Assembly (NCBI GenBank): GCA_903864915.1
Contig: CAIPHS010000007.1
Location: 79,146 to 143,145, forward strand
Length of the DNA: 64,000 nucleotides
Origin: an uncultured Candidatus Woesearchaeota archaeon
Lineage (GTDB): Archaea; Nanobdellota; Nanobdellia; UBA10117
Direction of reading: 5' to 3'
The notes beneath the pieces are model-generated. The model was not told where the DNA came from, ran no database searches, and saw only the letters and a program-made list of their open reading frames with translations. Position 1 is the first letter of the stretch. Each line of letters starts with the position of its first letter. Positions 1-64,000 of the stretch are shown piece by piece. A program made the translations under genes and the position numbers.

Positions 1-292
1 CTTCCCTCGTACAAGGGCTGCATAAGTTTGCGCCAAAAGGCCTTTGCACTGTTTTCCCAGTGCGGTTCATATGGCTGATTTTTATTGGCTTGTTCCTTGG
101 AATACCATGAAGATAATTCTTGCAAATGGCACAAAGTGGCTTTCCAGGCATCTTCTTTTCGTAGTGGACAACAGTAATGTTGCCAGGTGTCCTTCTTTGA
201 GTCCTGCGAAGTCCCCGTCTAGACTTAAAGCGAGGTTCTCCCCTCATTACAATTTTTGGTGCTCCGCGCGTGCGGTGCTTTATGTGTACCAT
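1..292 (-). CDS. rpl34e: Ribosomal protein eL34 (L34e), 3' part cut by window edge
   Basis: Reverse translation from ATG at 292: MVHIKHRTRGAPKIVMRGEPRFKSRRGLRRTQRRTPGNITVVHYEKKMPGKPLCAICKNYLHGIPRNKP..., with CxxC motifs typical of eL34. Confidence 0.85.
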   Translation of the reverse strand, partial: MVHIKHRTRGAPKIVMRGEPRFKSRRGLRRTQRRTPGNITVVHYEKKMPGKPLCAICKNYLHGIPRNKPIKISHMNRTGKTVQRPFGANLCSPCTRE

Positions 293-320
293 TTTTTGTT
301 TTCTTTCCTTTAATCTGCCT

Positions 321-767
321 CTAAACGACTTTTAAAGCCTTTCTAAATACGGTCGTAAACACCATTGACAATATGACGTAAGTCCCTACCCAACCAAGCC
401 CTGTCGCCAACTTGCTTAGCGGAAAATGGAATGACAAAGGAATAACAGTCAGGCCATTGTAAACCTTGCCAAGCAATGCAAATATAACCAAGAAAGGAAC
501 GATCGTGAGTATCATTGGCTTGAAGCTCTGTGACATCATCTTTGTGTTCAAAGGCATCAGCTTTCCCTGCAGCTCCGCAATTTTCTGCGGGTTAGTCCTA
601 TTAGCCTTCATTTCATCCTGCAGCTTCTTCATCTCTTCCTTTATGGCCTTCATCAGGGCCTGGTCTGTTGCATATTTGTAAACAAGTGTGCTGAACAAAG
701 CCAGCGCTGCAGAAATGCCAAGTATGGACAGAAACGCATGCTGTTGTAATAATGCAATTATCGCCAT
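321..767 (-). CDS. DUF106/EMC3-like (archaeal YidC-like) membrane protein
   Basis: Three TM segments plus KEEMKKLQDEMKANRTNPQKIAELQGKLMPLNTKMM; position next to secY. Confidence 0.8.
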   Translation of the reverse strand: MAIIALLQQHAFLSILGISAALALFSTLVYKYATDQALMKAIKEEMKKLQDEMKANRTNPQKIAELQGKLMPLNTKMMSQSFKPMILTIVPFLVIFALLGKVYNGLTVIPLSFHFPLSKLATGLGWVGTYVILSMVFTTVFRKALKVV

Positions 768-771
768 AGTA

Positions 772-2160
772 TCACTCGATTATCTTCCTCAAAGCAGGAT
801 GCATTTCAAAAGCGTGCTGCTTTGCAATATCTTCATACATCTTGTACATTATCATGACGGACAGCAATATACCCGTACCTCTGCTCAGCGCGCCGCCCAA
901 GTCTGCAAGCGCAGCCAGCAGGCCGACAACTGCCGCACCCATAACAGTCAGGGCAGGTATGTACCTGTTTAGTATGGATTCCAAAACACGAGGGTCTCGT
1001 CTGAATCCAGGTATCTGCAGGCCCGATGAAAGTATCTGCTTTGCCTGGGATGCTGCATCCATGTTCGCAGTCTTTACCCACAGGATTGAGAATATGATTG
1101 AACCAAATATCATGAAACCAATGTGAACAAGGGCCTGGCCGGCCATCGTCCATGTCGCGCTGCCTGTTATCAATGATGGCACGATGTCTGGCGAGAATAT
1201 CCACTTGACGAATCCTGTGCTTGGAGTGTTGCCTGAAAATGTACCAAGGATTGCATGGCCTGAATTCTGCAACAGCCTTGCCCAAAGCTGTATGTTAGCC
1301 ATCAATGCAGAGATCAATATTACTGGGATATTTGACGTGTAGATGAAACGCAGAGGCCATCGCATTCCGAAGCCTCTTACTCTTCCAAACGACAAAGGTA
1401 TCTCTATTTTCATCGCCTGCACATAAACCGCTATCATGAAGACCAGTATTGTAACAACGATACCAGATATTGCAAGCGTTGCGCCTGTGCTGTCGCTTGT
1501 TGCGAGTGCCTTGAAAAGATAAGGTATCGCACCAATAGGAACATCCGGATTTTGTGGTGATGGTAACGGGTTGAATGCTCTTACAAATATCTGGCTTGCA
1601 ACTCCTGCGACTATAAACAGGCTGATGCCTGAGCCGAATCCCCACTTGGAAACTACCTCATCCATCAAAACTATCAAATAACCGCCGACAAAAAGCTGGG
1701 CAATCAGCGCTGCCTGCATTAGCAAGTACTTAAACGTGCCCGCCAGCGCAGGGTCTGGGGCAAGTCCGCCCATCAGAACATAAACTGCGGATTCGAAGAT
1801 TATGAAGAATATTACTGCTATTTTCTGCATTGCCTGGAATTTTATCTTCCCTTCCTTCTGCGTCAAATCCAGACCGAGTATGCCGGCTCCCACAAGCAAC
1901 TGCATAACTATACTTGCGGTAACAATCGGGCCGATACCCAAGGATATTATCGAGCCAAACGATGCACCCAATATAATTGATAGATACTCAAACTGCTGTA
2001 GCGAATTTTGGCCAAGTCCTATCAAAGGAATATAGGATAATATGAAGAATAAAATTAAGGCCAGACCTGTCCATATAAGTTTCTTCTTGAAAGCCAGCTT
2101 TTGCACTTCAGGCTTCCTGACTTCAGGAAAGGCTTGTGATATTTTTGACCAGTCTACCAT
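772..2160 (-). CDS. secY: Preprotein translocase subunit SecY
   Basis: Multi-TM SecY sequence; likely start MVDWSKISQAFPEVRKPEVQK at 2160 rather than the ORF-track start 2235. Confidence 0.95.
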   Translation of the reverse strand: MVDWSKISQAFPEVRKPEVQKLAFKKKLIWTGLALILFFILSYIPLIGLGQNSLQQFEYLSIILGASFGSIISLGIGPIVTASIVMQLLVGAGILGLDLTQKEGKIKFQAMQKIAVIFFIIFESAVYVLMGGLAPDPALAGTFKYLLMQAALIAQLFVGGYLIVLMDEVVSKWGFGSGISLFIVAGVASQIFVRAFNPLPSPQNPDVPIGAIPYLFKALATSDSTGATLAISGIVVTILVFMIAVYVQAMKIEIPLSFGRVRGFGMRWPLRFIYTSNIPVILISALMANIQLWARLLQNSGHAILGTFSGNTPSTGFVKWIFSPDIVPSLITGSATWTMAGQALVHIGFMIFGSIIFSILWVKTANMDAASQAKQILSSGLQIPGFRRDPRVLESILNRYIPALTVMGAAVVGLLAALADLGGALSRGTGILLSVMIMYKMYEDIAKQHAFEMHPALRKIIE

Positions 2161-2162
2161 AT

Positions 2163-2615
2163 TTATTCTTTTATGGCTACCGAGCCACCAGCTTTCTCTA
2201 TCTTTTGCTTGGCTTTTGTAGAACAACTTGAACAAATAACATTAAGCTTTTTGCTTGGCTTCCCTTCTGAAAGTATCTTGACAAAGCCAAGCTTGGTCAA
2301 ATCAACGGAATAAGCGTCTGCTTTTTTCTCTACGAGCTTATGCTGCTCGAATTCATGGAGTCTTTCTTCAATTTCCCGTATGTTGATAGTTATGATTGGG
2401 ATATTCACAATTCGCGAACGGACAGACATTCCGTGCTTGCCAATAGGCTGGATGCCCTGTGATAGGAAAAAAGTCTCGTGGTGCGCGCCTCTCTTGCCGC
2501 CGCCGCCTCCAGTGTATGCCTTGCTACCTTTGCCCCTGTGTCTTTTACCAAAGCCCCAACCGTGCGTTCGGCTTCCCCTCAGCTTCCTTGACTTCTTCTT
2601 TCGTCTGATTGGCAT
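2163..2615 (-). CDS. rpl15: Ribosomal protein uL15
   Basis: RKKKSRKLRGSRTHGWGFGKRHRGKGSKAYTGGGGGKRG. Confidence 0.95.
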   Translation of the reverse strand: MPIRRKKKSRKLRGSRTHGWGFGKRHRGKGSKAYTGGGGGKRGAHHETFFLSQGIQPIGKHGMSVRSRIVNIPIITINIREIEERLHEFEQHKLVEKKADAYSVDLTKLGFVKILSEGKPSKKLNVICSSCSTKAKQKIEKAGGSVAIKE

Positions 2616-2616
2616 T

Positions 2617-3093
2617 TTAGATCATCCTCTGCAATAGCTTGTTTATTTCTTTTCCCCTGTACCCCAAAGCTCCGCCTTCGGCATATGTCTTCTTAATGCC
2701 AATTCGCTCGAAGCCACCTATTGGAGGGTGAAGCCTGAAGAACTGCTTCATTCCAGGTACATCCTTGAGCTCTGCTTTGAAATTTGCAAAATCATCTGAG
2801 AATTTCTGGAAATCAGTCTTTGCGTTTGCCTTGAGATATTCTTCCGTCACTGGCTTGTTGCCTGCTAGTCTTCCTCTCATTTTCATGAGTTTTAAGAACG
2901 TATCCTTGTCAAGCTCGCCGAATGTGACAAAATCTTTCACTCTTTGCACCATTCCCAACATACATGGTGAGCTTGGGAACACGCCGCAATAATTTTTCTT
3001 GTAAAGCCTCAGCAATTTAAAAGTCTGGCGAACATGGCAGCTAAGCCCGACGTCCCCGCGTACTCTTATCACTGCAATTCTTACTTGTTCCAT
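2617..3093 (-). CDS. rpl30: Ribosomal protein uL30
   Basis: IAVIRVRGDVGLSCHVRQTFKLLRL; cluster context. Confidence 0.93.
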   Translation of the reverse strand: MEQVRIAVIRVRGDVGLSCHVRQTFKLLRLYKKNYCGVFPSSPCMLGMVQRVKDFVTFGELDKDTFLKLMKMRGRLAGNKPVTEEYLKANAKTDFQKFSDDFANFKAELKDVPGMKQFFRLHPPIGGFERIGIKKTYAEGGALGYRGKEINKLLQRMI

Positions 3094-3100
3094 TTTATTA

Positions 3101-3880
3101 TCAGATTGAACCTCGATTCAGCTTGTAGCTCTTGCTGCGCATCTCTGCACCCTTCTTTAATGCTTCGAAAGTTGCAAGTATGAAGTTTCCTCTGTGTCTT
3201 GTCTGTCCCCAGGTTTTTGCCCAGACGTCCTTGTAGCCTGCCGCTTTCAGCAGCTTCTTGATTTCGTTCTCGCAGACAAGGCCGGTTCCCTTAGGAGCGG
3301 GCATTAATCTTACAGCGACAGATCCTGCTTTGCCTTCAATCTTGTAAGGCAATGAATGTGGCTCGCCGCAATTGCATTTCCACGAACCGCAGCCACGGAC
3401 AATTTCAATCATGTTCAGTCTGGCATTCCTCAATGCTTTGTCTCTGGCAGGCATGGATTCTTTCGCCTTGCCCTTGCCAATGCCAACATAGCCATCGTTG
3501 TTGCCAACTATTGCGAGCGCTGCGAAATTTGGTTTGTTGCCCTCAGCGGTTTTTTTCTGCGTCTGCTTTATCAGACGGCGTTTTCCACCACCGAATTTTC
3601 CCCTCGCTTGCCCAATCAGCACAAAGTCACTGAATAGATTAGGAACTAGAGTATCAACTATTACTGCTTCTTTTATCTTGTAACCTTTGTCGAAAATTTC
3701 CTTTAAGCTTGTTATTTGCCCTGTTGCCACCATTCGGCCCAAGTCCGTCTTGTAAGCGAATTTTGGTACTGCGCTCTCTGCCTTGGCAACTTCTTCAGCT
3801 TCAGCCTTCTTCATCTCTCCAGGCTTTACAGCGGAGACAGATTCTTTCGGTTTGTCATATAATTTTTTTTGTTGCGCCAT
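3101..3880 (-). CDS. rps5: Ribosomal protein uS5
   Basis: GNNDGYVGIGKGKAKE...; cluster context. Confidence 0.95.
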   Translation of the reverse strand: MAQQKKLYDKPKESVSAVKPGEMKKAEAEEVAKAESAVPKFAYKTDLGRMVATGQITSLKEIFDKGYKIKEAVIVDTLVPNLFSDFVLIGQARGKFGGGKRRLIKQTQKKTAEGNKPNFAALAIVGNNDGYVGIGKGKAKESMPARDKALRNARLNMIEIVRGCGSWKCNCGEPHSLPYKIEGKAGSVAVRLMPAPKGTGLVCENEIKKLLKAAGYKDVWAKTWGQTRHRGNFILATFEALKKGAEMRSKSYKLNRGSI

Positions 3881-3881
3881 T

Positions 3882-4385
3882 TTACTTCAGTATTTTGGCT
3901 TTTACAGCCTCGAAATCTTTTGGAATATCTTTCTTGAGATGTGCAAGGATATGTTTTCCCGCAATCCTGTCTGCCTGTATCATGCTTGCATCAAACTGAA
4001 CTTTCAGACCCCCATCAATCGCGCCTTTTACTGCTGCAAAGACTTTTGCCCCTTTTGCCGCATTATGCAGGCCAATGTCTGCAATCGCTACTTGCGCCTT
4101 GCCTTTTGCCAATTTCCCAGCAAGCAATCCTACCAAATAAGCTGCCGGAGTGTTCTTGTAGCTGTGATTCCAGCCAAACCCCTTCAGCTTTGCAGAATTG
4201 ACGGTAAGCAAAGTTTTGTCGCCTGCGACATCATAACTTGTGATTTGCACAGTAACAAACTTGTTTGATTTTCTCACGATAAGGCGAGGCATTCCTGATT
4301 GCAGGAGCTTCACTCTCTTTTGATAATTCGTTTTACCTTCGCGTCTTCTTCTGAACCTAACTGCATATCTTGGTCCACTAGCCAT
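3882..4385 (-). CDS. rpl18: Ribosomal protein uL18
   Basis: GPRYAVRFRRRREGKTNYQKRVKLLQSGMPRLIVRKSNK. Confidence 0.95.
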   Translation of the reverse strand: MASGPRYAVRFRRRREGKTNYQKRVKLLQSGMPRLIVRKSNKFVTVQITSYDVAGDKTLLTVNSAKLKGFGWNHSYKNTPAAYLVGLLAGKLAKGKAQVAIADIGLHNAAKGAKVFAAVKGAIDGGLKVQFDASMIQADRIAGKHILAHLKKDIPKDFEAVKAKILK

Positions 4386-4728
4386 TTATTACATCTCCAT
4401 AAATAGCAAAATATTCAATCCGCATGCTCTCTAATGTTTTTGAAGTTATTTCTTTGTCAAAAGTTGCCTCTTTCAAAGCAGTGCTTAAAATGTGATAAGC
4501 AACTGCAGGCGCTACATCTTTAACCGCAAAATGACTTTCAACTTTAAGTGCAAACTCTATTTCGTCTTCGTTACTGTGCTGATACACATTAATTACGCTG
4601 TCCATCCATTCTTCAAGGTCTACGCTGCCGTTTTTTATACGATCTACCAAAGTCGGAGCTTTACTCAGCAACTTATCTATCTCTGCCTTGTATTCCACAT
4701 ATTCTCTATCTGCTGGTTGGACGCTCAT
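4378..4728 (-). CDS. Uncharacterised 116-aa acidic helical protein inserted between eL19 and uL18
   Basis: Complete ORF overlapping both neighbours by a few bases (translational coupling); no family recognised. Confidence 0.75.
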   Translation of the reverse strand: MSVQPADREYVEYKAEIDKLLSKAPTLVDRIKNGSVDLEEWMDSVINVYQHSNEDEIEFALKVESHFAVKDVAPAVAYHILSTALKEATFDKEITSKTLESMRIEYFAIYGDVING

Positions 4729-5183
4729 TTCTTGGCTCCTATGAACAAATTATTCTGCTTGATGTAAAACAGCATGTGGCCCTTGTCCCTGAAGAAATTG
4801 CCTTTTGCCTTTCTGTAAATATCATTGTAAACCTGCTGCGTCACCTGGTCTGTGGATTTCAGATGTTTCAGAGCAGCGCGCATCAGCCTAATCTTCCTTA
4901 TCCAGACCAGCTTGTGAGGCATACGTGCGGACTTTCCACCCTTCCTGCCTCCAGGCCCTCTTTGTCTGCCTCTTTTCTTCTGAGCATTCCTTGTTTTTGC
5001 TCGTATGCGTGAAGGTGACCTTGTCGGAAGTATCCTTATTGCGCCACTTTTAATCAGCGTTCGGATGTCTGCCTTTGTTATGGCATCCTTTATTTCGCCA
5101 ACCCTTTCTGGAACCAGGATTATTCTTTCTGTCCCAGCGTGTGCGACCTTTGCTGCCAGTCTTTTTTGGTTAGATATGTTCAT
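4725..5183 (-). CDS. rpl19e: Ribosomal protein eL19
   Basis: NQKRLAAKVAHAGTERIILVPERVGEIKDAITKADIRTLI. Confidence 0.95.
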   Translation of the reverse strand: MNISNQKRLAAKVAHAGTERIILVPERVGEIKDAITKADIRTLIKSGAIRILPTRSPSRIRAKTRNAQKKRGRQRGPGGRKGGKSARMPHKLVWIRKIRLMRAALKHLKSTDQVTQQVYNDIYRKAKGNFFRDKGHMLFYIKQNNLFIGAKK

Positions 5184-5734
5184 TTTGCCTTTTCCTGCTT
5201 CTTGGCTTCAGGTTTCGTTTGAGTTTTAGGTTTTGCTTCCACTTTTGGTTCTGGCTTCTTTTCTGCCGCTTTTATTTCAGATTTCTGCTTCGCTGTCAAA
5301 GATTTCATCTCTTTCTTTGCTTTCATCTTTAATTCAAGGTTCGTTACGAACTTTTCAGCATTGATATTCACGAATGTGAGTTTCTTCTGCACGGCTGCCT
5401 TCAGAATTTCATACCTTTTCTTGTCGCCAATCTTGCCGCTCAGTATTCCAACCTCTGTTTTCGGGTTGAATTTTTCCAGATCTGACAAGTTCTCAACATA
5501 GAAGAACATTGCACCGCTCTTGTGCAGTCCCCGGACTTCTGCAGGGTTCCTGTAACCTACCAAAACTACCTTCCTATGCCCGTGAATGCGCATTCGCATC
5601 TTGCTATGGTATCCTTTTGGTGCGCGCCAGAAATCATCCTGCACTTTTTTTCTGAAGTGATAGTTCTGCCTGAGGAACTTCGGTCTACGCTTGTTCATTT
5701 CCTTCCTCTGCTCCAATAATCTTGTTTCAGCCAT
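5180..5734 (-). CDS. rpl32e: Ribosomal protein eL32 with Lys/Pro/Glu-rich C-terminal tail
   Basis: RRPKFLRQNYHFRKKVQDDFWRAPKGYHSKMRMRIHGHRKVVLVGYRNPAEVRGLH. Confidence 0.93.
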   Translation of the reverse strand: MAETRLLEQRKEMNKRRPKFLRQNYHFRKKVQDDFWRAPKGYHSKMRMRIHGHRKVVLVGYRNPAEVRGLHKSGAMFFYVENLSDLEKFNPKTEVGILSGKIGDKKRYEILKAAVQKKLTFVNINAEKFVTNLELKMKAKKEMKSLTAKQKSEIKAAEKKPEPKVEAKPKTQTKPEAKKQEKAK

Positions 5735-5735
5735 T

Positions 5736-6305
5736 TTACTTTGGTTTTTGGATTATGTAAATTCCATCCTGAAAGACACGCCTGTCCCTGTTGGTTATTC
5801 TTGTGCTTCGTTCTATCAGCGAGGCTATTTTGCCGGCCAGCTCAAGGTCTGCAGACTCAATATCTACAAACTCGCCATGTATGGAAACTTTTGCGCCAGC
5901 AGGCAACTTTACTTTCCGGGCCTTCTTCTCGCCAAGGAAATTCTGGACTAAAAATTCAGAACCGACAACGGAAACAGTTACTGGAAAATGTGTAAAAACG
6001 ACTTTGAGCTTGAAGATAAACGGCTTTTGCGCGCCCGCAAGCATGTTTTTAATATGAGAATTGAAGGTGCCCGCAATCATCCTTGAATCGGCAGACTTGC
6101 CTTTCGCTTTTACGTGAACTTTGTTCCCATCCAAATGAATATCTACGTTCTTTGATGGGAAAGGTCGCTCTGTCTGTCCAGCAGGACCTTTTACAATTAT
6201 GTTGCCTTTCTCCAAATGAAACTGTACTCCGGTAGGTATGTCAATTAAATAAATCCTTTCCTTAACAGGCGTTGCTGGTTTAGTAGACATATGCCAGAAT
6301 AACAC
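5736..6305 (-). CDS. rpl6: Ribosomal protein uL6
   Basis: uL6 pattern with GPAGQTERPFPSKNVDIHLDGNKVHV...; ITNRDRRVFQDGIYIIQK C-terminus. Confidence 0.95.
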   Translation of the reverse strand: MLFWHMSTKPATPVKERIYLIDIPTGVQFHLEKGNIIVKGPAGQTERPFPSKNVDIHLDGNKVHVKAKGKSADSRMIAGTFNSHIKNMLAGAQKPFIFKLKVVFTHFPVTVSVVGSEFLVQNFLGEKKARKVKLPAGAKVSIHGEFVDIESADLELAGKIASLIERSTRITNRDRRVFQDGIYIIQKPK

Positions 6306-6669
6306 CCCCGCGATTGGTTTCTTTTGCGTCCAAGTGCGTCATTATGCCTTTGGAGGTTGATACTATGAGCCTGCCAAAATCCTTTGCTGGAAGATACCTC
6401 TTTTCAAACCGCTCAAATTCACCTAACGTTGCAGAAAATCTCGGCTTTACTACGCCGATATTGTTAATCAGATTGCTTAGCTTGACTTTTGCCTGTCCGC
6501 CTCGCTTGTCATCTAAAACTTCGAAAGCCTCAATATAGCCTTCCTTTTTAAGAACTTCAAAAACTTTCACAACTACTTTAGAAATAGGTCTAACTATGAC
6601 TTCCTTCTGACCTTTGTCCTTTACGTTCTTCAACGCGTTCAGCGCGTCTGCCAACACATCATGTCTCAT
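6280..6669 (-). CDS. rps8: Ribosomal protein uS8
   Basis: MRHDVLADALNALKNVKDKGQKEVIVRPISKVVVKVFEVLKKEGYI; GIMTHLDAKETNRGGVILAYVY. Confidence 0.95.
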   Translation of the reverse strand: MRHDVLADALNALKNVKDKGQKEVIVRPISKVVVKVFEVLKKEGYIEAFEVLDDKRGGQAKVKLSNLINNIGVVKPRFSATLGEFERFEKRYLPAKDFGRLIVSTSKGIMTHLDAKETNRGGVILAYVY

Positions 6670-6686
6670 GTTTTTCCATCGTTGCG

Positions 6687-6905
6687 TTAACGCAACTTCT
6701 TAAACCCAAGTTCCTTGGCGACTTCCCTGAAGCAGCGGCCGCAAACATTCAAATTATATTTCGCTATGTGTCTGCGCGTCCCACCGCATCTTATGCAGAT
6801 GGTCAGTCTTTGCCCGTATTTTCGAGGTTTAGGAACGTTATGTTTAAGGAAGCGTTGGCGCTTTGTTTTACCAACAATGATCTTGTCTTGGACAGGTCGT
6901 TTCAT
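6687..6905 (-). CDS. rps14: Ribosomal protein uS14 (zinc type)
   Basis: CIRCGGTRRHIAKYNLNVCGRCFREVAKELGFKK. Confidence 0.93.
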   Translation of the reverse strand: MKRPVQDKIIVGKTKRQRFLKHNVPKPRKYGQRLTICIRCGGTRRHIAKYNLNVCGRCFREVAKELGFKKLR

Positions 6906-6906
6906 T

Positions 6907-7428
6907 TTACTCTTTTTCCCTTTCTTTTACACCAAATTTGGCCTGCGCCCATGCGAAGGCTTCATCACCTGTGATTATGTGTGAGGAGCCGATTTTAGCC
7001 TTTTTAATCTTTCTCCTTGCCACCCTGAAGCCCCTTCTCTTCAAGGAAACAATTACATCAAGGCCAATAATACCTATCTTCGGATCGTATTTTACTTCGG
7101 GAATATCTACGTATTCCTTGATTCCGAATGAAAAACCATTAACAGTAAATGACTTTCGAGGTAATGCAAAATCGACTGCAGTCAGCAGCCTTCTCAAGAG
7201 TTCTATAGTTTCTTTGCCTCTCATCTTTACCCTAGCACCTATTGGCAGGCCAGGCCTGATTTTCCACGTTGGGATTCTCTTCTTGGCGAGTGATTTGATT
7301 ACCTTTTTGCCAGAAATCTTGCTTAGAAGTAAGATTGCTTTTTCTGTGCCTTCCGCCTCGGTGCCTGAACCAATATTCAGAGTGACAGAATCCACTAAAA
7401 CCTCCCGCATCTTGTTTTCGGTAGTCAT
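6907..7428 (-). CDS. rpl5: Ribosomal protein uL5
   Basis: uL5 motifs; RIPTWKIRPGLPIGARVKMRGKETIELLRRLL. Confidence 0.95.
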   Translation of the reverse strand: MTTENKMREVLVDSVTLNIGSGTEAEGTEKAILLLSKISGKKVIKSLAKKRIPTWKIRPGLPIGARVKMRGKETIELLRRLLTAVDFALPRKSFTVNGFSFGIKEYVDIPEVKYDPKIGIIGLDVIVSLKRRGFRVARRKIKKAKIGSSHIITGDEAFAWAQAKFGVKEREKE

Positions 7429-8153
7429 AGTAATTTGATTTCAGGTTTGCCTTTCCCCACTATAAAAATCTCCTTGACTGGAATCTTGAGCTTCTTGTCC
7501 TCAGAATCTGCAAGCACGAACTTTTTCTTTCGTAGGACTCCTTCCTCTTCAAAATTCTTTATCTCAACAACAGAACCTGCATGCTCGCCACCAGCGACAT
7601 AAGCCACGCAGCCTTTCTCCAGCTTGATATGCTTTGATGGCTTGTTTGTTTTAGTATCAAAGAAAATTGCGTCGCCGACTTTGTAAGAGTCGCTTTCCGC
7701 TATGAACATCCAGCCATTTGACAGATGTATCTGCTGCTTGCCGCCCTTTATTGTAGTTTTGCTGGCAATTTTTGTAACAATTATGTGTGCTTCTGAAGCA
7801 GGTATCTCAACAAGTTGCAACTGCCCTTTTGAGTTTATCAGCATCCTGTAAGTCTTGTTGTATTTCTGTATCTGGAGTGTATCAAAAAGCCCGACTGGGA
7901 ATCTAACTTCTTTTCTTACTTTGCTATTAACAAGGACAAAACCTTGCTGCAAAACCCTCTTGACTTCGTCTTTGTTTTTTGCAAGTTTCAAAATATCCGT
8001 AAGGCAAACCTGCAAAGGCATGGAAAACATTAAGCTGTGAGTGCCTGGAACTGGCTTGGCTACCCATTTTGACCTTTTCCTTTCTATCGGCCACGTCTTC
8101 GGGGCTGCCAATCTTGACAAGTGTTTTTGTTTTGACATTTTACTTCCTCTCAA
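7425..8153 (-). CDS. rps4e: Ribosomal protein eS4
   Basis: KHLSRLAAPKTWPIERKRSKWVAKPVPGTHSLMFSMPL. Confidence 0.95.
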   Translation of the reverse strand: MRGSKMSKQKHLSRLAAPKTWPIERKRSKWVAKPVPGTHSLMFSMPLQVCLTDILKLAKNKDEVKRVLQQGFVLVNSKVRKEVRFPVGLFDTLQIQKYNKTYRMLINSKGQLQLVEIPASEAHIIVTKIASKTTIKGGKQQIHLSNGWMFIAESDSYKVGDAIFFDTKTNKPSKHIKLEKGCVAYVAGGEHAGSVVEIKNFEEEGVLRKKKFVLADSEDKKLKIPVKEIFIVGKGKPEIKLL

Positions 8154-8520
8154 TAGCCATTATCCTTCTCTTGTCATCAAGGTTCAAGCTGACAATCTGC
8201 AATTTTGAAGGGTGAATAGGTCTTGGGATTTTTGGCGCGCCTTCCTTCTTCTGCACCTCTGCGCCCTTTACGAAAACCCTATACCGCATCAGTTCAACTC
8301 TTTCAACATCACCAATTATTCCCCTGAATTTGCCAGCCATTATCTTGACCTTGTCGCCTTTCCTTACAGGCAATGAGCGTTTCTTGTATTTCAATCGCAA
8401 TTCCTTTGTAAGATGGGAAGAAACAAGTTTGTGTCTTATGTGCAACGGCGCATTTGCCTTGAACTTTCTCTGCTTCTTTGGTGATTTTGATGATTTCCAG
8501 GACATGCTAAAGTGTTTCAT
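8140..8520 (-). CDS. rpl24: Ribosomal protein uL24
   Basis: KOW region VRKGDKVKIMAGKFRGIIGDVERVEL. Confidence 0.95.
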   Translation of the reverse strand: MKHFSMSWKSSKSPKKQRKFKANAPLHIRHKLVSSHLTKELRLKYKKRSLPVRKGDKVKIMAGKFRGIIGDVERVELMRYRVFVKGAEVQKKEGAPKIPRPIHPSKLQIVSLNLDDKRRIMAIERK

Positions 8521-8921
8521 AGAACAATAGTTGCCTGCTTGGCGACATTAGGCCAGCGGATGGCAACCTCCTTTGCGATTGGTCCCTTGATTAGTGTGCC
8601 TTTCGGCATTCCCAGCCTTACGTCCTTCAAAACGACTGCAGCATTATCCTCAAAACGGACTTTGATGCCTTCGGGCCTGGAAAATTCCTTCTTCTGCCGC
8701 ACAATAACAGCCTGCACAACCTTGTGCCTCATTTCCGGGTCGCCAACTTTAACTGCGCCCGTAACAAGGTCAGCTACGCCTGCTGCCATTAGCTTCTTGG
8801 TTCTTGTCTTGTACCCTTTGACTGTGATTATCTGCAGGACTTTTGCGCCGCTATTGTCAACTACATTCACTCGTGCGCCAATCGGCAGCGATTTGCAGAC
8901 TTTTGATTTTATTGCTTTCAT
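8517..8921 (-). CDS. rpl14: Ribosomal protein uL14
   Basis: [46 protein letters not shown]. Confidence 0.95.
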
Positions 8922-9241
8922 TTCTTTTCCCCTGCTAATTTTTCATATACAACAAAGCTTATGCTTTTGGAAAGCGGCCTGCATTCTGCAATTTTTACCT
9001 TGTCTCCAGTCTTTATAGTCATGCAGGAAGGAACGTGAGCGAGAATTTTTGTCCATCTTTTTTCATATCTTTGGTATTTTGGGTAATATTTCAAGAAAGT
9101 CCACTCGACTTTGACTGCTTTTTGCATCCTGTCACTAAGCACTTTTCCGGTGAAGACCTGCCCTCTGGCCTTGAGGCTGCCGTGGTGCGGACAATTGACG
9201 TCCGTGCATGCAACTGCCTTGTCTTCTTTTTGGGATTCCAT
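8918..9241 (-). CDS. rps17: Ribosomal protein uS17
   Basis: [47 protein letters not shown]. Confidence 0.93.
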
Positions 9242-9298
9242 TGTATAAAATGAGCCTCCGAATTAGGTTTTATAAACATATCGCATCTCCCCTATTAC

Positions 9299-9712
9299 AT
9301 GAAAATAGTGAGCGCATGCCTCGCTGGAATTAACTGTAACTATGAAGGAACTTCTAAGCCCAATAGCTATGTTACTGAACTTGTAAAAACGGGGCAAGCC
9401 ATACCAGTCTGCCCCGAGCAATTAGGCGGATTGCCAACCCCAAGAACGCCTGCAGAACGGTTAGACGATAAGGTTATTACCAAAGATGGAAGGGATGTTA
9501 CTGAAGCTTTCAAAAGAGGTGCGCAGGAAGTCCTTAACCTTGCGCAATTAATTAATTGTGATGAAGCAATTTTAAAGGCGCGTTCGCCTTCCTGCGGATG
9601 CGGCGAGATTTATGATGGCAGTTTTTCAGGCAAATTAGTAAAAGGCTATGGTGTTTTAGCAGAACTTCTCATGCAGAATGGAATAAAAGTAAAAACAGAA
9701 CTTGAACTTTAA
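9299..9712 (+). CDS. DUF523 / TudS-like thiouracil desulfidase family protein
   Basis: VSACLAGINCNYEGTSK; CPEQLGGLPTPRTPAE; ARSPSCG: conserved cysteines of DUF523. Confidence 0.85.
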   Translation: MKIVSACLAGINCNYEGTSKPNSYVTELVKTGQAIPVCPEQLGGLPTPRTPAERLDDKVITKDGRDVTEAFKRGAQEVLNLAQLINCDEAILKARSPSCGCGEIYDGSFSGKLVKGYGVLAELLMQNGIKVKTELEL

Positions 9713-9751
9713 TACCACCACCTTTAAAAAAATAACAGCTTTTAAATTACC

Positions 9752-10204
9752 ATGACTAACGCGACTTTGCTAATTATCCGAGACGGCCAGTACAAGGAAG
9801 CGGTGCGAAGGGGCGAGAAATTAATTGTCAAAAGTGGCGGCGAAACCTACAATTTAGCAGACATTCTGAATGTTGGCGTTCCAGAAACCTTACACGAAAG
9901 CGCGAAATATGACGTAGCGCAAAATGCTCCTGGATATTTAGGGCATGAAGAAAAGGGCGACCGCGAGAAAGCTCATAAGAAAGCTGTTAGCGAAGCCTTG
10001 GATAAGGTTATGCAAAAGGTGGAAACTCTCAACGAAAAGCTAGGAGTGCCTTTCTTTGCAGCTGATTTAGCTATAAATCCGCACAAGTATGAAACCAAAA
10101 GGGGATTTGACCCGTGCGCGATAATTGGACCAGGGCATGATATGTATAACCATTACCATTACGACATAGAATTAAAATTGCAGCCCTGTGTAAAAGCGAA
10201 GTAA
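9752..10204 (+). CDS. Hypothetical 150-aa protein
   Basis: Clean ORF with its own upstream A/T-rich promoter-like sequence; no family recognised. Confidence 0.7.
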   Translation: MTNATLLIIRDGQYKEAVRRGEKLIVKSGGETYNLADILNVGVPETLHESAKYDVAQNAPGYLGHEEKGDREKAHKKAVSEALDKVMQKVETLNEKLGVPFFAADLAINPHKYETKRGFDPCAIIGPGHDMYNHYHYDIELKLQPCVKAK

Positions 10205-10210
10205 GCAAAG

Positions 10211-10492
10211 TTAGTATTGGGGAAATCTCTTTTTTATTCGTTCCCAGGGCCTTGCAAGCAGCAGCTTGCCTTCGACCTGCACTTTTTTCCTGTCCGGCAG
10301 CTCCACTATCAGAATAACATTTTCCTTGAATATTTTCTTGTCTTTGCCGTTTGATTCTATAGTAATTGTCTTATAGGATTCGTCAACAATCCTGCCTTCA
10401 ACACCTTCATTAGAAGCATTCGTGGATTTCACGACCTTGGCATGCAAGCCAATAAGCTCGTGTTTGATTAAATTAATCGGAGTCAAAGCCAT
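10211..10492 (-). CDS. rnp1: RNase P protein component 1 (Rpp29/Pop4)
   Basis: LIKHELIGLHAKVVKSTNASNEGVEGRIVDESYKTITIE. Confidence 0.9.
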   Translation of the reverse strand: MALTPINLIKHELIGLHAKVVKSTNASNEGVEGRIVDESYKTITIESNGKDKKIFKENVILIVELPDRKKVQVEGKLLLARPWERIKKRFPQY

Positions 10493-10496
10493 TTTT

Positions 10497-10820
10497 TTAT
10501 CTTGATTCGTCCCGGATTTCTATGTTACCTACGTTAAAACTAAGCTTCTGCAGAACTTCCTTTATTCTCTTCCTGTGATCTCCCTGCAGCTCTATGACAC
10601 CATCTTTCAGGCTGCCACCGCAAGCCAAACTTTGTTTGAGCTGCTTGGCGATGTGCTTGGCCTCCTCGCCCTTAATGTCAATGCCTTCTATTATGGTAAG
10701 AAACATGTTCTTGAACTTGCCCTTCACAATCTTCACTACGATTTTTTGCTGTTCTTTGGAGATTGTTTCACATACACAAAGCTCCTTAGGCAAGCCACAA
10801 ACAGCGCAGATTTCACTCAT
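10497..10820 (-). CDS. SUI1/eIF1-like translation initiation factor
   Basis: CAVCGLPKELCVCE zinc motif; KQLKQSLACGGSLKDGVIELQGDHRKRIKEVL. Confidence 0.92.
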   Translation of the reverse strand: MSEICAVCGLPKELCVCETISKEQQKIVVKIVKGKFKNMFLTIIEGIDIKGEEAKHIAKQLKQSLACGGSLKDGVIELQGDHRKRIKEVLQKLSFNVGNIEIRDESR

Positions 10821-10874
10821 TAGCTAAATCTCCGTAGTATTGCTGCAAAAAAAACCAGATGTTAAATTTCTTAT

Positions 10875-11066
10875 TCATGCTTTAGGTTTAACTGTATTTA
10901 TCATAGCGATTGCCCTTTTTATAGCTTTCACTTTGCCAGGGCTGGCCAAAGTCCCGGTGTATTTTTGTGCAGACAGCTTCATCAGCTCCTTGCACAATTC
11001 CTTCTTTTTTGCCTCGAGCTCGGACTTGGGCGCTTTTTGAATTTCAGACATTCGAATTATTGCCAT
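10875..11066 (-). CDS. rpl29: Ribosomal protein uL29
   Basis: MAIIRMSEIQKAPKSELEAKKKELCKELMKLSAQKYTGTLASPGKVKAIKRAIAMINTV; start trimmed from ORF track. Confidence 0.9.
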   Translation of the reverse strand: MAIIRMSEIQKAPKSELEAKKKELCKELMKLSAQKYTGTLASPGKVKAIKRAIAMINTVKPKA

Positions 11067-11068
11067 TG

Positions 11069-11716
11069 TTACTTCTTTGCCTCTACTGGCACCGCTTGTG
11101 GCACTGCTTGTGCAATTGGCTTCAGTGTCAATCTGTCTGGCAGCTTTATTGTCGGAGGCATTATCATGACGCAAACTCCAACTGTGCCGGAATGCAAGTT
11201 AACACCGGTTGTTGCCTTGTCAACCTGCTCTAAAGCGACTTGCCCGCACTTTTTCATGTAACCTGCGGCAAATCTCCAGCTTTGTGCTCTTTGTCCAGGC
11301 ACACCTCTTCCGCCAATCTTAATCTCAGCGCCAAGTGCGCCTGCCTGGATTATATTTTGCAAAGTCTTGTAACCAATTGCCTTGAATCTGGCAGTTCCAA
11401 ACCTTTCCAGCTCAAATGCAATCTTATTTGCCATGACTGCGGCATTCAGTGCAGGGACTGCAATCTCTCTGACTTCAATCTGTGGATTTTCCAGTCCAAA
11501 CTTTATCCTCAAAGTTGTTGTGATTTCGGCGATGCTCTTTCCGCCTCTGCCGATGATTATGCTAGGCCTCACAGCCTCTATTGTGATTCGCTCGCCAAGG
11601 GGAGTCTTCTCAATCGAAACTTTCCCCATTCCTGCAGTCCTTGGGATTATCGTAATTAGATATTCCTTTATCTTCAGATGCTTGCTTTTTTCTTTGATAA
11701 ATTCACGTTCAATCAT
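11069..11716 (-). CDS. rps3: Ribosomal protein uS3
   Basis: KH-domain region IIIGRGGKSIAEITTTLRIKFGLENPQIEV. Confidence 0.95.
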   Translation of the reverse strand: MIEREFIKEKSKHLKIKEYLITIIPRTAGMGKVSIEKTPLGERITIEAVRPSIIIGRGGKSIAEITTTLRIKFGLENPQIEVREIAVPALNAAVMANKIAFELERFGTARFKAIGYKTLQNIIQAGALGAEIKIGGRGVPGQRAQSWRFAAGYMKKCGQVALEQVDKATTGVNLHSGTVGVCVMIMPPTIKLPDRLTLKPIAQAVPQAVPVEAKK

Positions 11717-12231
11717 TCTGAAGCTCCTTTGGAGTGAGGCGCAGACGAAACTTTTATTTCGGACTGCTTCTTAGCCTCTCTAACTTTCTCTTCAACTTCT
11801 TTGGCAACAAACTCGAAGTGCGAGTTTTTTCTCAATAAACCGCGCTTCCTTCCAGATCTTTGCCTCAGCGGCGCTTTCTGAACAGCCGCGTGTATGATTG
11901 TGAGTTTCTGCAAGTCTAATCCCTTGCTTCTGGCAGCACCTTGCAAATTTTTCAAGAGTGCAATGAGATGCGTGGAAACTTTTGCCGGATACCTTGCTGG
12001 CCCTATCTTTCCAGCCTTGTGTGCGACATCAAAGTTATAGCGCTTGTAAGGCACTGCGACCTTCTTTTCAAGGACGCGATCCAAAGCCTTGAGAGCCCAG
12101 TCAACTCTCTTTCCCTTTACGAAATTAGCAACCTCGTAACTCGCTTTATGCGATATTGGAAGGTTTCGGCCCATGACCTTGACCATCGTCTTCTCGTCGA
12201 AACCCTGGAAACTATATCGTGGTGATGACAT
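11713..12231 (-). CDS. rpl22: Ribosomal protein uL22
   Basis: MVKVMGRNLPISHKASYEVANFVKGKRVDWALKALDRVLEKKVAVPYKR. Confidence 0.95.
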   Translation of the reverse strand: MSSPRYSFQGFDEKTMVKVMGRNLPISHKASYEVANFVKGKRVDWALKALDRVLEKKVAVPYKRYNFDVAHKAGKIGPARYPAKVSTHLIALLKNLQGAARSKGLDLQKLTIIHAAVQKAPLRQRSGRKRGLLRKNSHFEFVAKEVEEKVREAKKQSEIKVSSAPHSKGASE

Positions 12232-12233
12232 GT

Positions 12234-12629
12234 TTATTTCACAGACAAGAACTTGGAACCTCTCGTAGCACCAATACCAGGACCACCGTGTACCGTATCT
12301 TTTGCATTCAGCACGAAATCGCCCAGCCTGTTGCCGACCATTTCAGCTGTAACATTTACAGGGATAAATTCCTTGCCGTTGTGTACTGCAATTCTCATGC
12401 CAAACATTACCGGCAGAATAGGCATTTCCCTGCAATGAGTTTTAATCTGCTTCTTGTACTTGCCTTCCTTGGACTTCATTATTTTTGCGAGCAGTTTCTT
12501 TTCCTGCTCCGTAAAACCGCGCTTCAAAACACGTTTGACTCTTGATGGGACTAGTTGCGCAAAAGCATTCAAATCAAGCGTAGCTAATTCCTGCTCAGTC
12601 TTTCCCCGGTATGTGAATACTTTAACCAT
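12234..12629 (-). CDS. rps19: Ribosomal protein uS19
   Basis: IKTHCREMPILPVMFGMRIAVHNGKEFIPVNVTAEMVGNRLGDF. Confidence 0.95.
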   Translation of the reverse strand: MVKVFTYRGKTEQELATLDLNAFAQLVPSRVKRVLKRGFTEQEKKLLAKIMKSKEGKYKKQIKTHCREMPILPVMFGMRIAVHNGKEFIPVNVTAEMVGNRLGDFVLNAKDTVHGGPGIGATRGSKFLSVK

Positions 12630-12668
12630 TGTATACGAAGCCGCCCGATTGATTGATTATAAGCATTT

Positions 12669-13388
12669 CTACTTTCCTCGTCCTGTCTTCCTCGCAGACA
12701 ACAGTCCAACTTTTCTGCCAGGCGGAGTTCCTTGACGTCTTGTTGTAGTTGGAATACCAAGCGAACGTCTATGTGATCCACCGAATGGGTGGTCGATCGA
12801 GTTTTGCGCAACTCCGGATACTCTTGGGAATATCCTTCCGCCTTTTGCCTTCAATGCAAGGAAGTGTTTTCCTGCTTTTACCCAAGGCTTCTCTGTTCTT
12901 CCGCCGCCCGCTATCACACCGATAGTTGCGCGGCACCTTGGATCAAAAAGAACGGTTTGCTTTGATGGTAACTTTACAAGAACTTTTCCGGATTCCTTTC
13001 CGACAACTGCTGCTGAAGAGCCGGATGTCCTTACGAATTCTGGCCCGTTGAATGGAACCCTTTCGATATCAAAAATAGGATAGCCTGATGGTATATCGTC
13101 GAGAGGCAATATGCAGCCGATTTCAACAGGCGCACCGGTTCCGGCATAAATTGTTGCGCCAACCTTTATTCCAAGAGGTGCAGGGAACAGTGCCTCTTTT
13201 CCATTCTCATACTTTACAACTATCAATGGAGCTGAGTGCCCCACAGAATTAACTAAATCAAGAACTTCACCTTTGACAGGTTCCTTTGAAGGCGCTGGGT
13301 ATTCTATAATGCCAAACCATCTGTGAGAATTGGCTCTATATCTTGGTCCGCCTTTTCCCCTTGCCTGCATTATCAGTCGTTTTCCCAT
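12669..13388 (-). CDS. rpl2: Ribosomal protein uL2
   Basis: uL2 sequence with VSGVAQNSIDHPFGGSHRRSLG. Confidence 0.97.
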   Translation of the reverse strand: MGKRLIMQARGKGGPRYRANSHRWFGIIEYPAPSKEPVKGEVLDLVNSVGHSAPLIVVKYENGKEALFPAPLGIKVGATIYAGTGAPVEIGCILPLDDIPSGYPIFDIERVPFNGPEFVRTSGSSAAVVGKESGKVLVKLPSKQTVLFDPRCRATIGVIAGGGRTEKPWVKAGKHFLALKAKGGRIFPRVSGVAQNSIDHPFGGSHRRSLGIPTTTRRQGTPPGRKVGLLSARKTGRGK

Positions 13389-13395
13389 TTCAAAT

Positions 13396-13665
13396 TTATG
13401 TTAAGCCCAGCGCTGTTGTTACATCAACAGCTGGCGTCTCAGGTTTGAGTTTGATGTATGCTTTCTTTTCCCCGTTCCTGAGAGTTGTAGTGTTAACCGA
13501 TGCTACTTTTACGTTGAATGCCTTTTCAATCGCCCACCTTATGGCAGCTTTTGTTGACCTGACGTCAACTATGAATATGAGTTTGTTTTCCGCTTCCATC
13601 TGCCTCACAGCCTTTTCTGTTGACAGCGGGTGCTTCAGAACTTCATACGGATTTTGGTTTTCCAT
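13396..13665 (-). CDS. rpl23: Ribosomal protein uL23
   Basis: NPYEVLKHPLSTEKAVRQMEAENKLIFIVDVRSTKAAIRWAIEKAFNVKV; start trimmed. Confidence 0.93.
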   Translation of the reverse strand: MENQNPYEVLKHPLSTEKAVRQMEAENKLIFIVDVRSTKAAIRWAIEKAFNVKVASVNTTTLRNGEKKAYIKLKPETPAVDVTTALGLT

Positions 13666-13666
13666 T

Positions 13667-14479
13667 TTAGGTGAACAATTTCTCCTTTCCCAACATCTCA
13701 AGCGCTGGCTTGCTCCAAATTGTAAGCCTGGCTGGGACTGCACCTGGCGCGAGCAAAGCTGCGTTCAGGCCTTTGACTTCAACAATGTCCAGTCCGACAA
13801 AGTTTGCTGCGGCTTTTTCCAGCGGACATGATTTTGAAACTATCAGCAAAGGCCCGGATTTTGTTTTGTATTTCCTGCCCCTCATCCTTCCCTTTCCGGC
13901 CCTGATTTTCCTTTCCTTCGTCCTGACAAGTTCATTCTTCAGGCCCAATTTTTTCAAAACAATATAAACTTCCCTTGTTTTTTTCACAGATTCAAACTTG
14001 TCTTCAATGACTATTGGTATGATTTTGACGGCTGCCAAGTCGTGTTTCTTGCTAACCAAATCCAAAACAGAAGTTGCGGCAATTGCACTCCTTATTGCCT
14101 TCCTGTTTTCCTTCTTGTTTATGTTTTCCCAGAATTGCTTCTCGACTTTTGGCGGGAAGTTCTTCATGCCCTTGACTGTCTGTCCACCACGCGCGCCAAC
14201 CCAGCCGAATTGCTCTCCCTTATTCCACAATGCTTTTCTTGCAACTCTGGAAATACCTTTACTGTAAGTAGAACCAAATTTTCGCCTTCTCTTTGGCCAT
14301 GCTTTTCCCTGTCTCTTGCCGGCCAAAGGATCTGAACCATAAGCCCGATGCTGCGCAGACATAACTGCAAGTGCGGCCCTTTTTATCAGGTCCTCGCGGA
14401 CAGGCTCTGAGAATTGTACTGGTAATTCTATCTCCGAAACCCTTTCGCCCGCAACTGAAAAGACTGGTACCTTTGTCAT
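13667..14479 (-). CDS. rpl4: Ribosomal protein uL4
   Basis: Archaeal uL4 pattern; cluster context. Confidence 0.95.
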   Translation of the reverse strand: MTKVPVFSVAGERVSEIELPVQFSEPVREDLIKRAALAVMSAQHRAYGSDPLAGKRQGKAWPKRRRKFGSTYSKGISRVARKALWNKGEQFGWVGARGGQTVKGMKNFPPKVEKQFWENINKKENRKAIRSAIAATSVLDLVSKKHDLAAVKIIPIVIEDKFESVKKTREVYIVLKKLGLKNELVRTKERKIRAGKGRMRGRKYKTKSGPLLIVSKSCPLEKAAANFVGLDIVEVKGLNAALLAPGAVPARLTIWSKPALEMLGKEKLFT

Positions 14480-14481
14480 GA

Positions 14482-15480
14482 TTAACCCTGCTGGCTCCTT
14501 GTGCTTATCAGTGAAATATCTGGAGCCTGCTCTGGAAGGACTCTGTTTTGCCTTATAGGCGCTGAAAGCATGACTAATCTTTTCTTTGCTCCCGGAACGG
14601 AGCCGTCAACTAAAACAAATGCGTTTTTTACCAAACCATATCTTGAGATGCCTGAAACAGGATTAACATTTGTCGTCTTCGCATCTGAGATTTTGATTAT
14701 TTGCTTGTTGTAATCGGTCCTCTTGTGGAAACCCATCTGGCCTGGCTGCAGCACCCACCATCCAGTTACTGGTGGTGTTATCGGGCCCATTGTTGCCCTG
14801 TGCCTTACTCCAAATTCAGACTTGTGGTTTGCGAGCTTGACACCGTATCTCTTGATGTCGCCTTCGAATCCTTTTCCTTTTGAGACTGCGTGAACATCAA
14901 CATACTGGCCTGCCTTGAAAACTTCTGTGATTGGTATTTCTTTTCCTAAGATTGAGGAAGCATAATTAAACTGCTCTTCAACAGAGCCGCCTATCGGAAT
15001 CTCGAAGATTTCTGGTGTCTTCTTGCCAATACCTGTGTCTCTTGGTTGAGTGTAAACAAGAACTCTAACTTCTACAGCATGCTGTAATTTTTGCTTTAAT
15101 TGTTCCAGTGTGCCATTTGGCTTTTCTGGCAAGTCAAGCCTTCGTGCCAATCCTTTGTCCTGCAGGTGTGCCCAAACTTCTCCCAAAACCTTTACACCGT
15201 AAGGAGTTGCTTTGTGCAACCTGATTCCTAAGACTTTCAACGGAGGGGATTCTATTATCGTAACAGCCCTCTTGAGCTCTTCGCCTTTTGTAGGCGACTT
15301 TGGTCGATTATCAACAATTATTATAGAAAGCATTCCTGCCTTGTATCCGGCAAATCCCAGAAGCTTGGCTTCCTTTCTGTCTGCCCAGTTCTTGACCATA
15401 GGAGAGATGCGCTTGGCTCGCTTTCGTGGCCATACACCTAAACTTCCACGTCTTGGTCGTTTTCTTTTAATATGTCCCAT
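14482..15480 (-). CDS. rpl3: Ribosomal protein uL3
   Basis: MGHIKRKRPRRGSLGVWPRKRAKR; GPITPPVTGWWVLQPGQMGFHKRTDYNKQI. Confidence 0.95.
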   Translation of the reverse strand: MGHIKRKRPRRGSLGVWPRKRAKRISPMVKNWADRKEAKLLGFAGYKAGMLSIIIVDNRPKSPTKGEELKRAVTIIESPPLKVLGIRLHKATPYGVKVLGEVWAHLQDKGLARRLDLPEKPNGTLEQLKQKLQHAVEVRVLVYTQPRDTGIGKKTPEIFEIPIGGSVEEQFNYASSILGKEIPITEVFKAGQYVDVHAVSKGKGFEGDIKRYGVKLANHKSEFGVRHRATMGPITPPVTGWWVLQPGQMGFHKRTDYNKQIIKISDAKTTNVNPVSGISRYGLVKNAFVLVDGSVPGAKKRLVMLSAPIRQNRVLPEQAPDISLISTRSQQG

Positions 15481-15615
15481 CTTAGGTTGATTAATGGACT
15501 GCAAAAACGCTACCGTTTAAGCTTGTCCATTTTTGCGGGCTCATGCGGAACCCATTACTAATGGATGCTGTATGTGGAGCTTAAAGTGAGGTTTTTAAAT
15601 GTTTACCTTGGATCT

Positions 15616-16362
15616 TTACTGAAATAAAGCAAAAGGTATGTGCAATTCTGCCTTTTGGCCTCTTTTGCCGTAACGTACTTCCAGCGTCGTCTCTTTGCCA
15701 TTTTGCAAGGCGACTAGTTGCGCGTTATGCTTCTCAAACTGCAAAACCATAGTTGGCGGCTCACCGACAAACCTGTCTAAAATATCACCTATGCCTGCGC
15801 AAACGCGCTCTACGGCATACTTGATTTGCCTGCGGAAAATAGATGTAAATCCTCCTTGATAATAAGTATCAAGTTTGTCGCAAAGTCCGATAAAATCCTT
15901 CGGATACAATTTATACTCTTTTTCCATATATGGTGCTTTTTCCTGCAACCCAATTATTGCGGCTATTACGTGCTGGTCCGGACCGGGCATTCTGGGGATT
16001 TTGCTGATATCTCTCTGATAATTAGTATCGTCACAGGTATGCATATTATCAACAACTCCATATTTTCCAGAATCTTTCCTCAAAACCAGTTTTAATATTA
16101 TAGAATATTTATCTACCAATTCCTGGCTGACTGAGCGCACATAAACTGTCTGGCTTATATTTTCGAGCTTTGTGTCGACAGGGGGCGCCCACTTGAGCTC
16201 CACATAACCTGCTTCGAAAATTTTCTGCCCAAGAACACATTCCTCCAAATCACCATGATGCAGTATGTATTTGTCAGACCAGCGCAACGGCTCCACAAAA
16301 CGCCTTTCCAGCGCTTTCCATCTTACAACGTCATCGTGGAAAAATCCTTTTTTTGCTCGCAT
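15616..16362 (-). CDS. Hypothetical 248-aa protein
   Basis: Long uninterrupted ORF; no family recognised. Confidence 0.7.
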   Translation of the reverse strand: MRAKKGFFHDDVVRWKALERRFVEPLRWSDKYILHHGDLEECVLGQKIFEAGYVELKWAPPVDTKLENISQTVYVRSVSQELVDKYSIILKLVLRKDSGKYGVVDNMHTCDDTNYQRDISKIPRMPGPDQHVIAAIIGLQEKAPYMEKEYKLYPKDFIGLCDKLDTYYQGGFTSIFRRQIKYAVERVCAGIGDILDRFVGEPPTMVLQFEKHNAQLVALQNGKETTLEVRYGKRGQKAELHIPFALFQ

Positions 16363-16434
16363 GAGATATTTCTTGCTGTAAGGATTTTAAATGTATCCAG
16401 CCAACCTCGGCGTCGGCTGGAAGGAGGCACATGG

Positions 16435-16692
16435 CTACTGGCCACTAAAGAAATTTCCGAGTATGAGTTTTTCCTGTTTTGTCCAGGCAGTCTCGAATGG
16501 AGGGTAAAAGTCCATTTTTGACACCTTTTTGGTGAAGTCTATCATTCGCATCGTTCCTTTTGCCATAACCGGCACCTTCGCCTTTTCGCGAATAATGTGT
16601 TTCAAGGCAGAAAAGTACTTTCTGCATTCCTTATCGTTCGTAAGATCGTAAATTTTCATGCCTCGATAGCTTTTCATTTTGTTATGCCACAC
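16435..16692 (-). CDS. Hypothetical small protein (GTG start at 16692, or internal ATG)
   Basis: 85-aa ORF divergent from the Lrp gene, sharing its promoter region. Confidence 0.5.
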   Translation of the reverse strand: MWHNKMKSYRGMKIYDLTNDKECRKYFSALKHIIREKAKVPVMAKGTMRMIDFTKKVSKMDFYPPFETAWTKQEKLILGNFFSGQ

Positions 16693-16793
16693 TTACATAT
16701 TGTAAGTTACTGGTATATAAACATTGCTATAAGCAAGTTTTATGTTACAATTGGCGAATGCTTTTTAAAATACAGACTCGAGATAAGGTAGTA

Positions 16794-17237
16794 ATGTTGG
16801 ACAAAATTGACTTTGCAATTATATCTAAATTAACTAGTGATGGACGAATCTCGCTAACCGCGCTTTCTGAAGGTACAAACTTATCACGAGTTGCAATCGC
16901 CAACAGGCTTGAAAAGCTGGCAAGCCAGGGCTTTCTAAAAGTCTCTGCTCTTGTGAACCTTGGAAAGCTGAACTATCAGACATTTCTTGTTGAATTGCAG
17001 ATACAGAACAACAAAGTACCGCAGTTCAAGAAAATAATTGTAAATTTCCCGCAAGTAATACACAGCTTTGAAGTAATAGGCCCATACAATTTCATGCTTG
17101 TCTGCGCGTCGAAGAACAACCTCGAGTTGAAGGATTTTGTCGAAAACACCCTGAAGAAATTTGCAGATGACTGCAAGGTCCTAATCAGTTCGAATACCGA
17201 ATTCATGCCAGTTAAAGGTTTGAAACATGATATTTAG
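16794..17237 (+). CDS. Lrp/AsnC family transcriptional regulator
   Basis: LDKIDFAIISKLTSDGRISLTALSEGTNLSRVAIANRLEKLASQGFLK wHTH. Confidence 0.9.
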   Translation: MLDKIDFAIISKLTSDGRISLTALSEGTNLSRVAIANRLEKLASQGFLKVSALVNLGKLNYQTFLVELQIQNNKVPQFKKIIVNFPQVIHSFEVIGPYNFMLVCASKNNLELKDFVENTLKKFADDCKVLISSNTEFMPVKGLKHDI

Positions 17238-17556
17238 ACCATTCCTAACGATTGATATTATAGCACTGGTAGCATTAGCTATTTCTTTTTTCATGTCAAT
17301 CAAGCTTGTCAGGCTGATGGGCAAGGGCAAGGATGCTGAGCCTGCAAAGATTCTCATAATAGTAACTGTGATGAATGGCTTGCTTGGTTTGCTTTTGCTT
17401 ATGGGAGGCTACCAGAAATACCTGCAGGATTATTTGATGTATGTCAGGATGACGGACATAATACTCATGATAGTGGGCATAGTACTTGCAGTGAGCATCT
17501 TCAAAGTCTACATAGATTACAAGAAGCTAATCAAAAAGCACGAGCCAAACTTATAA
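17227..17556 (+). CDS. Small three-TM membrane protein
   Basis: Hydrophobic segments; start overlaps the end of the Lrp gene. Confidence 0.75.
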   Translation: MIFRPFLTIDIIALVALAISFFMSIKLVRLMGKGKDAEPAKILIIVTVMNGLLGLLLLMGGYQKYLQDYLMYVRMTDIILMIVGIVLAVSIFKVYIDYKKLIKKHEPNL

Positions 17557-17557
17557 T

Positions 17558-18253
17558 TTATTTCTCAAACTGGACTCTCTTGAAAGTTGACAACGGCTTT
17601 GCTTTTTTAAATTTGTACAAAGAGGCCGGCCTGTGCTGACCTTTCTTATAATGCTTAGTCTGTTCAAGAATGCCCAAAGATGTTATCTTTTTCCTGAAAT
17701 TTCTCTTGTCCAGTTTTTCACTTAGAATTACTTCGTAAAGTTTTTGCAAATCAGTCAAAGTAAATAATTCTGGCAACAACTCAAAACCAACTGCAGTATA
17801 TTCTAATTTGTAACTCAACCTTTTCACTGCATATTTGATAATATCTTCATGGTCAAACGCGAGTTCGGGTAAATTGTTAACAGAAAACCATTGCACATCT
17901 TCGATTTTTTCATTCCCCGTAACAAATGGTTTGGTTTTTGTTGAATCAACCAAAACAAAATATGCAACTGATATCACGCGTCCTCTAGGATCTCTTTTCT
18001 GTCCTCCGAATGTGTATAGCTGTTCCAAATAAAGATCTTTATGCGCAATGCCTGTTTCTTCTTCCAGCTCTCTTTTAGCTGCATCCTTGAGAGTCTCAGC
18101 TAGCTTGATAAACCCGCCAGGTAAGCACCAAGAGCCCTTGAAAGGTGGCAAGCCTCTTTTGATAAGGAGAACTCTCAACTCACTATTGCCCACAGTAAAG
18201 ACAACAACATCAACAGCTACGGACGGTTGTGGATATTCTTCAAGTTCGCCCAT
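17558..18253 (-). CDS. NUDIX hydrolase fused to C-terminal wHTH (NrtR-like regulator)
   Basis: NUDIX box GGFIKLAETLKDAAKRELEEETGI; C-terminal LFTLTDLQKLYEVILSEKLDKRNFRKKITSLGILEQTKHYKKGQHRPASLYKF as in NrtR; start placed at MGELEEYPQPSVAVD. Confidence 0.88.
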   Translation of the reverse strand: MGELEEYPQPSVAVDVVVFTVGNSELRVLLIKRGLPPFKGSWCLPGGFIKLAETLKDAAKRELEEETGIAHKDLYLEQLYTFGGQKRDPRGRVISVAYFVLVDSTKTKPFVTGNEKIEDVQWFSVNNLPELAFDHEDIIKYAVKRLSYKLEYTAVGFELLPELFTLTDLQKLYEVILSEKLDKRNFRKKITSLGILEQTKHYKKGQHRPASLYKFKKAKPLSTFKRVQFEK

Positions 18254-18256
18254 AGA

Positions 18257-18275
18257 TAGTGTAATATTTACAATA
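18257..18275. promoter_or_regulatory. Candidate operator TAGTGTAA-TAT-TTACAATA at the NUDIX-wHTH promoter
   Basis: 8-3-8 palindrome with one mismatch, between TTATAA (18278-18283) and ATG (18253) on minus strand. Confidence 0.65.
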
Positions 18276-18323
18276 GTTATAAGCTTTATCGCTGCTTCGT
18301 CTTCAACTTGAACAAGCAAGATG

Positions 18324-18803
18324 TTATTTTGCAGATTCAGTTTCTGTCACGCCATAACCAGTTATCATCAGAAGCCCATTACCTGCCAACTCTAATGTTT
18401 CCGCTTCCCCAAGACCAAATGATTTGCCGCTTACAACATCCCAAAGTCCAAGTACTTTACCTAAAGCCATAAGCCTGAGGCCACCTTCCTGTTCTAAACC
18501 ACAGTTAGGAGAAAGCTCTATGTAACTTGGACCGCCAGCAAGCCTGTCGGGCTGAGGATACTCTGCAAGTATGCCTTCCAAATCACTTTTCCTTTGTTCG
18601 GCTTTTTCCCTATCGACTAAAACATCGACAAACACCATATCCACTTTTTCATATTTTTCAGAATTAGGTGATTGCGAGCTGTGAGGACAATTATAAATTT
18701 CTGTGACCTTGGTGTCTCCCACATATTTTTCACTAATCGCTGCGCCTTTTCTATAAACTTCAGTTGTTTCTTTTAGTATTCCATATAATTTTTTAGAATT
18801 CAT
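18324..18803 (-). CDS. Hypothetical protein, third gene of putative NUDIX-regulated operon
   Basis: ORF start overlaps stop of the upstream gene (ATGA at 18800-18803). Confidence 0.7.
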   Translation of the reverse strand: MNSKKLYGILKETTEVYRKGAAISEKYVGDTKVTEIYNCPHSSQSPNSEKYEKVDMVFVDVLVDREKAEQRKSDLEGILAEYPQPDRLAGGPSYIELSPNCGLEQEGGLRLMALGKVLGLWDVVSGKSFGLGEAETLELAGNGLLMITGYGVTETESAK

Positions 18804-19144
18804 TTTTTCCCCTCCGTAACTATTTCGTACAGTTCTTTTTTCTCAGGCACCTTTTTGTCATTAACATACAAGCCATCCCCTTTCCATTCATGCGTGCCAC
18901 ATCCGCCAGATTCGCTTGTGGCGGCTCTCGCAGATAGGTATCTAGCAACTATGGGATTTTCTGGAGAAGGCTCTTTGATGACTGCAGCATACAAGCCACA
19001 CGGATGCTTGTAATTACTCACAACTTTTCTTAATGCAGCCATTGGGTTTATAGCTTCTATAAAACCGCTATCAGTATCTGAGCAGATTGGTGCTGCATTG
19101 CTATTCGTAACGTATTGATACAATTTATTTTTTGTTTTTTTCAT
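18800..19144 (-). CDS. Hypothetical protein, second gene of putative operon
   Basis: ORF closely spaced with 19153..19473 and 18324..18803. Confidence 0.7.
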   Translation of the reverse strand: MKKTKNKLYQYVTNSNAAPICSDTDSGFIEAINPMAALRKVVSNYKHPCGLYAAVIKEPSPENPIVARYLSARAATSESGGCGTHEWKGDGLYVNDKKVPEKKELYEIVTEGKK

Positions 19145-19152
19145 GTTTCACC

Positions 19153-19473
19153 TCAATCCGCCAAATAACACCCCAAAACACTAATTAGCGAAGATGTTTT
19201 GTGCCTGGTTGAATAAAATTTACCCAAGTGGATTTTGCTCCTCTCGCTGGCACAGTCATACAACTTAGCAACCAGTCCTAGCACCCTTTTGCGTTCTTTT
19301 CTCGAGCCACCTTTGTACGGCAAGCTAACCCTCTCACACTCATACTCTAGTGTTAGTCTTCCTCTTGCGTTGAAGTTGACTTTTTTCAGTCCGTATCCTA
19401 TCTTTTCAACTACGTCGTTATCGCTGAGTTCTTCTCGAACCCATGCCTGGTACACTTCCCTCGGATCTTCCAT
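19153..19473 (-). CDS. Hypothetical protein, first gene of putative operon
   Basis: ORF preceded by GGTGGG (SD-like) and a TATA/operator region. Confidence 0.65.
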   Translation of the reverse strand: MEDPREVYQAWVREELSDNDVVEKIGYGLKKVNFNARGRLTLEYECERVSLPYKGGSRKERKRVLGLVAKLYDCASERSKIHLGKFYSTRHKTSSLISVLGCYLAD

Positions 19474-19489
19474 CTTCCCACCATCCTAT

Positions 19490-19508
19490 TGGTGTTCTTC
19501 TTACACTA
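19490..19508. promoter_or_regulatory. Weak operator copy TGGTGTTC-TTC-TTACACTA
   Basis: Same 8-3-8 layout; right half identical to the strongest site, left half 5/8. Confidence 0.4.
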
Positions 19509-19551
19509 ACTATTACCGCACGTTTCATTCTCATTTCAGCACAGTAAACGT

Positions 19552-19570
19552 TAGTGTCTTACTTACACCA
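19552..19570. promoter_or_regulatory. Operator copy TAGTGTCT-TAC-TTACACCA
   Basis: Same 8-3-8 layout; left half 6/8, right half 7/8. Confidence 0.5.
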
Positions 19571-19572
19571 AC

Positions 19573-19595
19573 AGTAGTGTAAATGTTACACTACT
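19573..19595. promoter_or_regulatory. Perfect 10-3-10 palindrome AGTAGTGTAA-ATG-TTACACTACT abutting TATA box TATATAAA (19595-19602)
   Basis: Direct reading; immediately downstream of the TATA box for the minus-strand operon. Confidence 0.8.
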
Positions 19596-19631
19596 ATATA
19601 AACCTTTTGATTGTTAAAAACAGTCAAAAAA

Positions 19632-21107
19632 TCAGCCCTTTACGTTTCCAATTGGCTTGAAGGCAACTACTTTCTTTGAAACACCTGCTATGTCCATTGT
19701 GTCTACAACTTCATTAATTGGCTTGTAAGCCCTGCCTGCTTCCTCTGCGAGGCCTGCCATTGAAACTGAGCGCACATAGATACCTTCCTTCTCCATCTTC
19801 TTCTGCAAATCTATGCCAGAACCCTCCCTTTTTGCCTGCGCCCTTGACATAGTTCTTCCTGAGCCGTGCATGGTGCTTCCAAACGTCAAATCATCGGCCT
19901 CGTCAGTTCCTACACACAAGTACGAGCCTGTTTCCATGCTTCCTCCAACTATGACTGGCTGGCCAGTTTCCCTGTAGAGCTTTGGCAATTCCTTCCTTGC
20001 AGGCCCGAAGCATCTTGTTGCGCCTTTCCTGTGCATCACAACTTCTTTCTTCTCACCATCAATCTTGTGCTCCTCTATTTTTGCAATGTTGTGTGCAACG
20101 TCGTAAATCAGGTGCATGCCTAATTTTTCAGCATCCTGCCCAAAGATATGGGAAAAACCTTCCCTGATCCTGTGCAATATCAACTGCCTGTTGGCAAAGC
20201 CGTAATTTGCGGCGCAGTTCATGGCTGCGAAATAATCCTGTGCCTCTTTGCTTCTGAACGGGGCACAGGCCAGTTCCTCATCCCTTACTTTTATTCCCCA
20301 GCCAGCCATCTTCTCCCTGAAAACATTAACATAATCAGTGCAAATCTGGTGGCCAAAACCGCGAGAGCCGCAGTGGACCATCACGACAATCTGGTTTTCG
20401 AACAAGCCGAATTTTTTCGCGATTTGTTTGTCAAAGATATTCTTAGCAGCAATTAATTGGACTTCGAGATAATGATTTCCGCTTCCAAGAGTTCCCAATT
20501 CCGGCGCGCCTCTCGACACCGCTTTTTGTGATACTTTTGAAGGGTCCGCGCCTTCAATCCTTCCAAAGCCTTCTATCCTGTCCTTGTCCTCAGACCAGCC
20601 ATAGCCATTCCTGATACACCATTGCGCACCATCTGTCATGACTTCCTTGTGCTGTGGCAATGTCAGTTTTACAAAACCATGAGCGCCAACACCTGCAGGA
20701 ACCGTCTTGAAAAGGTAGTCTACCAAAGGTTTCAACTTTGGCTTTACATCTTCAACTGTCAGGTCTGTTCTGATAAGGCGCATTCCGCAGTTAATGTCGT
20801 AGCCGATTCCGCCAGGCGAAATAATTCCTGTTTCCGGGTCAAACGCTGCAACCCCGCCTATGGGAAAACCATAACCCCAGTGCGCATCGGGCATGCACAT
20901 CGCTGCCTTCTGTATTCCCGGCAGGCATGCAACATTCGATATTTGCTCGAAAACAGCCATATCCATCTGGTTCAGCAACTTTTCGGTTGCAAAAATCCTA
21001 GCGGGGACAAGCATCTCAGGCTTTCCTTTCTTGTAATTAGGAGAAATTTCCCAGCACACATCAGAAATCTTCTTCAGTGGCGGCCTCGTAGTTGGCATCT
21101 GAATCAT
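19632..21107 (-). CDS. rtcB: RNA-splicing ligase RtcB
   Basis: PDAHWGYGFPIGGVAAFDPETGIISPGGIGYDINCGMRL; LGSGNHYLEVQ; no intein seen. Confidence 0.96.
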   Translation of the reverse strand: MIQMPTTRPPLKKISDVCWEISPNYKKGKPEMLVPARIFATEKLLNQMDMAVFEQISNVACLPGIQKAAMCMPDAHWGYGFPIGGVAAFDPETGIISPGGIGYDINCGMRLIRTDLTVEDVKPKLKPLVDYLFKTVPAGVGAHGFVKLTLPQHKEVMTDGAQWCIRNGYGWSEDKDRIEGFGRIEGADPSKVSQKAVSRGAPELGTLGSGNHYLEVQLIAAKNIFDKQIAKKFGLFENQIVVMVHCGSRGFGHQICTDYVNVFREKMAGWGIKVRDEELACAPFRSKEAQDYFAAMNCAANYGFANRQLILHRIREGFSHIFGQDAEKLGMHLIYDVAHNIAKIEEHKIDGEKKEVVMHRKGATRCFGPARKELPKLYRETGQPVIVGGSMETGSYLCVGTDEADDLTFGSTMHGSGRTMSRAQAKREGSGIDLQKKMEKEGIYVRSVSMAGLAEEAGRAYKPINEVVDTMDIAGVSKKVVAFKPIGNVKG

Positions 21108-21189
21108 AACTGAGTGTCAAATTCAAAGTTTAAATAAGTTTAGAGGGGGGCCAAAAAACACATTTAAAGGCATACCGGCCGTTCCGAAT

Positions 21190-21693
21190 ATGGCCTTTGA
21201 ACGGGTAAGGAAAGTCGTAGATACAAAGCTCGCAGCCATAGGCTTGCACATAAAATACAAGATTCGCACTCTCAAAGAGGGGGAAAGCTACTCAAGTAAC
21301 AGGAGTCATGTTATTTACATAAACCCAATAGATGCCAAATCAAAAATGATGGCAAGGCAAAACCTACGACACATCCTCTTCCATGAAGTGGGCCATATTT
21401 TCGCCAATGATAATTTCACCAAGAAAATAAAAAAAGACCCTAAATTCTTAGCATTATTTGGCGACCTAACTAAGCATTACAGGCGCGACATGCGAAAAAA
21501 ATTTAGGCACATAGATTTCGTATCAACTTATGCACAGGTGCATCCCAGTGATAATTTCTGCGAGGCATTCGCAGTATACTGCACTTTTGAGGGTAATTTA
21601 AAGGAGATTTTCAAGCACGTAAAGAAAAGAGCTGAGAAGGTCAGGAAGCAGATGCGCTGGATTAACAAATTCATCAAGCAAATGAATAATTAA
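21190..21693 (+). CDS. Putative zinc metallopeptidase (HExxH)
   Basis: ILFHEVGHIFAND and downstream DNFCEAFAVYC, consistent with gluzincin-like ligands. Confidence 0.6.
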   Translation: MAFERVRKVVDTKLAAIGLHIKYKIRTLKEGESYSSNRSHVIYINPIDAKSKMMARQNLRHILFHEVGHIFANDNFTKKIKKDPKFLALFGDLTKHYRRDMRKKFRHIDFVSTYAQVHPSDNFCEAFAVYCTFEGNLKEIFKHVKKRAEKVRKQMRWINKFIKQMNN

Positions 21694-22127
21694 ATATCGA
21701 GCACAAATCTTGCTATCCAAGCCTTGCCTTTTTTCTGCATCGCAAACATGTGGAAAGTTGCTGCTTTCACATCTGCCAGAAGCTTGTGCTTATGAAAGTC
21801 AATCTTGTCGCCTAAAGCCTCTGCTGCCAGCCTGTAAAGGCCATCTTTCTCCACGACTTTGACTTTAACTTTTGGCAGAAACAATGATTCTGCATCCTTG
21901 TAATAGACCAACTCGTTAAGGAAATCGACTAGAAGCGTGTTGAGGTCTTTGTTTTGCATCTTCCATTTTATTGGCACTTTTACAGCAACGGTTTTTGGCT
22001 CTACCATCGCGCTGCATAATGCCAGTGCGCTATTGCTGAACAATTCATTCAAGTCCTTGCCATATGTTTCGTAAGCAACATCTGCTGTGACAAGTTTCTC
22101 AAGGACCTTGAACTTCTCTTTTACCAT
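21690..22127 (-). CDS. Archease (RtcB cofactor)
   Basis: TADVAYETYGKDLNELFSNSALALCSAM...; DFHKHKLLADVKAATFHMF. Confidence 0.9.
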   Translation of the reverse strand: MVKEKFKVLEKLVTADVAYETYGKDLNELFSNSALALCSAMVEPKTVAVKVPIKWKMQNKDLNTLLVDFLNELVYYKDAESLFLPKVKVKVVEKDGLYRLAAEALGDKIDFHKHKLLADVKAATFHMFAMQKKGKAWIARFVLDI

Positions 22128-22222
22128 TAGCCAAAGGCTGAAAATTGCATTTATAAACCCTTTCTTACTACTTCCAAATACGCCGATGAAGCTAAAAGTT
22201 CGCTTTTAGTTCATCATAAGAT

Positions 22223-22347
22223 GCCGAGGTGGCAGAATCCGGTAATGCGTACGCCTTGAGATGGAGCAAAAGCAAAGTTTTGCTAATGTCTCTGTCGAGA
22301 CAGCGTATGGCCGCAAGGCCTTCAGGGTTCAAATCCCTGCCTCGGCG
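22223..22347 (+). tRNA. tRNA-Ser(UGA) with 41-nt intron (22261..22301) at 37/38
   Basis: Acceptor GCCGAGG/CCTCGGC, D-stem GCA/TGC, anticodon stem TACGC/GCGTA, long variable arm GGCC-GCAA-GGCC, T arm CAGGG-TTCAAAT-CCCTG, discriminator G; BHB helix CTTG/CGAG. Confidence 0.9.
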
Positions 22348-22388
22348 CTTTAAGTAAGGTTTATAAACGCATAGAAAAGGGCGAAATC

Positions 22389-22637
22389 ATGTCAGGAACA
22401 AAAAAGATTGGTTCTGCGGGCCGTTTTGGCGCTCGTTATGGTCTAAAGATTAGAAAGAAGATTGCAGAAATAGAAAGCGTCCAGAAACAGAAACACAAGT
22501 GCCCTGAATGCTTCAAATTCGCTCTCAAAAGAATAGCTTGCGGTATATGGGTGTGCAGGTCTTGCGGGAACAAGTTTGCCGGCAGAGCCTATGAGCCTGG
22601 TTTAGAAAAGCCGCTGGTTGTTAAAGAGGTAAAATAA
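22389..22637 (+). CDS. rpl37ae: Ribosomal protein eL43 (L37Ae)
   Basis: RFGARYGLKIRKKIAEIE...HKCPECFKFALKRIACGIWVCRSCGNKFAGRAY. Confidence 0.95.
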   Translation: MSGTKKIGSAGRFGARYGLKIRKKIAEIESVQKQKHKCPECFKFALKRIACGIWVCRSCGNKFAGRAYEPGLEKPLVVKEVK

Positions 22638-22638
22638 A

Positions 22639-22776
22639 ATGGCCTACAAGTGCTTTTATTGCCAAAAAGAACTAACTGATATGGACATTAGCAAGAGGAT
22701 TATTTGCCCGTACTGCAGTGCAAGAATTATTCTGAAGACGCGCACAGGCGTACTAAAAAAAGTCAAGGCACGATGA
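22639..22776 (+). CDS. rpoP: RNA polymerase subunit P (RpoP), 45 aa
   Basis: MAYKCFYCQKELTDMDISKRIICPYCSARIILKTRTGVLKKVKAR; absent from ORF track. Confidence 0.9.
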   Translation: MAYKCFYCQKELTDMDISKRIICPYCSARIILKTRTGVLKKVKAR

Positions 22777-23006
22777 TTAGTGCAGATATCATAGTTAAGG
22801 GTGATAAGGAATTCCTCAAGGCTTGCCTTGATGCTTTAGAGCCTGAAACTAAATTTGAAACTAAAAGGGCAAGCTACAGTATGGAATTAAACTCTAATTT
22901 GAAAATAAAGGTTGAGGCTCAGGACGCGACAGCTTTTCGGGCCGTAACAACAACCTTAACAGGCTTGCTGTCAATAATCGAAAAAGGCTGGAAAAATGGC
23001 AGATAA
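22773..23006 (+). CDS. KEOPS complex subunit Pcc1
   Basis: MISADIIVKGDKEFLKACLDALEPETKFETKRASYSMELNSNLKIKVEAQDATAFRAVTTTLTGLLSIIEK; ATGA overlap with rpoP. Confidence 0.85.
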   Translation: MISADIIVKGDKEFLKACLDALEPETKFETKRASYSMELNSNLKIKVEAQDATAFRAVTTTLTGLLSIIEKGWKNGR

Positions 23007-23331
23007 AAATCCAAACGTGACGAAAGAGAAGATACAGGAAATGCAAATGCTACAGCAAAGACTTTCTGTTTTTGCCGCACAAAAACAGCAGTTGCAAATC
23101 CAGCACGCAGAAATAGATAATGCTTTAGCTGAATTAAATAAATCAAAGCCACCAGTCTACCAATTGGTTGGCGAAATACTTGTCGAGAAGCCGATTGATG
23201 AACTAAAAAATGAACTTAAGGAAAAGCACGATGAGGCTGACCTGCGGATAAAGACTATTGAAAAGCAAGAATCGAAGACTAGGGAAAAAGCGCAGGAGCT
23301 GCAGAAATCTGTCACGGAATCCATGAAGTAG
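22996..23331 (+). CDS. pfdB: Prefoldin beta subunit
   Basis: Coiled coil with QLVGEILVEKPIDELKNELKEK. Confidence 0.9.
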   Translation: MADKNPNVTKEKIQEMQMLQQRLSVFAAQKQQLQIQHAEIDNALAELNKSKPPVYQLVGEILVEKPIDELKNELKEKHDEADLRIKTIEKQESKTREKAQELQKSVTESMK

Positions 23332-23332
23332 A

Positions 23333-23695
23333 ATGAAACAAATTCTAAACCGTCTTTTACAGGTAGGAACCTTGCTCTGGGGCAGTATGATTTTTTTCTT
23401 TTCCATTCTAGGCCCGCCACCGATTGCAAAACAAACCACAGACCTAGTTTTACACTTCTCAGCTTACTTGCTTCTAGCATTTATTGCAATACATGCATTC
23501 AAGCAAAAAATGCGCACACGCCTAATTGTTCTGGCAATAGTCTGTTATGGAGTAGTTATTGAGGTCCTGCAACACTTTGTCGGCAGAAGCATGTCTGTTT
23601 ACGATGCTTCCGCAAACATCATAGGCGCGATAACTGCCGTAGCAATAATACAAATCTTCGAAATATTCTGTAGCCTGCAACCCAGAAAGTCTTAA
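23333..23695 (+). CDS. VanZ-like membrane protein
   Basis: DLVLHFSAYLLLAFIAIHAF ... GVVIEVLQHFVGRSMSVYDASANIIGA. Confidence 0.85.
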   Translation: MKQILNRLLQVGTLLWGSMIFFFSILGPPPIAKQTTDLVLHFSAYLLLAFIAIHAFKQKMRTRLIVLAIVCYGVVIEVLQHFVGRSMSVYDASANIIGAITAVAIIQIFEIFCSLQPRKS

Positions 23696-23745
23696 AAAAT
23701 ATATCTAAGAGAGAAACACGAGGTTGAAAGCTTGCGAACTGTAAC

Positions 23746-23997
23746 ATGGGTGCATTGGATGATATTCAAGAACTACTTGACTCTTTACTCCAAGATACCT
23801 CAATCTCAAAAAATATCCGCATTATTTTAGAAGAAATAAATGAGGATGTCCGTGACAGCAAAAACATTGCGGTCAATATAAATTCTGCGCTACAAAAAGT
23901 TGAAGATTTATGCATTGACCCAAATCTATCGCAATATGTCAGAACGCAGATTTGGAGCCTCACAACCTTGCTGGAAAATGCCCAACACGAAGTGTAG
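23746..23997 (+). CDS. UPF0147 family protein
   Basis: LLDSLLQDTSISKNIRIILEEINEDVRDSKNIAVNINSALQKVEDLCIDPNLSQYVRTQIWSL. Confidence 0.8.
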   Translation: MGALDDIQELLDSLLQDTSISKNIRIILEEINEDVRDSKNIAVNINSALQKVEDLCIDPNLSQYVRTQIWSLTTLLENAQHEV

Positions 23998-24040
23998 CCC
24001 AGCATACAGCTTTTTAAATGTAGTTTAAAGTAAACATATC

Positions 24041-24790
24041 ATGGTTGAAGTTTCAATCATAATACCAACGCTGAACGAAGAGAAGCACATAAAGGCGCTT
24101 CTGAAAACCTTACGCAGGCAGACCTACAAAGATTTTGAAATAATAATTATTGATGGCAATTCTAAAGATAACACCAAAAAAATAATCAAAAAATTTGCCA
24201 AACTACACCCGAGAGTAAAGCTAATAATTGAAAAGAAGAAAAGCATTGGGCGAGCCAGGAACCTGGGCGCCAATCAGGCGAAAGGGAAATATCTCCTGTT
24301 CCTGGATGCAGATACTTTGCTAAGCAGGCATTTTCTTGAAAGAAGCATTGTTGAGCTTGGAGAAAAAAAGCTAGATATCGCAACTGCAGATTTCAAGCCA
24401 TTGTGCAAAGACCCTTCGCACAAAATCTATTTTGGGATGCAAAATAAAATTATCTGGCTTTCACAGTTCATACGCCCTGCGGCGCAAGGCGCATTTATTT
24501 TGGTTAAAAAGAGCCTATTCGACAAGATAAAGGGCTTTGATGAAAAAATCAAACTGGCCGAAGATATAAATTTTGTAGAAAGGGCTACGGAATTTGGGAA
24601 GTTTGGCGTGCTAAACGAAGTCAGGGTTAGTATCTCATCACGTAGGCTGAAGCAGGAAGGTGTCCTTGGCCTGGTAATGAAATACCTTCTTTGCCACTTC
24701 CACAGGGAGTTTATAGGAGAAGTCAAAACTGATATTCTCAAGTACAAGTTTGGGCACCACAAGAAGAAAACCGCGCCCGGGAAGATTTGA
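24041..24790 (+). CDS. Family 2 glycosyltransferase
   Basis: VSIIIPTLNEEKHIKALLKTLRRQTYKDFEIIIIDGNSKDNT; FLDADTLL. Confidence 0.92.
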   Translation: MVEVSIIIPTLNEEKHIKALLKTLRRQTYKDFEIIIIDGNSKDNTKKIIKKFAKLHPRVKLIIEKKKSIGRARNLGANQAKGKYLLFLDADTLLSRHFLERSIVELGEKKLDIATADFKPLCKDPSHKIYFGMQNKIIWLSQFIRPAAQGAFILVKKSLFDKIKGFDEKIKLAEDINFVERATEFGKFGVLNEVRVSISSRRLKQEGVLGLVMKYLLCHFHREFIGEVKTDILKYKFGHHKKKTAPGKI

Positions 24791-24846
24791 ACTCCCGACC
24801 CCCTCATTAGGAGTGAGGTGCTCTATCCAAACTGAGCTACGGGCGC
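24772..24846 (-). tRNA. tRNA-Arg(CCU)
   Basis: GCGCCCGTAGCTCAGTTTGGATAGAGCACCTCACTCCTAATGAGGGGGTCGGGAGTTCAAATCTTCCCGGGCGCG cloverleaf on minus strand. Confidence 0.93.
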
Positions 24847-24900
24847 AGATAAAACTCTTAATGAGAAGCCTTTAAAATATCTTGTCCTAAGCTAAGTCAT

Positions 24901-24971
24901 GCGCCGGTAGTCTAGTGGTAGGACGGATGCCTTCCAAGCTTCAGACCCGAGTCCGAATCTCGGCCGGCGCA
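24901..24971 (+). tRNA. tRNA-Gly(UCC)
   Basis: Acceptor GCGCCGG/CCGGCGC; loop CTTCCAA; T arm CCGAGTCCGAATCTCGG. Confidence 0.92.
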
Positions 24972-25052
24972 TCTATTATGATTTGTAAGGCGTATTCTCA
25001 CAAAAGCGGACAGTAGCGTTAGTTTTAAATATCTGCTCGACTAAACAGTTCC

Positions 25053-25739
25053 ATGCGAGTAGCAGTTCTTTATACCGGTGGCAAAGATAGCACTTATGCT
25101 ATGCACAGAGCCATCCAGCAGGGTCGTGAAGTAGTCTGTTTAATAACATTAAAGCCTGAAAGCCAGAGTTCTTTCATGTTCCATTCAGCTAACATAAACT
25201 GGGTTAAAGACTTACAGGCTAAGGCTTTGGGCGTACCTATGATTTTCAAAAAAACCAAGGGTGTCAAGGGAGATGACCTTAAGGACCTCAAGGCAGCATT
25301 GCAGATGGCAATCAAGAAATACAACATAGATGGTGTTGTTTTTGGCGCAAACGCTTCAGAATACCAAAGATACAGAATAGAAGCGGCCTGCGCAGACCTT
25401 GGTTTGAGGACAATAGTGCCTTTGTGGCACATTGACCCTGCGAAATACATGAGCGATTTCATAAACGATGGTTTTGAGACTATTTTTGTTTCCGTTGCGG
25501 CAGAAGGTCTGAACCAGGGATGGCTTGGCCGCAAATACGACTTGCAGGCGCTTGAAGACTTGAAAATATTGCACGCCAAGTTCGGAATCAACATTGGTGG
25601 CGAAGGCAATGAGTTTGAGACTTTTGTGATAAATGGCCCAATTTTCAAGAAAAGAATCGAAATAATAGAAGCTGAAAAAATATGGAAAGATGAGCACGGC
25701 ATCTATGACATAAAGAAAGCCAAATTAGCCAAGAAGTGA
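25053..25739 (+). CDS. dph6: Diphthine--ammonia ligase (Dph6-like ATP pyrophosphatase)
   Basis: VLYTGGKDSTYAMHRAIQQGREVVCLITLKPESQSSFMFHSANINW. Confidence 0.9.
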   Translation: MRVAVLYTGGKDSTYAMHRAIQQGREVVCLITLKPESQSSFMFHSANINWVKDLQAKALGVPMIFKKTKGVKGDDLKDLKAALQMAIKKYNIDGVVFGANASEYQRYRIEAACADLGLRTIVPLWHIDPAKYMSDFINDGFETIFVSVAAEGLNQGWLGRKYDLQALEDLKILHAKFGINIGGEGNEFETFVINGPIFKKRIEIIEAEKIWKDEHGIYDIKKAKLAKK

Positions 25740-26081
25740 TTAAAGCAGCTTCAAATTTCCAGTTATTTTGTCTATTTTTGCTTCTGTTTCCGGGCCTATC
25801 CCTAATGCAGTTGTGGTGCCTGGCTCTAATTCCGTGAAGCCTGCATCTCTGATCAAGACTGCAACTAGTTTTGCCTTTGCTGCTTTTTTCTGCAGCTCAA
25901 TCATTTCCTTTTCGTTTGAAACTTTAAGCACAACTTTCTTTGAATATTCTTCTCTCCAGGTGTTAACTACTTTAGGACTTGACCTGAAAGCGGCTTCTAC
26001 AGAAGCATGGGCAACTTGCGCGGCCAGCTTGCCCTTAGATATATCTAAATCTGTGCGCACAACAATAACTTGTTTTAGCAT
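25740..26081 (-). CDS. pth2: Peptidyl-tRNA hydrolase Pth2
   Basis: VVRTDLDISKGKLAAQVAHASVEA; GTTTALGIGPETEAKIDKITGNLKLL. Confidence 0.95.
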   Translation of the reverse strand: MLKQVIVVRTDLDISKGKLAAQVAHASVEAAFRSSPKVVNTWREEYSKKVVLKVSNEKEMIELQKKAAKAKLVAVLIRDAGFTELEPGTTTALGIGPETEAKIDKITGNLKLL

Positions 26082-26082
26082 T

Positions 26083-26241
26083 TTACTTTTCTACCAGCGA
26101 AAATTCGGCTCCGCAGTGCAGGCATCTGACTCTTACATTGACCTTGTACATTTGCGAAGTCGGTATTGTGCTTTTTGTAGCGCCAAGTGCGGCAGAGCCG
26201 CATTTCGGGCATACTACGTTCGTTGTTTCTTTTTCAGCCAT
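26083..26241 (-). CDS. 52-aa zinc-ribbon protein
   Basis: MAEKETTNVVCPKCGSAALGATKSTIPTSQMYKVNVRVRCLHCGAEFSLVEK; absent from ORF track. Confidence 0.7.
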   Translation of the reverse strand: MAEKETTNVVCPKCGSAALGATKSTIPTSQMYKVNVRVRCLHCGAEFSLVEK

Positions 26242-26438
26242 AATTTCCTTCTCCTCTTCAATTCATCTGCAAGGCAGATTTCACGCGTCAATAAATGCTT
26301 TTCCTTGTCTACTGCAATCTGCAGATAATGTGCGGGCTTGCCGCAATAGAAGCATTTCGAAGGCCTGTTTATCCTTCTATAAAGGGATTTTATTAACTCA
26401 GGCGTTTCCTTGATCTTTATTGTGATGTGCTGTACCAT
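26214..26438 (-). CDS. Hypothetical small zinc-binding-like protein
   Basis: CFYCGKPAHYLQIAV; tightly packed between DHS and the zinc-ribbon gene. Confidence 0.65.
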   Translation of the reverse strand: MVQHITIKIKETPELIKSLYRRINRPSKCFYCGKPAHYLQIAVDKEKHLLTREICLADELKRRRKLWLKKKQRT

Positions 26439-27376
26439 TACAACCTCTCGAGCAGGGCCGCAATCATCAAAGGCAATAGTATTGTGGCCTCGCCCTCTAT
26501 GGTGATGTGTTTTGCCTTCTCTTTTAATTTACCCCAGCTTATCGCTTCCCTGGTTTGTGCCCCTGATAACGAGCCATCCCATTCGACTGCCGTAGTGATA
26601 TAGACTGCATACTCCAGGCCTTTATTGAATTGTGCCCACCATATCGTATGGTGCTTGGAAATACCTCCGCCAATCATCAAAGCCCCCATTTTCTGTGCAT
26701 CGAATACAAACGATGCAAGCTCCTGTTCATCAGCCAATATATCAAATTTGAAGTCAGAGTGTTTCTGGTAAAACAACCAAACCTGGGAGCCCACAGCCCC
26801 ATCAGTCGGGCCGGGGACAAAAATAGGTATTTTGTTTTTCCAAGCCCAGTATATTATAGACGACTCGCGGTTTTTTTCCTTCTCAAGCGACTCGCCAAGG
26901 GCCCAGATGAAGTCTTTCGTGGAGATATTTCTTACGCCTTTTGCATACAGCTTTTCGATGACTGGTTGAATCTTATCCTCAAGTATGCTGCCATAATTAT
27001 CTTTTGGAATCAAAATGTTTCCTAATCTATAAACTCCCTTTTTATGCAACTCGACATCATCCATGGCAAAATCGCCGTGGAAATAATCCTTCCAGACTCT
27101 TGCAAAATCATGATCTAAAAGGCCACAGGTGGTTATAACGCAATCAACCATCTTATTCTTAACAAGGTCTTTTACAACGCCGCGCATTCCCGTCGATATG
27201 GGTGCGGCTGGCAAGGATAACATGCGCTTGCAGCCCTTATCCTTGAACATCGTCTCAAGAATATCAACACCATCAGCAACTTTCTTTGCTGAAAAGCCGC
27301 CAGCACCATAGAACTGCTTAACCAGGTCGTTGGCACTTTGGCCTTTTTTTAATTCGATATCCTTTACAGGTATCAT
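26438..27376 (-). CDS. dhs: Deoxyhypusine synthase
   Basis: FSAKKVADGVDILETMFKD; LPAAPISTGMRGVVKDLVKNKMVDCVITTCGLLDHD; GGGISKHHTIWW. Confidence 0.94.
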   Translation of the reverse strand: MIPVKDIELKKGQSANDLVKQFYGAGGFSAKKVADGVDILETMFKDKGCKRMLSLPAAPISTGMRGVVKDLVKNKMVDCVITTCGLLDHDFARVWKDYFHGDFAMDDVELHKKGVYRLGNILIPKDNYGSILEDKIQPVIEKLYAKGVRNISTKDFIWALGESLEKEKNRESSIIYWAWKNKIPIFVPGPTDGAVGSQVWLFYQKHSDFKFDILADEQELASFVFDAQKMGALMIGGGISKHHTIWWAQFNKGLEYAVYITTAVEWDGSLSGAQTREAISWGKLKEKAKHITIEGEATILLPLMIAALLERL

Positions 27377-27377
27377 C

Positions 27378-29315
27378 TTACTTCAAAGCCTTCTCGATAT
27401 CTTCAAAAGCTTTTTTAGAAATGCGCTTTGCCCTTTTCCTGTGCACTTTTGGGATTTTCTTTGGCTTTTTGACCTTTGGCTCTTCCAATACAACTGATTC
27501 TTGCGATTCCTGCTTTGCTTGCAGCTTCTCAGTTGTGATTTCTGCCTCTTGCTTTATCCTTTCTATCCTTTCCTGCAGATTTACCAGCGCGGCAGGCAAC
27601 TGTGCTCTGGATGCTGAAAATTTTGGCATTGAAGGCATCTCGGGTATCTTGATATGTGGTATCTTGAGTGCCTTGTAAGCTGGGATGGTTGTCGTCCTAG
27701 CCCTATGAGCTGAATAGCGTAAGCCCAAAGTCATTATTATTATCATCAGAATAAACAGAGTGACAAATAAAACAGGGAATTGGAATTTCGTTTCTACAAC
27801 AGGCGGCGTTGGCGCGGTTGTTGGCGGTGGCGTGGTTGGGACAGCAACAGGAGCAACTTTCTCTGCAACTATCGCAAACAGGCTCAGACTGCTTGCTGTG
27901 CTTTCAAAGAAGAAATAATTGGAATCCTCCGAGACTAATTTGGTTGGTAATTTAACCCAACCACTATCGGTCAGCTTCTGCAAGCTCACCCCTTCTGTGG
28001 TAAATCCTTTCGAAGCCAATTCAGTTTTTGACACTTTGTATTGCATCAAGACATTGCTGAATGAGGCCTCTGGAATGTTATGTTCGAACTTGAAATAGCC
28101 AAGAGTTGTTCCTGACGGTTTTGACGGTGGGTTTGCAACAGATTCATTTCCATAAGTCTTTATTCTGGCACCAATCACTAATTTTGAAACTGCTATATCC
28201 ACTTCTCTCAGTGGCGTACATTCGTGATAATACACTAATTTGATTGGCTGTGCAGGCGTAGCGCTACCGTCATATGTGCTCACCCATGTGCAAGGCCATT
28301 CAGATGTCGTAACGTTACCAAATGCTGCTCCTGTTGGAACTGGTGCTGCACAATCTGCGGGACAGTTAGCAGCGTTTTCTCCAGAAACGGAGTCGCAAAC
28401 ACTGTTGCCACAATCATAATTACCGCAAGTTTGTGACTGTCTGTTGCAAATCAGCCCGGAACTACAGCTGTCCTGCTGTCCGTAACAATCAGAGCATGCG
28501 CAGCCTTCGCCCATATCGCAGTTGGAATCTGGTGAGCCTATGCAACCTGCCGTTCCGCTATCAGTTACTGCGCAATTAGCACTGCACGTCCCATCCTGGC
28601 AAAGGGCCTGGCCTGCAGAGCATTCTGTTTGCCCCACATCAATCCCATTAACAAAGAAGGAGAAGTTTGCTGGTTTTTGGAAAATAACATACTGGCCTGG
28701 CTGCACTATGCTGCCGTTCACCACGTTGCCAGAGCCATCTTTTATTCCTAATGCAATGAATGATTTTGTTTCAGTGATTTTGTTACCGGAGTTATCATAA
28801 ACTTTAGTCACGCTCAAATTCAGGTTGCTGCCTGATGCTTTGTAATTAACAGTAAAGTTACCTGCAAGCCAGCCATCAGCCTTTGACAGCTGCGTGAATT
28901 CGTCATCAGAAGACAAAGTATTATCTGCTGAATAAACGACTGTTGGGATTCCTGGATAGTATGCTGCACTTGTCGAGAAATCCAAATCAACTTTTGCGCA
29001 GCCGCTTCCATTAACTGATAAAATCCTCAGCAAATTGCCAAACGGCCCGCCAATGCCAGAATTTATCTGCACGTAAGAATCGTTTGCCTTGTAAACATAA
29101 CCCACATATTTGTTTGCAGTAACGCCACAAACATCTAGAACAGCATTTTTATTTATTCCAGAATCTATATAGGATTTTGAAGCGTTGTCGTACTGCAAAC
29201 TGAGCACGTTATTATTCACGTCAACGATTTTTCCAGACGTTATAGCATAAGCTGGCAAAGCAAATACTGCCAGCATCGCCAGCAATACTAATCCAAGCTT
29301 CAGTAGTTTAGCCAT
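27378..29315 (-). CDS. Secreted/membrane-anchored surface protein with Cys-rich region and C-terminal TM
   Basis: Signal peptide; ~15-Cys segment CSAGQALCQDGTC...CPADC; C-terminal TM followed by basic cytoplasmic tail. Confidence 0.75.
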   Translation of the reverse strand: MAKLLKLGLVLLAMLAVFALPAYAITSGKIVDVNNNVLSLQYDNASKSYIDSGINKNAVLDVCGVTANKYVGYVYKANDSYVQINSGIGGPFGNLLRILSVNGSGCAKVDLDFSTSAAYYPGIPTVVYSADNTLSSDDEFTQLSKADGWLAGNFTVNYKASGSNLNLSVTKVYDNSGNKITETKSFIALGIKDGSGNVVNGSIVQPGQYVIFQKPANFSFFVNGIDVGQTECSAGQALCQDGTCSANCAVTDSGTAGCIGSPDSNCDMGEGCACSDCYGQQDSCSSGLICNRQSQTCGNYDCGNSVCDSVSGENAANCPADCAAPVPTGAAFGNVTTSEWPCTWVSTYDGSATPAQPIKLVYYHECTPLREVDIAVSKLVIGARIKTYGNESVANPPSKPSGTTLGYFKFEHNIPEASFSNVLMQYKVSKTELASKGFTTEGVSLQKLTDSGWVKLPTKLVSEDSNYFFFESTASSLSLFAIVAEKVAPVAVPTTPPPTTAPTPPVVETKFQFPVLFVTLFILMIIIMTLGLRYSAHRARTTTIPAYKALKIPHIKIPEMPSMPKFSASRAQLPAALVNLQERIERIKQEAEITTEKLQAKQESQESVVLEEPKVKKPKKIPKVHRKRAKRISKKAFEDIEKALK

Positions 29316-30997
29316 TTTTTGACTGTTGAGTATATTCTGTAAACTAATCCATATGCTGAATTGATTACATCCTGGTTATTCACATTGATTTGCTGCGTAG
29401 GATCATCTGGCGTAAGGCTGCCAACTGTCAGATTTTTGGTAAGTCTATAAGTGCTGTCTGAGGTATACAATTCCACATACAAGGAATAATTGCCAGTGAA
29501 ATAATTAGCAATGTCTGGCTCGTCTGCAATCATCTTGTTTCCAGTCGGTATTATAGTGAATTCGCGCCATCCTGAGCTGTTCAGCTTCACCTCAGCTATC
29601 GAATAAGGCACCACACTAATATTATTGCTGCTCTCATTCCAGAATTGCATAGGTATGAGGCTAGCACCATTCTTTTCTACCACTCTTACTATGCCGCTTG
29701 CGACGTCATTACCATCAGAATCTATAGCATGCACACTGAAGTTGTAAGGCTTGCCAACTTGCGGGAAGTTTGTCCCTGCTGTTCCATTGATATAAGTGTC
29801 CATGCTGTAAGTCTTTACTATAGTAAAGCCAACTGATGCCTGGTCATTTGCATGATTATCACAGTCTGCAATGCCTGCTGCTGCATCCTCAACTTCGATA
29901 TTAATAGTGTGTGCACCAGATGTCTTGTTTGTCAGGTTTATTCCAGTGAGAACTGTGGTGTTTGATGATGCATTCAGAAGTGAATCTATTGTCAGGTTTT
30001 GTATGAACGTGCCTCCAACTCCATCTTGCCAGACAGAAACATTGAACGGTGTTGTTACATTTACATTTCCATTGTTGTTTATCGTGATTGTTATGTTTAC
30101 AGAACTTGATTGGGAATAAAGCGGGTTTGTGGGCGTCAGGCTGACGCTGGAAGCTTGCAATTCCGGACCTATGCAGTATGATGTTCCGATTCCATTCAAG
30201 ACTGCAAAGCGGGTGTATTTTGCGCTGTCGCTTGGTGATGTCACGTCGGTTTCCAGCTCAACAGGCAGCTGCCCAGTTGCGCTTATAATTTTTGCACCTG
30301 CGCAGTCCACACCATATTGCTCTGAGCATGAAGCAATAACCATTCTTCTGTTAGCAGTTACGCTATAATTCCCATCAGCCTTCGATTCGGTTTCATCTCC
30401 GCTTTTAGTTGTAAATGTAATTGTTGAGAAATCTACAGTAACGTTGTGCGTCACTTGATTGTAATTTGCGGTAACACCATTGAAGCTGCCCAAAAATCTC
30501 CCCCTTGAATTGTTAAATGGATAGACATTACTCGGTGCTCCTGCATCCGAACCCCTGACTAGCAAAAACAGATTTGCCGGGAAAGCTGCAATGTAAACTG
30601 GAGGATTGTAAAGCGGATGCGTTGAACTAGCCACACCAAAGTTTGCCGGCAGGCTGGCATAACCATTTGCGCAAATCGAGTTTATGCTATTATCCATTGC
30701 CGTATAAGGTTTGGCGTTGCCGTCATATCCAACTGGGATGAAAATCCACGTTCCGCTCACATTTGCCGCATAAGCCACAGTGCCATACTGATCATCGTAA
30801 GCAATTCCGCAAGCAGCTATTCCTAAATCTGAATTTGGATCGGCATCTATGTAAGCGTGCTGCCCGTCTATGAAATACACATTAGGAACAAAGCTCCACG
30901 TAGCTCCGGATTCGGTGACAAACGCACCATCAACCGCGAGAGCGCTAGGTATAACTAAGCTGACCATCAGTCCCAGTGCCAGCAATATTGCTTTTTT
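29300..30997 (-). CDS. Secreted surface protein with CARDB-like domain
   Basis: Signal peptide MKKAILLALGLMVSLVIPSALA; ASSVSLTPTNPLYSQSSSVNITITINNNGNVNVTTPFNVSVW; many N-x-S/T sequons. Confidence 0.7.
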   Translation of the reverse strand, partial: KKAILLALGLMVSLVIPSALAVDGAFVTESGATWSFVPNVYFIDGQHAYIDADPNSDLGIAACGIAYDDQYGTVAYAANVSGTWIFIPVGYDGNAKPYTAMDNSINSICANGYASLPANFGVASSTHPLYNPPVYIAAFPANLFLLVRGSDAGAPSNVYPFNNSRGRFLGSFNGVTANYNQVTHNVTVDFSTITFTTKSGDETESKADGNYSVTANRRMVIASCSEQYGVDCAGAKIISATGQLPVELETDVTSPSDSAKYTRFAVLNGIGTSYCIGPELQASSVSLTPTNPLYSQSSSVNITITINNNGNVNVTTPFNVSVWQDGVGGTFIQNLTIDSLLNASSNTTVLTGINLTNKTSGAHTINIEVEDAAAGIADCDNHANDQASVGFTIVKTYSMDTYINGTAGTNFPQVGKPYNFSVHAIDSDGNDVASGIVRVVEKNGASLIPMQFWNESSNNISVVPYSIAEVKLNSSGWREFTIIPTGNKMIADEPDIANYFTGNYSLYVELYTSDSTYRLTKNLTVGSLTPDDPTQQINVNNQDVINSAYGLVYRIYSTVKKWLNY

Positions 30998-30999
30998 CA

Positions 31000-33900
31000 T
31001 TAATCCACACACGCCTTTATGATTGCAATTACTTTATACATGGCCTCGGCATGAGATTTGAGGCTGTCAGCCACAGTTGGATCTGAAATGTTTAAATCGG
31101 AGGTAAGTGGTTGTATTAATGAAGATGAGTCTATCGACAGATTTATCGTGGCCACGTTGCTACCTCCATATGCGATATTGAATATTAACTTATCGTCTGG
31201 TGTATTAGTGTATTTACTTGGTACCATATAGAATATTTGTCCCGTTTTTATACCTTGTGCAAAGTCAGTGCTATTTATACCGTTACCAGGCACACCTGCG
31301 GAATGCAAGATGTAGCCGTTCAGCTCCTCTGGCACTATATCGCCCTGGACTTCCAAGCCAGACGTCTGATTGATTAGCGTAATATTCACTCGATTTATCA
31401 CGCCTACCGAAACTTGCGGTGGCGAGTCATAAGTCCCATTCAAATACACTGTCAGATTTACTCTTTTCTCCTTTCCTAAGTCTGCCCACGCTTTCGAAAT
31501 TGAAATTATCTTGAACATGCTCTCTGCACTCGTCTTCAACGCATCTTGATTCGAAAATAATTTAGACTGCTTGTTCAGAGAAGATGTATCTGCAACTGTC
31601 AAATTCACCCGTTGTGTCACACCCAATGATGAATTAAGGACGACCGCAGATATTGAATAATTATAGATAGGTGATATTGAGTAGTTAGTTGGTGCTATCA
31701 CAAACTCTACAAATCCTGTGGCGTTTGACAATCCGTACGCCTTTCCTCGGTAAATATATCCAGAATCAAGCAGTGGCAGGAAGATGTTTCTTCCGTTTGA
31801 TTCCTCAATTCCAACCAGCACATTCTGCTGCGGGTCGCTGGTTGAATTTGTAACCAGCACATCGACTAAGTATGGCTGGCTGGTATTGGCAAACGTTGTT
31901 GTTTCGGCACCATCTATGTAGACTGTAAGGTTATAATGGGGGGGTCCTGCGATATTTGTCAACGGAAGGTAATCCCCGCCAATAGTTATGTTTGTGTTGA
32001 ATGGCAGGTTAGTGTCCCCTATGCTATCGCCAGAGATGTTATGCGGGTAAGTGCCAGAACCATCATCAGTTCCACCATAATCAGACCAGAAGTTCCCGCC
32101 GATACAGCTTCCACTAATTATGTTTTGCCCATTTGTGCAATTATAAGTTGTATTCCAGAAGTTGCCTGTGCTCGAATCGTCTACATTTGCTGTGTTATTG
32201 AGATAATTGTCATAAAATGTGTTATTATACGACGCTCCAAGATCGTCACTAGCCCATATACCGATGGAGTTGTTAGTAATCCAGTTGTGCACAATAGTAT
32301 CATAGATAGCACCATATCGCATGCCTATACCTATGTTACAGTCAGTAATGTTATTGTAAGTCAAGTTGTTATACTTAGAATCAACATCTATGTTAATGCC
32401 TGCCTGGTAATTAGCAGTCATCCCTGATATAGTATTATTGAAGACAGTGCAGTTTGTTGTGTTATAAGCTAAGGCGATACCAACAAGACCTTCATAAGGA
32501 TTACCTATTATAACATTGCTCGAGAAAGTGTCGTTATACTCAGTTGACACTCTCATCCCGCTGTCACCCGATAGAGTATTGTTGTATATGTAATTATCAC
32601 CACCACTGCTGATAGCCAAAAAGTAATTCTGATGATTTGACGTTATTCTGTTGTGCCAGCCACTATCTAATTCAAGACAATAAGAAGTAGAGGCGTTGAA
32701 TATCCAGTTATTCTCAATAGTCGAGTAATTTGTATTATCTATGTAAATATTATCATCATACTCATAGACAGTGCAGTTGGCAATCGTAACATTGTTTCTT
32801 CCAACAATGTTTATACCATAACCAGTTGTACCATTCATGTTATAATTATTGCAATTTAGCGTTATGTTATCAGCCTGGACATCGATGCAGACATTTCTTC
32901 CCGGTTGTAGTCCAGTCAAGTTCTGTGTTAGTGTATAAGTCGCGTTGGATATTGTCAGGTTTTTGCAGGCAGATACATCAGTCTGCACAACATCAAGGGG
33001 ATAAATTGAACCCAGCTGCGCATTATAGGTGCTGTCGTTTGAAGTCTGCACAACAGTGTCACCAGCCATTACAAGCATGCTGTAAGAGGAATCATTAATC
33101 GTGCCTCCTCCACTGGTCAGGAAATAATCCATCCTGTAATTTCCGTCAGTTATGTTTATAGTGCCAACATACGTCCCTATCCATCCCGCAGCATAGCCTG
33201 AAAAGTGCGTCACGCTAAAAGCCAATATTCCGCTTCCGCAAGAAATAATGCTGCAGTCCGGGCAAACTGTGCCGCTGCTTATTATATCATTGGCTGTGCT
33301 AAAGTAACCAGGGCTTTCATATATGAAATCCACAGGGCAAGTTACACCATACGTATGAATTATTGCGGGTGAATTAAGGCTGGCACCCATACTTGCAGAA
33401 TTGATTGAAACAAAACCCTGTCCGATGTTTACATTTGCGTCAAAATTTGCACCTGATGCATCTACAGGATTTTGCCATACTATTTTGCCATAAGCAGGGT
33501 CCTCCAAAGTGCAATCTGAGACCTGCGTTATATCAGGCACGAGACTGAAGTTAGTGGTTGTACCGCCAAACTTTGTATAAACTGGCTGGCACATAGGGCT
33601 TACTGTGCATGCAGAATCCGCACAATCTATGTTGCCGTTGCAATTATCATCGATACCGTTATTGCAAATCTCGGTTACACCAGGGTTTACAGCAGGGTCT
33701 GCATCATTACAATCTACAGGGCCGCAACCAGCACCCGTTATGTTGTAACTGTCACCATCACCATCTGTGCAGGTAGGACCCACCGCACAGAAATTTTTTC
33801 CTGTGCATTCTCCGGGCCCAGTTAGATACATGCAACCATCTGTAGATTCACAACTAATCTGATCCCCATTATATATTGAGCAAGATACGCAAGAGCCAGA

Positions 33901-34575
33901 ATTCCAACCACACCATACTTGTGGCATTACCTCTGTAGCTAGTTGTTCACCAAAAAATGGCGGAGGACCTGCACATTCTGTGGGATTAGTTATACTATAA
34001 CAATGTACATAATGTATGTTCACACATTGAGACAATCCTGTCATCCAATAACATTCAGGAGATGCAGATGCGCAAGAAGCACTATCGCAATTCCATGAAC
34101 ATGGCGGAATTGCTTGTGTTTTTACATTTGCTGTTTCCAATCCATAATATATTGTATAAGTCGTAGTGTCTGCTACCTGAGATCCCGTTATTGCGAGTAG
34201 TGGTTTCTCGGCTGATGAGTTTGCAATAGTCGTTTTGTAAACTACGTTATTTATTACGACATCAGCTTCCACACATTTTTCATTCTGGTAAACTTCATTC
34301 TTTGTCGAAAAAGGAACAGCGAGGCCATTCGACTCCACATAGACACCATCAGTGCAGTTGATAGGCTTGCTATCTCCAAAGATTATGTGCTGCGTGATAA
34401 CTGACTGCTCCGAGGTTGCTATAACTTCCGTCCTGTTTTCCCACTCAAGACCTCTTGCTGTAAATGCACCAACTGTTATTGGCTTGAAAATCATGAGCAA
34501 GGCAGCCACGATGGTAATAGCTATGATTACTGCGAAGAATGACTTGGTATCAGCCCCAATTACTCTTTTAATCAT
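31000..34575 (-). CDS. Giant surface protein: MopE-like metal-binding motif, NosD-like right-handed beta-helix, repeated C-terminal segments
   Basis: DGDGDSYNITGAGCGPVDCNDADPAVNPGVTEICNNGIDDNCNGNIDC; GYGINIVGRNNVTIANCTVYEYDDNIYIDNTNYSTIENNWIF repeats; TM N-terminus. Confidence 0.8.
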   Translation of the reverse strand: MIKRVIGADTKSFFAVIIAITIVAALLMIFKPITVGAFTARGLEWENRTEVIATSEQSVITQHIIFGDSKPINCTDGVYVESNGLAVPFSTKNEVYQNEKCVEADVVINNVVYKTTIANSSAEKPLLAITGSQVADTTTYTIYYGLETANVKTQAIPPCSWNCDSASCASASPECYWMTGLSQCVNIHYVHCYSITNPTECAGPPPFFGEQLATEVMPQVWCGWNSGSCVSCSIYNGDQISCESTDGCMYLTGPGECTGKNFCAVGPTCTDGDGDSYNITGAGCGPVDCNDADPAVNPGVTEICNNGIDDNCNGNIDCADSACTVSPMCQPVYTKFGGTTTNFSLVPDITQVSDCTLEDPAYGKIVWQNPVDASGANFDANVNIGQGFVSINSASMGASLNSPAIIHTYGVTCPVDFIYESPGYFSTANDIISSGTVCPDCSIISCGSGILAFSVTHFSGYAAGWIGTYVGTINITDGNYRMDYFLTSGGGTINDSSYSMLVMAGDTVVQTSNDSTYNAQLGSIYPLDVVQTDVSACKNLTISNATYTLTQNLTGLQPGRNVCIDVQADNITLNCNNYNMNGTTGYGINIVGRNNVTIANCTVYEYDDNIYIDNTNYSTIENNWIFNASTSYCLELDSGWHNRITSNHQNYFLAISSGGDNYIYNNTLSGDSGMRVSTEYNDTFSSNVIIGNPYEGLVGIALAYNTTNCTVFNNTISGMTANYQAGINIDVDSKYNNLTYNNITDCNIGIGMRYGAIYDTIVHNWITNNSIGIWASDDLGASYNNTFYDNYLNNTANVDDSSTGNFWNTTYNCTNGQNIISGSCIGGNFWSDYGGTDDGSGTYPHNISGDSIGDTNLPFNTNITIGGDYLPLTNIAGPPHYNLTVYIDGAETTTFANTSQPYLVDVLVTNSTSDPQQNVLVGIEESNGRNIFLPLLDSGYIYRGKAYGLSNATGFVEFVIAPTNYSISPIYNYSISAVVLNSSLGVTQRVNLTVADTSSLNKQSKLFSNQDALKTSAESMFKIISISKAWADLGKEKRVNLTVYLNGTYDSPPQVSVGVINRVNITLINQTSGLEVQGDIVPEELNGYILHSAGVPGNGINSTDFAQGIKTGQIFYMVPSKYTNTPDDKLIFNIAYGGSNVATINLSIDSSSLIQPLTSDLNISDPTVADSLKSHAEAMYKVIAIIKACVD

Positions 34576-34709
34576 TTTTCTTTCTCCTTCAATAAATGAA
34601 TAGCAGTTTCAATAACGTGAGATTTATTTCGATATTTCTTATTTTTTAATAATGTCTCAATTATCTCAATTACTTCTTTATCAACGGTTGCGGAAATACG
34701 TTCTTTCAT
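34572..34709 (-). CDS. Ribbon-helix-helix (CopG/Arc-like) regulator, 45 aa
   Basis: MKERISATVDKEVIEIIETLLKNKKYRNKSHVIETAIHLLKEKEK; TGA overlaps ATG of 31000..34575; absent from ORF track. Confidence 0.8.
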   Translation of the reverse strand: MKERISATVDKEVIEIIETLLKNKKYRNKSHVIETAIHLLKEKEK

Positions 34710-34723
34710 ATTACTTAGTAATA
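34709..34723. promoter_or_regulatory. Perfect palindrome TATTACT-T-AGTAATA overlapping the RHH start codon
   Basis: Direct reading; 7-1-7 inverted repeat. Confidence 0.6.
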
Positions 34724-34748
34724 CTTAATCCTCTTTTATCTTCTAAAA

Positions 34749-34764
34749 TATTACCTAGTATTAC
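34749..34764. promoter_or_regulatory. Direct repeats TATTAC-CTAG-TATTAC next to the TATA box
   Basis: Same half-site as the palindrome, 10-bp period, just downstream (minus strand) of TATA-like TTTATATA. Confidence 0.55.
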
Positions 34765-34800
34765 TATATAAATATTTGCTTTAAATTATGAAAACGATAT

Positions 34801-35631
34801 CTAATCACAAACCCAATAGCTACAAGATTTGGGGCTTGTTGGACAGTTCACAGAGAAATTACCTAGTGATATGCCATCATCATACATTATGCAATCAGAG
34901 CCGTTGTTCTCGATTATTGTTTCAGATGCCAAATTACCAAATGTTCCAGTATAAGTTCTGAACACCCCACCACCTTGCAAAACCATGGAAACCCAATCTG
35001 AGCCACGTGTTCCTAAGTAACCCCATGCCGCAGCACGCCAAGGTGGAATAAGAAAATTTGGGTAGTATGATAACCTAAGCGTACAGCCGTCTTTGTCATC
35101 ACATATTCCGGAAGCGTTAAAATCCGTAACATAGCCAAAAGGACTACCTGAACAGGTTACATTCACGCAATTGTATTTCTCAAATGTCACAGCATCGTCT
35201 GCAATTTTGGTTGTGTTTACGCAATTGGTGCATTGCACATCATTCGAAACACCTGACCTGTATGTATATGCTGATGATGTCATGGAATGTCTTGGAGATA
35301 GTATAGAACCATTTACTGAAAGCTGCAAATAATATTGCTGGTTAAAAGGAAGGTTTAATGTGTTTATGCTGCCCAATAAAATCTGAAAAATTCCAAATTG
35401 ATCAGGTATTATGGATTGTGTTTCGTTATACAACATGTTGCCGGCTGTTGCATCGTCCCAGATTGTAAAATTAACATCATAATTTCCAACTAAAGGCGCC
35501 AAGGTTGTGGCATTTCTTAATCTACCTTGAATGGTTATTAGTTGAGGAACTGCGGCTTCTGCCGCGCTTATGCTTGCCAAGAGCAAAACTAGCCCGGCAA
35601 GTAATAATATAGTGGCCTTACTCATACTCAA
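34801..35631 (-). CDS. Secreted protein with signal peptide, fibre/adhesin-like
   Basis: ITIQGRLRNATTLAPLVGNYDVNFTIWDDATAGNMLYNETQ; SSAYTYRSG. Confidence 0.65.
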   Translation of the reverse strand: MSMSKATILLLAGLVLLLASISAAEAAVPQLITIQGRLRNATTLAPLVGNYDVNFTIWDDATAGNMLYNETQSIIPDQFGIFQILLGSINTLNLPFNQQYYLQLSVNGSILSPRHSMTSSAYTYRSGVSNDVQCTNCVNTTKIADDAVTFEKYNCVNVTCSGSPFGYVTDFNASGICDDKDGCTLRLSYYPNFLIPPWRAAAWGYLGTRGSDWVSMVLQGGGVFRTYTGTFGNLASETIIENNGSDCIMYDDGISLGNFSVNCPTSPKSCSYWVCD

Positions 35632-35656
35632 ACCATAGAAAAGCGCATATATAAAT

Positions 35657-36025
35657 TTATCTTAGAGATTCTGCAGATGTGCTGAATTCCTTCAAAACCG
35701 TTTCGTTTTCAGCATCAACAATCAACAACAAACCCGTATCGTTGGCAGAGTATGTGACTTTGTAAAGTGTTTTTTCAGGAAGATTTCCGTAAATCGCTGG
35801 ATAGGTTTTTGCTTCCTCTTTTATCTGCGCAGCTGTCAGCATCGAAACATTTGTTGTAGAATTTTGGTATGTTCCCTTGAACTGCAGGACATTCTCATCT
35901 TTTTCAGATATATTCAAAGCCTTGCTGCTCAAATCTGTGCTTTGCTTGTTACGCAAAGCCACGAACGCAAAAATAAGTATTATTGCAACCGCAAACACTA
36001 TGAGGAGTTTGTAGACATTCTTCAT
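35657..36025 (-). CDS. Hypothetical membrane-anchored protein
   Basis: N-terminal TM MKNVYKLLIVFAVAIILIFAFVAL. Confidence 0.65.
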   Translation of the reverse strand: MKNVYKLLIVFAVAIILIFAFVALRNKQSTDLSSKALNISEKDENVLQFKGTYQNSTTNVSMLTAAQIKEEAKTYPAIYGNLPEKTLYKVTYSANDTGLLLIVDAENETVLKEFSTSAESLR

Positions 36026-36228
36026 GGCTTCTTCTCCCCCACCCTGACCTGACACTTAGGATTGTCGGCGGCGAGGGGCGGTAGGATGTGTGATAGCACC
36101 TGCTCGGCGGTCATCGGAAAGACACGTCCGGTCGAGCTTGTCTGCTCCCATCCGTCCGCGACCTTGCGGAAGGTCTGCGTGCTGCCGCGCTTGGTTGTGA
36201 TGTAGATGATGCACTCAGTGTTCTTCAT
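36022..36228 (-). CDS. Hypothetical 68-aa protein in a GC-rich patch
   Basis: ORF with composition unlike its surroundings; stop overlaps start of 35657..36025. Confidence 0.55.
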   Translation of the reverse strand: MKNTECIIYITTKRGSTQTFRKVADGWEQTSSTGRVFPMTAEQVLSHILPPLAADNPKCQVRVGEKKP

Positions 36229-36259
36229 GACTTTTCAAAGAAGTAACGTTTTAAATAAA

Positions 36260-36427
36260 TTATGCTTTGAATTTTTCCTTATCTTTAACGTCAATTTCCA
36301 GAATCATGTAACCTTCATAGCCACACTTGTCGCAAACCCATTGTTCTGGGAGGAACATGCCTGCCGCAGAGTTTGACAGCCTTATATCTGGGCTCTTGCA
36401 TTTCGGACAGATAGAAATCTTAACCAA
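36260..36427 (-). CDS. 55-aa zinc-ribbon protein (TTG start)
   Basis: LVKISICPKCKSPDIRLSNSAAGMFLPEQWVCDKCGYEGYMILEIDVKDKEKFKA; absent from ORF track. Confidence 0.65.
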   Translation of the reverse strand: MVKISICPKCKSPDIRLSNSAAGMFLPEQWVCDKCGYEGYMILEIDVKDKEKFKA

Positions 36428-37445
36428 CAAACCTCACCTTATTCTTTATATCTAATTTTGCAATTTTATAGTTTTGCTCCTCAATTTCCGCCAGATTATG
36501 CTTCCAAACTTTCTCATCTCTTGCAAAAACAATAACTCTGCTGATTGGATCCTTGTGCTTAATCACATAACCAGTCAATTTCACAATTTCTTTTGCAAAC
36601 TTCTCCAGTTCCTGCATGGTTGGCATATCCTCTGCCTTCAATCTTTTCCTTGATTCGCCAAGCCAGGTATAACCCTTGAACTCCACAAATTTCGGCTGCG
36701 CCATGTTGATTAACTTGGCCCAGCCTTCAGCATCTTTCAGGTTTAGTCCTTTGACCAACGTCATCCTGAAAATCGTCCTGCATTTGAATTTTTTCATCAA
36801 TTCTAATGACTTAAGGACATTTTCCCAGGCATTTTTTATGAATGGATTTGCAATTTTTTCATAATCCGCAGGATTCGTTGCATAAACTGAGATGTATAGA
36901 TTAGTTGGCTCTGCTTTTTTCCTTAATAGTTCCTGCAATCTGCCAGGAACGGTGCCGTTTGTCACAAGGAAAGCAGTCATCCCTCTTTTCCTGACTTCTT
37001 TTATTAGTTCTGCAATTTTCGGATACAAAGTTGGCTCGCCATCCAGAGAAATTGCAAAGTGCACTGGATTCAGAGCTTCCTTATACTGCTGCAATGTTGT
37101 TTTGGAATTGCCCTTCCAGCCACTCATCAAGTCCCTTTGCGCTTCTATTGCTTCATTGATGATTTCTTTTGGATTATCCCACTTGGCATGCGATTTGAAT
37201 CTATCCTTGCCAAATGTTCTCCAGCAGAACTTGCATGAAAACGTGCAGAAATCCAGAGTCGGCGTCATCTGCAGGCATCTGTGTGAAGAAACGCCATAAA
37301 CGGACTTGTAACAATTACGCCCGCCGCGCATGACTGATTTTGCCCATCGGCAGACCTCAACTCCGCTATGTTGATGCTCGCCAACAACGCGATAGCCAGC
37401 GTTCTTGTATTGCTTAAGTCTTTTTTGTGTGAACTTTTTCTGCAT
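36420..37445 (-). CDS. taw1: 4-demethylwyosine synthase Taw1/TYW1
   Basis: RNCYKSVYGVSSHRCLQMTPTLDFCTFSCKFCWR radical-SAM motif. Confidence 0.94.
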   Translation of the reverse strand: MQKKFTQKRLKQYKNAGYRVVGEHQHSGVEVCRWAKSVMRGGRNCYKSVYGVSSHRCLQMTPTLDFCTFSCKFCWRTFGKDRFKSHAKWDNPKEIINEAIEAQRDLMSGWKGNSKTTLQQYKEALNPVHFAISLDGEPTLYPKIAELIKEVRKRGMTAFLVTNGTVPGRLQELLRKKAEPTNLYISVYATNPADYEKIANPFIKNAWENVLKSLELMKKFKCRTIFRMTLVKGLNLKDAEGWAKLINMAQPKFVEFKGYTWLGESRKRLKAEDMPTMQELEKFAKEIVKLTGYVIKHKDPISRVIVFARDEKVWKHNLAEIEEQNYKIAKLDIKNKVRFVG

Positions 37446-37475
37446 GATTAGAAATAAAAATTTAAGTTTAAAGGC

Positions 37476-38507
37476 TTAGCGCTTTTGCAGAATGAGGAAT
37501 TTTCTAGTCAAACCACCATGCACAAACATGCTTGTTTCAAATATGATTTTCCACTGCTTCTTGTTCATCAGCTTTTTCGCATTTATGGAATCCGGGTACA
37601 AAAGTGCAACAAACTTTTTCTTTTTCAAAATTTTGTGGGCTGAAGACATGAAATCTTTGTATAAAACATTGATGTTCTTGGCCCCAATCCTTGTCGACCT
37701 GCCATACGGCGGGTCTGTTGCAATTGCATCAACAGAATTTGGTTTCAAAATCTTTGTTAATTTTGTTGCATCGCCTTCCATCAAACGGGCTTTTACATTG
37801 TAAAAAGCAGTATTCTTCCTGCTGCCCTTAATCATTATTGCGTCAAAGTCAACACCGATTGGCTTGCATCCAAGTATCGCGGCTTCTATCAAAATTGAAC
37901 CTGTGCCGCAGAAAGGATCCAGCAAAATATAGCCTTTCTTTGCTCTTGACAAGTTCACAAGCAATCTTGCAAGCTTCGGCTTCAAAGTGGTTGGATGGAA
38001 AGCTGGCTTCTTCATCGGCTCCCTTTTCTTGAAACGGCCTTTGGAAACTTTCCAAAGCATCTTTGTCACATAAATTTCCTTGTTTGTTATGACAAAAAGC
38101 ACAGTTGTTTTCGGCTTTTCCATAGAAACTAGTGGAATCTCGCCATCCTTTTTCTGCACAAAATAATCATAAATTGGTCCTGCCAGCCTTGCCTCGAGCA
38201 TAGACATCTGATTTCCTGTCAAGTCAATGGCGCGCACGCAAAAAGGGATTTTTACAAAAGCCCACTTGACGTTGCCAAGCTCATTCAGCGAAAGGGACTT
38301 CAGCTTTGTTACCAAAAAAGCTGCAGAGTGCAGGAATGCAGACCTCTCTGCAAGCTCCTTGACTTTGATTTCAGAAAGGCTTGATTCCAAAATGACAAAA
38401 TTGTCAAATTTTTTAATTAAAACAAATTTAGAAGGATAAAAAAGTGCAGCTAGCTCTTCTAGGGCCAGCTCTGGATTTTCACCAGACAATTCAAACAGGT
38501 ATTGCAT
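37476..38507 (-). CDS. tRNA (guanine10-N2)-methyltransferase TrmG10-like
   Basis: THUMP-like N-terminus; LDPFCGTGSILIEAAILG; ATDPPYGRST. Confidence 0.88.
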   Translation of the reverse strand: MQYLFELSGENPELALEELAALFYPSKFVLIKKFDNFVILESSLSEIKVKELAERSAFLHSAAFLVTKLKSLSLNELGNVKWAFVKIPFCVRAIDLTGNQMSMLEARLAGPIYDYFVQKKDGEIPLVSMEKPKTTVLFVITNKEIYVTKMLWKVSKGRFKKREPMKKPAFHPTTLKPKLARLLVNLSRAKKGYILLDPFCGTGSILIEAAILGCKPIGVDFDAIMIKGSRKNTAFYNVKARLMEGDATKLTKILKPNSVDAIATDPPYGRSTRIGAKNINVLYKDFMSSAHKILKKKKFVALLYPDSINAKKLMNKKQWKIIFETSMFVHGGLTRKFLILQKR

Positions 38508-38674
38508 CAGCGTTTCTTGCGTATATCCAGCTTGTGCATTATCTTGTCAAGGTGCTCTTCCATTCTTTCTATGCGCCTATCTATTACAACAATGTACTTC
38601 AAGCTCCAGATAACACCTACTAACAAACCTAAAACTGTAGCCCAAATTACAAGTGTTCCTGCATCCATTGCCAT
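38507..38674 (-). CDS. 55-aa single-TM protein
   Basis: MAMDAGTLVIWATVLGLLVGVIWSLKYIVVIDRRIERMEEHLDKIMHKLDIRKKR; TGA/ATG overlap with 37476..38507; absent from ORF track. Confidence 0.7.
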   Translation of the reverse strand: MAMDAGTLVIWATVLGLLVGVIWSLKYIVVIDRRIERMEEHLDKIMHKLDIRKKR

Positions 38675-38712
38675 AATTAAATAAAAAAGAAGGGGTATAA
38701 AAAGGTGTGTTA

Positions 38713-39129
38713 CTACAATTCCTCGTCAAGAGAAGCGTCTTCGCCTGGGAGCTTTTCTGCTGGCTTGTTCTGGCCTGCTCTCCAGACTTTTGCGAAGCTT
38801 GGTGTGACGACTAGGAAATTCTCGCCGAAACCGGCAATATCCCCTTGGTTCGCCTCGACAGTCTTCTTTATCTTGTCGATTGCCCTTTTGAGTTCCGCTA
38901 GGTCCTTATCTTTCAAGGGTTCTATGTTTATGATTGAAATAGTAAAACCTTCCCTCACGCCAAGTAAGATTTCCTTTATGTCTTCAAATTTCTCCAACGT
39001 AAAGGGCCTTACCACTACCTTTGAAGGCTGGTCTTTTATATCGGCTTCGAGTTCAACGTAATCTTCGCCAAGCTCAACGTCAGATTCTTTGGTTGTAAAA
39101 GTTTTCTTTAGACTATCAAATATTCCCAT
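38713..39129 (-). CDS. sepF: Archaeal SepF-like cell division protein (DUF552)
   Basis: MGIFDSLKKTF amphipathic N-terminus; VVVRPFTLEKFEDIKEILLGVREGFTISIINIEPL. Confidence 0.88.
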   Translation of the reverse strand: MGIFDSLKKTFTTKESDVELGEDYVELEADIKDQPSKVVVRPFTLEKFEDIKEILLGVREGFTISIINIEPLKDKDLAELKRAIDKIKKTVEANQGDIAGFGENFLVVTPSFAKVWRAGQNKPAEKLPGEDASLDEEL

Positions 39130-39289
39130 TGTGTACCTCTGTTTTTACTGATGAATTACACAACAATATAAGCTTTTTGATATCGCAGCATCTAATTGAA
39201 TTACGAAAGCAAAATATCCCAAACAAAACAATACAGCTATTTACAATATGGCAAGCTTTAAAAAACTATTAGTTTAGTTGAGTATACAA

Positions 39290-40063
39290 ATGACACTCGA
39301 TTGTATTATTGCTGGAAAAGACTGTAAAAAAACTTGGATGCTTGGCTCTCAAGATGTCAGAAGCATGCAAGGTGCCGAAGCCTCTGATAACACGCGAAAA
39401 ATAGAGATGCTTGCACAAAATATAATTTTCGCCAGCGCCGGCACGCTAAACACTTCTTATGATGCATTCTTGAATGCGAAACGAGATATTGCTCAGTATA
39501 CGCAACCGATGGTTAAAGAGACCGCATACAGTGTTTACACTCAATTACAAAAAGAAATAGACCACAAAACATTCAGAGGACAAAAAAGAAGCTCAACAGA
39601 ATCATTAAATGTCGGTGTTATGGTTGCAGGCATAGACGCTTTCGGTCCAGCCATTTATGCAATAGATGTTAACGTTATAGGAAACTCGGATATTTATCGC
39701 GTGGTTGTGCCTTTCTGCAACATGGGCACAGGTTCTAAAACTGCAGATCCTACAATTAAGAAATGGATTCAGCACTTCGGTGGCCCAAATTATGAAACTC
39801 CATGCGACTGTATAGAAATGCCGATGGAAAAAGGCATCGAATGTTTAACATATGCACATTTGGAAGCAGCCGAATTCACACCTACAGTCAGCCCGATATT
39901 CAAGATTCTCTATTTGGAAGCAGGGCCTGATGGATTCAAGTCTGGCAAAGTGGATGCTTTGCCGATGAGAAAAATGAAGAAAATGTTAGAAGCAGACAGG
40001 AAATACTTAAAGATGAAACTTGATAATCCTGGTTTTGTTAAAAACTTCCTTAAGCAGAACTAA
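39290..40063 (+). CDS. Divergent proteasome-like Ntn hydrolase
   Basis: MTLDCIIAGKD...TRKIEMLAQNIIFASAG...VGVMVAGIDAFGPAIYAID...MGTGSKTADP matches the proteasome subunit layout. Confidence 0.6.
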   Translation: MTLDCIIAGKDCKKTWMLGSQDVRSMQGAEASDNTRKIEMLAQNIIFASAGTLNTSYDAFLNAKRDIAQYTQPMVKETAYSVYTQLQKEIDHKTFRGQKRSSTESLNVGVMVAGIDAFGPAIYAIDVNVIGNSDIYRVVVPFCNMGTGSKTADPTIKKWIQHFGGPNYETPCDCIEMPMEKGIECLTYAHLEAAEFTPTVSPIFKILYLEAGPDGFKSGKVDALPMRKMKKMLEADRKYLKMKLDNPGFVKNFLKQN

Positions 40064-41669
40064 ACCTGATTTCTGCCTTCCTTATCAAAGCGTCCAAAGC
40101 TATCCTTCCCAGCTTTGACTTCTTGTGCAGCTTGACTTCCCCGCTTCTTGGAACAGACAGCCTTGCAACTTGCTTGCCATCCACTTCAAGCGTGACTTCT
40201 TTGACATTTCTTGAAAAGTAGAAACTGATGTATTTCTTTTCTTCATTTACCTTAAAGCTAATTGCGCCGGCGTGCATCGTGCCGCCATGTGCTGGGGATT
40301 CTCGTCCCCTTTTCTTGATTGGCACAATCACTGTCTGCTCGCCGTAAGTATACATTTCAAATTCCAATTCATTTGTATCGAAATCCCTTACTTCAACAAC
40401 AGGCCTTGCCAAGTCTGCTTCTACCATGCCTGTCGGCACTTTGACTTTCATGCTCAGTTCTAGAACCCTTCCAATAGCTCCATTCTCTATGAAAATTACT
40501 GTGTCTATAATAGATGGCATCATGCCCAATTCCACACGGCCAACAAAACGTTGCACCGCATCAATCGGGTTTGTAGCGTGAACAACGCCAACAAGGCCAA
40601 TTCCTGCCAATCTCAAATCAGCATAAAGCCTGAAGTCCTCAGTTACACGCATTTCATCAAAAAAAGTGTAATCTGGCCTTGTCAAAAGCAGGACATTATG
40701 AATGTCATCCCTGTTTCCCAGATTTTTAGAGTACTGCACAACTTCATCCGGAACCTGCAAGTCCCTCGGGCTCTCAATCGTCTTCACAATTTTTCCGTCT
40801 TTCAAATATAATTTTGCAAGTGCAGATGCAAATGTAGTCTTGCCAGAACCAGGAGCTCCTGAAATCAGTATTCCTGCAGCGCCTTTTTCCAATCTTTCCT
40901 GCAACTTTGGCGACAAATTATAATCTTTAGTTTCTAAAATCACAATTGGCTTGACTGCTGTCAGCTCCCAGCCGTCTGCAAACGGCGGTTTTGTAATTAC
41001 TATCCTGTAATTCTTGAACTGCACAATTGTAACGCCAGAATTGTTCAATTCGATGAAAGCATTCTCGGAAATCTTTGTCTTTTCTATAATATCAGATGTT
41101 AGTAATCTTATATCGTGGCCTGTTAACGGTGTTTTCTGCAGCATCTCAAATTTCCAGTCGCCCGGCTTGCCCCTTTTTGCAAAAGGCAACGTGTTTTCCT
41201 TAATATGGACAGACATGGTCTTGTCATCAAAGAACTTCTCAATCTCCAGCTTGCCAACAGTCTTGTTCGGCAAAGGCGCCAGGAGCATCGTAGCAACGCC
41301 CATGGCTTCTGCTACAAGCGATTGCACCCTGTCTGCTGTGATTAAAATTGCCTTTTTCTGCACGGCAACTTCACGTATGAGATCATCCATCGCTCCCTGT
41401 CTTGCGCCTTTTATGTAGGCCTCGACAGGCTTCTGGCCTGCATACTCAAGAGAAATAATCTTATCTTCAGCCAGTTTCCTCAGCTCCTTAATTTCTTCCA
41501 ACCCAAGAAAGCCTTCGGACTGGTTTGTGTTTGCCTGGTGCTCTAATTCCGCAAGAACTGCAAGAGGTATGACTATCTTGCCTTTAATCTTCTCTTTTTT
41601 AATCAGGTCCGAAACTTGCCGTTCAATCAGAATGGAAGTATCGACGACGTACACTTCTTCTTTGTTCAT
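40050..41669 (-). CDS. PIN-domain plus PilT/VirB11-like ATPase plus KH-like C-terminus
   Basis: VVDTSILIERQ; LISGAPGSGKTTFASALAKLYL; archaeal PIN-ATPase architecture. Confidence 0.88.
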   Translation of the reverse strand: MNKEEVYVVDTSILIERQVSDLIKKEKIKGKIVIPLAVLAELEHQANTNQSEGFLGLEEIKELRKLAEDKIISLEYAGQKPVEAYIKGARQGAMDDLIREVAVQKKAILITADRVQSLVAEAMGVATMLLAPLPNKTVGKLEIEKFFDDKTMSVHIKENTLPFAKRGKPGDWKFEMLQKTPLTGHDIRLLTSDIIEKTKISENAFIELNNSGVTIVQFKNYRIVITKPPFADGWELTAVKPIVILETKDYNLSPKLQERLEKGAAGILISGAPGSGKTTFASALAKLYLKDGKIVKTIESPRDLQVPDEVVQYSKNLGNRDDIHNVLLLTRPDYTFFDEMRVTEDFRLYADLRLAGIGLVGVVHATNPIDAVQRFVGRVELGMMPSIIDTVIFIENGAIGRVLELSMKVKVPTGMVEADLARPVVEVRDFDTNELEFEMYTYGEQTVIVPIKKRGRESPAHGGTMHAGAISFKVNEEKKYISFYFSRNVKEVTLEVDGKQVARLSVPRSGEVKLHKKSKLGRIALDALIRKAEIRFSSA

Positions 41670-41675
41670 AGGACA

Positions 41676-42023
41676 TCAAGCTGGCCCGTAGGCCCTCTTG
41701 ACCACGTCCAAAAACGCCTTGGTGGCTTTATAAGCGTTTTCGGCATCCGCCCGCATGATTAAAGGCCTGATGGAAAGTTTCCATAAATCCAAATATGCCT
41801 CGGCAAAACTCTTCTCTTCCTTGTTCCCCAAAGATAGTTTCTGGCTTGCCAAAATAGGGCTTATGTTAGCTGTTTTTGGCAGTTTCAGGTGAAGCGTGAC
41901 CAGCGTGTTGGCTGCCTGCAGTATATGCTTAACAGCAGCTTCAGGATAGCAGGGCTCCCTGTGAAGAAGGTAGTCCGCAAACCTCAGCTTTTCCTCAACC
42001 TCTACAAATTCATGGCTTAACAT
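41676..42023 (-). CDS. Hypothetical helical protein, possibly HEPN-like
   Basis: All-helical appearance; AVKHILQAANTLVTLHLKLP. Confidence 0.55.
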   Translation of the reverse strand: MLSHEFVEVEEKLRFADYLLHREPCYPEAAVKHILQAANTLVTLHLKLPKTANISPILASQKLSLGNKEEKSFAEAYLDLWKLSIRPLIMRADAENAYKATKAFLDVVKRAYGPA

Positions 42024-42032
42024 TTTTAACTA

Positions 42033-42581
42033 TTAAACGGAAGTCCGATTCTGCAAACTTTCGGTTTGCACTATTCTTGTAACATCTGCAACAAACTTTT
42101 TCGTCCTGTTCGAGCATTTTTTGACCAATTCCAGGTCAAGGACTGACATGCTATACTCTGATGTGGAGAGTATATACTTATCGCCCTTCTTGAACTTAAA
42201 CATCGATTCCTTGTCAAATTTCTGTATGTCCATCAGCTTCTGGAATAGCCTGAAGTATCTTACATCCATCTTATACCTTTGTTCAACCTTATTCTTGTAA
42301 ATGCTTATTTCGGAGACGAATGTCTTGTTGTACGCATCAATCCTCTTGTAATAATACTCATATTCAAGCATAGATTGTACTGCAAGCCGCGCCGCACAGG
42401 TGACACGCTCCATTATCGACAAGAGAAACTTCATCTCCTGAACAAGCGGATAGGTGACATAGAGCATATGGTCTGCAAGCTCTATCTGCTTCCCAGCCTG
42501 CTGAAGCAGGTCTTTATACAGCTCCCCCATTGAAAATGGACTAGCGAAAAGCATTGGCTTTTCAGCGCTGCCCATTAGCAC
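42033..42581 (-). CDS. Hypothetical helical protein
   Basis: 182-aa ORF in tandem with 41676..42023. Confidence 0.65.
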   Translation of the reverse strand: MLMGSAEKPMLFASPFSMGELYKDLLQQAGKQIELADHMLYVTYPLVQEMKFLLSIMERVTCAARLAVQSMLEYEYYYKRIDAYNKTFVSEISIYKNKVEQRYKMDVRYFRLFQKLMDIQKFDKESMFKFKKGDKYILSTSEYSMSVLDLELVKKCSNRTKKFVADVTRIVQTESLQNRTSV

Positions 42582-42622
42582 CCCATTAGATTAAAAAAGG
42601 GTAAGCATAAAGCCTTTTTGAT

Positions 42623-42710
42623 GCCTCCGTAGCTCAGCGGTAGAGCGCCCGTTTCGTACCAGATATTGCGAAAGAACGGGAGGCCGTAGGTTCAATCCCT
42701 GCCGGGGGCA
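42623..42710 (+). tRNA. tRNA-Thr(CGU) with 16-nt intron (42659..42674) at 37/38
   Basis: Acceptor GCCTCCG/CGGGGGC, anticodon stem CCCGT/ACGGG, T arm GTAGG-TTCAATC-CCTGC; BHB helix TTCG/CGAA with 3-nt bulges. Confidence 0.92.
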
Positions 42711-42719
42711 GTTCATAAC

Positions 42720-42962
42720 ATGAAAATTCAGCAAAGTGTTAAGGCATTTGAAAAAAAGCTTGGTTTTAACAAAACACCAAAAGAGCAGATAATGAAGTTC
42801 TTTCAAAAGGATGCTAAATTTATCAAGAAAGGCAAGCGCCTAAGGCACAAAACCCTTGATGTTTTCTTTGAAATCATACAATTAGCAAATAGACTACATA
42901 TCAATTTAGAAAAAGATATTCAAAAGCACATGAAAGAAGCTGAGGTCAAGTATCGGAAATGA
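42720..42962 (+). CDS. MazG-like small protein (tentative)
   Basis: TLDVFFEIIQLANRLHINLEKDIQKHMKEAEVKY resembles the C-terminal half of MazG-type proteins. Confidence 0.5.
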   Translation: MKIQQSVKAFEKKLGFNKTPKEQIMKFFQKDAKFIKKGKRLRHKTLDVFFEIIQLANRLHINLEKDIQKHMKEAEVKYRK

Positions 42963-43726
42963 AACCGTTTGACGCGCGTGGAAATCTGTCCCGGGGCACT
43001 CGTATGAACAAAATAAAAGTGCAACACAAAAGAAAGTTATTGTCACTAATTAAGCTTGCAATATTATATGAGATTGCTCTACTCTTAGTGACTTTAGACA
43101 AGGTGCCCGAATCCGAAGTTGCACTTCATAGCTACAAATTTAAGTGCAGGCGCAAGACAACCGATTATGTACACCTCACCAAATACTATGAAGCTGAAAC
43201 AACTGAATTCTTGCTGAATAAAAAAGGTGACTTTTTTGTAGACGTAGGGGCACATATCGGCAGATATTCCGTTTTGTTATCTAAGAATTTCAAAAAGGTA
43301 GTTGCATTTGAGCCGGTCAAGAGTACTTTTAATCAGCTTAACACAAATGTTTCGATGAACTGTTTAAATAATGTCAAATTGGTAAATGCTGCTGCATACG
43401 AAAAAGCGGGCAATAAAATAATTCACTGTGAGCTGAATTTGGGCAGCTCTTCTTTTTATACTAAATCGCGCAAAACAGAACGGATTAAAACCATTGCGTT
43501 AGACAACATTGTACGAAAGGCGGATCTAATCAAAATCGATGTTGAGGGTGCAGAATTGCATGCCTTAAAAGGTGCTAAACAACTTTTAACAAATAATAAC
43601 CCCATTTTAGTCATAGAATCCTTTAATGTCAATCCAATCAAAAATTATTTGAAGAAATTTGGCTACTCCATAACGGATAGATTAGACCATACTAATTTCG
43701 TATTCGAAAAAAACTGCCCGTGGTAA
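42959..43726 (+). CDS. FkbM family methyltransferase
   Basis: FFVDVGAHIGRYSVLLSKNFKKVVAFEPVKSTFNQLNTNV; LIKIDVEGAELHALKGA. Confidence 0.88.
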   Translation: MKPFDARGNLSRGTRMNKIKVQHKRKLLSLIKLAILYEIALLLVTLDKVPESEVALHSYKFKCRRKTTDYVHLTKYYEAETTEFLLNKKGDFFVDVGAHIGRYSVLLSKNFKKVVAFEPVKSTFNQLNTNVSMNCLNNVKLVNAAAYEKAGNKIIHCELNLGSSSFYTKSRKTERIKTIALDNIVRKADLIKIDVEGAELHALKGAKQLLTNNNPILVIESFNVNPIKNYLKKFGYSITDRLDHTNFVFEKNCPW

Positions 43727-43732
43727 GTTGAT

Positions 43733-44503
43733 ATGAAACCTTTCGATGTGCACTGCCATCTTTATGACGAAAGCTTTGACAAAGATAGAGCCAATGTAAT
43801 TGAAAGGGCGAAGAAAGTCCTTTCAGGCATTGTTGACGTTGGTGAAGAACCTGAATCAAACAGGAAAGTTCTCGAATTATGCAAAAAATATCCAACATTT
43901 ATTTTCCCAGGGCTGGCAATCCATCCCGCAAAAGTCCATTTGCTGACAGACAAAGAGATAGATGCTGAAATTTCCTTCATCAGGAAGCAAAAGAATCTTG
44001 TTTGCATCGGCGAATGCGGCCTGGATTACATGTGGGCTGAAAAATCAGGCGATTTTGATAAGACTAAGAAAAGGCAGCAGGAAACTTTTAGAAAAATGAT
44101 AGACTTGGCAAATGACATGAACTTGCCAGTAAACACTCATTCACGCAGGGCAACCTCAGCAGTTATAGACTTGCTGAAGAAATACAAAGCAAAGAAAGCA
44201 ATTCTTCACGGTTTTTCAGGCAAAATTGAGGAAGCCAGGGAAGCTGTAAAGCTTGGCTACAAAATTGCAGTAGGTGCGAACATATCTAATTGGACAGAAA
44301 CGCTGGAATATCTTAAAGAATTTCCGCTCAGCACGTTTGTTTTGCACACAGATTCACCAGTCATGGGCCCTGTGAAGGGTGAAAGAAATGAGCCTGCAAA
44401 CATTTCCTTGGTTGTAAAGGAAATTGCTAAAATAAAGAAAATTCCGGAAGAAAAAGTTATAGAAATAACGAACAAAAACGTAAAAGAACTGTTTGGAATC
44501 TAG
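43733..44503 (+). CDS. TatD family metal-dependent hydrolase
   Basis: FDVHCHLYDESFD; IGECGLDYMW; LHTDSPVMGP. Confidence 0.92.
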   Translation: MKPFDVHCHLYDESFDKDRANVIERAKKVLSGIVDVGEEPESNRKVLELCKKYPTFIFPGLAIHPAKVHLLTDKEIDAEISFIRKQKNLVCIGECGLDYMWAEKSGDFDKTKKRQQETFRKMIDLANDMNLPVNTHSRRATSAVIDLLKKYKAKKAILHGFSGKIEEAREAVKLGYKIAVGANISNWTETLEYLKEFPLSTFVLHTDSPVMGPVKGERNEPANISLVVKEIAKIKKIPEEKVIEITNKNVKELFGI

Positions 44504-45363
44504 CCGATGTAGCGCTGCTCATCATCCTTTGCTTTCTTTACTGCGCCTGCTTCCTTTGCCTGCTCCATCATGCCTTTCAACTGTTCTTCAAAGCCTTCGG
44601 CTTTCTTCAGCAAAGGCCGATAATCAATCTTCAAGCCCAGATATTTGTCCAGGGCTTCTATGATTTTTGCTGCTGCCTTGCTATCTGGCAGGTTTGAATG
44701 TGTTTCTGCAAAGATGAATGATGCATTGCAGTTCTTTTCAGCTTTAAGCATCAATGCGCCAGCGGGACCAAAAATAATACCATCTTTCACAGGGTTTATG
44801 CCGAGTGCTTCGAATCTTTTCTTTTTTTCTTCGCAGTTTGTATAATAGTATGTATTCGGTTCCGTTTTATCCGATTCAGACCCTATGCCCTCTATGCATA
44901 TGATTTCCTTCGCATTGACTTTCTTGTACAAATCAAGCAAGGCGTCGGTGACTTCCCATTCCATACCTGCGACACCCGTAACAGCTTCCAGAACAATTAT
45001 GTTGTACTTATCATTGTGGAAAATTTCCAAAGGCTGCACTACTCTTTTTCCGTGCACGAAGGCAATTGGCGCCAGCCTTGGCGACCAGAACGAGCCTATA
45101 GAGTGCATCTTCAGATGATCCATCAAAAACTCAACTGCAATTGTTGCAACAAAACCGAAACCTGGGAAACCTTCGATTATGATTGAATTTTTCGGCTTTT
45201 CCTTCAATTTTAACTCAAGCTTTCTCGAGCCATAAGACATGCTCCTTAAATTGGGAGCAATCTCGTGATTATTAGGTATTCCTGGCATTGAAGGAAGCTT
45301 AATCTTCGGGTTTGTAATCCTTCGTTGCATCCCACTAAGGTCTGGTAAAATCGATGCGGCCAT
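44500..45363 (-). CDS. PAC2 family (proteasome assembly chaperone-like) protein
   Basis: IIEGFPGFGFVATIAVEFLMDHLKM; IFGPAGALMLKAE. Confidence 0.88.
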   Translation of the reverse strand: MAASILPDLSGMQRRITNPKIKLPSMPGIPNNHEIAPNLRSMSYGSRKLELKLKEKPKNSIIIEGFPGFGFVATIAVEFLMDHLKMHSIGSFWSPRLAPIAFVHGKRVVQPLEIFHNDKYNIIVLEAVTGVAGMEWEVTDALLDLYKKVNAKEIICIEGIGSESDKTEPNTYYYTNCEEKKKRFEALGINPVKDGIIFGPAGALMLKAEKNCNASFIFAETHSNLPDSKAAAKIIEALDKYLGLKIDYRPLLKKAEGFEEQLKGMMEQAKEAGAVKKAKDDEQRYIG

Positions 45364-45439
45364 GATAGCATTAATTCTGCCGCTTATATAAAAGTTTAGG
45401 TTAGGAAAAGCTTTAAAAAGTGGCTCGCGGAGCTCAAAT

Positions 45440-45560
45440 TGCTAGCGGTCAAAGTACCAGGGCAAAACCTGCTCTCGTTCCGAACGCAGAAGTTAATCCT
45501 GGTAACGTTTTGTCGTGTACTGACCCGTCACGGGTCGGGAAAGGCAGAAAACTGCTAGTA
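45440..45560 (+). rRNA. rrf: 5S rRNA
   Basis: GCTAGCGGTCAAAGTACCAGGGCAAAACCTGCTCTCGTTCCGAACGCAGAAGTTAATCCTGG...ACTGCTAG; helix I CTAGCGGT/ACTGCTAG; boundaries approximate. Confidence 0.85.
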
Positions 45561-45624
45561 CTTTTATATCTTATTAGTATCCACTAACAAACCCTTTAAG
45601 CCATTACATCTCCAATAATATGCT

Positions 45625-46902
45625 ATGGGAATTGTGGATTTTCTGAAAGGCATTTTTACTGAAAAACCAAAGCACGAAGAGATGCCTCAAGAGCAAGCCA
45701 TACAGACATCAAAATTGGAGGAGTGGTTTGCAGAGAAAGAAGCAAATATCAGGCACAGCACAGAGCTTGTTCTAGAAAATGGAAAACCAAGATTTTTGAA
45801 TGCCGTAAAGATGTGCGAGCAGTCCTGCAGTTCCTTAAAAAGTGCGCAGCCAAGATACCCACAATTATATGCGCAAAACGCGGCTGTTGCTGAAGGAAAT
45901 CGTGCAGCATTCATCACAGCAACTGAAAACCTTCTCAAATCCCTAAGATTTCCGGATTCTCCCGATGATTTTTCAAATTTTATTCAAAACACCAATTCTG
46001 CTTTAGACTCTTTCATGTCCTCAAGCAACCGCTCTTTTATTATAGCAAATGAATTTTTCACAGAACATACGTCTTCTACCAAAAAGTGCCTGCAAGATAT
46101 AGATGGGGTGCTGCAGGATCTTAGAAAATACTATCAGGAAAATAAATTGACTGAGCTTTCCAAAGCTAAGGAAAAAATTACAAAGCTAATGCAAAAGATC
46201 GAGCAGGCGCAGCAACTGGAAACAGAGTTGAGGGAAGTTGAAACTAGCTTGAAAGACATAAATGAACGGACAACAAAAGCAAATCAGGATTTGTCAGAGC
46301 ATTTGCAAAGCCCAGCATTTCTGGAAAAGCAAAGGCTTGAAGCAGAGCTCGGGGACGTTCAGGCAAAAGCAAAGTTGCTGGGTGATGAAATACATGGAAT
46401 TTTTTCCGCACTTGATGCGCCTCTGCGAAAAATAGCGTGGGACAATCCACACCATAAAAAGCTCATAGAACATTATTCTGATGATTTAGTAAATACAATT
46501 TCCAAAGATACTGACTTCAAGTTCGGGGATGTTCTTACAAAATTAAAGACCGAGATAGAAGCAGGCAGGGTTTATGCAAAGGATAAGCGGCGCAGCCAGG
46601 CATTAAGCGCCATAAACGTGCTTACAAAAACGTACCTGCAGGACTGGCTGGCCCGGCATGATAAATTAAAGGATGGGGAAGCCAGCTTGCAAGAACAAAT
46701 CAAAAATTCTGAAGCAGGCAGTAAGGAAGCCGCACTTAATACAGAGATTCGAAAGCTGGAACACGAAAAGGAAAACCTGGACAAAAGCCAAGCTGCCTTG
46801 ATTCGCAGCCAAAAGCGCATTGATTTAGATGAAGAAACAAAAGAAACAGGCGCCAACCTTAGCTTGCTGCTCGGCAGCCAAATTAAATTAATAAGAGATT
46901 AA
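45625..46902 (+). CDS. Long coiled-coil protein
   Basis: Extended heptad-like regions; N-terminus MGIVDFLKGIFTEK. Confidence 0.8.
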   Translation: MGIVDFLKGIFTEKPKHEEMPQEQAIQTSKLEEWFAEKEANIRHSTELVLENGKPRFLNAVKMCEQSCSSLKSAQPRYPQLYAQNAAVAEGNRAAFITATENLLKSLRFPDSPDDFSNFIQNTNSALDSFMSSSNRSFIIANEFFTEHTSSTKKCLQDIDGVLQDLRKYYQENKLTELSKAKEKITKLMQKIEQAQQLETELREVETSLKDINERTTKANQDLSEHLQSPAFLEKQRLEAELGDVQAKAKLLGDEIHGIFSALDAPLRKIAWDNPHHKKLIEHYSDDLVNTISKDTDFKFGDVLTKLKTEIEAGRVYAKDKRRSQALSAINVLTKTYLQDWLARHDKLKDGEASLQEQIKNSEAGSKEAALNTEIRKLEHEKENLDKSQAALIRSQKRIDLDEETKETGANLSLLLGSQIKLIRD

Positions 46903-46972
46903 TTGCAGAACTTGCCACATTTTTGAACTGTAGAAAGATATATTAAATATATCGTATTATCTAATAAAGTAT

Positions 46973-47389
46973 ATGACCAATACCATTTCTGTCAGAGGAC
47001 TGAAAGTTGGAAGAGATGAGCTCGTTTCTTTGCAAGCGTGGGCCAAAAAGACGCTAGAGGGCCGCAAAACAGAAACCCAAATACTTGAAAAGATTGAAGA
47101 GCTGCTAGGCGAAGCAGAAAATCTTGAAAAAAATTGTTATTGGACTGAATATGAGTACGTCGGCAAAGCGCCTCCTAAGCCAAAAGCAGAGCACTTAAAA
47201 GAAATAAAATATTTGGAATCCGTTCTGCCAGAGATAAAAGCTGTTTTGAAAGAAATTGAGGCATTAGCAACAGAGCTTAAAAAAATAGAATTTCAAGATT
47301 ACAAGTTCTCACGTATTGTATATACACATTCTAACTCATTGCACGAAATTGGTGGCGAATTAAAATCACTAATTCAATTCTATGGGTGA
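46973..47389 (+). CDS. Hypothetical protein, paralogue of 47393..47878
   Basis: GRDELVSLQAWAKKTLEGRKTETQILEKIEELLGEAENL. Confidence 0.7.
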   Translation: MTNTISVRGLKVGRDELVSLQAWAKKTLEGRKTETQILEKIEELLGEAENLEKNCYWTEYEYVGKAPPKPKAEHLKEIKYLESVLPEIKAVLKEIEALATELKKIEFQDYKFSRIVYTHSNSLHEIGGELKSLIQFYG

Positions 47390-47392
47390 AAC

Positions 47393-47878
47393 ATGATACA
47401 AGTTAAAATTCCGATATTTGGAGATTATGCGGAAGGGCAGCAGGAAGGAGATATCCTCAAATTAAAATTAGGCAAGGATGAATTGGAAAAATTACGTGAA
47501 TGGGCAAAAACCGAATTAAAAACTGAAGCAACTGAAACTAAAATAATAGCAGAAATAAAAAGTCTCTTGGATGAAGCGTATGATCTTCAAGCTGCTGGGA
47601 TAAACATAGTTTTTGCTGAGTCAGAATTGAAAGAAGAGGAATTTCGCAACAGTTTGGCTAGGGATGGCAACAGAAAAAAGCATAAAGCATTAGCAGCAAA
47701 AGCCAAGCCCATTTTAGAAAAGATACGCATTAGTTATGAGGCGATTAAAAAATTAAATGAAGTACTTTCCAGTATTGAGCAACAAGGATATAGATTTTCA
47801 ATGGCAGTATTTTCTAGAGTCGACCATCTCCAAAAACTTATGGAAAATATAAACGAGGAAATAAGACGAGAGCGATAA
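47393..47878 (+). CDS. Hypothetical protein, paralogue of 46973..47389
   Basis: GKDELEKLREWAKTELKTEATETKIIAEIKSLLDEAYDL. Confidence 0.7.
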   Translation: MIQVKIPIFGDYAEGQQEGDILKLKLGKDELEKLREWAKTELKTEATETKIIAEIKSLLDEAYDLQAAGINIVFAESELKEEEFRNSLARDGNRKKHKALAAKAKPILEKIRISYEAIKKLNEVLSSIEQQGYRFSMAVFSRVDHLQKLMENINEEIRRER

Positions 47879-47917
47879 GCCTATCTATTTTTATACCACC
47901 TTTTTCTAATTTAAATC

Positions 47918-48247
47918 ATGATAGACAAAACTGAGATGCAGCACATTGCCTCTGAGAGGATAGGCATACTTTTCAGGGAAGCTGGCAAGGCTGCAAGAGA
48001 GCACAATCTTACTAGGGCATCAAGATATATTTTCCTTGCAAGAAAGCTTGCCATGAAATTTGCAGTCAGGCTAACTAGGGAGCAAAGGCGCAAGTTTTGC
48101 CACAAATGCTACAAGTTTCTGCAGCCAGGCAGGAATGTTTCTGTCAAAACAAACAAGAAAACAAGGGCAGTTGAATATACCTGCAAGGAATGCGGGCACA
48201 TCAACAGGTTTCCTTATGTAAGGGAAAAGCTTAGTACTCGTAAATAG
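47918..48247 (+). CDS. rnp4: RNase P protein component 4 (Rpp21/Rpr2)
   Basis: ARKLAMKFAVRLTREQRRKFCHKCYKFLQPGRN...YTCKECGHINRFPY. Confidence 0.9.
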   Translation: MIDKTEMQHIASERIGILFREAGKAAREHNLTRASRYIFLARKLAMKFAVRLTREQRRKFCHKCYKFLQPGRNVSVKTNKKTRAVEYTCKECGHINRFPYVREKLSTRK

Positions 48248-49082
48248 CCGCCAGATTATCTTCTGAATCCCTTATGAAAACTGTGTCGCCATCATTGTTC
48301 CACACAGTTGTATCAAGGTCCCAATACAGAACATTCCCGGAATCGCTGCCTTTGCCGCTATGTATCGTGACTGATTCCCCAGTTCCAAGCATGGTATTGT
48401 TGAAAGTGTAAATGTGTGTTGCCTCATCCTTCATCTGCCAGCCATCCATGTTTATCTCTGCACCGTTATTTTTTATCACGATAGATTCATCATTCGGATT
48501 TTTGGAAGTGTCTGGATTCTGGTTTATGCTGATTGAAATGTTGTAAAGGTTTGCACCATAGCCTTTCCACATGCCAAGCTGCTTTTGCCTTGCCTCTTTT
48601 TCCAGGCAATCAAACAAGTCCTGATATTTTGTGTCTGGCGGATAAACAAAGCTTGAAGCCAAACCGGATGAAACCTGCTCAGCATTTGCAAATTTACTAT
48701 CTGTAAAAACATACCTTAATTTGCGCCCGTATTTGTCAGTGTCAGAAACATCCTTTTGCAAATAAACGTTTTTGTTCAAAACGAGATTTTCCATGTTTTG
48801 CGCTGCTTCGGCAAAATTATGCTCGTTGTGCTCTGGCGTGTTTATTCCATCCAATCTAACTTTGCTTCCATCTGCTAATGCAAGCGTATCGCCGTCAACA
48901 ACTCTTGCGACTTCAAAAGCCCGTGCACCTTCCGTGTTTGCGGATATTATTTTAGGCAATTCGGTAACTATTTTTGCACAGTTATCCGTACTTGTGCTAT
49001 TCGTATTTGCGATATTACCGCTTATGCACCCGCTAAAGAGAATCAAAGAGAACATCAGTAAAACAGCCAACAGTTTGTTCAT
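48231..49082 (-). CDS. Secreted lipoprotein: thermonuclease (SNase-like) plus lamin-tail domain
   Basis: Lipobox LILFSGC; VARVVDGDTLALADGSKVRLDGINTPE; C-terminal NGAEINMDGWQMKDEATHIYTFNNTMLGTGESVTI. Confidence 0.85.
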   Translation of the reverse strand: MNKLLAVLLMFSLILFSGCISGNIANTNSTSTDNCAKIVTELPKIISANTEGARAFEVARVVDGDTLALADGSKVRLDGINTPEHNEHNFAEAAQNMENLVLNKNVYLQKDVSDTDKYGRKLRYVFTDSKFANAEQVSSGLASSFVYPPDTKYQDLFDCLEKEARQKQLGMWKGYGANLYNISISINQNPDTSKNPNDESIVIKNNGAEINMDGWQMKDEATHIYTFNNTMLGTGESVTIHSGKGSDSGNVLYWDLDTTVWNNDGDTVFIRDSEDNLAAIYEY

Positions 49083-49126
49083 GAACGCAAGCGAAGTTTT
49101 TAGAATATATCTCTTTCTATTTAGGC

Positions 49127-49636
49127 ATGTCTGATGTAAATCGCACGCATGTTTGTAACTGCGCAACAATCGCAGAAATGCTTCTAGTAGGCAAAAATGA
49201 GTATATCTATGCAGACTTCATAATGAGCAGGGAAAGGATTGCAAGATACTTTCCTGAAACAATAAAGCTGTTCAAATGGGATAAAGTAGTTGGCTGGTAT
49301 CATGCAAGATTCTTTGGTGCTGATGGTCTTCAAGCATATGTTGCGGGCGCAAAGAAATTTTCCGAAGAACATGAAAAATTATCCTGGCTGCAGCAAAAGG
49401 CAGTTTATTTCGCTGTTATTGATCCATTCAACAGGAGCGTATCAGACATATGCGACAAATTAGATTTAGAAAAAGATGCTTCTGGCATCATGCGTGATGC
49501 AATAAAAGCTGCCGGGCTTCCACGAAAAGAAATTGTATCTGGGATAAGAGGATTAGGTTATGGGGATACTGTGGATGAGTTTAATAGTCTGGCCGATAGT
49601 GTGGAATCATGCTTGAAACCAAAACAGTCCGCGTAA
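49127..49636 (+). CDS. Hypothetical protein
   Basis: 169-aa ORF; no family recognised. Confidence 0.65.
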   Translation: MSDVNRTHVCNCATIAEMLLVGKNEYIYADFIMSRERIARYFPETIKLFKWDKVVGWYHARFFGADGLQAYVAGAKKFSEEHEKLSWLQQKAVYFAVIDPFNRSVSDICDKLDLEKDASGIMRDAIKAAGLPRKEIVSGIRGLGYGDTVDEFNSLADSVESCLKPKQSA

Positions 49637-49824
49637 AGCCAAACTCCCCAAAAACAAGGATTGTTTCTGAGACTGATTCCGAACTTGTTGTAGAAGTTGC
49701 AGCTCCGGCAGAGAACAACAAAGCAAATATCGAACTGATAAAATTCTTGTCAAAGAAATTCGGCAAGAATGTAAAAATAATAAGGGGCTTGACCTCAAAA
49801 AAGAAAATTATTTGGATTGGCTAG
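49609..49824 (+). CDS. DUF167/YggU family protein
   Basis: VRVKPNSPKTRIVSETDSELVVEVAAPAENNKANIELIKFLSKKFGKNVKIIRGLTSKKKIIWI. Confidence 0.88.
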   Translation: MLETKTVRVKPNSPKTRIVSETDSELVVEVAAPAENNKANIELIKFLSKKFGKNVKIIRGLTSKKKIIWIG

Positions 49825-50110
49825 CTTTTTTGGGCTCATAAACTGCTAGCAAATTATTGCCCTCGGGAGTTATTGTTATCAAACCTTCTAAAGAATCTAC
49901 TTTGACAGCATTTGGCATTTTTTCATTCAACTCTGAATTAAGCCTCTCTGCAGACATGTACGCTGTTGCGCACATTATTGCATATGTCTCTGCATGCATA
50001 TCTTCATCTAAATCGTGCTTTATTGGAATTCCATCCTTCGACAAAAGCATCGTGTATTTTTTAGGTGGCATTTCTGCCACGTAAACTTGTTGCGGTGTAG
50101 ACATCGCCAT
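49808..50110 (-). CDS. Roadblock/LC7-like protein (tentative)
   Basis: LSKDGIPIKHDLDEDMHAETYAIMCATAYMSAERLN...LEGLITITPEGNNLLAVY. Confidence 0.6.
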   Translation of the reverse strand: MAMSTPQQVYVAEMPPKKYTMLLSKDGIPIKHDLDEDMHAETYAIMCATAYMSAERLNSELNEKMPNAVKVDSLEGLITITPEGNNLLAVYEPKKASQSK

Positions 50111-50156
50111 TGCAATCCAGTCAACTTATTTGATTTTTAAGCGTTATGTATTCTCT

Positions 50157-50726
50157 TCAGTAGGAGTGCCCAGTGCACAGAACCTTAACCTTAAGGGCTT
50201 TCAAAATATCAACTGATTTTTTCAATTCTCGCAGATTTCCGGTCGGTAAATCCCATCTTCCAGTTGAATCGCCACCGAGCCAGCAGTCTCCTGAAAACAG
50301 GATTTGTTTTGCAGGATCGTAAAGAGCAATATCGCCTGAAGTGTGGCCTGGGACTTTTAATACCGCTAATTTGTATTCTCCAGTAAACAGCTTAGCACCA
50401 TTATCTAATACTAAATCAACCCTGAAGCGCTCAACATCTTCTCCAGCTTCCTTGACCAGAGTGACTTCATCCATGTTTTTGATGTGTACCGCGGCTTCCT
50501 CGGAAGCTGCAATGGTGCAATTCGGATTTTTCCTCTTGATTGCAGCTGCTTTCAGAATATGGTCCACGTGGCAGTGAGTCAAAACAAGCACATCAACAGG
50601 CTTGTCAAGATCAACAGAAGCATCAATCTGTATTTTCTTTGTATCGTCTATGTAGTAGACATTATTCTTGTACTTCGGCTCAACAATCTTAAACACTTTT
50701 GGGGCAACTTCTTCCATTTCAACCAT
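50157..50726 (-). CDS. Metallo-beta-lactamase fold hydrolase
   Basis: LVLTHCHVDHILKAAAIKRK; VPGHTSGDIALYD. Confidence 0.9.
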   Translation of the reverse strand: MVEMEEVAPKVFKIVEPKYKNNVYYIDDTKKIQIDASVDLDKPVDVLVLTHCHVDHILKAAAIKRKNPNCTIAASEEAAVHIKNMDEVTLVKEAGEDVERFRVDLVLDNGAKLFTGEYKLAVLKVPGHTSGDIALYDPAKQILFSGDCWLGGDSTGRWDLPTGNLRELKKSVDILKALKVKVLCTGHSY

Positions 50727-51318
50727 TTTTGTATTGGCTTTTAAAAACTTTGTAAAATATTTCCATTACTTCTTGAGCTTTCTTTCCAATTCTTCTCGCG
50801 CTTTTTGTTTTTAGTTGCTTATATCTGGTTAAAACATAATTTTCTCCATCTAAAACAGCATCGTATGGCTGCATTTTTGCATACAAAATACAATATGTAA
50901 AATCCCTGCAAAACCCTATCGGTCCAAGGGCCAACAACCTATCTGCATCAAAGACAACTTTTTCTTCCTTTGCTTTTGCGCCTTTGTGAGCTTTGTATGA
51001 GCGCTCGTTGTGGTGGCTCATCGCGCAACAAATTCTGTTTGCAATTTCTGCGTCAACTTTTATTTTCTTAAGAAATTGTTTAACTTTGCTTGCTCCTATC
51101 GCAGCATGATTTTTCTTTGAAATTCTATGTGCAACATCATGCAATAATCCGGCAATTTCACAAATGTCTTCATCTGCGCCTTCCTGCTTTGCAAGCGATA
51201 ACGCCAATCTTGCTGTCAGTTTAGCATGCCTAAAATCATGGTTAACATCATTATTTTTGTACTCTTCTTCTGCAAATTTCAGAATTTTCTTTCTTTGTGC
51301 GCTAGAAATTTTATTCAT
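50719..51318 (-). CDS. HD-domain phosphohydrolase
   Basis: HDFRHAKLTARLALSLAKQEGADEDICEIAGLLHDVAH. Confidence 0.88.
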   Translation of the reverse strand: MNKISSAQRKKILKFAEEEYKNNDVNHDFRHAKLTARLALSLAKQEGADEDICEIAGLLHDVAHRISKKNHAAIGASKVKQFLKKIKVDAEIANRICCAMSHHNERSYKAHKGAKAKEEKVVFDADRLLALGPIGFCRDFTYCILYAKMQPYDAVLDGENYVLTRYKQLKTKSARRIGKKAQEVMEIFYKVFKSQYKNG

Positions 51319-53090
51319 GCTTTCTTCTCGATCTCTTCTTTAATCTGCTTTATGAAATCTGCCGGCTTTACGCCGAACTGGACTTTCTGCGTGCCCCTCT
51401 TTCTGACTGCAACTGTGCCTTTTTCCTCTTCCTTGTCCCCTAATACCAAAACGTATGGGATTTTTTCCATCTCAGCTGCCCTTACCTTGTATTCGACAGT
51501 GTTGTTTTCGTAATCAGTCTCTACTCGCAAGCCAGCTTTCTTCAGTTCAGCTTCAATCTTCTCAGCATATTTCTGGTTCCTGTCTGTAAAGGTTAGTAAT
51601 TTAACCTGAGCAGGAGCAAGCCAAACAGGGAAAGCACCCGCATAATGTTCTATAAGACACCCCATGAATCGTTCCATTGAGCCAAGAACTGTATGATGAA
51701 CCATAATTACTCTGTGCTGTTTGTTGTCCTCGCTAACATAATTCAAATCAAATTTCTCAGGCAGATTGAAATCAACCTGTATGGTTGTACACTGCCATGT
51801 TCTTCCTATTGCATCTTTTAGTTTAATATCAATCGCTGGCCCGTAGAATTTAGCTTCGCCTTCTGCGCGCTTGAACTGCAGTTTCTTCTTTTCCAGTGCT
51901 TTCGTCAGGGCTTTCTCTGCAGTTTCCCATATTTTCTCTGAACCGAGATATTTTTCTTTGTTTTCTGGATCTCTGACTGAGAGCTCTATGACATATTCTT
52001 TAAATCCAAAACTTGGTAGCATGAACAACGCCAAATCAAGGACGTTAGTGATTTCTCCTTCCAATTGCTCCTGAGTGCAGAAAATGTGTGCATCATCCTG
52101 CGTAAAGCCTCGCACTCTTACCAATCCGTGCAGAGCGCCAGATGCCTCATATCTATAAACAGTTCCCAACTCACATAATTTCAGCGGAAGCTCCCTATAG
52201 CTTCTGCTTTTTGATTTGAAAATCTGAATATGGAACGGACAGCTCATTGGTTTCAACAGGTATTCTATTTCGTCAATTTTTATCGGCGGATACATTGACT
52301 CCCTGTAGTGTGCCCAGTGCCCAGATGTTTTCCATAAATTAATATTTCCTATGTGCGGCGTGTAAACATATTTGTATCCTTTTTTTTCGTGCTCGCTTTT
52401 CCAGAAATTTTCTATTATATTGCGCGTAATTGCCCCTTTTGGGTGCCAATGGGCAAGTCCGGAGCCAACTGTTTCTGGATAAAGCCCAAACAAATCCAAT
52501 TGCTTTCCAAGTTTAATGTGGTCCCTTTTCTCCGCTTCTTCCTTCCTCTTCATGAATTCCTCAAGCATTTCTTTTTCTGGGAATGAGATACCGTATATTC
52601 TCTGCATCTGTCCTTTCTTTGGGTCTCCGCGCCAATAGGCTGCAGCCATGTTGAGTAATTTGAACGCCTTGATCTGCCCTGCTGATTTTAACAAAGTATT
52701 ATTGCATAAATCAATGAAAGCACCATGCTGGCGGAAACTTATTTCCTTGTCTGTTATGTCCTTGAGAAGTTCAAGCTTGTACGGCTCTTTTGAGAGGAAT
52801 TTCTCAGCATCTTTCCTTGGCATTAAAACATCCTTGAATAGCTTGTCATCCTTGACAATCTTCTTCATCTCAGCTTCTATCCTAACCAAGTCTTCTGCTG
52901 TGAAAGGAACCTTCTTGTCAAAATCATAATAGAATCCTTCGTCAATGGCGGGGCCTATGCCCAACTTGACATCTGGCCATAATCTCTTGACCGCATCTGC
53001 CAGCACATGAGAAGTTGCATGCCAGAAGGCTTTCTTTTCATTCTCCGTTACAAAGGGAGCTTTTTCCATGCTTTCGTTTATTTGAGGCAA
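51315..53090 (-). CDS. thrS: Threonyl-tRNA synthetase, bacterial-type N2 domain, no TGS domain
   Basis: HATSHVLADAVKRLWPDVKLGIGPAIDEGFYYDF; VRVRGFTQDDAHIFC; HRVIMVHHTVLGSMERFMGCLIEHYAGAFPVWLAP; start may be 53069. Confidence 0.94.
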   Translation of the reverse strand: MPQINESMEKAPFVTENEKKAFWHATSHVLADAVKRLWPDVKLGIGPAIDEGFYYDFDKKVPFTAEDLVRIEAEMKKIVKDDKLFKDVLMPRKDAEKFLSKEPYKLELLKDITDKEISFRQHGAFIDLCNNTLLKSAGQIKAFKLLNMAAAYWRGDPKKGQMQRIYGISFPEKEMLEEFMKRKEEAEKRDHIKLGKQLDLFGLYPETVGSGLAHWHPKGAITRNIIENFWKSEHEKKGYKYVYTPHIGNINLWKTSGHWAHYRESMYPPIKIDEIEYLLKPMSCPFHIQIFKSKSRSYRELPLKLCELGTVYRYEASGALHGLVRVRGFTQDDAHIFCTQEQLEGEITNVLDLALFMLPSFGFKEYVIELSVRDPENKEKYLGSEKIWETAEKALTKALEKKKLQFKRAEGEAKFYGPAIDIKLKDAIGRTWQCTTIQVDFNLPEKFDLNYVSEDNKQHRVIMVHHTVLGSMERFMGCLIEHYAGAFPVWLAPAQVKLLTFTDRNQKYAEKIEAELKKAGLRVETDYENNTVEYKVRAAEMEKIPYVLVLGDKEEEKGTVAVRKRGTQKVQFGVKPADFIKQIKEEIEKKA

Positions 53091-53539
53091 TTTATAAATT
53101 CTGCTACTGCCTTGACAGTTTCGGCTTCTTTGCCTCTGTAACTATGGTCTGCATCTTTTATTTCAATCAGCTTCGAGCTGGCTATGATTTTATTCATCTT
53201 CCTTGAATTATCTATTGGAATTACAGGGTCTGCAGTTCCGTGTACAATCAGTGTTGGAACCTTTATTTTCCTGAATTTCTCGTCAGCCTCAACTGCGGGC
53301 GCCAACAAAACCAGCGCTGCCGCATCTTTGTGCTTTAGCTGATGCTCCAAAGCCACTTTGCCACCCATCGACTTGCCAACCAAGATGAATTCACCATCCG
53401 GTTTCTTTTCCATCAGCTGCTCTTCAGAGGCTACTGTCAGCTCGATAAACTTGGCTTTAGGCAAGTCAGTTCTAATAGCGTCAAAAATACCCTTAGATGC
53501 TTGCGGATTCATACCAGGTATTAAAACTAAAGTTGCCAT
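53078..53539 (-). CDS. Alpha/beta hydrolase (RBBP9/dienelactone-hydrolase-like)
   Basis: LVGKSMGGKVALEH; LIVHGTADPVIPID; DADHSYRG. Confidence 0.85.
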   Translation of the reverse strand: MATLVLIPGMNPQASKGIFDAIRTDLPKAKFIELTVASEEQLMEKKPDGEFILVGKSMGGKVALEHQLKHKDAAALVLLAPAVEADEKFRKIKVPTLIVHGTADPVIPIDNSRKMNKIIASSKLIEIKDADHSYRGKEAETVKAVAEFINCLK

Positions 53540-53617
53540 TAAGCAAATAATAAAAAGGCACAGATATAAGATTATAGAATAGTATTTGGATTAAGCGTAC
53601 AGATAAGCGGTTTGTTA

Positions 53618-53737
53618 ATGGGCGTTTTGGCAATTATTTTTGGTGGCTTGGTGATAAAGTATCCAAAGACAATTCCAAATCTAATAGGTGCCTATTTGAT
53701 CATATCTGGCCTGCTGACTGTATTGGCTGTACTTTAA
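53618..53737 (+). CDS. Small membrane protein, DUF3096-like
   Basis: MGVLAIIFGGLVIKYPKTIPNLIGAYLIISGLLTVLAVL; possible upstream TTG start; absent from ORF track. Confidence 0.5.
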   Translation: MGVLAIIFGGLVIKYPKTIPNLIGAYLIISGLLTVLAVL

Positions 53738-53750
53738 GGAATAAAGTAGA

Positions 53751-53880
53751 CAATTGTCCAGAATTGGCTAACTCCCAACGAAGTTAGCCTAGACAATATC
53801 GATGAGAGTTAGTGATATTGGTTTGCAATATTGTTTTTGCTTTAGCAAAGCTTATAATGTCCAATTGTCCAGAATTACTT
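53751..53880. repeat. Direct repeat CAATTGTCCAGAATT-N3-TAAC (53751-53772) / CAATTGTCCAGAATT-N3-TTAAC (53862-53880) flanking two inverted repeats
   Basis: Direct reading; IRs GGCTAAC(53766)/GTTAGCC(53789) and CAATATC(53794)/GATATTG(53820). Confidence 0.75.
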
Positions 53881-53908
53881 AACCAGCTTAAAGGAGGCTT
53901 TAAATTAT

Positions 53909-54148
53909 ATGAGTCGCAAGCCAGGGCCACATCCATACAAGCTTGAATTAATTCTCTACGCCCTGCGGGCGCATCCACAAGGGCTTTGGGTTCGAGAGCT
54001 TTCTAGAATATCGGGCCTGAAAAAGTCAACAGTCTCAAATTACCTAACAACACACCTGGCTGACAAGATTGAAATGGTGTATCAAACGAACCACATTAAG
54101 ATAGTCAAGCTTAAAACACAAGAACAAGTGCCAAACTATCTGCAATAA
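53909..54148 (+). CDS. Winged-helix DNA-binding protein, 79 aa
   Basis: ALRAHPQGLWVRELSRISGLKKSTVSNYLTTHLADKIEMV. Confidence 0.75.
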   Translation: MSRKPGPHPYKLELILYALRAHPQGLWVRELSRISGLKKSTVSNYLTTHLADKIEMVYQTNHIKIVKLKTQEQVPNYLQ

Positions 54149-54149
54149 C

Positions 54150-54617
54150 ATGATAAGAATCAAAGGAAGAACATATTGGGGTGACAAAGCTTCTTTACGA
54201 GGCTGGGAAACAGAAGTTGGTCATTTTCAAATTCTTGATGCTCGACCCGAGTTCAGACGTTATCATGCGTGTAAAGCTATCTGTCTCGATGATTTGCAAA
54301 AACACTATGATGAAATTACAAAATTAGCGGAAGAATATAATACTGAACCGACAAATATCCTTTATTCAAAGGATAAATATTATAATTTTGAAAAACACAT
54401 AAATATATTCTTCTTAGGTAAAAAGCGACTTGGTAGTGACTTAGAAACGATACAACGAACTTTAGAAACAGTTTCTATAAACAAAGAGGTTTTGCTTTCC
54501 ATAGACCTTGACAGAGGTAGAAAATGTCCATCTGTCGTAGTTGATATCAAAGAGCCTCTGAAGAAAGTGCATTCAGCGTTATTAAAAAGCCTTGATACAA
54601 TATTATTTGCAGAATGA
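54150..54617 (+). CDS. Hypothetical protein cotranscribed with wHTH
   Basis: Start 1 nt after the wHTH stop codon. Confidence 0.65.
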   Translation: MIRIKGRTYWGDKASLRGWETEVGHFQILDARPEFRRYHACKAICLDDLQKHYDEITKLAEEYNTEPTNILYSKDKYYNFEKHINIFFLGKKRLGSDLETIQRTLETVSINKEVLLSIDLDRGRKCPSVVVDIKEPLKKVHSALLKSLDTILFAE

Positions 54618-54799
54618 AACGAACAACATTTATGGTTATTGGAGTAGTCTCGCTGATAGTTGTACTTTCAGGATTTGTTGTATCCTTTTTGCACCAGTTC
54701 ATCATTTCCTTGGTTTTGATAGCAATCGGCGGAGCATCCTTCTGGTTTGCGCAGAAAAAGGCTAAGAAGGAAGACTGGTTCGGCAAGCCCATAAAATGA
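54614..54799 (+). CDS. Small two-TM membrane protein
   Basis: Two hydrophobic segments; overlaps both neighbours. Confidence 0.7.
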   Translation: MKRTTFMVIGVVSLIVVLSGFVVSFLHQFIISLVLIAIGGASFWFAQKKAKKEDWFGKPIK

Positions 54800-56073
54800 A
54801 AGTTTACATCAAGACATTCGGCTGCTCTGCAAATCAATCCGATTCTGAAATTATAGCTGGCTTGTTAATAGAAGCTGGCTACAAGCTGGTTGATTCTGCC
54901 AAAAAATCTGATTTAGTTATAATAAATTCCTGCGGTGTCAAGAACAGGTCAGAATTTGCTTTCTTCAGGGAAATTGAGGCTGCAAAGAAACTGAAAAAGA
55001 AAATAATTGCTTGTGGTTGCATACCATCTGGCAACAAAGCCCTGATCCAAACGAAACTCAGGGATGTATCGATAATAGATGTAAATTCCATCAAAGAGAT
55101 TGCTGAAGTTGCAAAAAGAACGCTAAATGGCGAAAGGATAGTTCTATTTGGCATCGGCAAGACGCAGAAAATCTGCCTGCCAAGATGCAGAAAAAATAAA
55201 ATTATTGCAATCGTGCCGATTTCTGAAGGCTGTCTTGGAAAGTGCAGCTATTGCTTCACAAAATTGGCAAAAGGAAATCTATTTTCTTATCCAGAAGAAG
55301 CTATTCTGCAGGAAATTAATGATTCTTTAACGGAAGGCTGCAAGGAAATCTGGCTGACATCGCAGGATTGCGCAGCTTATGGCTTGGACAGAAAAACAAA
55401 CCTTGCAAACTTGCTGAATAAAGTATGCAAAATTCCAGGCAAGTTTTACATAAGGGTTGGTATGGGAAATCCAGATAACATGTTGAAGATTTTGCCTGAA
55501 CTGATAAAAGCCTACAAGAATCCAAAAGTTTTCAAGTTCCTTCACATACCTGTGCAGTCAGGAAATAACAGAGTTCTGAATCTAATGAATAGAGTTTATA
55601 CGATTGCCCAGTTCAAGGCGATTATTGCAAGATTTAGGAAACAAATCAAGAATTTAACTATCAGTACGGATGTGATTTGTGGCTTTCCAACAGAAACTGA
55701 AAAGGAATTCAATGATACTCTTAATCTAGTTAGATGGCTCAAGCCGGATGTTGTTAATATTTCGCAGTTTTGGGCCAGACAAGGCACAACAGCAGCAAAA
55801 ATGAAGCAAGTAGATGGAAAGGTCAAGCAGACAAGAAGCAAGGAACTAACCGAACTATGCAAAGAAATTACTCTAATTAAAAATAAAATCCAGATTGGGA
55901 AAAAATGCAAAGTTCTTGTTGATGAAATTGGAAAGAAAGGCGGTTTTGTATCCCGAAATGAAAGTTATAATCCAATAATATTAAAAGAAAAATTACGATT
56001 AGGAAGTTACTTAAGATGCAAAATAACTGACGCTACTGAAAAATATCTTATTGGAAAAATTTCTAAAAATTAG
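54796..56073 (+). CDS. Radical-SAM methylthiotransferase (MiaB/MtaB, tRNA t6A-type)
   Basis: VYIKTFGCSANQSDSEIIAGLL; EGCLGKCSYCFTKLAKG; C-terminal TRAM-like region. Confidence 0.92.
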   Translation: MKVYIKTFGCSANQSDSEIIAGLLIEAGYKLVDSAKKSDLVIINSCGVKNRSEFAFFREIEAAKKLKKKIIACGCIPSGNKALIQTKLRDVSIIDVNSIKEIAEVAKRTLNGERIVLFGIGKTQKICLPRCRKNKIIAIVPISEGCLGKCSYCFTKLAKGNLFSYPEEAILQEINDSLTEGCKEIWLTSQDCAAYGLDRKTNLANLLNKVCKIPGKFYIRVGMGNPDNMLKILPELIKAYKNPKVFKFLHIPVQSGNNRVLNLMNRVYTIAQFKAIIARFRKQIKNLTISTDVICGFPTETEKEFNDTLNLVRWLKPDVVNISQFWARQGTTAAKMKQVDGKVKQTRSKELTELCKEITLIKNKIQIGKKCKVLVDEIGKKGGFVSRNESYNPIILKEKLRLGSYLRCKITDATEKYLIGKISKN

Positions 56074-56092
56074 AAACTTATTTAAGTAAGAA

Positions 56093-57442
56093 ATGCCTAA
56101 TAATTTTACAAAAAATAATACGATGGTTGAAAAGAAGAATGAAAATAATAATGGCATGCCGAAGAAAATAAAATTTCTTTTTGTGTCAAATGAGGCATTG
56201 ATAGGTGACGTGGCCTGGCAAGTAAAGAAAGAAGGTCATGATGCAAAATATTACATACGTGACAAATTAGAACAGGACGTATGTGATGGTTTTGTTGACA
56301 AATGCGACGACTGGCAGAAAGAAGTGGATTGGGCAGACGTAATCGTTTTTGATGATATCAGCTTTGGCGTGCAGGCTGACAAGTTAAGAAAACAAGGAAA
56401 ATTCGTAGTTGGCGGTTCTGCATACACCGATAAACTTGAGGATGACCGGGAATTCGGCCAGGATGAGATGAAAAACGCAGGCATGACTATAATCCCAAAT
56501 TATAACTTCACAAATTTTGACGCAGCCATAAAATTCCTAACTGAAAATCCTGACAGATATGTACTAAAACCAAGCGGCAAGGCTCAAAACGAAAAAGAAC
56601 TTTTATTTGTGGGTAATGAAGTTGATGGCAGAGACGTTCTGGAAATCTTAGAACGATACAAAAAGAACTGGGGAAATAAAATAAAGGTTTTCCAGCTTCA
56701 AAAGCACGTTACGGGAGTTGAAGTTGCAATAGGTGGATTCTTCAACGGACATGATTTTGTTATGCCAATTAACATTAATTTTGAGCACAAGAAATTGTTC
56801 CCAGGCAATATAGGACCAAGCACTGGTGAGATGGGAACGAGCATGTTCTGGGCAAAACCCAACCCACTTTACAGGGCAACTTTGGAAAAACTCAAATCCA
56901 AACTGCAAGAATGCGGGTATGTGGGCTACTTTGACATAAACACAATTGTAAACGCTAAGGGCATACATCCGCTCGAAGCAACAAGCCGCTTCGGCTACCC
57001 AACTATAAACATACAGATGGAGGGCATAACAATGCCGATGGGTGAATTCTTGTATAATCTTGCGAGTGGAAAAGATTTCGAAATAAAAACCAAGAGAGGT
57101 TTCCAGGTCGGTGTAGTCATAGCTGCACCGCCATTTCCATTCAAAGATCCTGCTTCGTTCAAGAGATATTCTGAAGATGCGTTAATAATATTCAAAAAAC
57201 CAAATTACGATGGCGCACATATAGCAGATGTAAAATTAATCGACAATGAGTGGAGGATGGCAGGAACATCTGGTTACCCACTCATCATGACAGGCTCAGG
57301 TACGACCATGGATGAAGCCCAGAAGGAAGCATACATGCACGTAGAAAACATCCTAATTCCTAACATGTTCTACAGGACAGATATAGGCGCAAGGTGGACA
57401 CAAGATTCTGACAGATTGCAAACCTGGGGCTATCTCTATTAA
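56093..57442 (+). CDS. ATP-grasp protein resembling phosphoribosylamine-glycine ligase (PurD-like)
   Basis: DREFGQDEMKNAGMTIIPNYNFTNFDAAIKFLTENPDRYVLKPSG; GPSTGEMGTSMFW; LEATSRFGYPTINIQ. Confidence 0.7.
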   Translation: MPNNFTKNNTMVEKKNENNNGMPKKIKFLFVSNEALIGDVAWQVKKEGHDAKYYIRDKLEQDVCDGFVDKCDDWQKEVDWADVIVFDDISFGVQADKLRKQGKFVVGGSAYTDKLEDDREFGQDEMKNAGMTIIPNYNFTNFDAAIKFLTENPDRYVLKPSGKAQNEKELLFVGNEVDGRDVLEILERYKKNWGNKIKVFQLQKHVTGVEVAIGGFFNGHDFVMPININFEHKKLFPGNIGPSTGEMGTSMFWAKPNPLYRATLEKLKSKLQECGYVGYFDINTIVNAKGIHPLEATSRFGYPTINIQMEGITMPMGEFLYNLASGKDFEIKTKRGFQVGVVIAAPPFPFKDPASFKRYSEDALIIFKKPNYDGAHIADVKLIDNEWRMAGTSGYPLIMTGSGTTMDEAQKEAYMHVENILIPNMFYRTDIGARWTQDSDRLQTWGYLY

Positions 57443-58140
57443 GAAAGCTGCACGCCGAACAAATAACCAATTACATAGCCCGCAGCTGCTGCCAGCAAGG
57501 CTACCACCAGCATTTCCAATCCAGATTTCAGCCAGGACCTTTTTGTGACCTTTGTCTTGTAAGCTCCCACTGTAAACAATGTCGCGCCTGTTCCCACTAA
57601 AGCTATAATGCTGGCAAGCTTTGTATCGTGCAGGAAGAAAGGCAGAACAGGGAACACTGAGCCCACTGCATAAGCCACTAAGATTGTAAGCGCACCTCTC
57701 GCAGGATTTTCAAATTTTTCAGGCACTATACCTAATGCTTCTTCTGAAAGCGCTTTTAGTGCTAGTTTTCTTTTTGTGTTCAGGCAACCCAGGAACTCCT
57801 TGACTGCCCTGTCAGTCAACTTCTCACCCTTGTAGAGATTTTTTATTGCTCTGGCTTCTGCCCCAGGCTTCTCAAGCTTTTTTTCTTCTTCATCTATTTG
57901 CTCGTCCAAAACTTCCCGCTGTGATTTTGTAGAAAGGTAATCGCCAGCAGCCATGGAGACCATGCCTGCAAACATTGCAGCCAGGCCAGCCAGCAATACA
58001 TCAGTATTTGGAACGCCAGCGGCAGCAACACCAAGAACCAAACCAAGATTTGTTATGAGACTGTCTTCCATTCCAAAGACTAAGTCTCGCATTACGTCCC
58101 GTATATTAACAGACCATTTGATTTTTTTCTTACTTGCCAT
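57439..58140 (-). CDS. VIT1/CCC1 family iron/manganese transporter
   Basis: FGMEDSLITNLGLVLGVAAAG; AGMVSMAAGDYLSTKSQRE. Confidence 0.9.
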   Translation of the reverse strand: MASKKKIKWSVNIRDVMRDLVFGMEDSLITNLGLVLGVAAAGVPNTDVLLAGLAAMFAGMVSMAAGDYLSTKSQREVLDEQIDEEEKKLEKPGAEARAIKNLYKGEKLTDRAVKEFLGCLNTKRKLALKALSEEALGIVPEKFENPARGALTILVAYAVGSVFPVLPFFLHDTKLASIIALVGTGATLFTVGAYKTKVTKRSWLKSGLEMLVVALLAAAAGYVIGYLFGVQLS

Positions 58141-59365
58141 GTTTCTTTTTCTCCGGCCAGAATGCCCAACCTGAAACCAATGCAGCCATGCCTGATATGA
58201 CTGTTACTAATAAAAATGGGGCTAGTGGATTAAATAACTGCATCGCCAAAATTCCACCGGCAAGCGGGCCTACAATCATTCCAAAATCTTTTGATGTGTC
58301 GAACACACCCGACATTTCACCATACATGTTTGCAGGAACTATTTCAGTCAATAGGGCTTCAGTACCTGGAAGTATCCAAGAAACTGAACCCGCAGCCAGC
58401 AAGGCAAACATGACAAAGAGTGCCGGGCTTGTTGACAAGAACGCGAAGTAAGTTGCAGTGAACAAAAGCAAAAAGCCAGCAGTTATGATATACCTTTTGC
58501 CAATCTTGTCCATTATAAAACCCGAAGAATAATACAACAGGCCTTCAACAGCCATCATCGCTCCAAGTACAAAGCCTACAGCTTCTGCAGAAAAGCCGAA
58601 GCGCGCTATACCTGCAATAGAAACGAATGCCCATTCTATGGCAATCCATACATATGCCGAAAACGTAAGAATGTAAAGTGGAAGTGCATGCTTATGCACA
58701 CCAATATATTCCTTGAATATCGTTGTTAGCAAAGAAAGTCTGGCTTTGTGCTTGTGCCCTCTCTCAAGCTCACGGAACTTGCTTACTGTTTTACCCCTGA
58801 AAATTACAAGACTGAAAAGCACCGCAATAAACATGAATATCGAAATTAGCAAAAAATTATACCTCTCAGATAATGTGACTGCAATCAAGCCCGCAATAAT
58901 TGGCCCAAGAATCCATCCCACCTGCGTGATGGACATGTAAACGCCTTCTGCCTGGCAAAGCATCTTGCGAGGGCTGAAGTCCCTTATCAAGACCGTAGAT
59001 GGTATCCAGAAAGCCACAGATATTATACCGAAAACTAACGACAACATAGCCAGTAAAACAACATCCTTTGTGAAGAAGTAAACAAGTCCCATCAGGCTCA
59101 TCGCAGTCATCGCGACTGCAAGCATTTTTACCCTTCCATACTTGTCAACTGCTAGGCCTGTTGGAATCTCTGCAATCAGTGATGCAACATAAACAAGGGA
59201 AACTATCAACCCAACAATTGCAAAGCTTGCGGATTTGCTTTCAGTAAAAATCGGCAGAATGAAATCATAAACTCCAAATGCCAAGATAGCTATGAAAGAA
59301 AGGATTGATGCCTGGAATACCTTTGTCAGTTGCTTAGCTTTTTCCTCAAATGTGCGGAGCTGCAT
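58130..59365 (-). CDS. MFS transporter
   Basis: About 12 TM helices; AEIPTGLAVDKYGRVKML. Confidence 0.9.
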   Translation of the reverse strand: MQLRTFEEKAKQLTKVFQASILSFIAILAFGVYDFILPIFTESKSASFAIVGLIVSLVYVASLIAEIPTGLAVDKYGRVKMLAVAMTAMSLMGLVYFFTKDVVLLAMLSLVFGIISVAFWIPSTVLIRDFSPRKMLCQAEGVYMSITQVGWILGPIIAGLIAVTLSERYNFLLISIFMFIAVLFSLVIFRGKTVSKFRELERGHKHKARLSLLTTIFKEYIGVHKHALPLYILTFSAYVWIAIEWAFVSIAGIARFGFSAEAVGFVLGAMMAVEGLLYYSSGFIMDKIGKRYIITAGFLLLFTATYFAFLSTSPALFVMFALLAAGSVSWILPGTEALLTEIVPANMYGEMSGVFDTSKDFGMIVGPLAGGILAMQLFNPLAPFLLVTVISGMAALVSGWAFWPEKKKHGK

Positions 59366-59421
59366 GATTGAATAATCTAACTTTGATTAAAAAAGACTAT
59401 TTACTACTAAACGCCGACTTA

Positions 59422-59697
59422 TTATCGGCGCTTAGCCTTTAGATGTTCTAATTTGGATTTCTTGACAGTTGGGCGCCAAATCTTCTCTGGCAGCCAGTCT
59501 GGTCTATTAGATGGTGCGTCCACTCGCTTCCTGCCACCCTTGAAAACATGTAGTCTATCTGTTCCCCTTTCTCTCAGTCGTATGTCTGTAAACCCTCTCG
59601 TAGCAGCTTTAAGTGCGGCTCTTCTTGGCGAGCTCCCCGTAAAAACGTGGTCTGTGTCTGTGCCACCTTGCATCATAACATAGTATTTTACAGCCAT
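59422..59697 (-). CDS. MC1-type chromosomal protein
   Basis: VFTGSSPRRAALKAATRGFTDIRLRERGTDRLHVFKGGRKRVDAPSNRPDWLPEKIWRPTVKK. Confidence 0.92.
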   Translation of the reverse strand: MAVKYYVMMQGGTDTDHVFTGSSPRRAALKAATRGFTDIRLRERGTDRLHVFKGGRKRVDAPSNRPDWLPEKIWRPTVKKSKLEHLKAKRR

Positions 59698-59799
59698 TCA
59701 AACACCCCCATATGAAATAATTGTCTGCCCTATATAAACACTTCGCAGCAGTCTGCTTTCTGAAAATCTTTTAAACTCCATTTGCAGTAAAATTCACAC

Positions 59800-60291
59800 A
59801 TGGCTTTTATCGGAATAGACTTGGCAGCGTCCATGCATAATGACAGCGGGCTTGCTGTAATGCAGGATGGCAAAGTTGGCGAAGTAAAAATTGTAAAAAC
59901 CGAAAAGGAAATTCTGGATTTTGTGCAGAAACACAAGCCGCAACTTATCGCGATTGACGCACCTCTTAGTTTTCCGCTGGAAGGGGAATTCAGGCAGGCA
60001 GAAAAAATCCTACACATCATGGGCATAAACACTTTCCCGCTGAAAGGCCTGAAGTCCATGGAATTATTGGTAAAGCGGGCTATGAGGCTTGCAAAATCTT
60101 TGAAAGAAAATAATTTTTCTGTCATAGAAACTTTCCCGAAGCCATTGCAGAATCATTTCAGGATTACCACAAAAAACCCACACATAAGGGATGCCATAAT
60201 CTGCGCCAATGTTGCAAACCTGCACCAAAGAGGAAATACAATAGCATACGGTGATGCAAAAGAAGGGCAGATAATAATGCCTGTCAAGTAG
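59800..60291 (+). CDS. DUF429 (predicted RNase H-like) protein
   Basis: FIGIDLAASMHNDSGLAVM; IAIDAPLSFP. Confidence 0.85.
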   Translation: MAFIGIDLAASMHNDSGLAVMQDGKVGEVKIVKTEKEILDFVQKHKPQLIAIDAPLSFPLEGEFRQAEKILHIMGINTFPLKGLKSMELLVKRAMRLAKSLKENNFSVIETFPKPLQNHFRITTKNPHIRDAIICANVANLHQRGNTIAYGDAKEGQIIMPVK

Positions 60292-60293
60292 AA

Positions 60294-61031
60294 TTACTTA
60301 TCGCTGGCAATATCCTTCATTGAATAAACTTCAACGCGACTTACTGGCGACCCAGGCATATCCATAACTTTTTCCAACTTAAAATTTGGATCGGGTTTTG
60401 GGTTCCAGACAGCATTTGCAAAGTCCCTATGTAGCTGAACCATCTCAAGGTTATTATTATCACAACTTAACTGCCCGAATTTTTCAACATATTCCTTCGG
60501 ATGCATCTCTGCATTAGCCACTAAATTTGCAAATAATTTCTGCATTAGTGCATAATCTAAAGCACTTGTTGTATCCGCCAACATGTTATCATCAAGCACT
60601 GCACCTAAATCTAAAACGCCTGTATCTATCATCATTGGTCCACGTAAATGAGGGTTTTGTATCCTAGGCGCTATTGATAAGGGGGCAACCAAGAAATTCA
60701 TTCTTGTTTTGTAAATTGACTTGGCATAATCCCTGACTGTTCTGTAAGCAATACTTGTAGAAAGAAGATAATCCTTCGTCTTACTATTTTTTGAACTTCT
60801 ATCCATAACCTCACAAACAGCATAAGCCAACGCAGAAGGCACACCTTCTGGCAGTTCAGTTTTGTTTATGAAATGGATTAATTTCACTTCTAAACTACCA
60901 AGCTCTTTGTTAAACGCCTGATTGTTATGCTTCTTCTCAAAAAGGTTGAAAACTCTATTTTGCTGATGTCTAATCTTTTCTAAGCGCTTTGCAAGTTTAG
61001 ACAAAGAATACTTTGGTTTTTCGGTGGCCAC
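60294..61031 (-). CDS. Hypothetical protein upstream of the PCNA gene terminus
   Basis: 245-aa ORF in the same orientation as PCNA; no family recognised. Confidence 0.65.
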   Translation of the reverse strand: MATEKPKYSLSKLAKRLEKIRHQQNRVFNLFEKKHNNQAFNKELGSLEVKLIHFINKTELPEGVPSALAYAVCEVMDRSSKNSKTKDYLLSTSIAYRTVRDYAKSIYKTRMNFLVAPLSIAPRIQNPHLRGPMMIDTGVLDLGAVLDDNMLADTTSALDYALMQKLFANLVANAEMHPKEYVEKFGQLSCDNNNLEMVQLHRDFANAVWNPKPDPNFKLEKVMDMPGSPVSRVEVYSMKDIASDK

Positions 61032-61040
61032 AAAATCACC

Positions 61041-61787
61041 TCACTTGTTTTCTATTCTTGGTGCGAGTATGAATGATAGCTGCAGCTTGTTCAATGACTT
61101 GAAATCAAGCTTCAAAGGATAATCCTTTGCGAACTGCACAGTTACCGTGTCCGCAAGCGTTGATGCCCTTGCCATCTTTTTCAAATATTCTATACTATAA
61201 GTTGCCTTTACAGCATCACCTGCTGCAATCTGGAACAAAGGATCTGAGCCCTTTGTCAGTTCAATCCTGACTTTGGAGCCTATATCGCCTGCAGAAATTG
61301 CAAAGGTGTTCTTATCAGCCTCGAAAACTATGGCATCGCCTGCAATTGCTGCGTCGTCAACGTAATCCCTGAACTCGCCTGCATCCAATTCCACAGTTGT
61401 CATGAATTCCAGGCTAGGGATTTTCCTTTCCTTGCCTTCCCTTTCCAACAAAGGAATGTGGAAAGTCTTCGATGACTTGCCTTGGATTGTTATTTTGAGT
61501 TTGTTTTTGTCCAATGTCAATGTAATAGGGTCTGTTGGCTTTGCCCTCTTGATTGCCTGCTTGAATGCCTCAAGGTTGATTGTTATGTCAACAGGGGTCT
61601 CAACCTTGTATTCCAAGAAAGCCGAAGGCAATATATTCAAAACAACCATTGAGATGTTTGCAGGGTCTAAAGCAATTAGCTTTATGCCTTCCTTCTGGAA
61701 ACTGAAAGAAGCTTCTGTTATAAAGTCAGACAAAACTGAAACTATGGCGCTTAATATGCGTGGTTCGCTGAGCTTTGCTATGAACAT
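61041..61787 (-). CDS. pcn: DNA polymerase sliding clamp PCNA
   Basis: FITEASFSFQKEGIKLIALDPANISMVVLNI; YSIEYLKKMARASTLADTVTVQFAKDYPLKLDF. Confidence 0.95.
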   Translation of the reverse strand: MFIAKLSEPRILSAIVSVLSDFITEASFSFQKEGIKLIALDPANISMVVLNILPSAFLEYKVETPVDITINLEAFKQAIKRAKPTDPITLTLDKNKLKITIQGKSSKTFHIPLLEREGKERKIPSLEFMTTVELDAGEFRDYVDDAAIAGDAIVFEADKNTFAISAGDIGSKVRIELTKGSDPLFQIAAGDAVKATYSIEYLKKMARASTLADTVTVQFAKDYPLKLDFKSLNKLQLSFILAPRIENK

Positions 61788-61860
61788 GTAGAATATGGTG
61801 AAAGATAGCTTTTTAATTTTTTGTACAGAAGAACATATAGTTCAACTGGGCAACCTGCTT

Positions 61861-62037
61861 CTAACGCCAAACCCTGCCCTTAAAGTATCTTACATAAACG
61901 ATGTCTATCGCCGCTATCAGTAATAATACTGCAAAAGCCCAAAGCATGGGCTGGAATGCAAAAGACACCACAGCCAACACTACGAGAACTATCCCGTAAA
62001 TAATCCAGCGCAAATTGTCAAACTCAGTTTCTCTCAT
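61861..62037 (-). CDS. Small two-TM protein, 58 aa
   Basis: MRETEFDNLRWIIYGIVLVVLAVVSFAFQPMLWAFAVLLLIAAIDIVYVRYFKGRVWR; absent from ORF track. Confidence 0.65.
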   Translation of the reverse strand: MRETEFDNLRWIIYGIVLVVLAVVSFAFQPMLWAFAVLLLIAAIDIVYVRYFKGRVWR

Positions 62038-62307
62038 TTATCTCTTCCTCGCTAGCACATTATGTATATACCTCAATCCGTGCTTTGCAGCGTACCACTG
62101 CTCATAAGCCCATACTATGAAAAGTACCAGTGGCAAGATTATCAATATCACACTCGCTCCTCTGACGGCAAGCCATCCAAAGGCGATGCCTATTATCAGC
62201 CAGGCAGCCTCTTCCAGCGTAAGAATTTCAGTTCTAAGCCTGCCTTGCGAAAACTTCTGGTGTCTCTTGTGGAAAAATGATCCTGGGGGTGCTGTTCTTG
62301 GTTCCAT
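62038..62307 (-). CDS. Small membrane protein
   Basis: AAWLIIGIAFGWLAVRGASVILIILPLVLFIVWAYEQW. Confidence 0.65.
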   Translation of the reverse strand: MEPRTAPPGSFFHKRHQKFSQGRLRTEILTLEEAAWLIIGIAFGWLAVRGASVILIILPLVLFIVWAYEQWYAAKHGLRYIHNVLARKR

Positions 62308-62311
62308 GTTA

Positions 62312-62464
62312 CTATGGCGCCACAATTGTTGGGCAGAACAAGCCGCTCAGCATTGTTGTACGAGCCCCTAAGTAATACATCAGTCCTATGCCCAAAATCA
62401 GGCCGATAAATAGCCCAATTGCAATGTAAGATCCATCCATGCCTTTTTTGTTAAACATAGCCAT
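62312..62464 (-). CDS. Small single-TM protein, 50 aa
   Basis: MAMFNKKGMDGSYIAIGLFIGLILGIGLMYYLGARTTMLSGLFCPTIVAP; absent from ORF track. Confidence 0.6.
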   Translation of the reverse strand: MAMFNKKGMDGSYIAIGLFIGLILGIGLMYYLGARTTMLSGLFCPTIVAP

Positions 62465-62540
62465 CCTCTGACTAAGTTTATATTCAGCATATTTAAACCT
62501 ATTGGTAAATCCTTATAATTTACGGAGCTTTTTTTATCCC

Positions 62541-62912
62541 ATGCTAAGCGATATTCTGATTGCGCTACTGATTTCTACAGCTTTTGCCATCGGCGCTTTC
62601 CTCTACAAATGGACAGAAGAGGAGATTGATTATGTCAAGCAAAAATTCCGCTCAGAATTTCTGACGAAAGCCAAAAATGTTGCCCTTGCGCCAATAGGCA
62701 TTCTTGGCGTTGTTCAGGCAGCTGCAACAACATCAAAATATTTCGGAACAATAAGCATACTCATGCTCGCATTCGCAATCTGGTTCGGCAGCTTTGTTGT
62801 CGCAGAGAAGGACAGCAAGCTGACAAAGACATACATCCTGGAAACAGCGATTACTTTCCTGGTTTTCTTCGGCTTTGTTTATTTTATAATAAGCATACTC
62901 AGCCAAACATGA
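62541..62912 (+). CDS. Hypothetical membrane protein
   Basis: MLSDILIALLISTAFAIGAFLYKW plus further TM segments. Confidence 0.7.
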   Translation: MLSDILIALLISTAFAIGAFLYKWTEEEIDYVKQKFRSEFLTKAKNVALAPIGILGVVQAAATTSKYFGTISILMLAFAIWFGSFVVAEKDSKLTKTYILETAITFLVFFGFVYFIISILSQT

Positions 62913-62978
62913 CTTTGCTGTAAAGTTCCCAGTCTATTTTTGAAAAGTATCGGAAATCCGTTCCGATGTTCTCCAAAG

Positions 62979-63326
62979 TTAAAAAAATACCTTAGTGTAT
63001 AACTCTCTATCAATTTTGGAGAAGTCCTGAACGACTTCTGCCTGCAGCTCAATCTCGTTGTCAGTTCCCCAGACTTTTCCAAGAACGCGGACAGTCTGGC
63101 CTTCCTTGAACCGCTCTATATCTGCAGGATCATTTAGCAAAACAAGAATGGATGCTTGTCCGTCATCTATAACTATGGACCCTATATCTGCATTCTTCGA
63201 GATTATTGTTCCAATGACAGCAACTCTCCCCATCTCCCCAGTCAGCTTTGCAATCGGGACTGGTATCGCGGGAGCGCGCCTTAGGATTTTCTTCTCTTCT
63301 TCTAACTTTTCAGGCTCTTCAGGCAT
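62979..63326 (-). CDS. OB-fold nucleic-acid-binding (RPA-like) protein
   Basis: MGRVAVIGTIISKNADIGSIVIDDGQASILVLLNDPADIERFKEGQTVRVLGKV. Confidence 0.8.
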   Translation of the reverse strand: MPEEPEKLEEEKKILRRAPAIPVPIAKLTGEMGRVAVIGTIISKNADIGSIVIDDGQASILVLLNDPADIERFKEGQTVRVLGKVWGTDNEIELQAEVVQDFSKIDRELYTKVFF

Positions 63327-63380
63327 GATAAGAATCAAGAAAAAGATTCTTTAAATAATTATATATAAACCAGCATACAA

Positions 63381-63710
63381 TCAAGCTAACTTTCTCCAAG
63401 TGTGCTTGCACTTGGTGCATCTCAAGAATTGCGTATCGACAGTATCTTCGTCGCCTACAGTCCCTGTTATGGTCTGCACCCACCAGTATGCCCTGTCGTT
63501 CCCGCATTTCGGGCATTCTGCATCTGCCGTAGGGTATGTAGCTTCGATCTCCTTTGCCTTTTTGGGTATTTTTTCAGTTATTGAGTGTGTGATCTTTTCC
63601 TTTATCAGAATATCATTTTTTTCTGCTTTGACTCGTGAGCCGCATTTGGGGCAGATTGCCGTTTTCTTTGACGGCAGCATCAGGGTTTTGCATTTCGGGC
63701 AAAATTCCAT
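63381..63710 (-). CDS. Transcription factor S paralogue with altered hairpin tip
   Basis: MEFCPKCKTLMLPSKKTAICPKCGSRV...CPKCGNDRAYWWVQTITGTVGDEDTVDTQFLRCTKCKHTWRKLA; start trimmed. Confidence 0.9.
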   Translation of the reverse strand: MEFCPKCKTLMLPSKKTAICPKCGSRVKAEKNDILIKEKITHSITEKIPKKAKEIEATYPTADAECPKCGNDRAYWWVQTITGTVGDEDTVDTQFLRCTKCKHTWRKLA

Positions 63711-63711
63711 T

Positions 63712-64000
63712 TTAGTACTTCCTCCACCTGTGACCGCACTTAGTGCATATAAAGAATTGGGTCTCGGGCTCATCTGCAGCCCTTGTCTGCTGTGAGAACC
63801 AGTACGCTTCTTTATTACCGCATTTGGGGCAGTCTGCCTTCATAGTTGGCATTGTTTCCTGTATTTCCCTAGAATCTTGCTTTACTATAGCTTTTCTCTT
63901 TACAGTTTCCTTTATTTCCGCTTTTGAGGCTTCCTTATGGCCGCAGCTGCTGCAAAGCACGCCTTCCTTCGTAGGCATCAGAATCCCTTTACATTTCGGA
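63712..64000 (-). CDS. tfs: Transcription factor S, canonical; 5' end outside window
   Basis: CPKCGNKEAYWFSQQTRAADEPETQFFICTKCGHRWRKY; frame stays open to the window edge (PKCKGILMPTKEG). Confidence 0.9.
   Translation of the reverse strand, partial: PKCKGILMPTKEGVLCSSCGHKEASKAEIKETVKRKAIVKQDSREIQETMPTMKADCPKCGNKEAYWFSQQTRAADEPETQFFICTKCGHRWRKY

Follow-up and report, generated by a model that had tools for sequence, protein, structure and literature searches.

A predicted NrtR-type regulator shares its operator with an uncharacterized three-gene cassette in a Woesearchaeota archaeon

What does a NUDIX-winged-helix regulator control when its neighbors are three genes of no recognizable family? 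This question is raised by a 64-kb window, the whole stretch of DNA analyzed here, from an uncultured Candidatus Woesearchaeota archaeon, in which an initial annotation proposed that such a regulator represses itself and a neighboring set of three genes through a shared palindrome. We find it probable that the protein is an archaeal NrtR repressing itself and this cassette via TRGTGT-N7-ACACYA, that it answers to a NAD-derived ligand, and that regulator and targets form one accessory block. The features are as follows.

17557..19631: whole block of 2.07 kb, nrtR plus cassette, between mem109 (17227-17556) and rtcB (19632-21107)
17558..18253, minus strand: nrtR, 231 aa, NUDIX sensor domain and NrtR winged-helix domain, from Pfam domain matches
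18257-18275: predicted operator of nrtR, TAGTGTAATATTTACAATA, between a TATA-like TTATAA (18277-18282) and the ATG
18324..18803, minus strand: ORF159, an undescribed family of archaea, Patescibacteria and bacterial-virus contigs, with homologues 42-57% identical
18800..19144, minus strand: ORF114, overlapping ORF159 by 4 bp
19153..19473, minus strand: ORF106, orphan, first operon gene by its position and a ribosome-binding-like GGTGGG
19490-19508: operator-like site TGGTGTTCTTCTTACACTA, in the operon 5' leader
19552-19570: operator-like site TAGTGTCTTACTTACACCA, downstream of the operon core promoter, in the 5' leader
19573-19595: predicted operon operator, a perfect 10-3-10 palindrome of 23 bp, directly downstream of the operon TATA box
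19595-19602, minus strand: TATA-like box TTTATATA of the three-gene operon, from sequence

The regulator has an N-terminal NUDIX domain (PF00293, 2.5e-24) and a C-terminal NrtR winged helix (NrtR_WHD, PF21906, 3.1e-27; 95 bits against a cut-off of 27), both far over their cut-offs, so that its first description as NrtR-like is upheld. As is characteristic of the NrtR family, palindromic operators precede both its own gene and its putative target genes. The NCBIfam equivalog model for the ADPR-responsive repressor NrtR also matched (7e-58), with 195.9 bits under a cut-off of 400; by sequence the protein is thus a member of the NrtR family, with an equivalog status as ADPR-responsive repressor that falls below the model's cut-off. 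Its Nudix box GGFIKLAETLKDAAKRELEEETGI is intact and conforms to the complete signature, which 19 of 39 relatives also satisfy; among NrtR proteins already described as regulators of NAD metabolism, this signature is impaired (PMC4666351). The winged-helix stretch DKRNFRKK is common to nearly all NrtR proteins of our sample. The longest nrtR reading frame begins at 18319, but the ATG at 18253 is the more plausible start. The closest solved structures are AraR of Bacteroides (5bs6, 2.8e-46) and Shewanella SoNrtR (3gz5). AraR, an NrtR-family arabinose regulator, resembles the window system in structure match, tandem operators and its role as a repressor, but it differs in its sugar ligand and pentose targets, and no sugar genes lie beside the window nrtR. 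Because so close a relative senses arabinose, the fold by itself cannot tell which ligand is bound. Among the relatives we also observed an NrtR subclade with a degenerate Nudix box starting GRFVRY (L058, L060, L068, L069, L071); in L058 and L068 at least, genes for NAPRTase or NAMPT-like proteins are preceded by operators.

A motif scan of the window recovered all four palindromes at the coordinates first reported. Allowing up to 3 mismatches, the 64 kb hold 4 motif matches against a shuffle mean of 0.15, and no shuffle reached 4. The layout had been described as an identical 8-3-8 arrangement; TRGTGT-N7-ACACYA is indeed present at all four sites, but the 19552 and 19490 copies lack the inner TAA/TTA, and the conserved form is better given as 6-7-6. 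The promoter geometry was confirmed as well. Read along the minus strand, TTTATATA is followed in the operon promoter without a gap by the perfect palindrome, which does abut the TATA box; in the nrtR promoter the order is TTATAA, a single base, the operator, and then the ATG at 18253. A sigma-70 promoter scan was set aside, as it is not applicable to archaeal promoters.

These sites are confined to the locus. In the full assembly (650,790 bases in 13 contigs, ~83% complete), the tight pattern TRGTGTNNNNNTTACA occurs at these four places only, and its reversed control at none. Two further places score 11/12, both within ORFs, and the four sites are the only promoter-proximal operator matches in the assembly, restricted to the nrtR and cassette promoters. 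The possibility that the motif is common genome-wide was thereby put to the test and not borne out. At this completeness, the assembly may lack further NrtR targets or NAD genes. An independent matrix of 29 positions, built from 46 sites of relatives with the genome's own sites left out, ranks the four sites 1, 2, 3 and 5 across 650 kb, with scores of 14.6 to 19.8 against maxima of 12.4 to 16.3 in first-order Markov control genomes. The perfect palindrome scores lowest of the four because its AG/CT flanks are unusual for the family. The place at rank 4 (C8:9961) lies inside an ORF, and for this reason we did not accept it as a fifth operator.

Comparison across the phylum ties the operator to the regulator. 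Among 282 sampled genomes, NrtR_WHD was found in 38 and not in the other 244, and the exact TAGTGT-N7-ACACTA is present in 16/38 of the former versus 2/244 of the latter (Fisher 6e-14). A mild enrichment is seen for the reversed control too (6/38 versus 7/244, p 0.003), which points to a small contribution from genome size or composition. Many sampled genomes have looser copies at the start of nrtR, and strong copies precede genes for NAPRTase (L053, L058, L062, L065, L066, L073), NAMPT-like proteins (L052, L056, L068), QPRTase-like and isochorismatase-family proteins (L071), NadA (L042) and an ADP-ribosylglycohydrolase (L043). Exact copies away from nrtR lie before genes that look, by eye from sequence and not by profile, like those of NAPRTase (L094, L095, L108) and NadE (L098). 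The sister of the window protein, a 68% identical NrtR (G139; 100/99 support), comes from a genome with an exact operator before a NAPRTase-like gene. We conclude on these comparative grounds that NrtR of this phylum is likely to regulate NAD metabolism through this operator. Such targets are seen in the relatives; in the window genome the targets are uncharacterized genes, and no NAD genes were found. Since the motif is rare genome-wide and NrtR-bearing relatives keep the palindrome, both at nrtR and at NAD-metabolism genes, comparative genomics lends good support to three earlier proposals: that protein and operator form a pair, that the protein would control its own gene and the operon, and that its ligand would be related to NAD or ADP-ribose.

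Two observations on the relatives' promoters bear mention. NAD promoters often have two operators 52-54 bp apart (L071, L054, L055, L066), about five helical turns, which suggests cooperative binding. In one archaeal relative (G074, L043 5317-6339, site at 6476), NrtR, operator and an ADP-ribosylglycohydrolase gene occur together, resembling predicted bacterial Nudix-HTH/ARG conflict systems. The examined literature mentioning NrtR and archaea yielded no described archaeal NrtR, and one paper in it records that no HTH domain was found in Sulfolobus acidocaldarius Nudix proteins. NrtR itself is a known family; as far as that literature goes, what is new is the archaeal operator and regulon, together with the cassette.

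The surroundings of nrtR have the appearance of an insertion. The AsnC, mem109 and rtcB genes are kept in genomes of the same family (G002, G003, G006), and in G003 mem109 directly adjoins rtcB. The gap between the two genes is variable, holding mutually similar uncharacterized genes in G002 (L168 6036-6464) and G006 (L170 1559-2134). In the window it contains exactly nrtR and the cassette. In the family search, the two other genomes of the same family that were listed, G002 and G003, gave no NrtR match, and the window NrtR groups with G139, from another family, and not with G012 of its own order, a placement that fits transfer. Taken together, the filling of the gap and the grouping with G139 make regulator and targets look like one accessory unit.

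The NAD supply of the genome gives this unit its setting. Searches of the ~83%-complete assembly turned up no member of the NAD synthase, CTP_transf_like (NMNAT) or NAD kinase families, although each was detected in all 14 control genomes, and tblastn with relatives' NAPRT, NAMPT, NadA, QPRT and nicotinamidase found nothing credible there. Within the order, too, the majority of genomes have no NAD synthase. Given the 17% of the genome that the assembly lacks, the lack of NAD synthesis genes is no more than suggestive. The cell probably takes NAD or its precursors from others. Its promoter style and the small genomes point to an archaeon of DPANN type.

ORF106, ORF114 and ORF159 are tightly packed, and none has a Pfam, NCBIfam or PADLOC match or a meaningful PHROG match; phage and plasmid record searches turned up nothing for those proteins with which they were run. 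For ORF106, neither 264 genomes nor 50,697 phage records contained a credible homologue, and its PHROG match to an ADP-ribosyltransferase (E 0.32) was dismissed as noise. For ORF159, the structure prediction (pLDDT 61) gave no PDB match better than E 0.4; for ORF114, it shows a beta-beta-alpha-beta core (pLDDT 71.5), whose weak structural matches to small phage proteins we do not count as evidence. Homologues of ORF159 occur in three IMG/VR contigs, in three bacterial MAG contigs, two of them labelled Patescibacteria, and, among 377 archaeal genomes searched, in two besides that of the window (G168, G089), with a fourth archaeal match marginal (G315, 4e-4). All three clear archaeal carriers have NrtR. 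In G168 the homologue is 57% identical and has an operator, TAGTGTATTAGATACACAA (11/12), immediately ahead of its TATA box, with 0 sites this good in 110 kb of background loci; in the same genome, an NrtR operator also precedes a NadE-like gene. No operator was found near the G089 homologue, which is divergent to an adjoining macrodomain-like gene (Pfam Macro 9e-4, just under the cut-off; PDB macrodomains down to 2.7e-5). There, the macrodomain-like gene, the ORF159 homologue and a 214-aa uncharacterized gene starting one base after it (L180 2823-4625) make a possible ADP-ribose cluster; a by-eye likeness of the gene at 3981-4625 to ADP-ribosyltransferases was dropped, as it has no Pfam or credible PDB match. 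The bacterial ORF159 genes stand alone, and no NrtR link was seen. ORF114 has homologues, 66-68% identical, in G130 and G136, near which operators were sought and were absent. A DUF7736 gene adjoins the ORF114 homologue of archaeal G130 (L088 5972-6848) and another adjoins the ORF159 homologue of viral contig L037 (4545-5489), hinting at one accessory gene pool.

This distribution raises the question of whether the cassette has anything to do with NAD. NrtR and its operators could be real while the cassette is a set of phage-type accessory genes that captured the resident NrtR as a switch, with ORF106, ORF114 and ORF159 perhaps serving defense, counter-defense or superinfection functions. We give this reading a substantial chance, somewhat short of even. 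The ORF159 homologues in viral contigs and the DUF7736 neighbors, a family whose members also match PHROG families, speak for it, as do the variable gene content at the mem109-rtcB locus in relatives, the block-like insertion, and a published account in which Nudix-HTH regulators switch predicted ADP-ribose conflict systems (PMC9503650). Weighing on the other side, the G168 ORF159 lies under an NrtR operator in a genome with a second such operator before a NadE-like gene, and a macrodomain-like gene adjoins the ORF159 of G089.

Two further explanations would detach the operators from present-day control of the cassette by NrtR. NrtR could be a remnant that merely autoregulates, its NAD targets gone with the lineage's NAD synthesis and the cassette operators relics. 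The failed searches for NAD genes agree with such a history, yet the four sites are well conserved and include a perfect 23-bp palindrome, the NUDIX box and ORFs are intact, and the lack of an NrtR match in G002 and G003 favors recent acquisition and active use; we hold it unlikely. Less probable still, and in our judgment very improbable, is that another protein binds the palindromes, such as the neighboring Lrp/AsnC-type regulator (16758-17237), which carries an HTH and lies 300 bp from nrtR. G002, G003 and G006 all lack the block yet keep the AsnC gene, G002 and G003 have neither an NrtR match nor an exact operator, and across the phylum the operator tracks NrtR.

Control by NrtR itself would work as follows. 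An NrtR dimer would bind the TRGTGT-N7-ACACYA palindromes directly after the TATA boxes of nrtR and of ORF106-ORF114-ORF159, where it would cover the transcription start region at both promoters and so block transcription start. An operator over the transcription start region is the usual position for an archaeal repressor. A NAD-derived ligand held by the NUDIX domain would then release NrtR from DNA, and regulator and operon would have entered the mem109-rtcB locus together. ADP-ribose is the most likely releasing ligand, if bacterial NrtR (PMC6800001) is a guide. The protein family, operators, operator uniqueness, block structure and relatives' NAD regulon, as well as the second ORF159 operator, were established by computation; binding, repression and the ligand we infer, together with the ADP-ribose theme of the cassette, for which the sensor, the G168 operator and the macrodomain-like neighbor in G089 speak. 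The probable signal that switches the cassette is NAD or ADP-ribose. As the block sits in a genome whose assembly contains no NAD synthesis genes, the function of the cassette appears tied to external NAD or ADP-ribosylated molecules, which it most likely responds to, uses or protects.

Known systems provide partial parallels. Bacterial NrtR proteins, repressors of NAD metabolism, share the domain order, the NrtR_WHD match and autoregulation, and their targets are NAD salvage and synthesis genes, as in the archaeal relatives; the Mycobacterium operator GTTTTCGA-N7-TCGAAAAC (PMC6800001) has the same 7-nt center as the archaeal palindromes. The closest functional precedent is the Nudix/WYL-HTH ADP-ribosylglycohydrolase conflict systems (PMC9503650), in which a one-component Nudix-HTH regulator likewise stands beside a variable small operon. 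In contrast to these, the window cassette has no detected ADP-ribosylglycohydrolase, phosphatase or restriction endonuclease domain, ORF106, ORF114 and ORF159 being without any Pfam match, and we do not class it there, as the defining glycohydrolase is absent. It is tempting to see in ORF159, with ORF114 as an occasional partner, a new small family acting on NAD, ADP-ribose or ADP-ribosylated molecules, moving between archaea, Patescibacteria and bacterial viruses and NrtR-switched in archaea, a tentative proposal that we consider less likely than not; so read, the cassette possibly serves a response to NAD depletion or ADP-ribosylation, in defense or counter-defense.

Our findings give NrtR a defined operator and a predicted regulon in an archaeal phylum for which the examined literature describes no case, and they make NAD control in these reduced archaea directly testable. 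They also tie the undescribed ORF159 family, present in bacterial-virus contigs as well, to a putative NAD/ADP-ribose sensor. That two archaeal genomes of different families place ORF159 under the same operator offers a lead to the function of this family.
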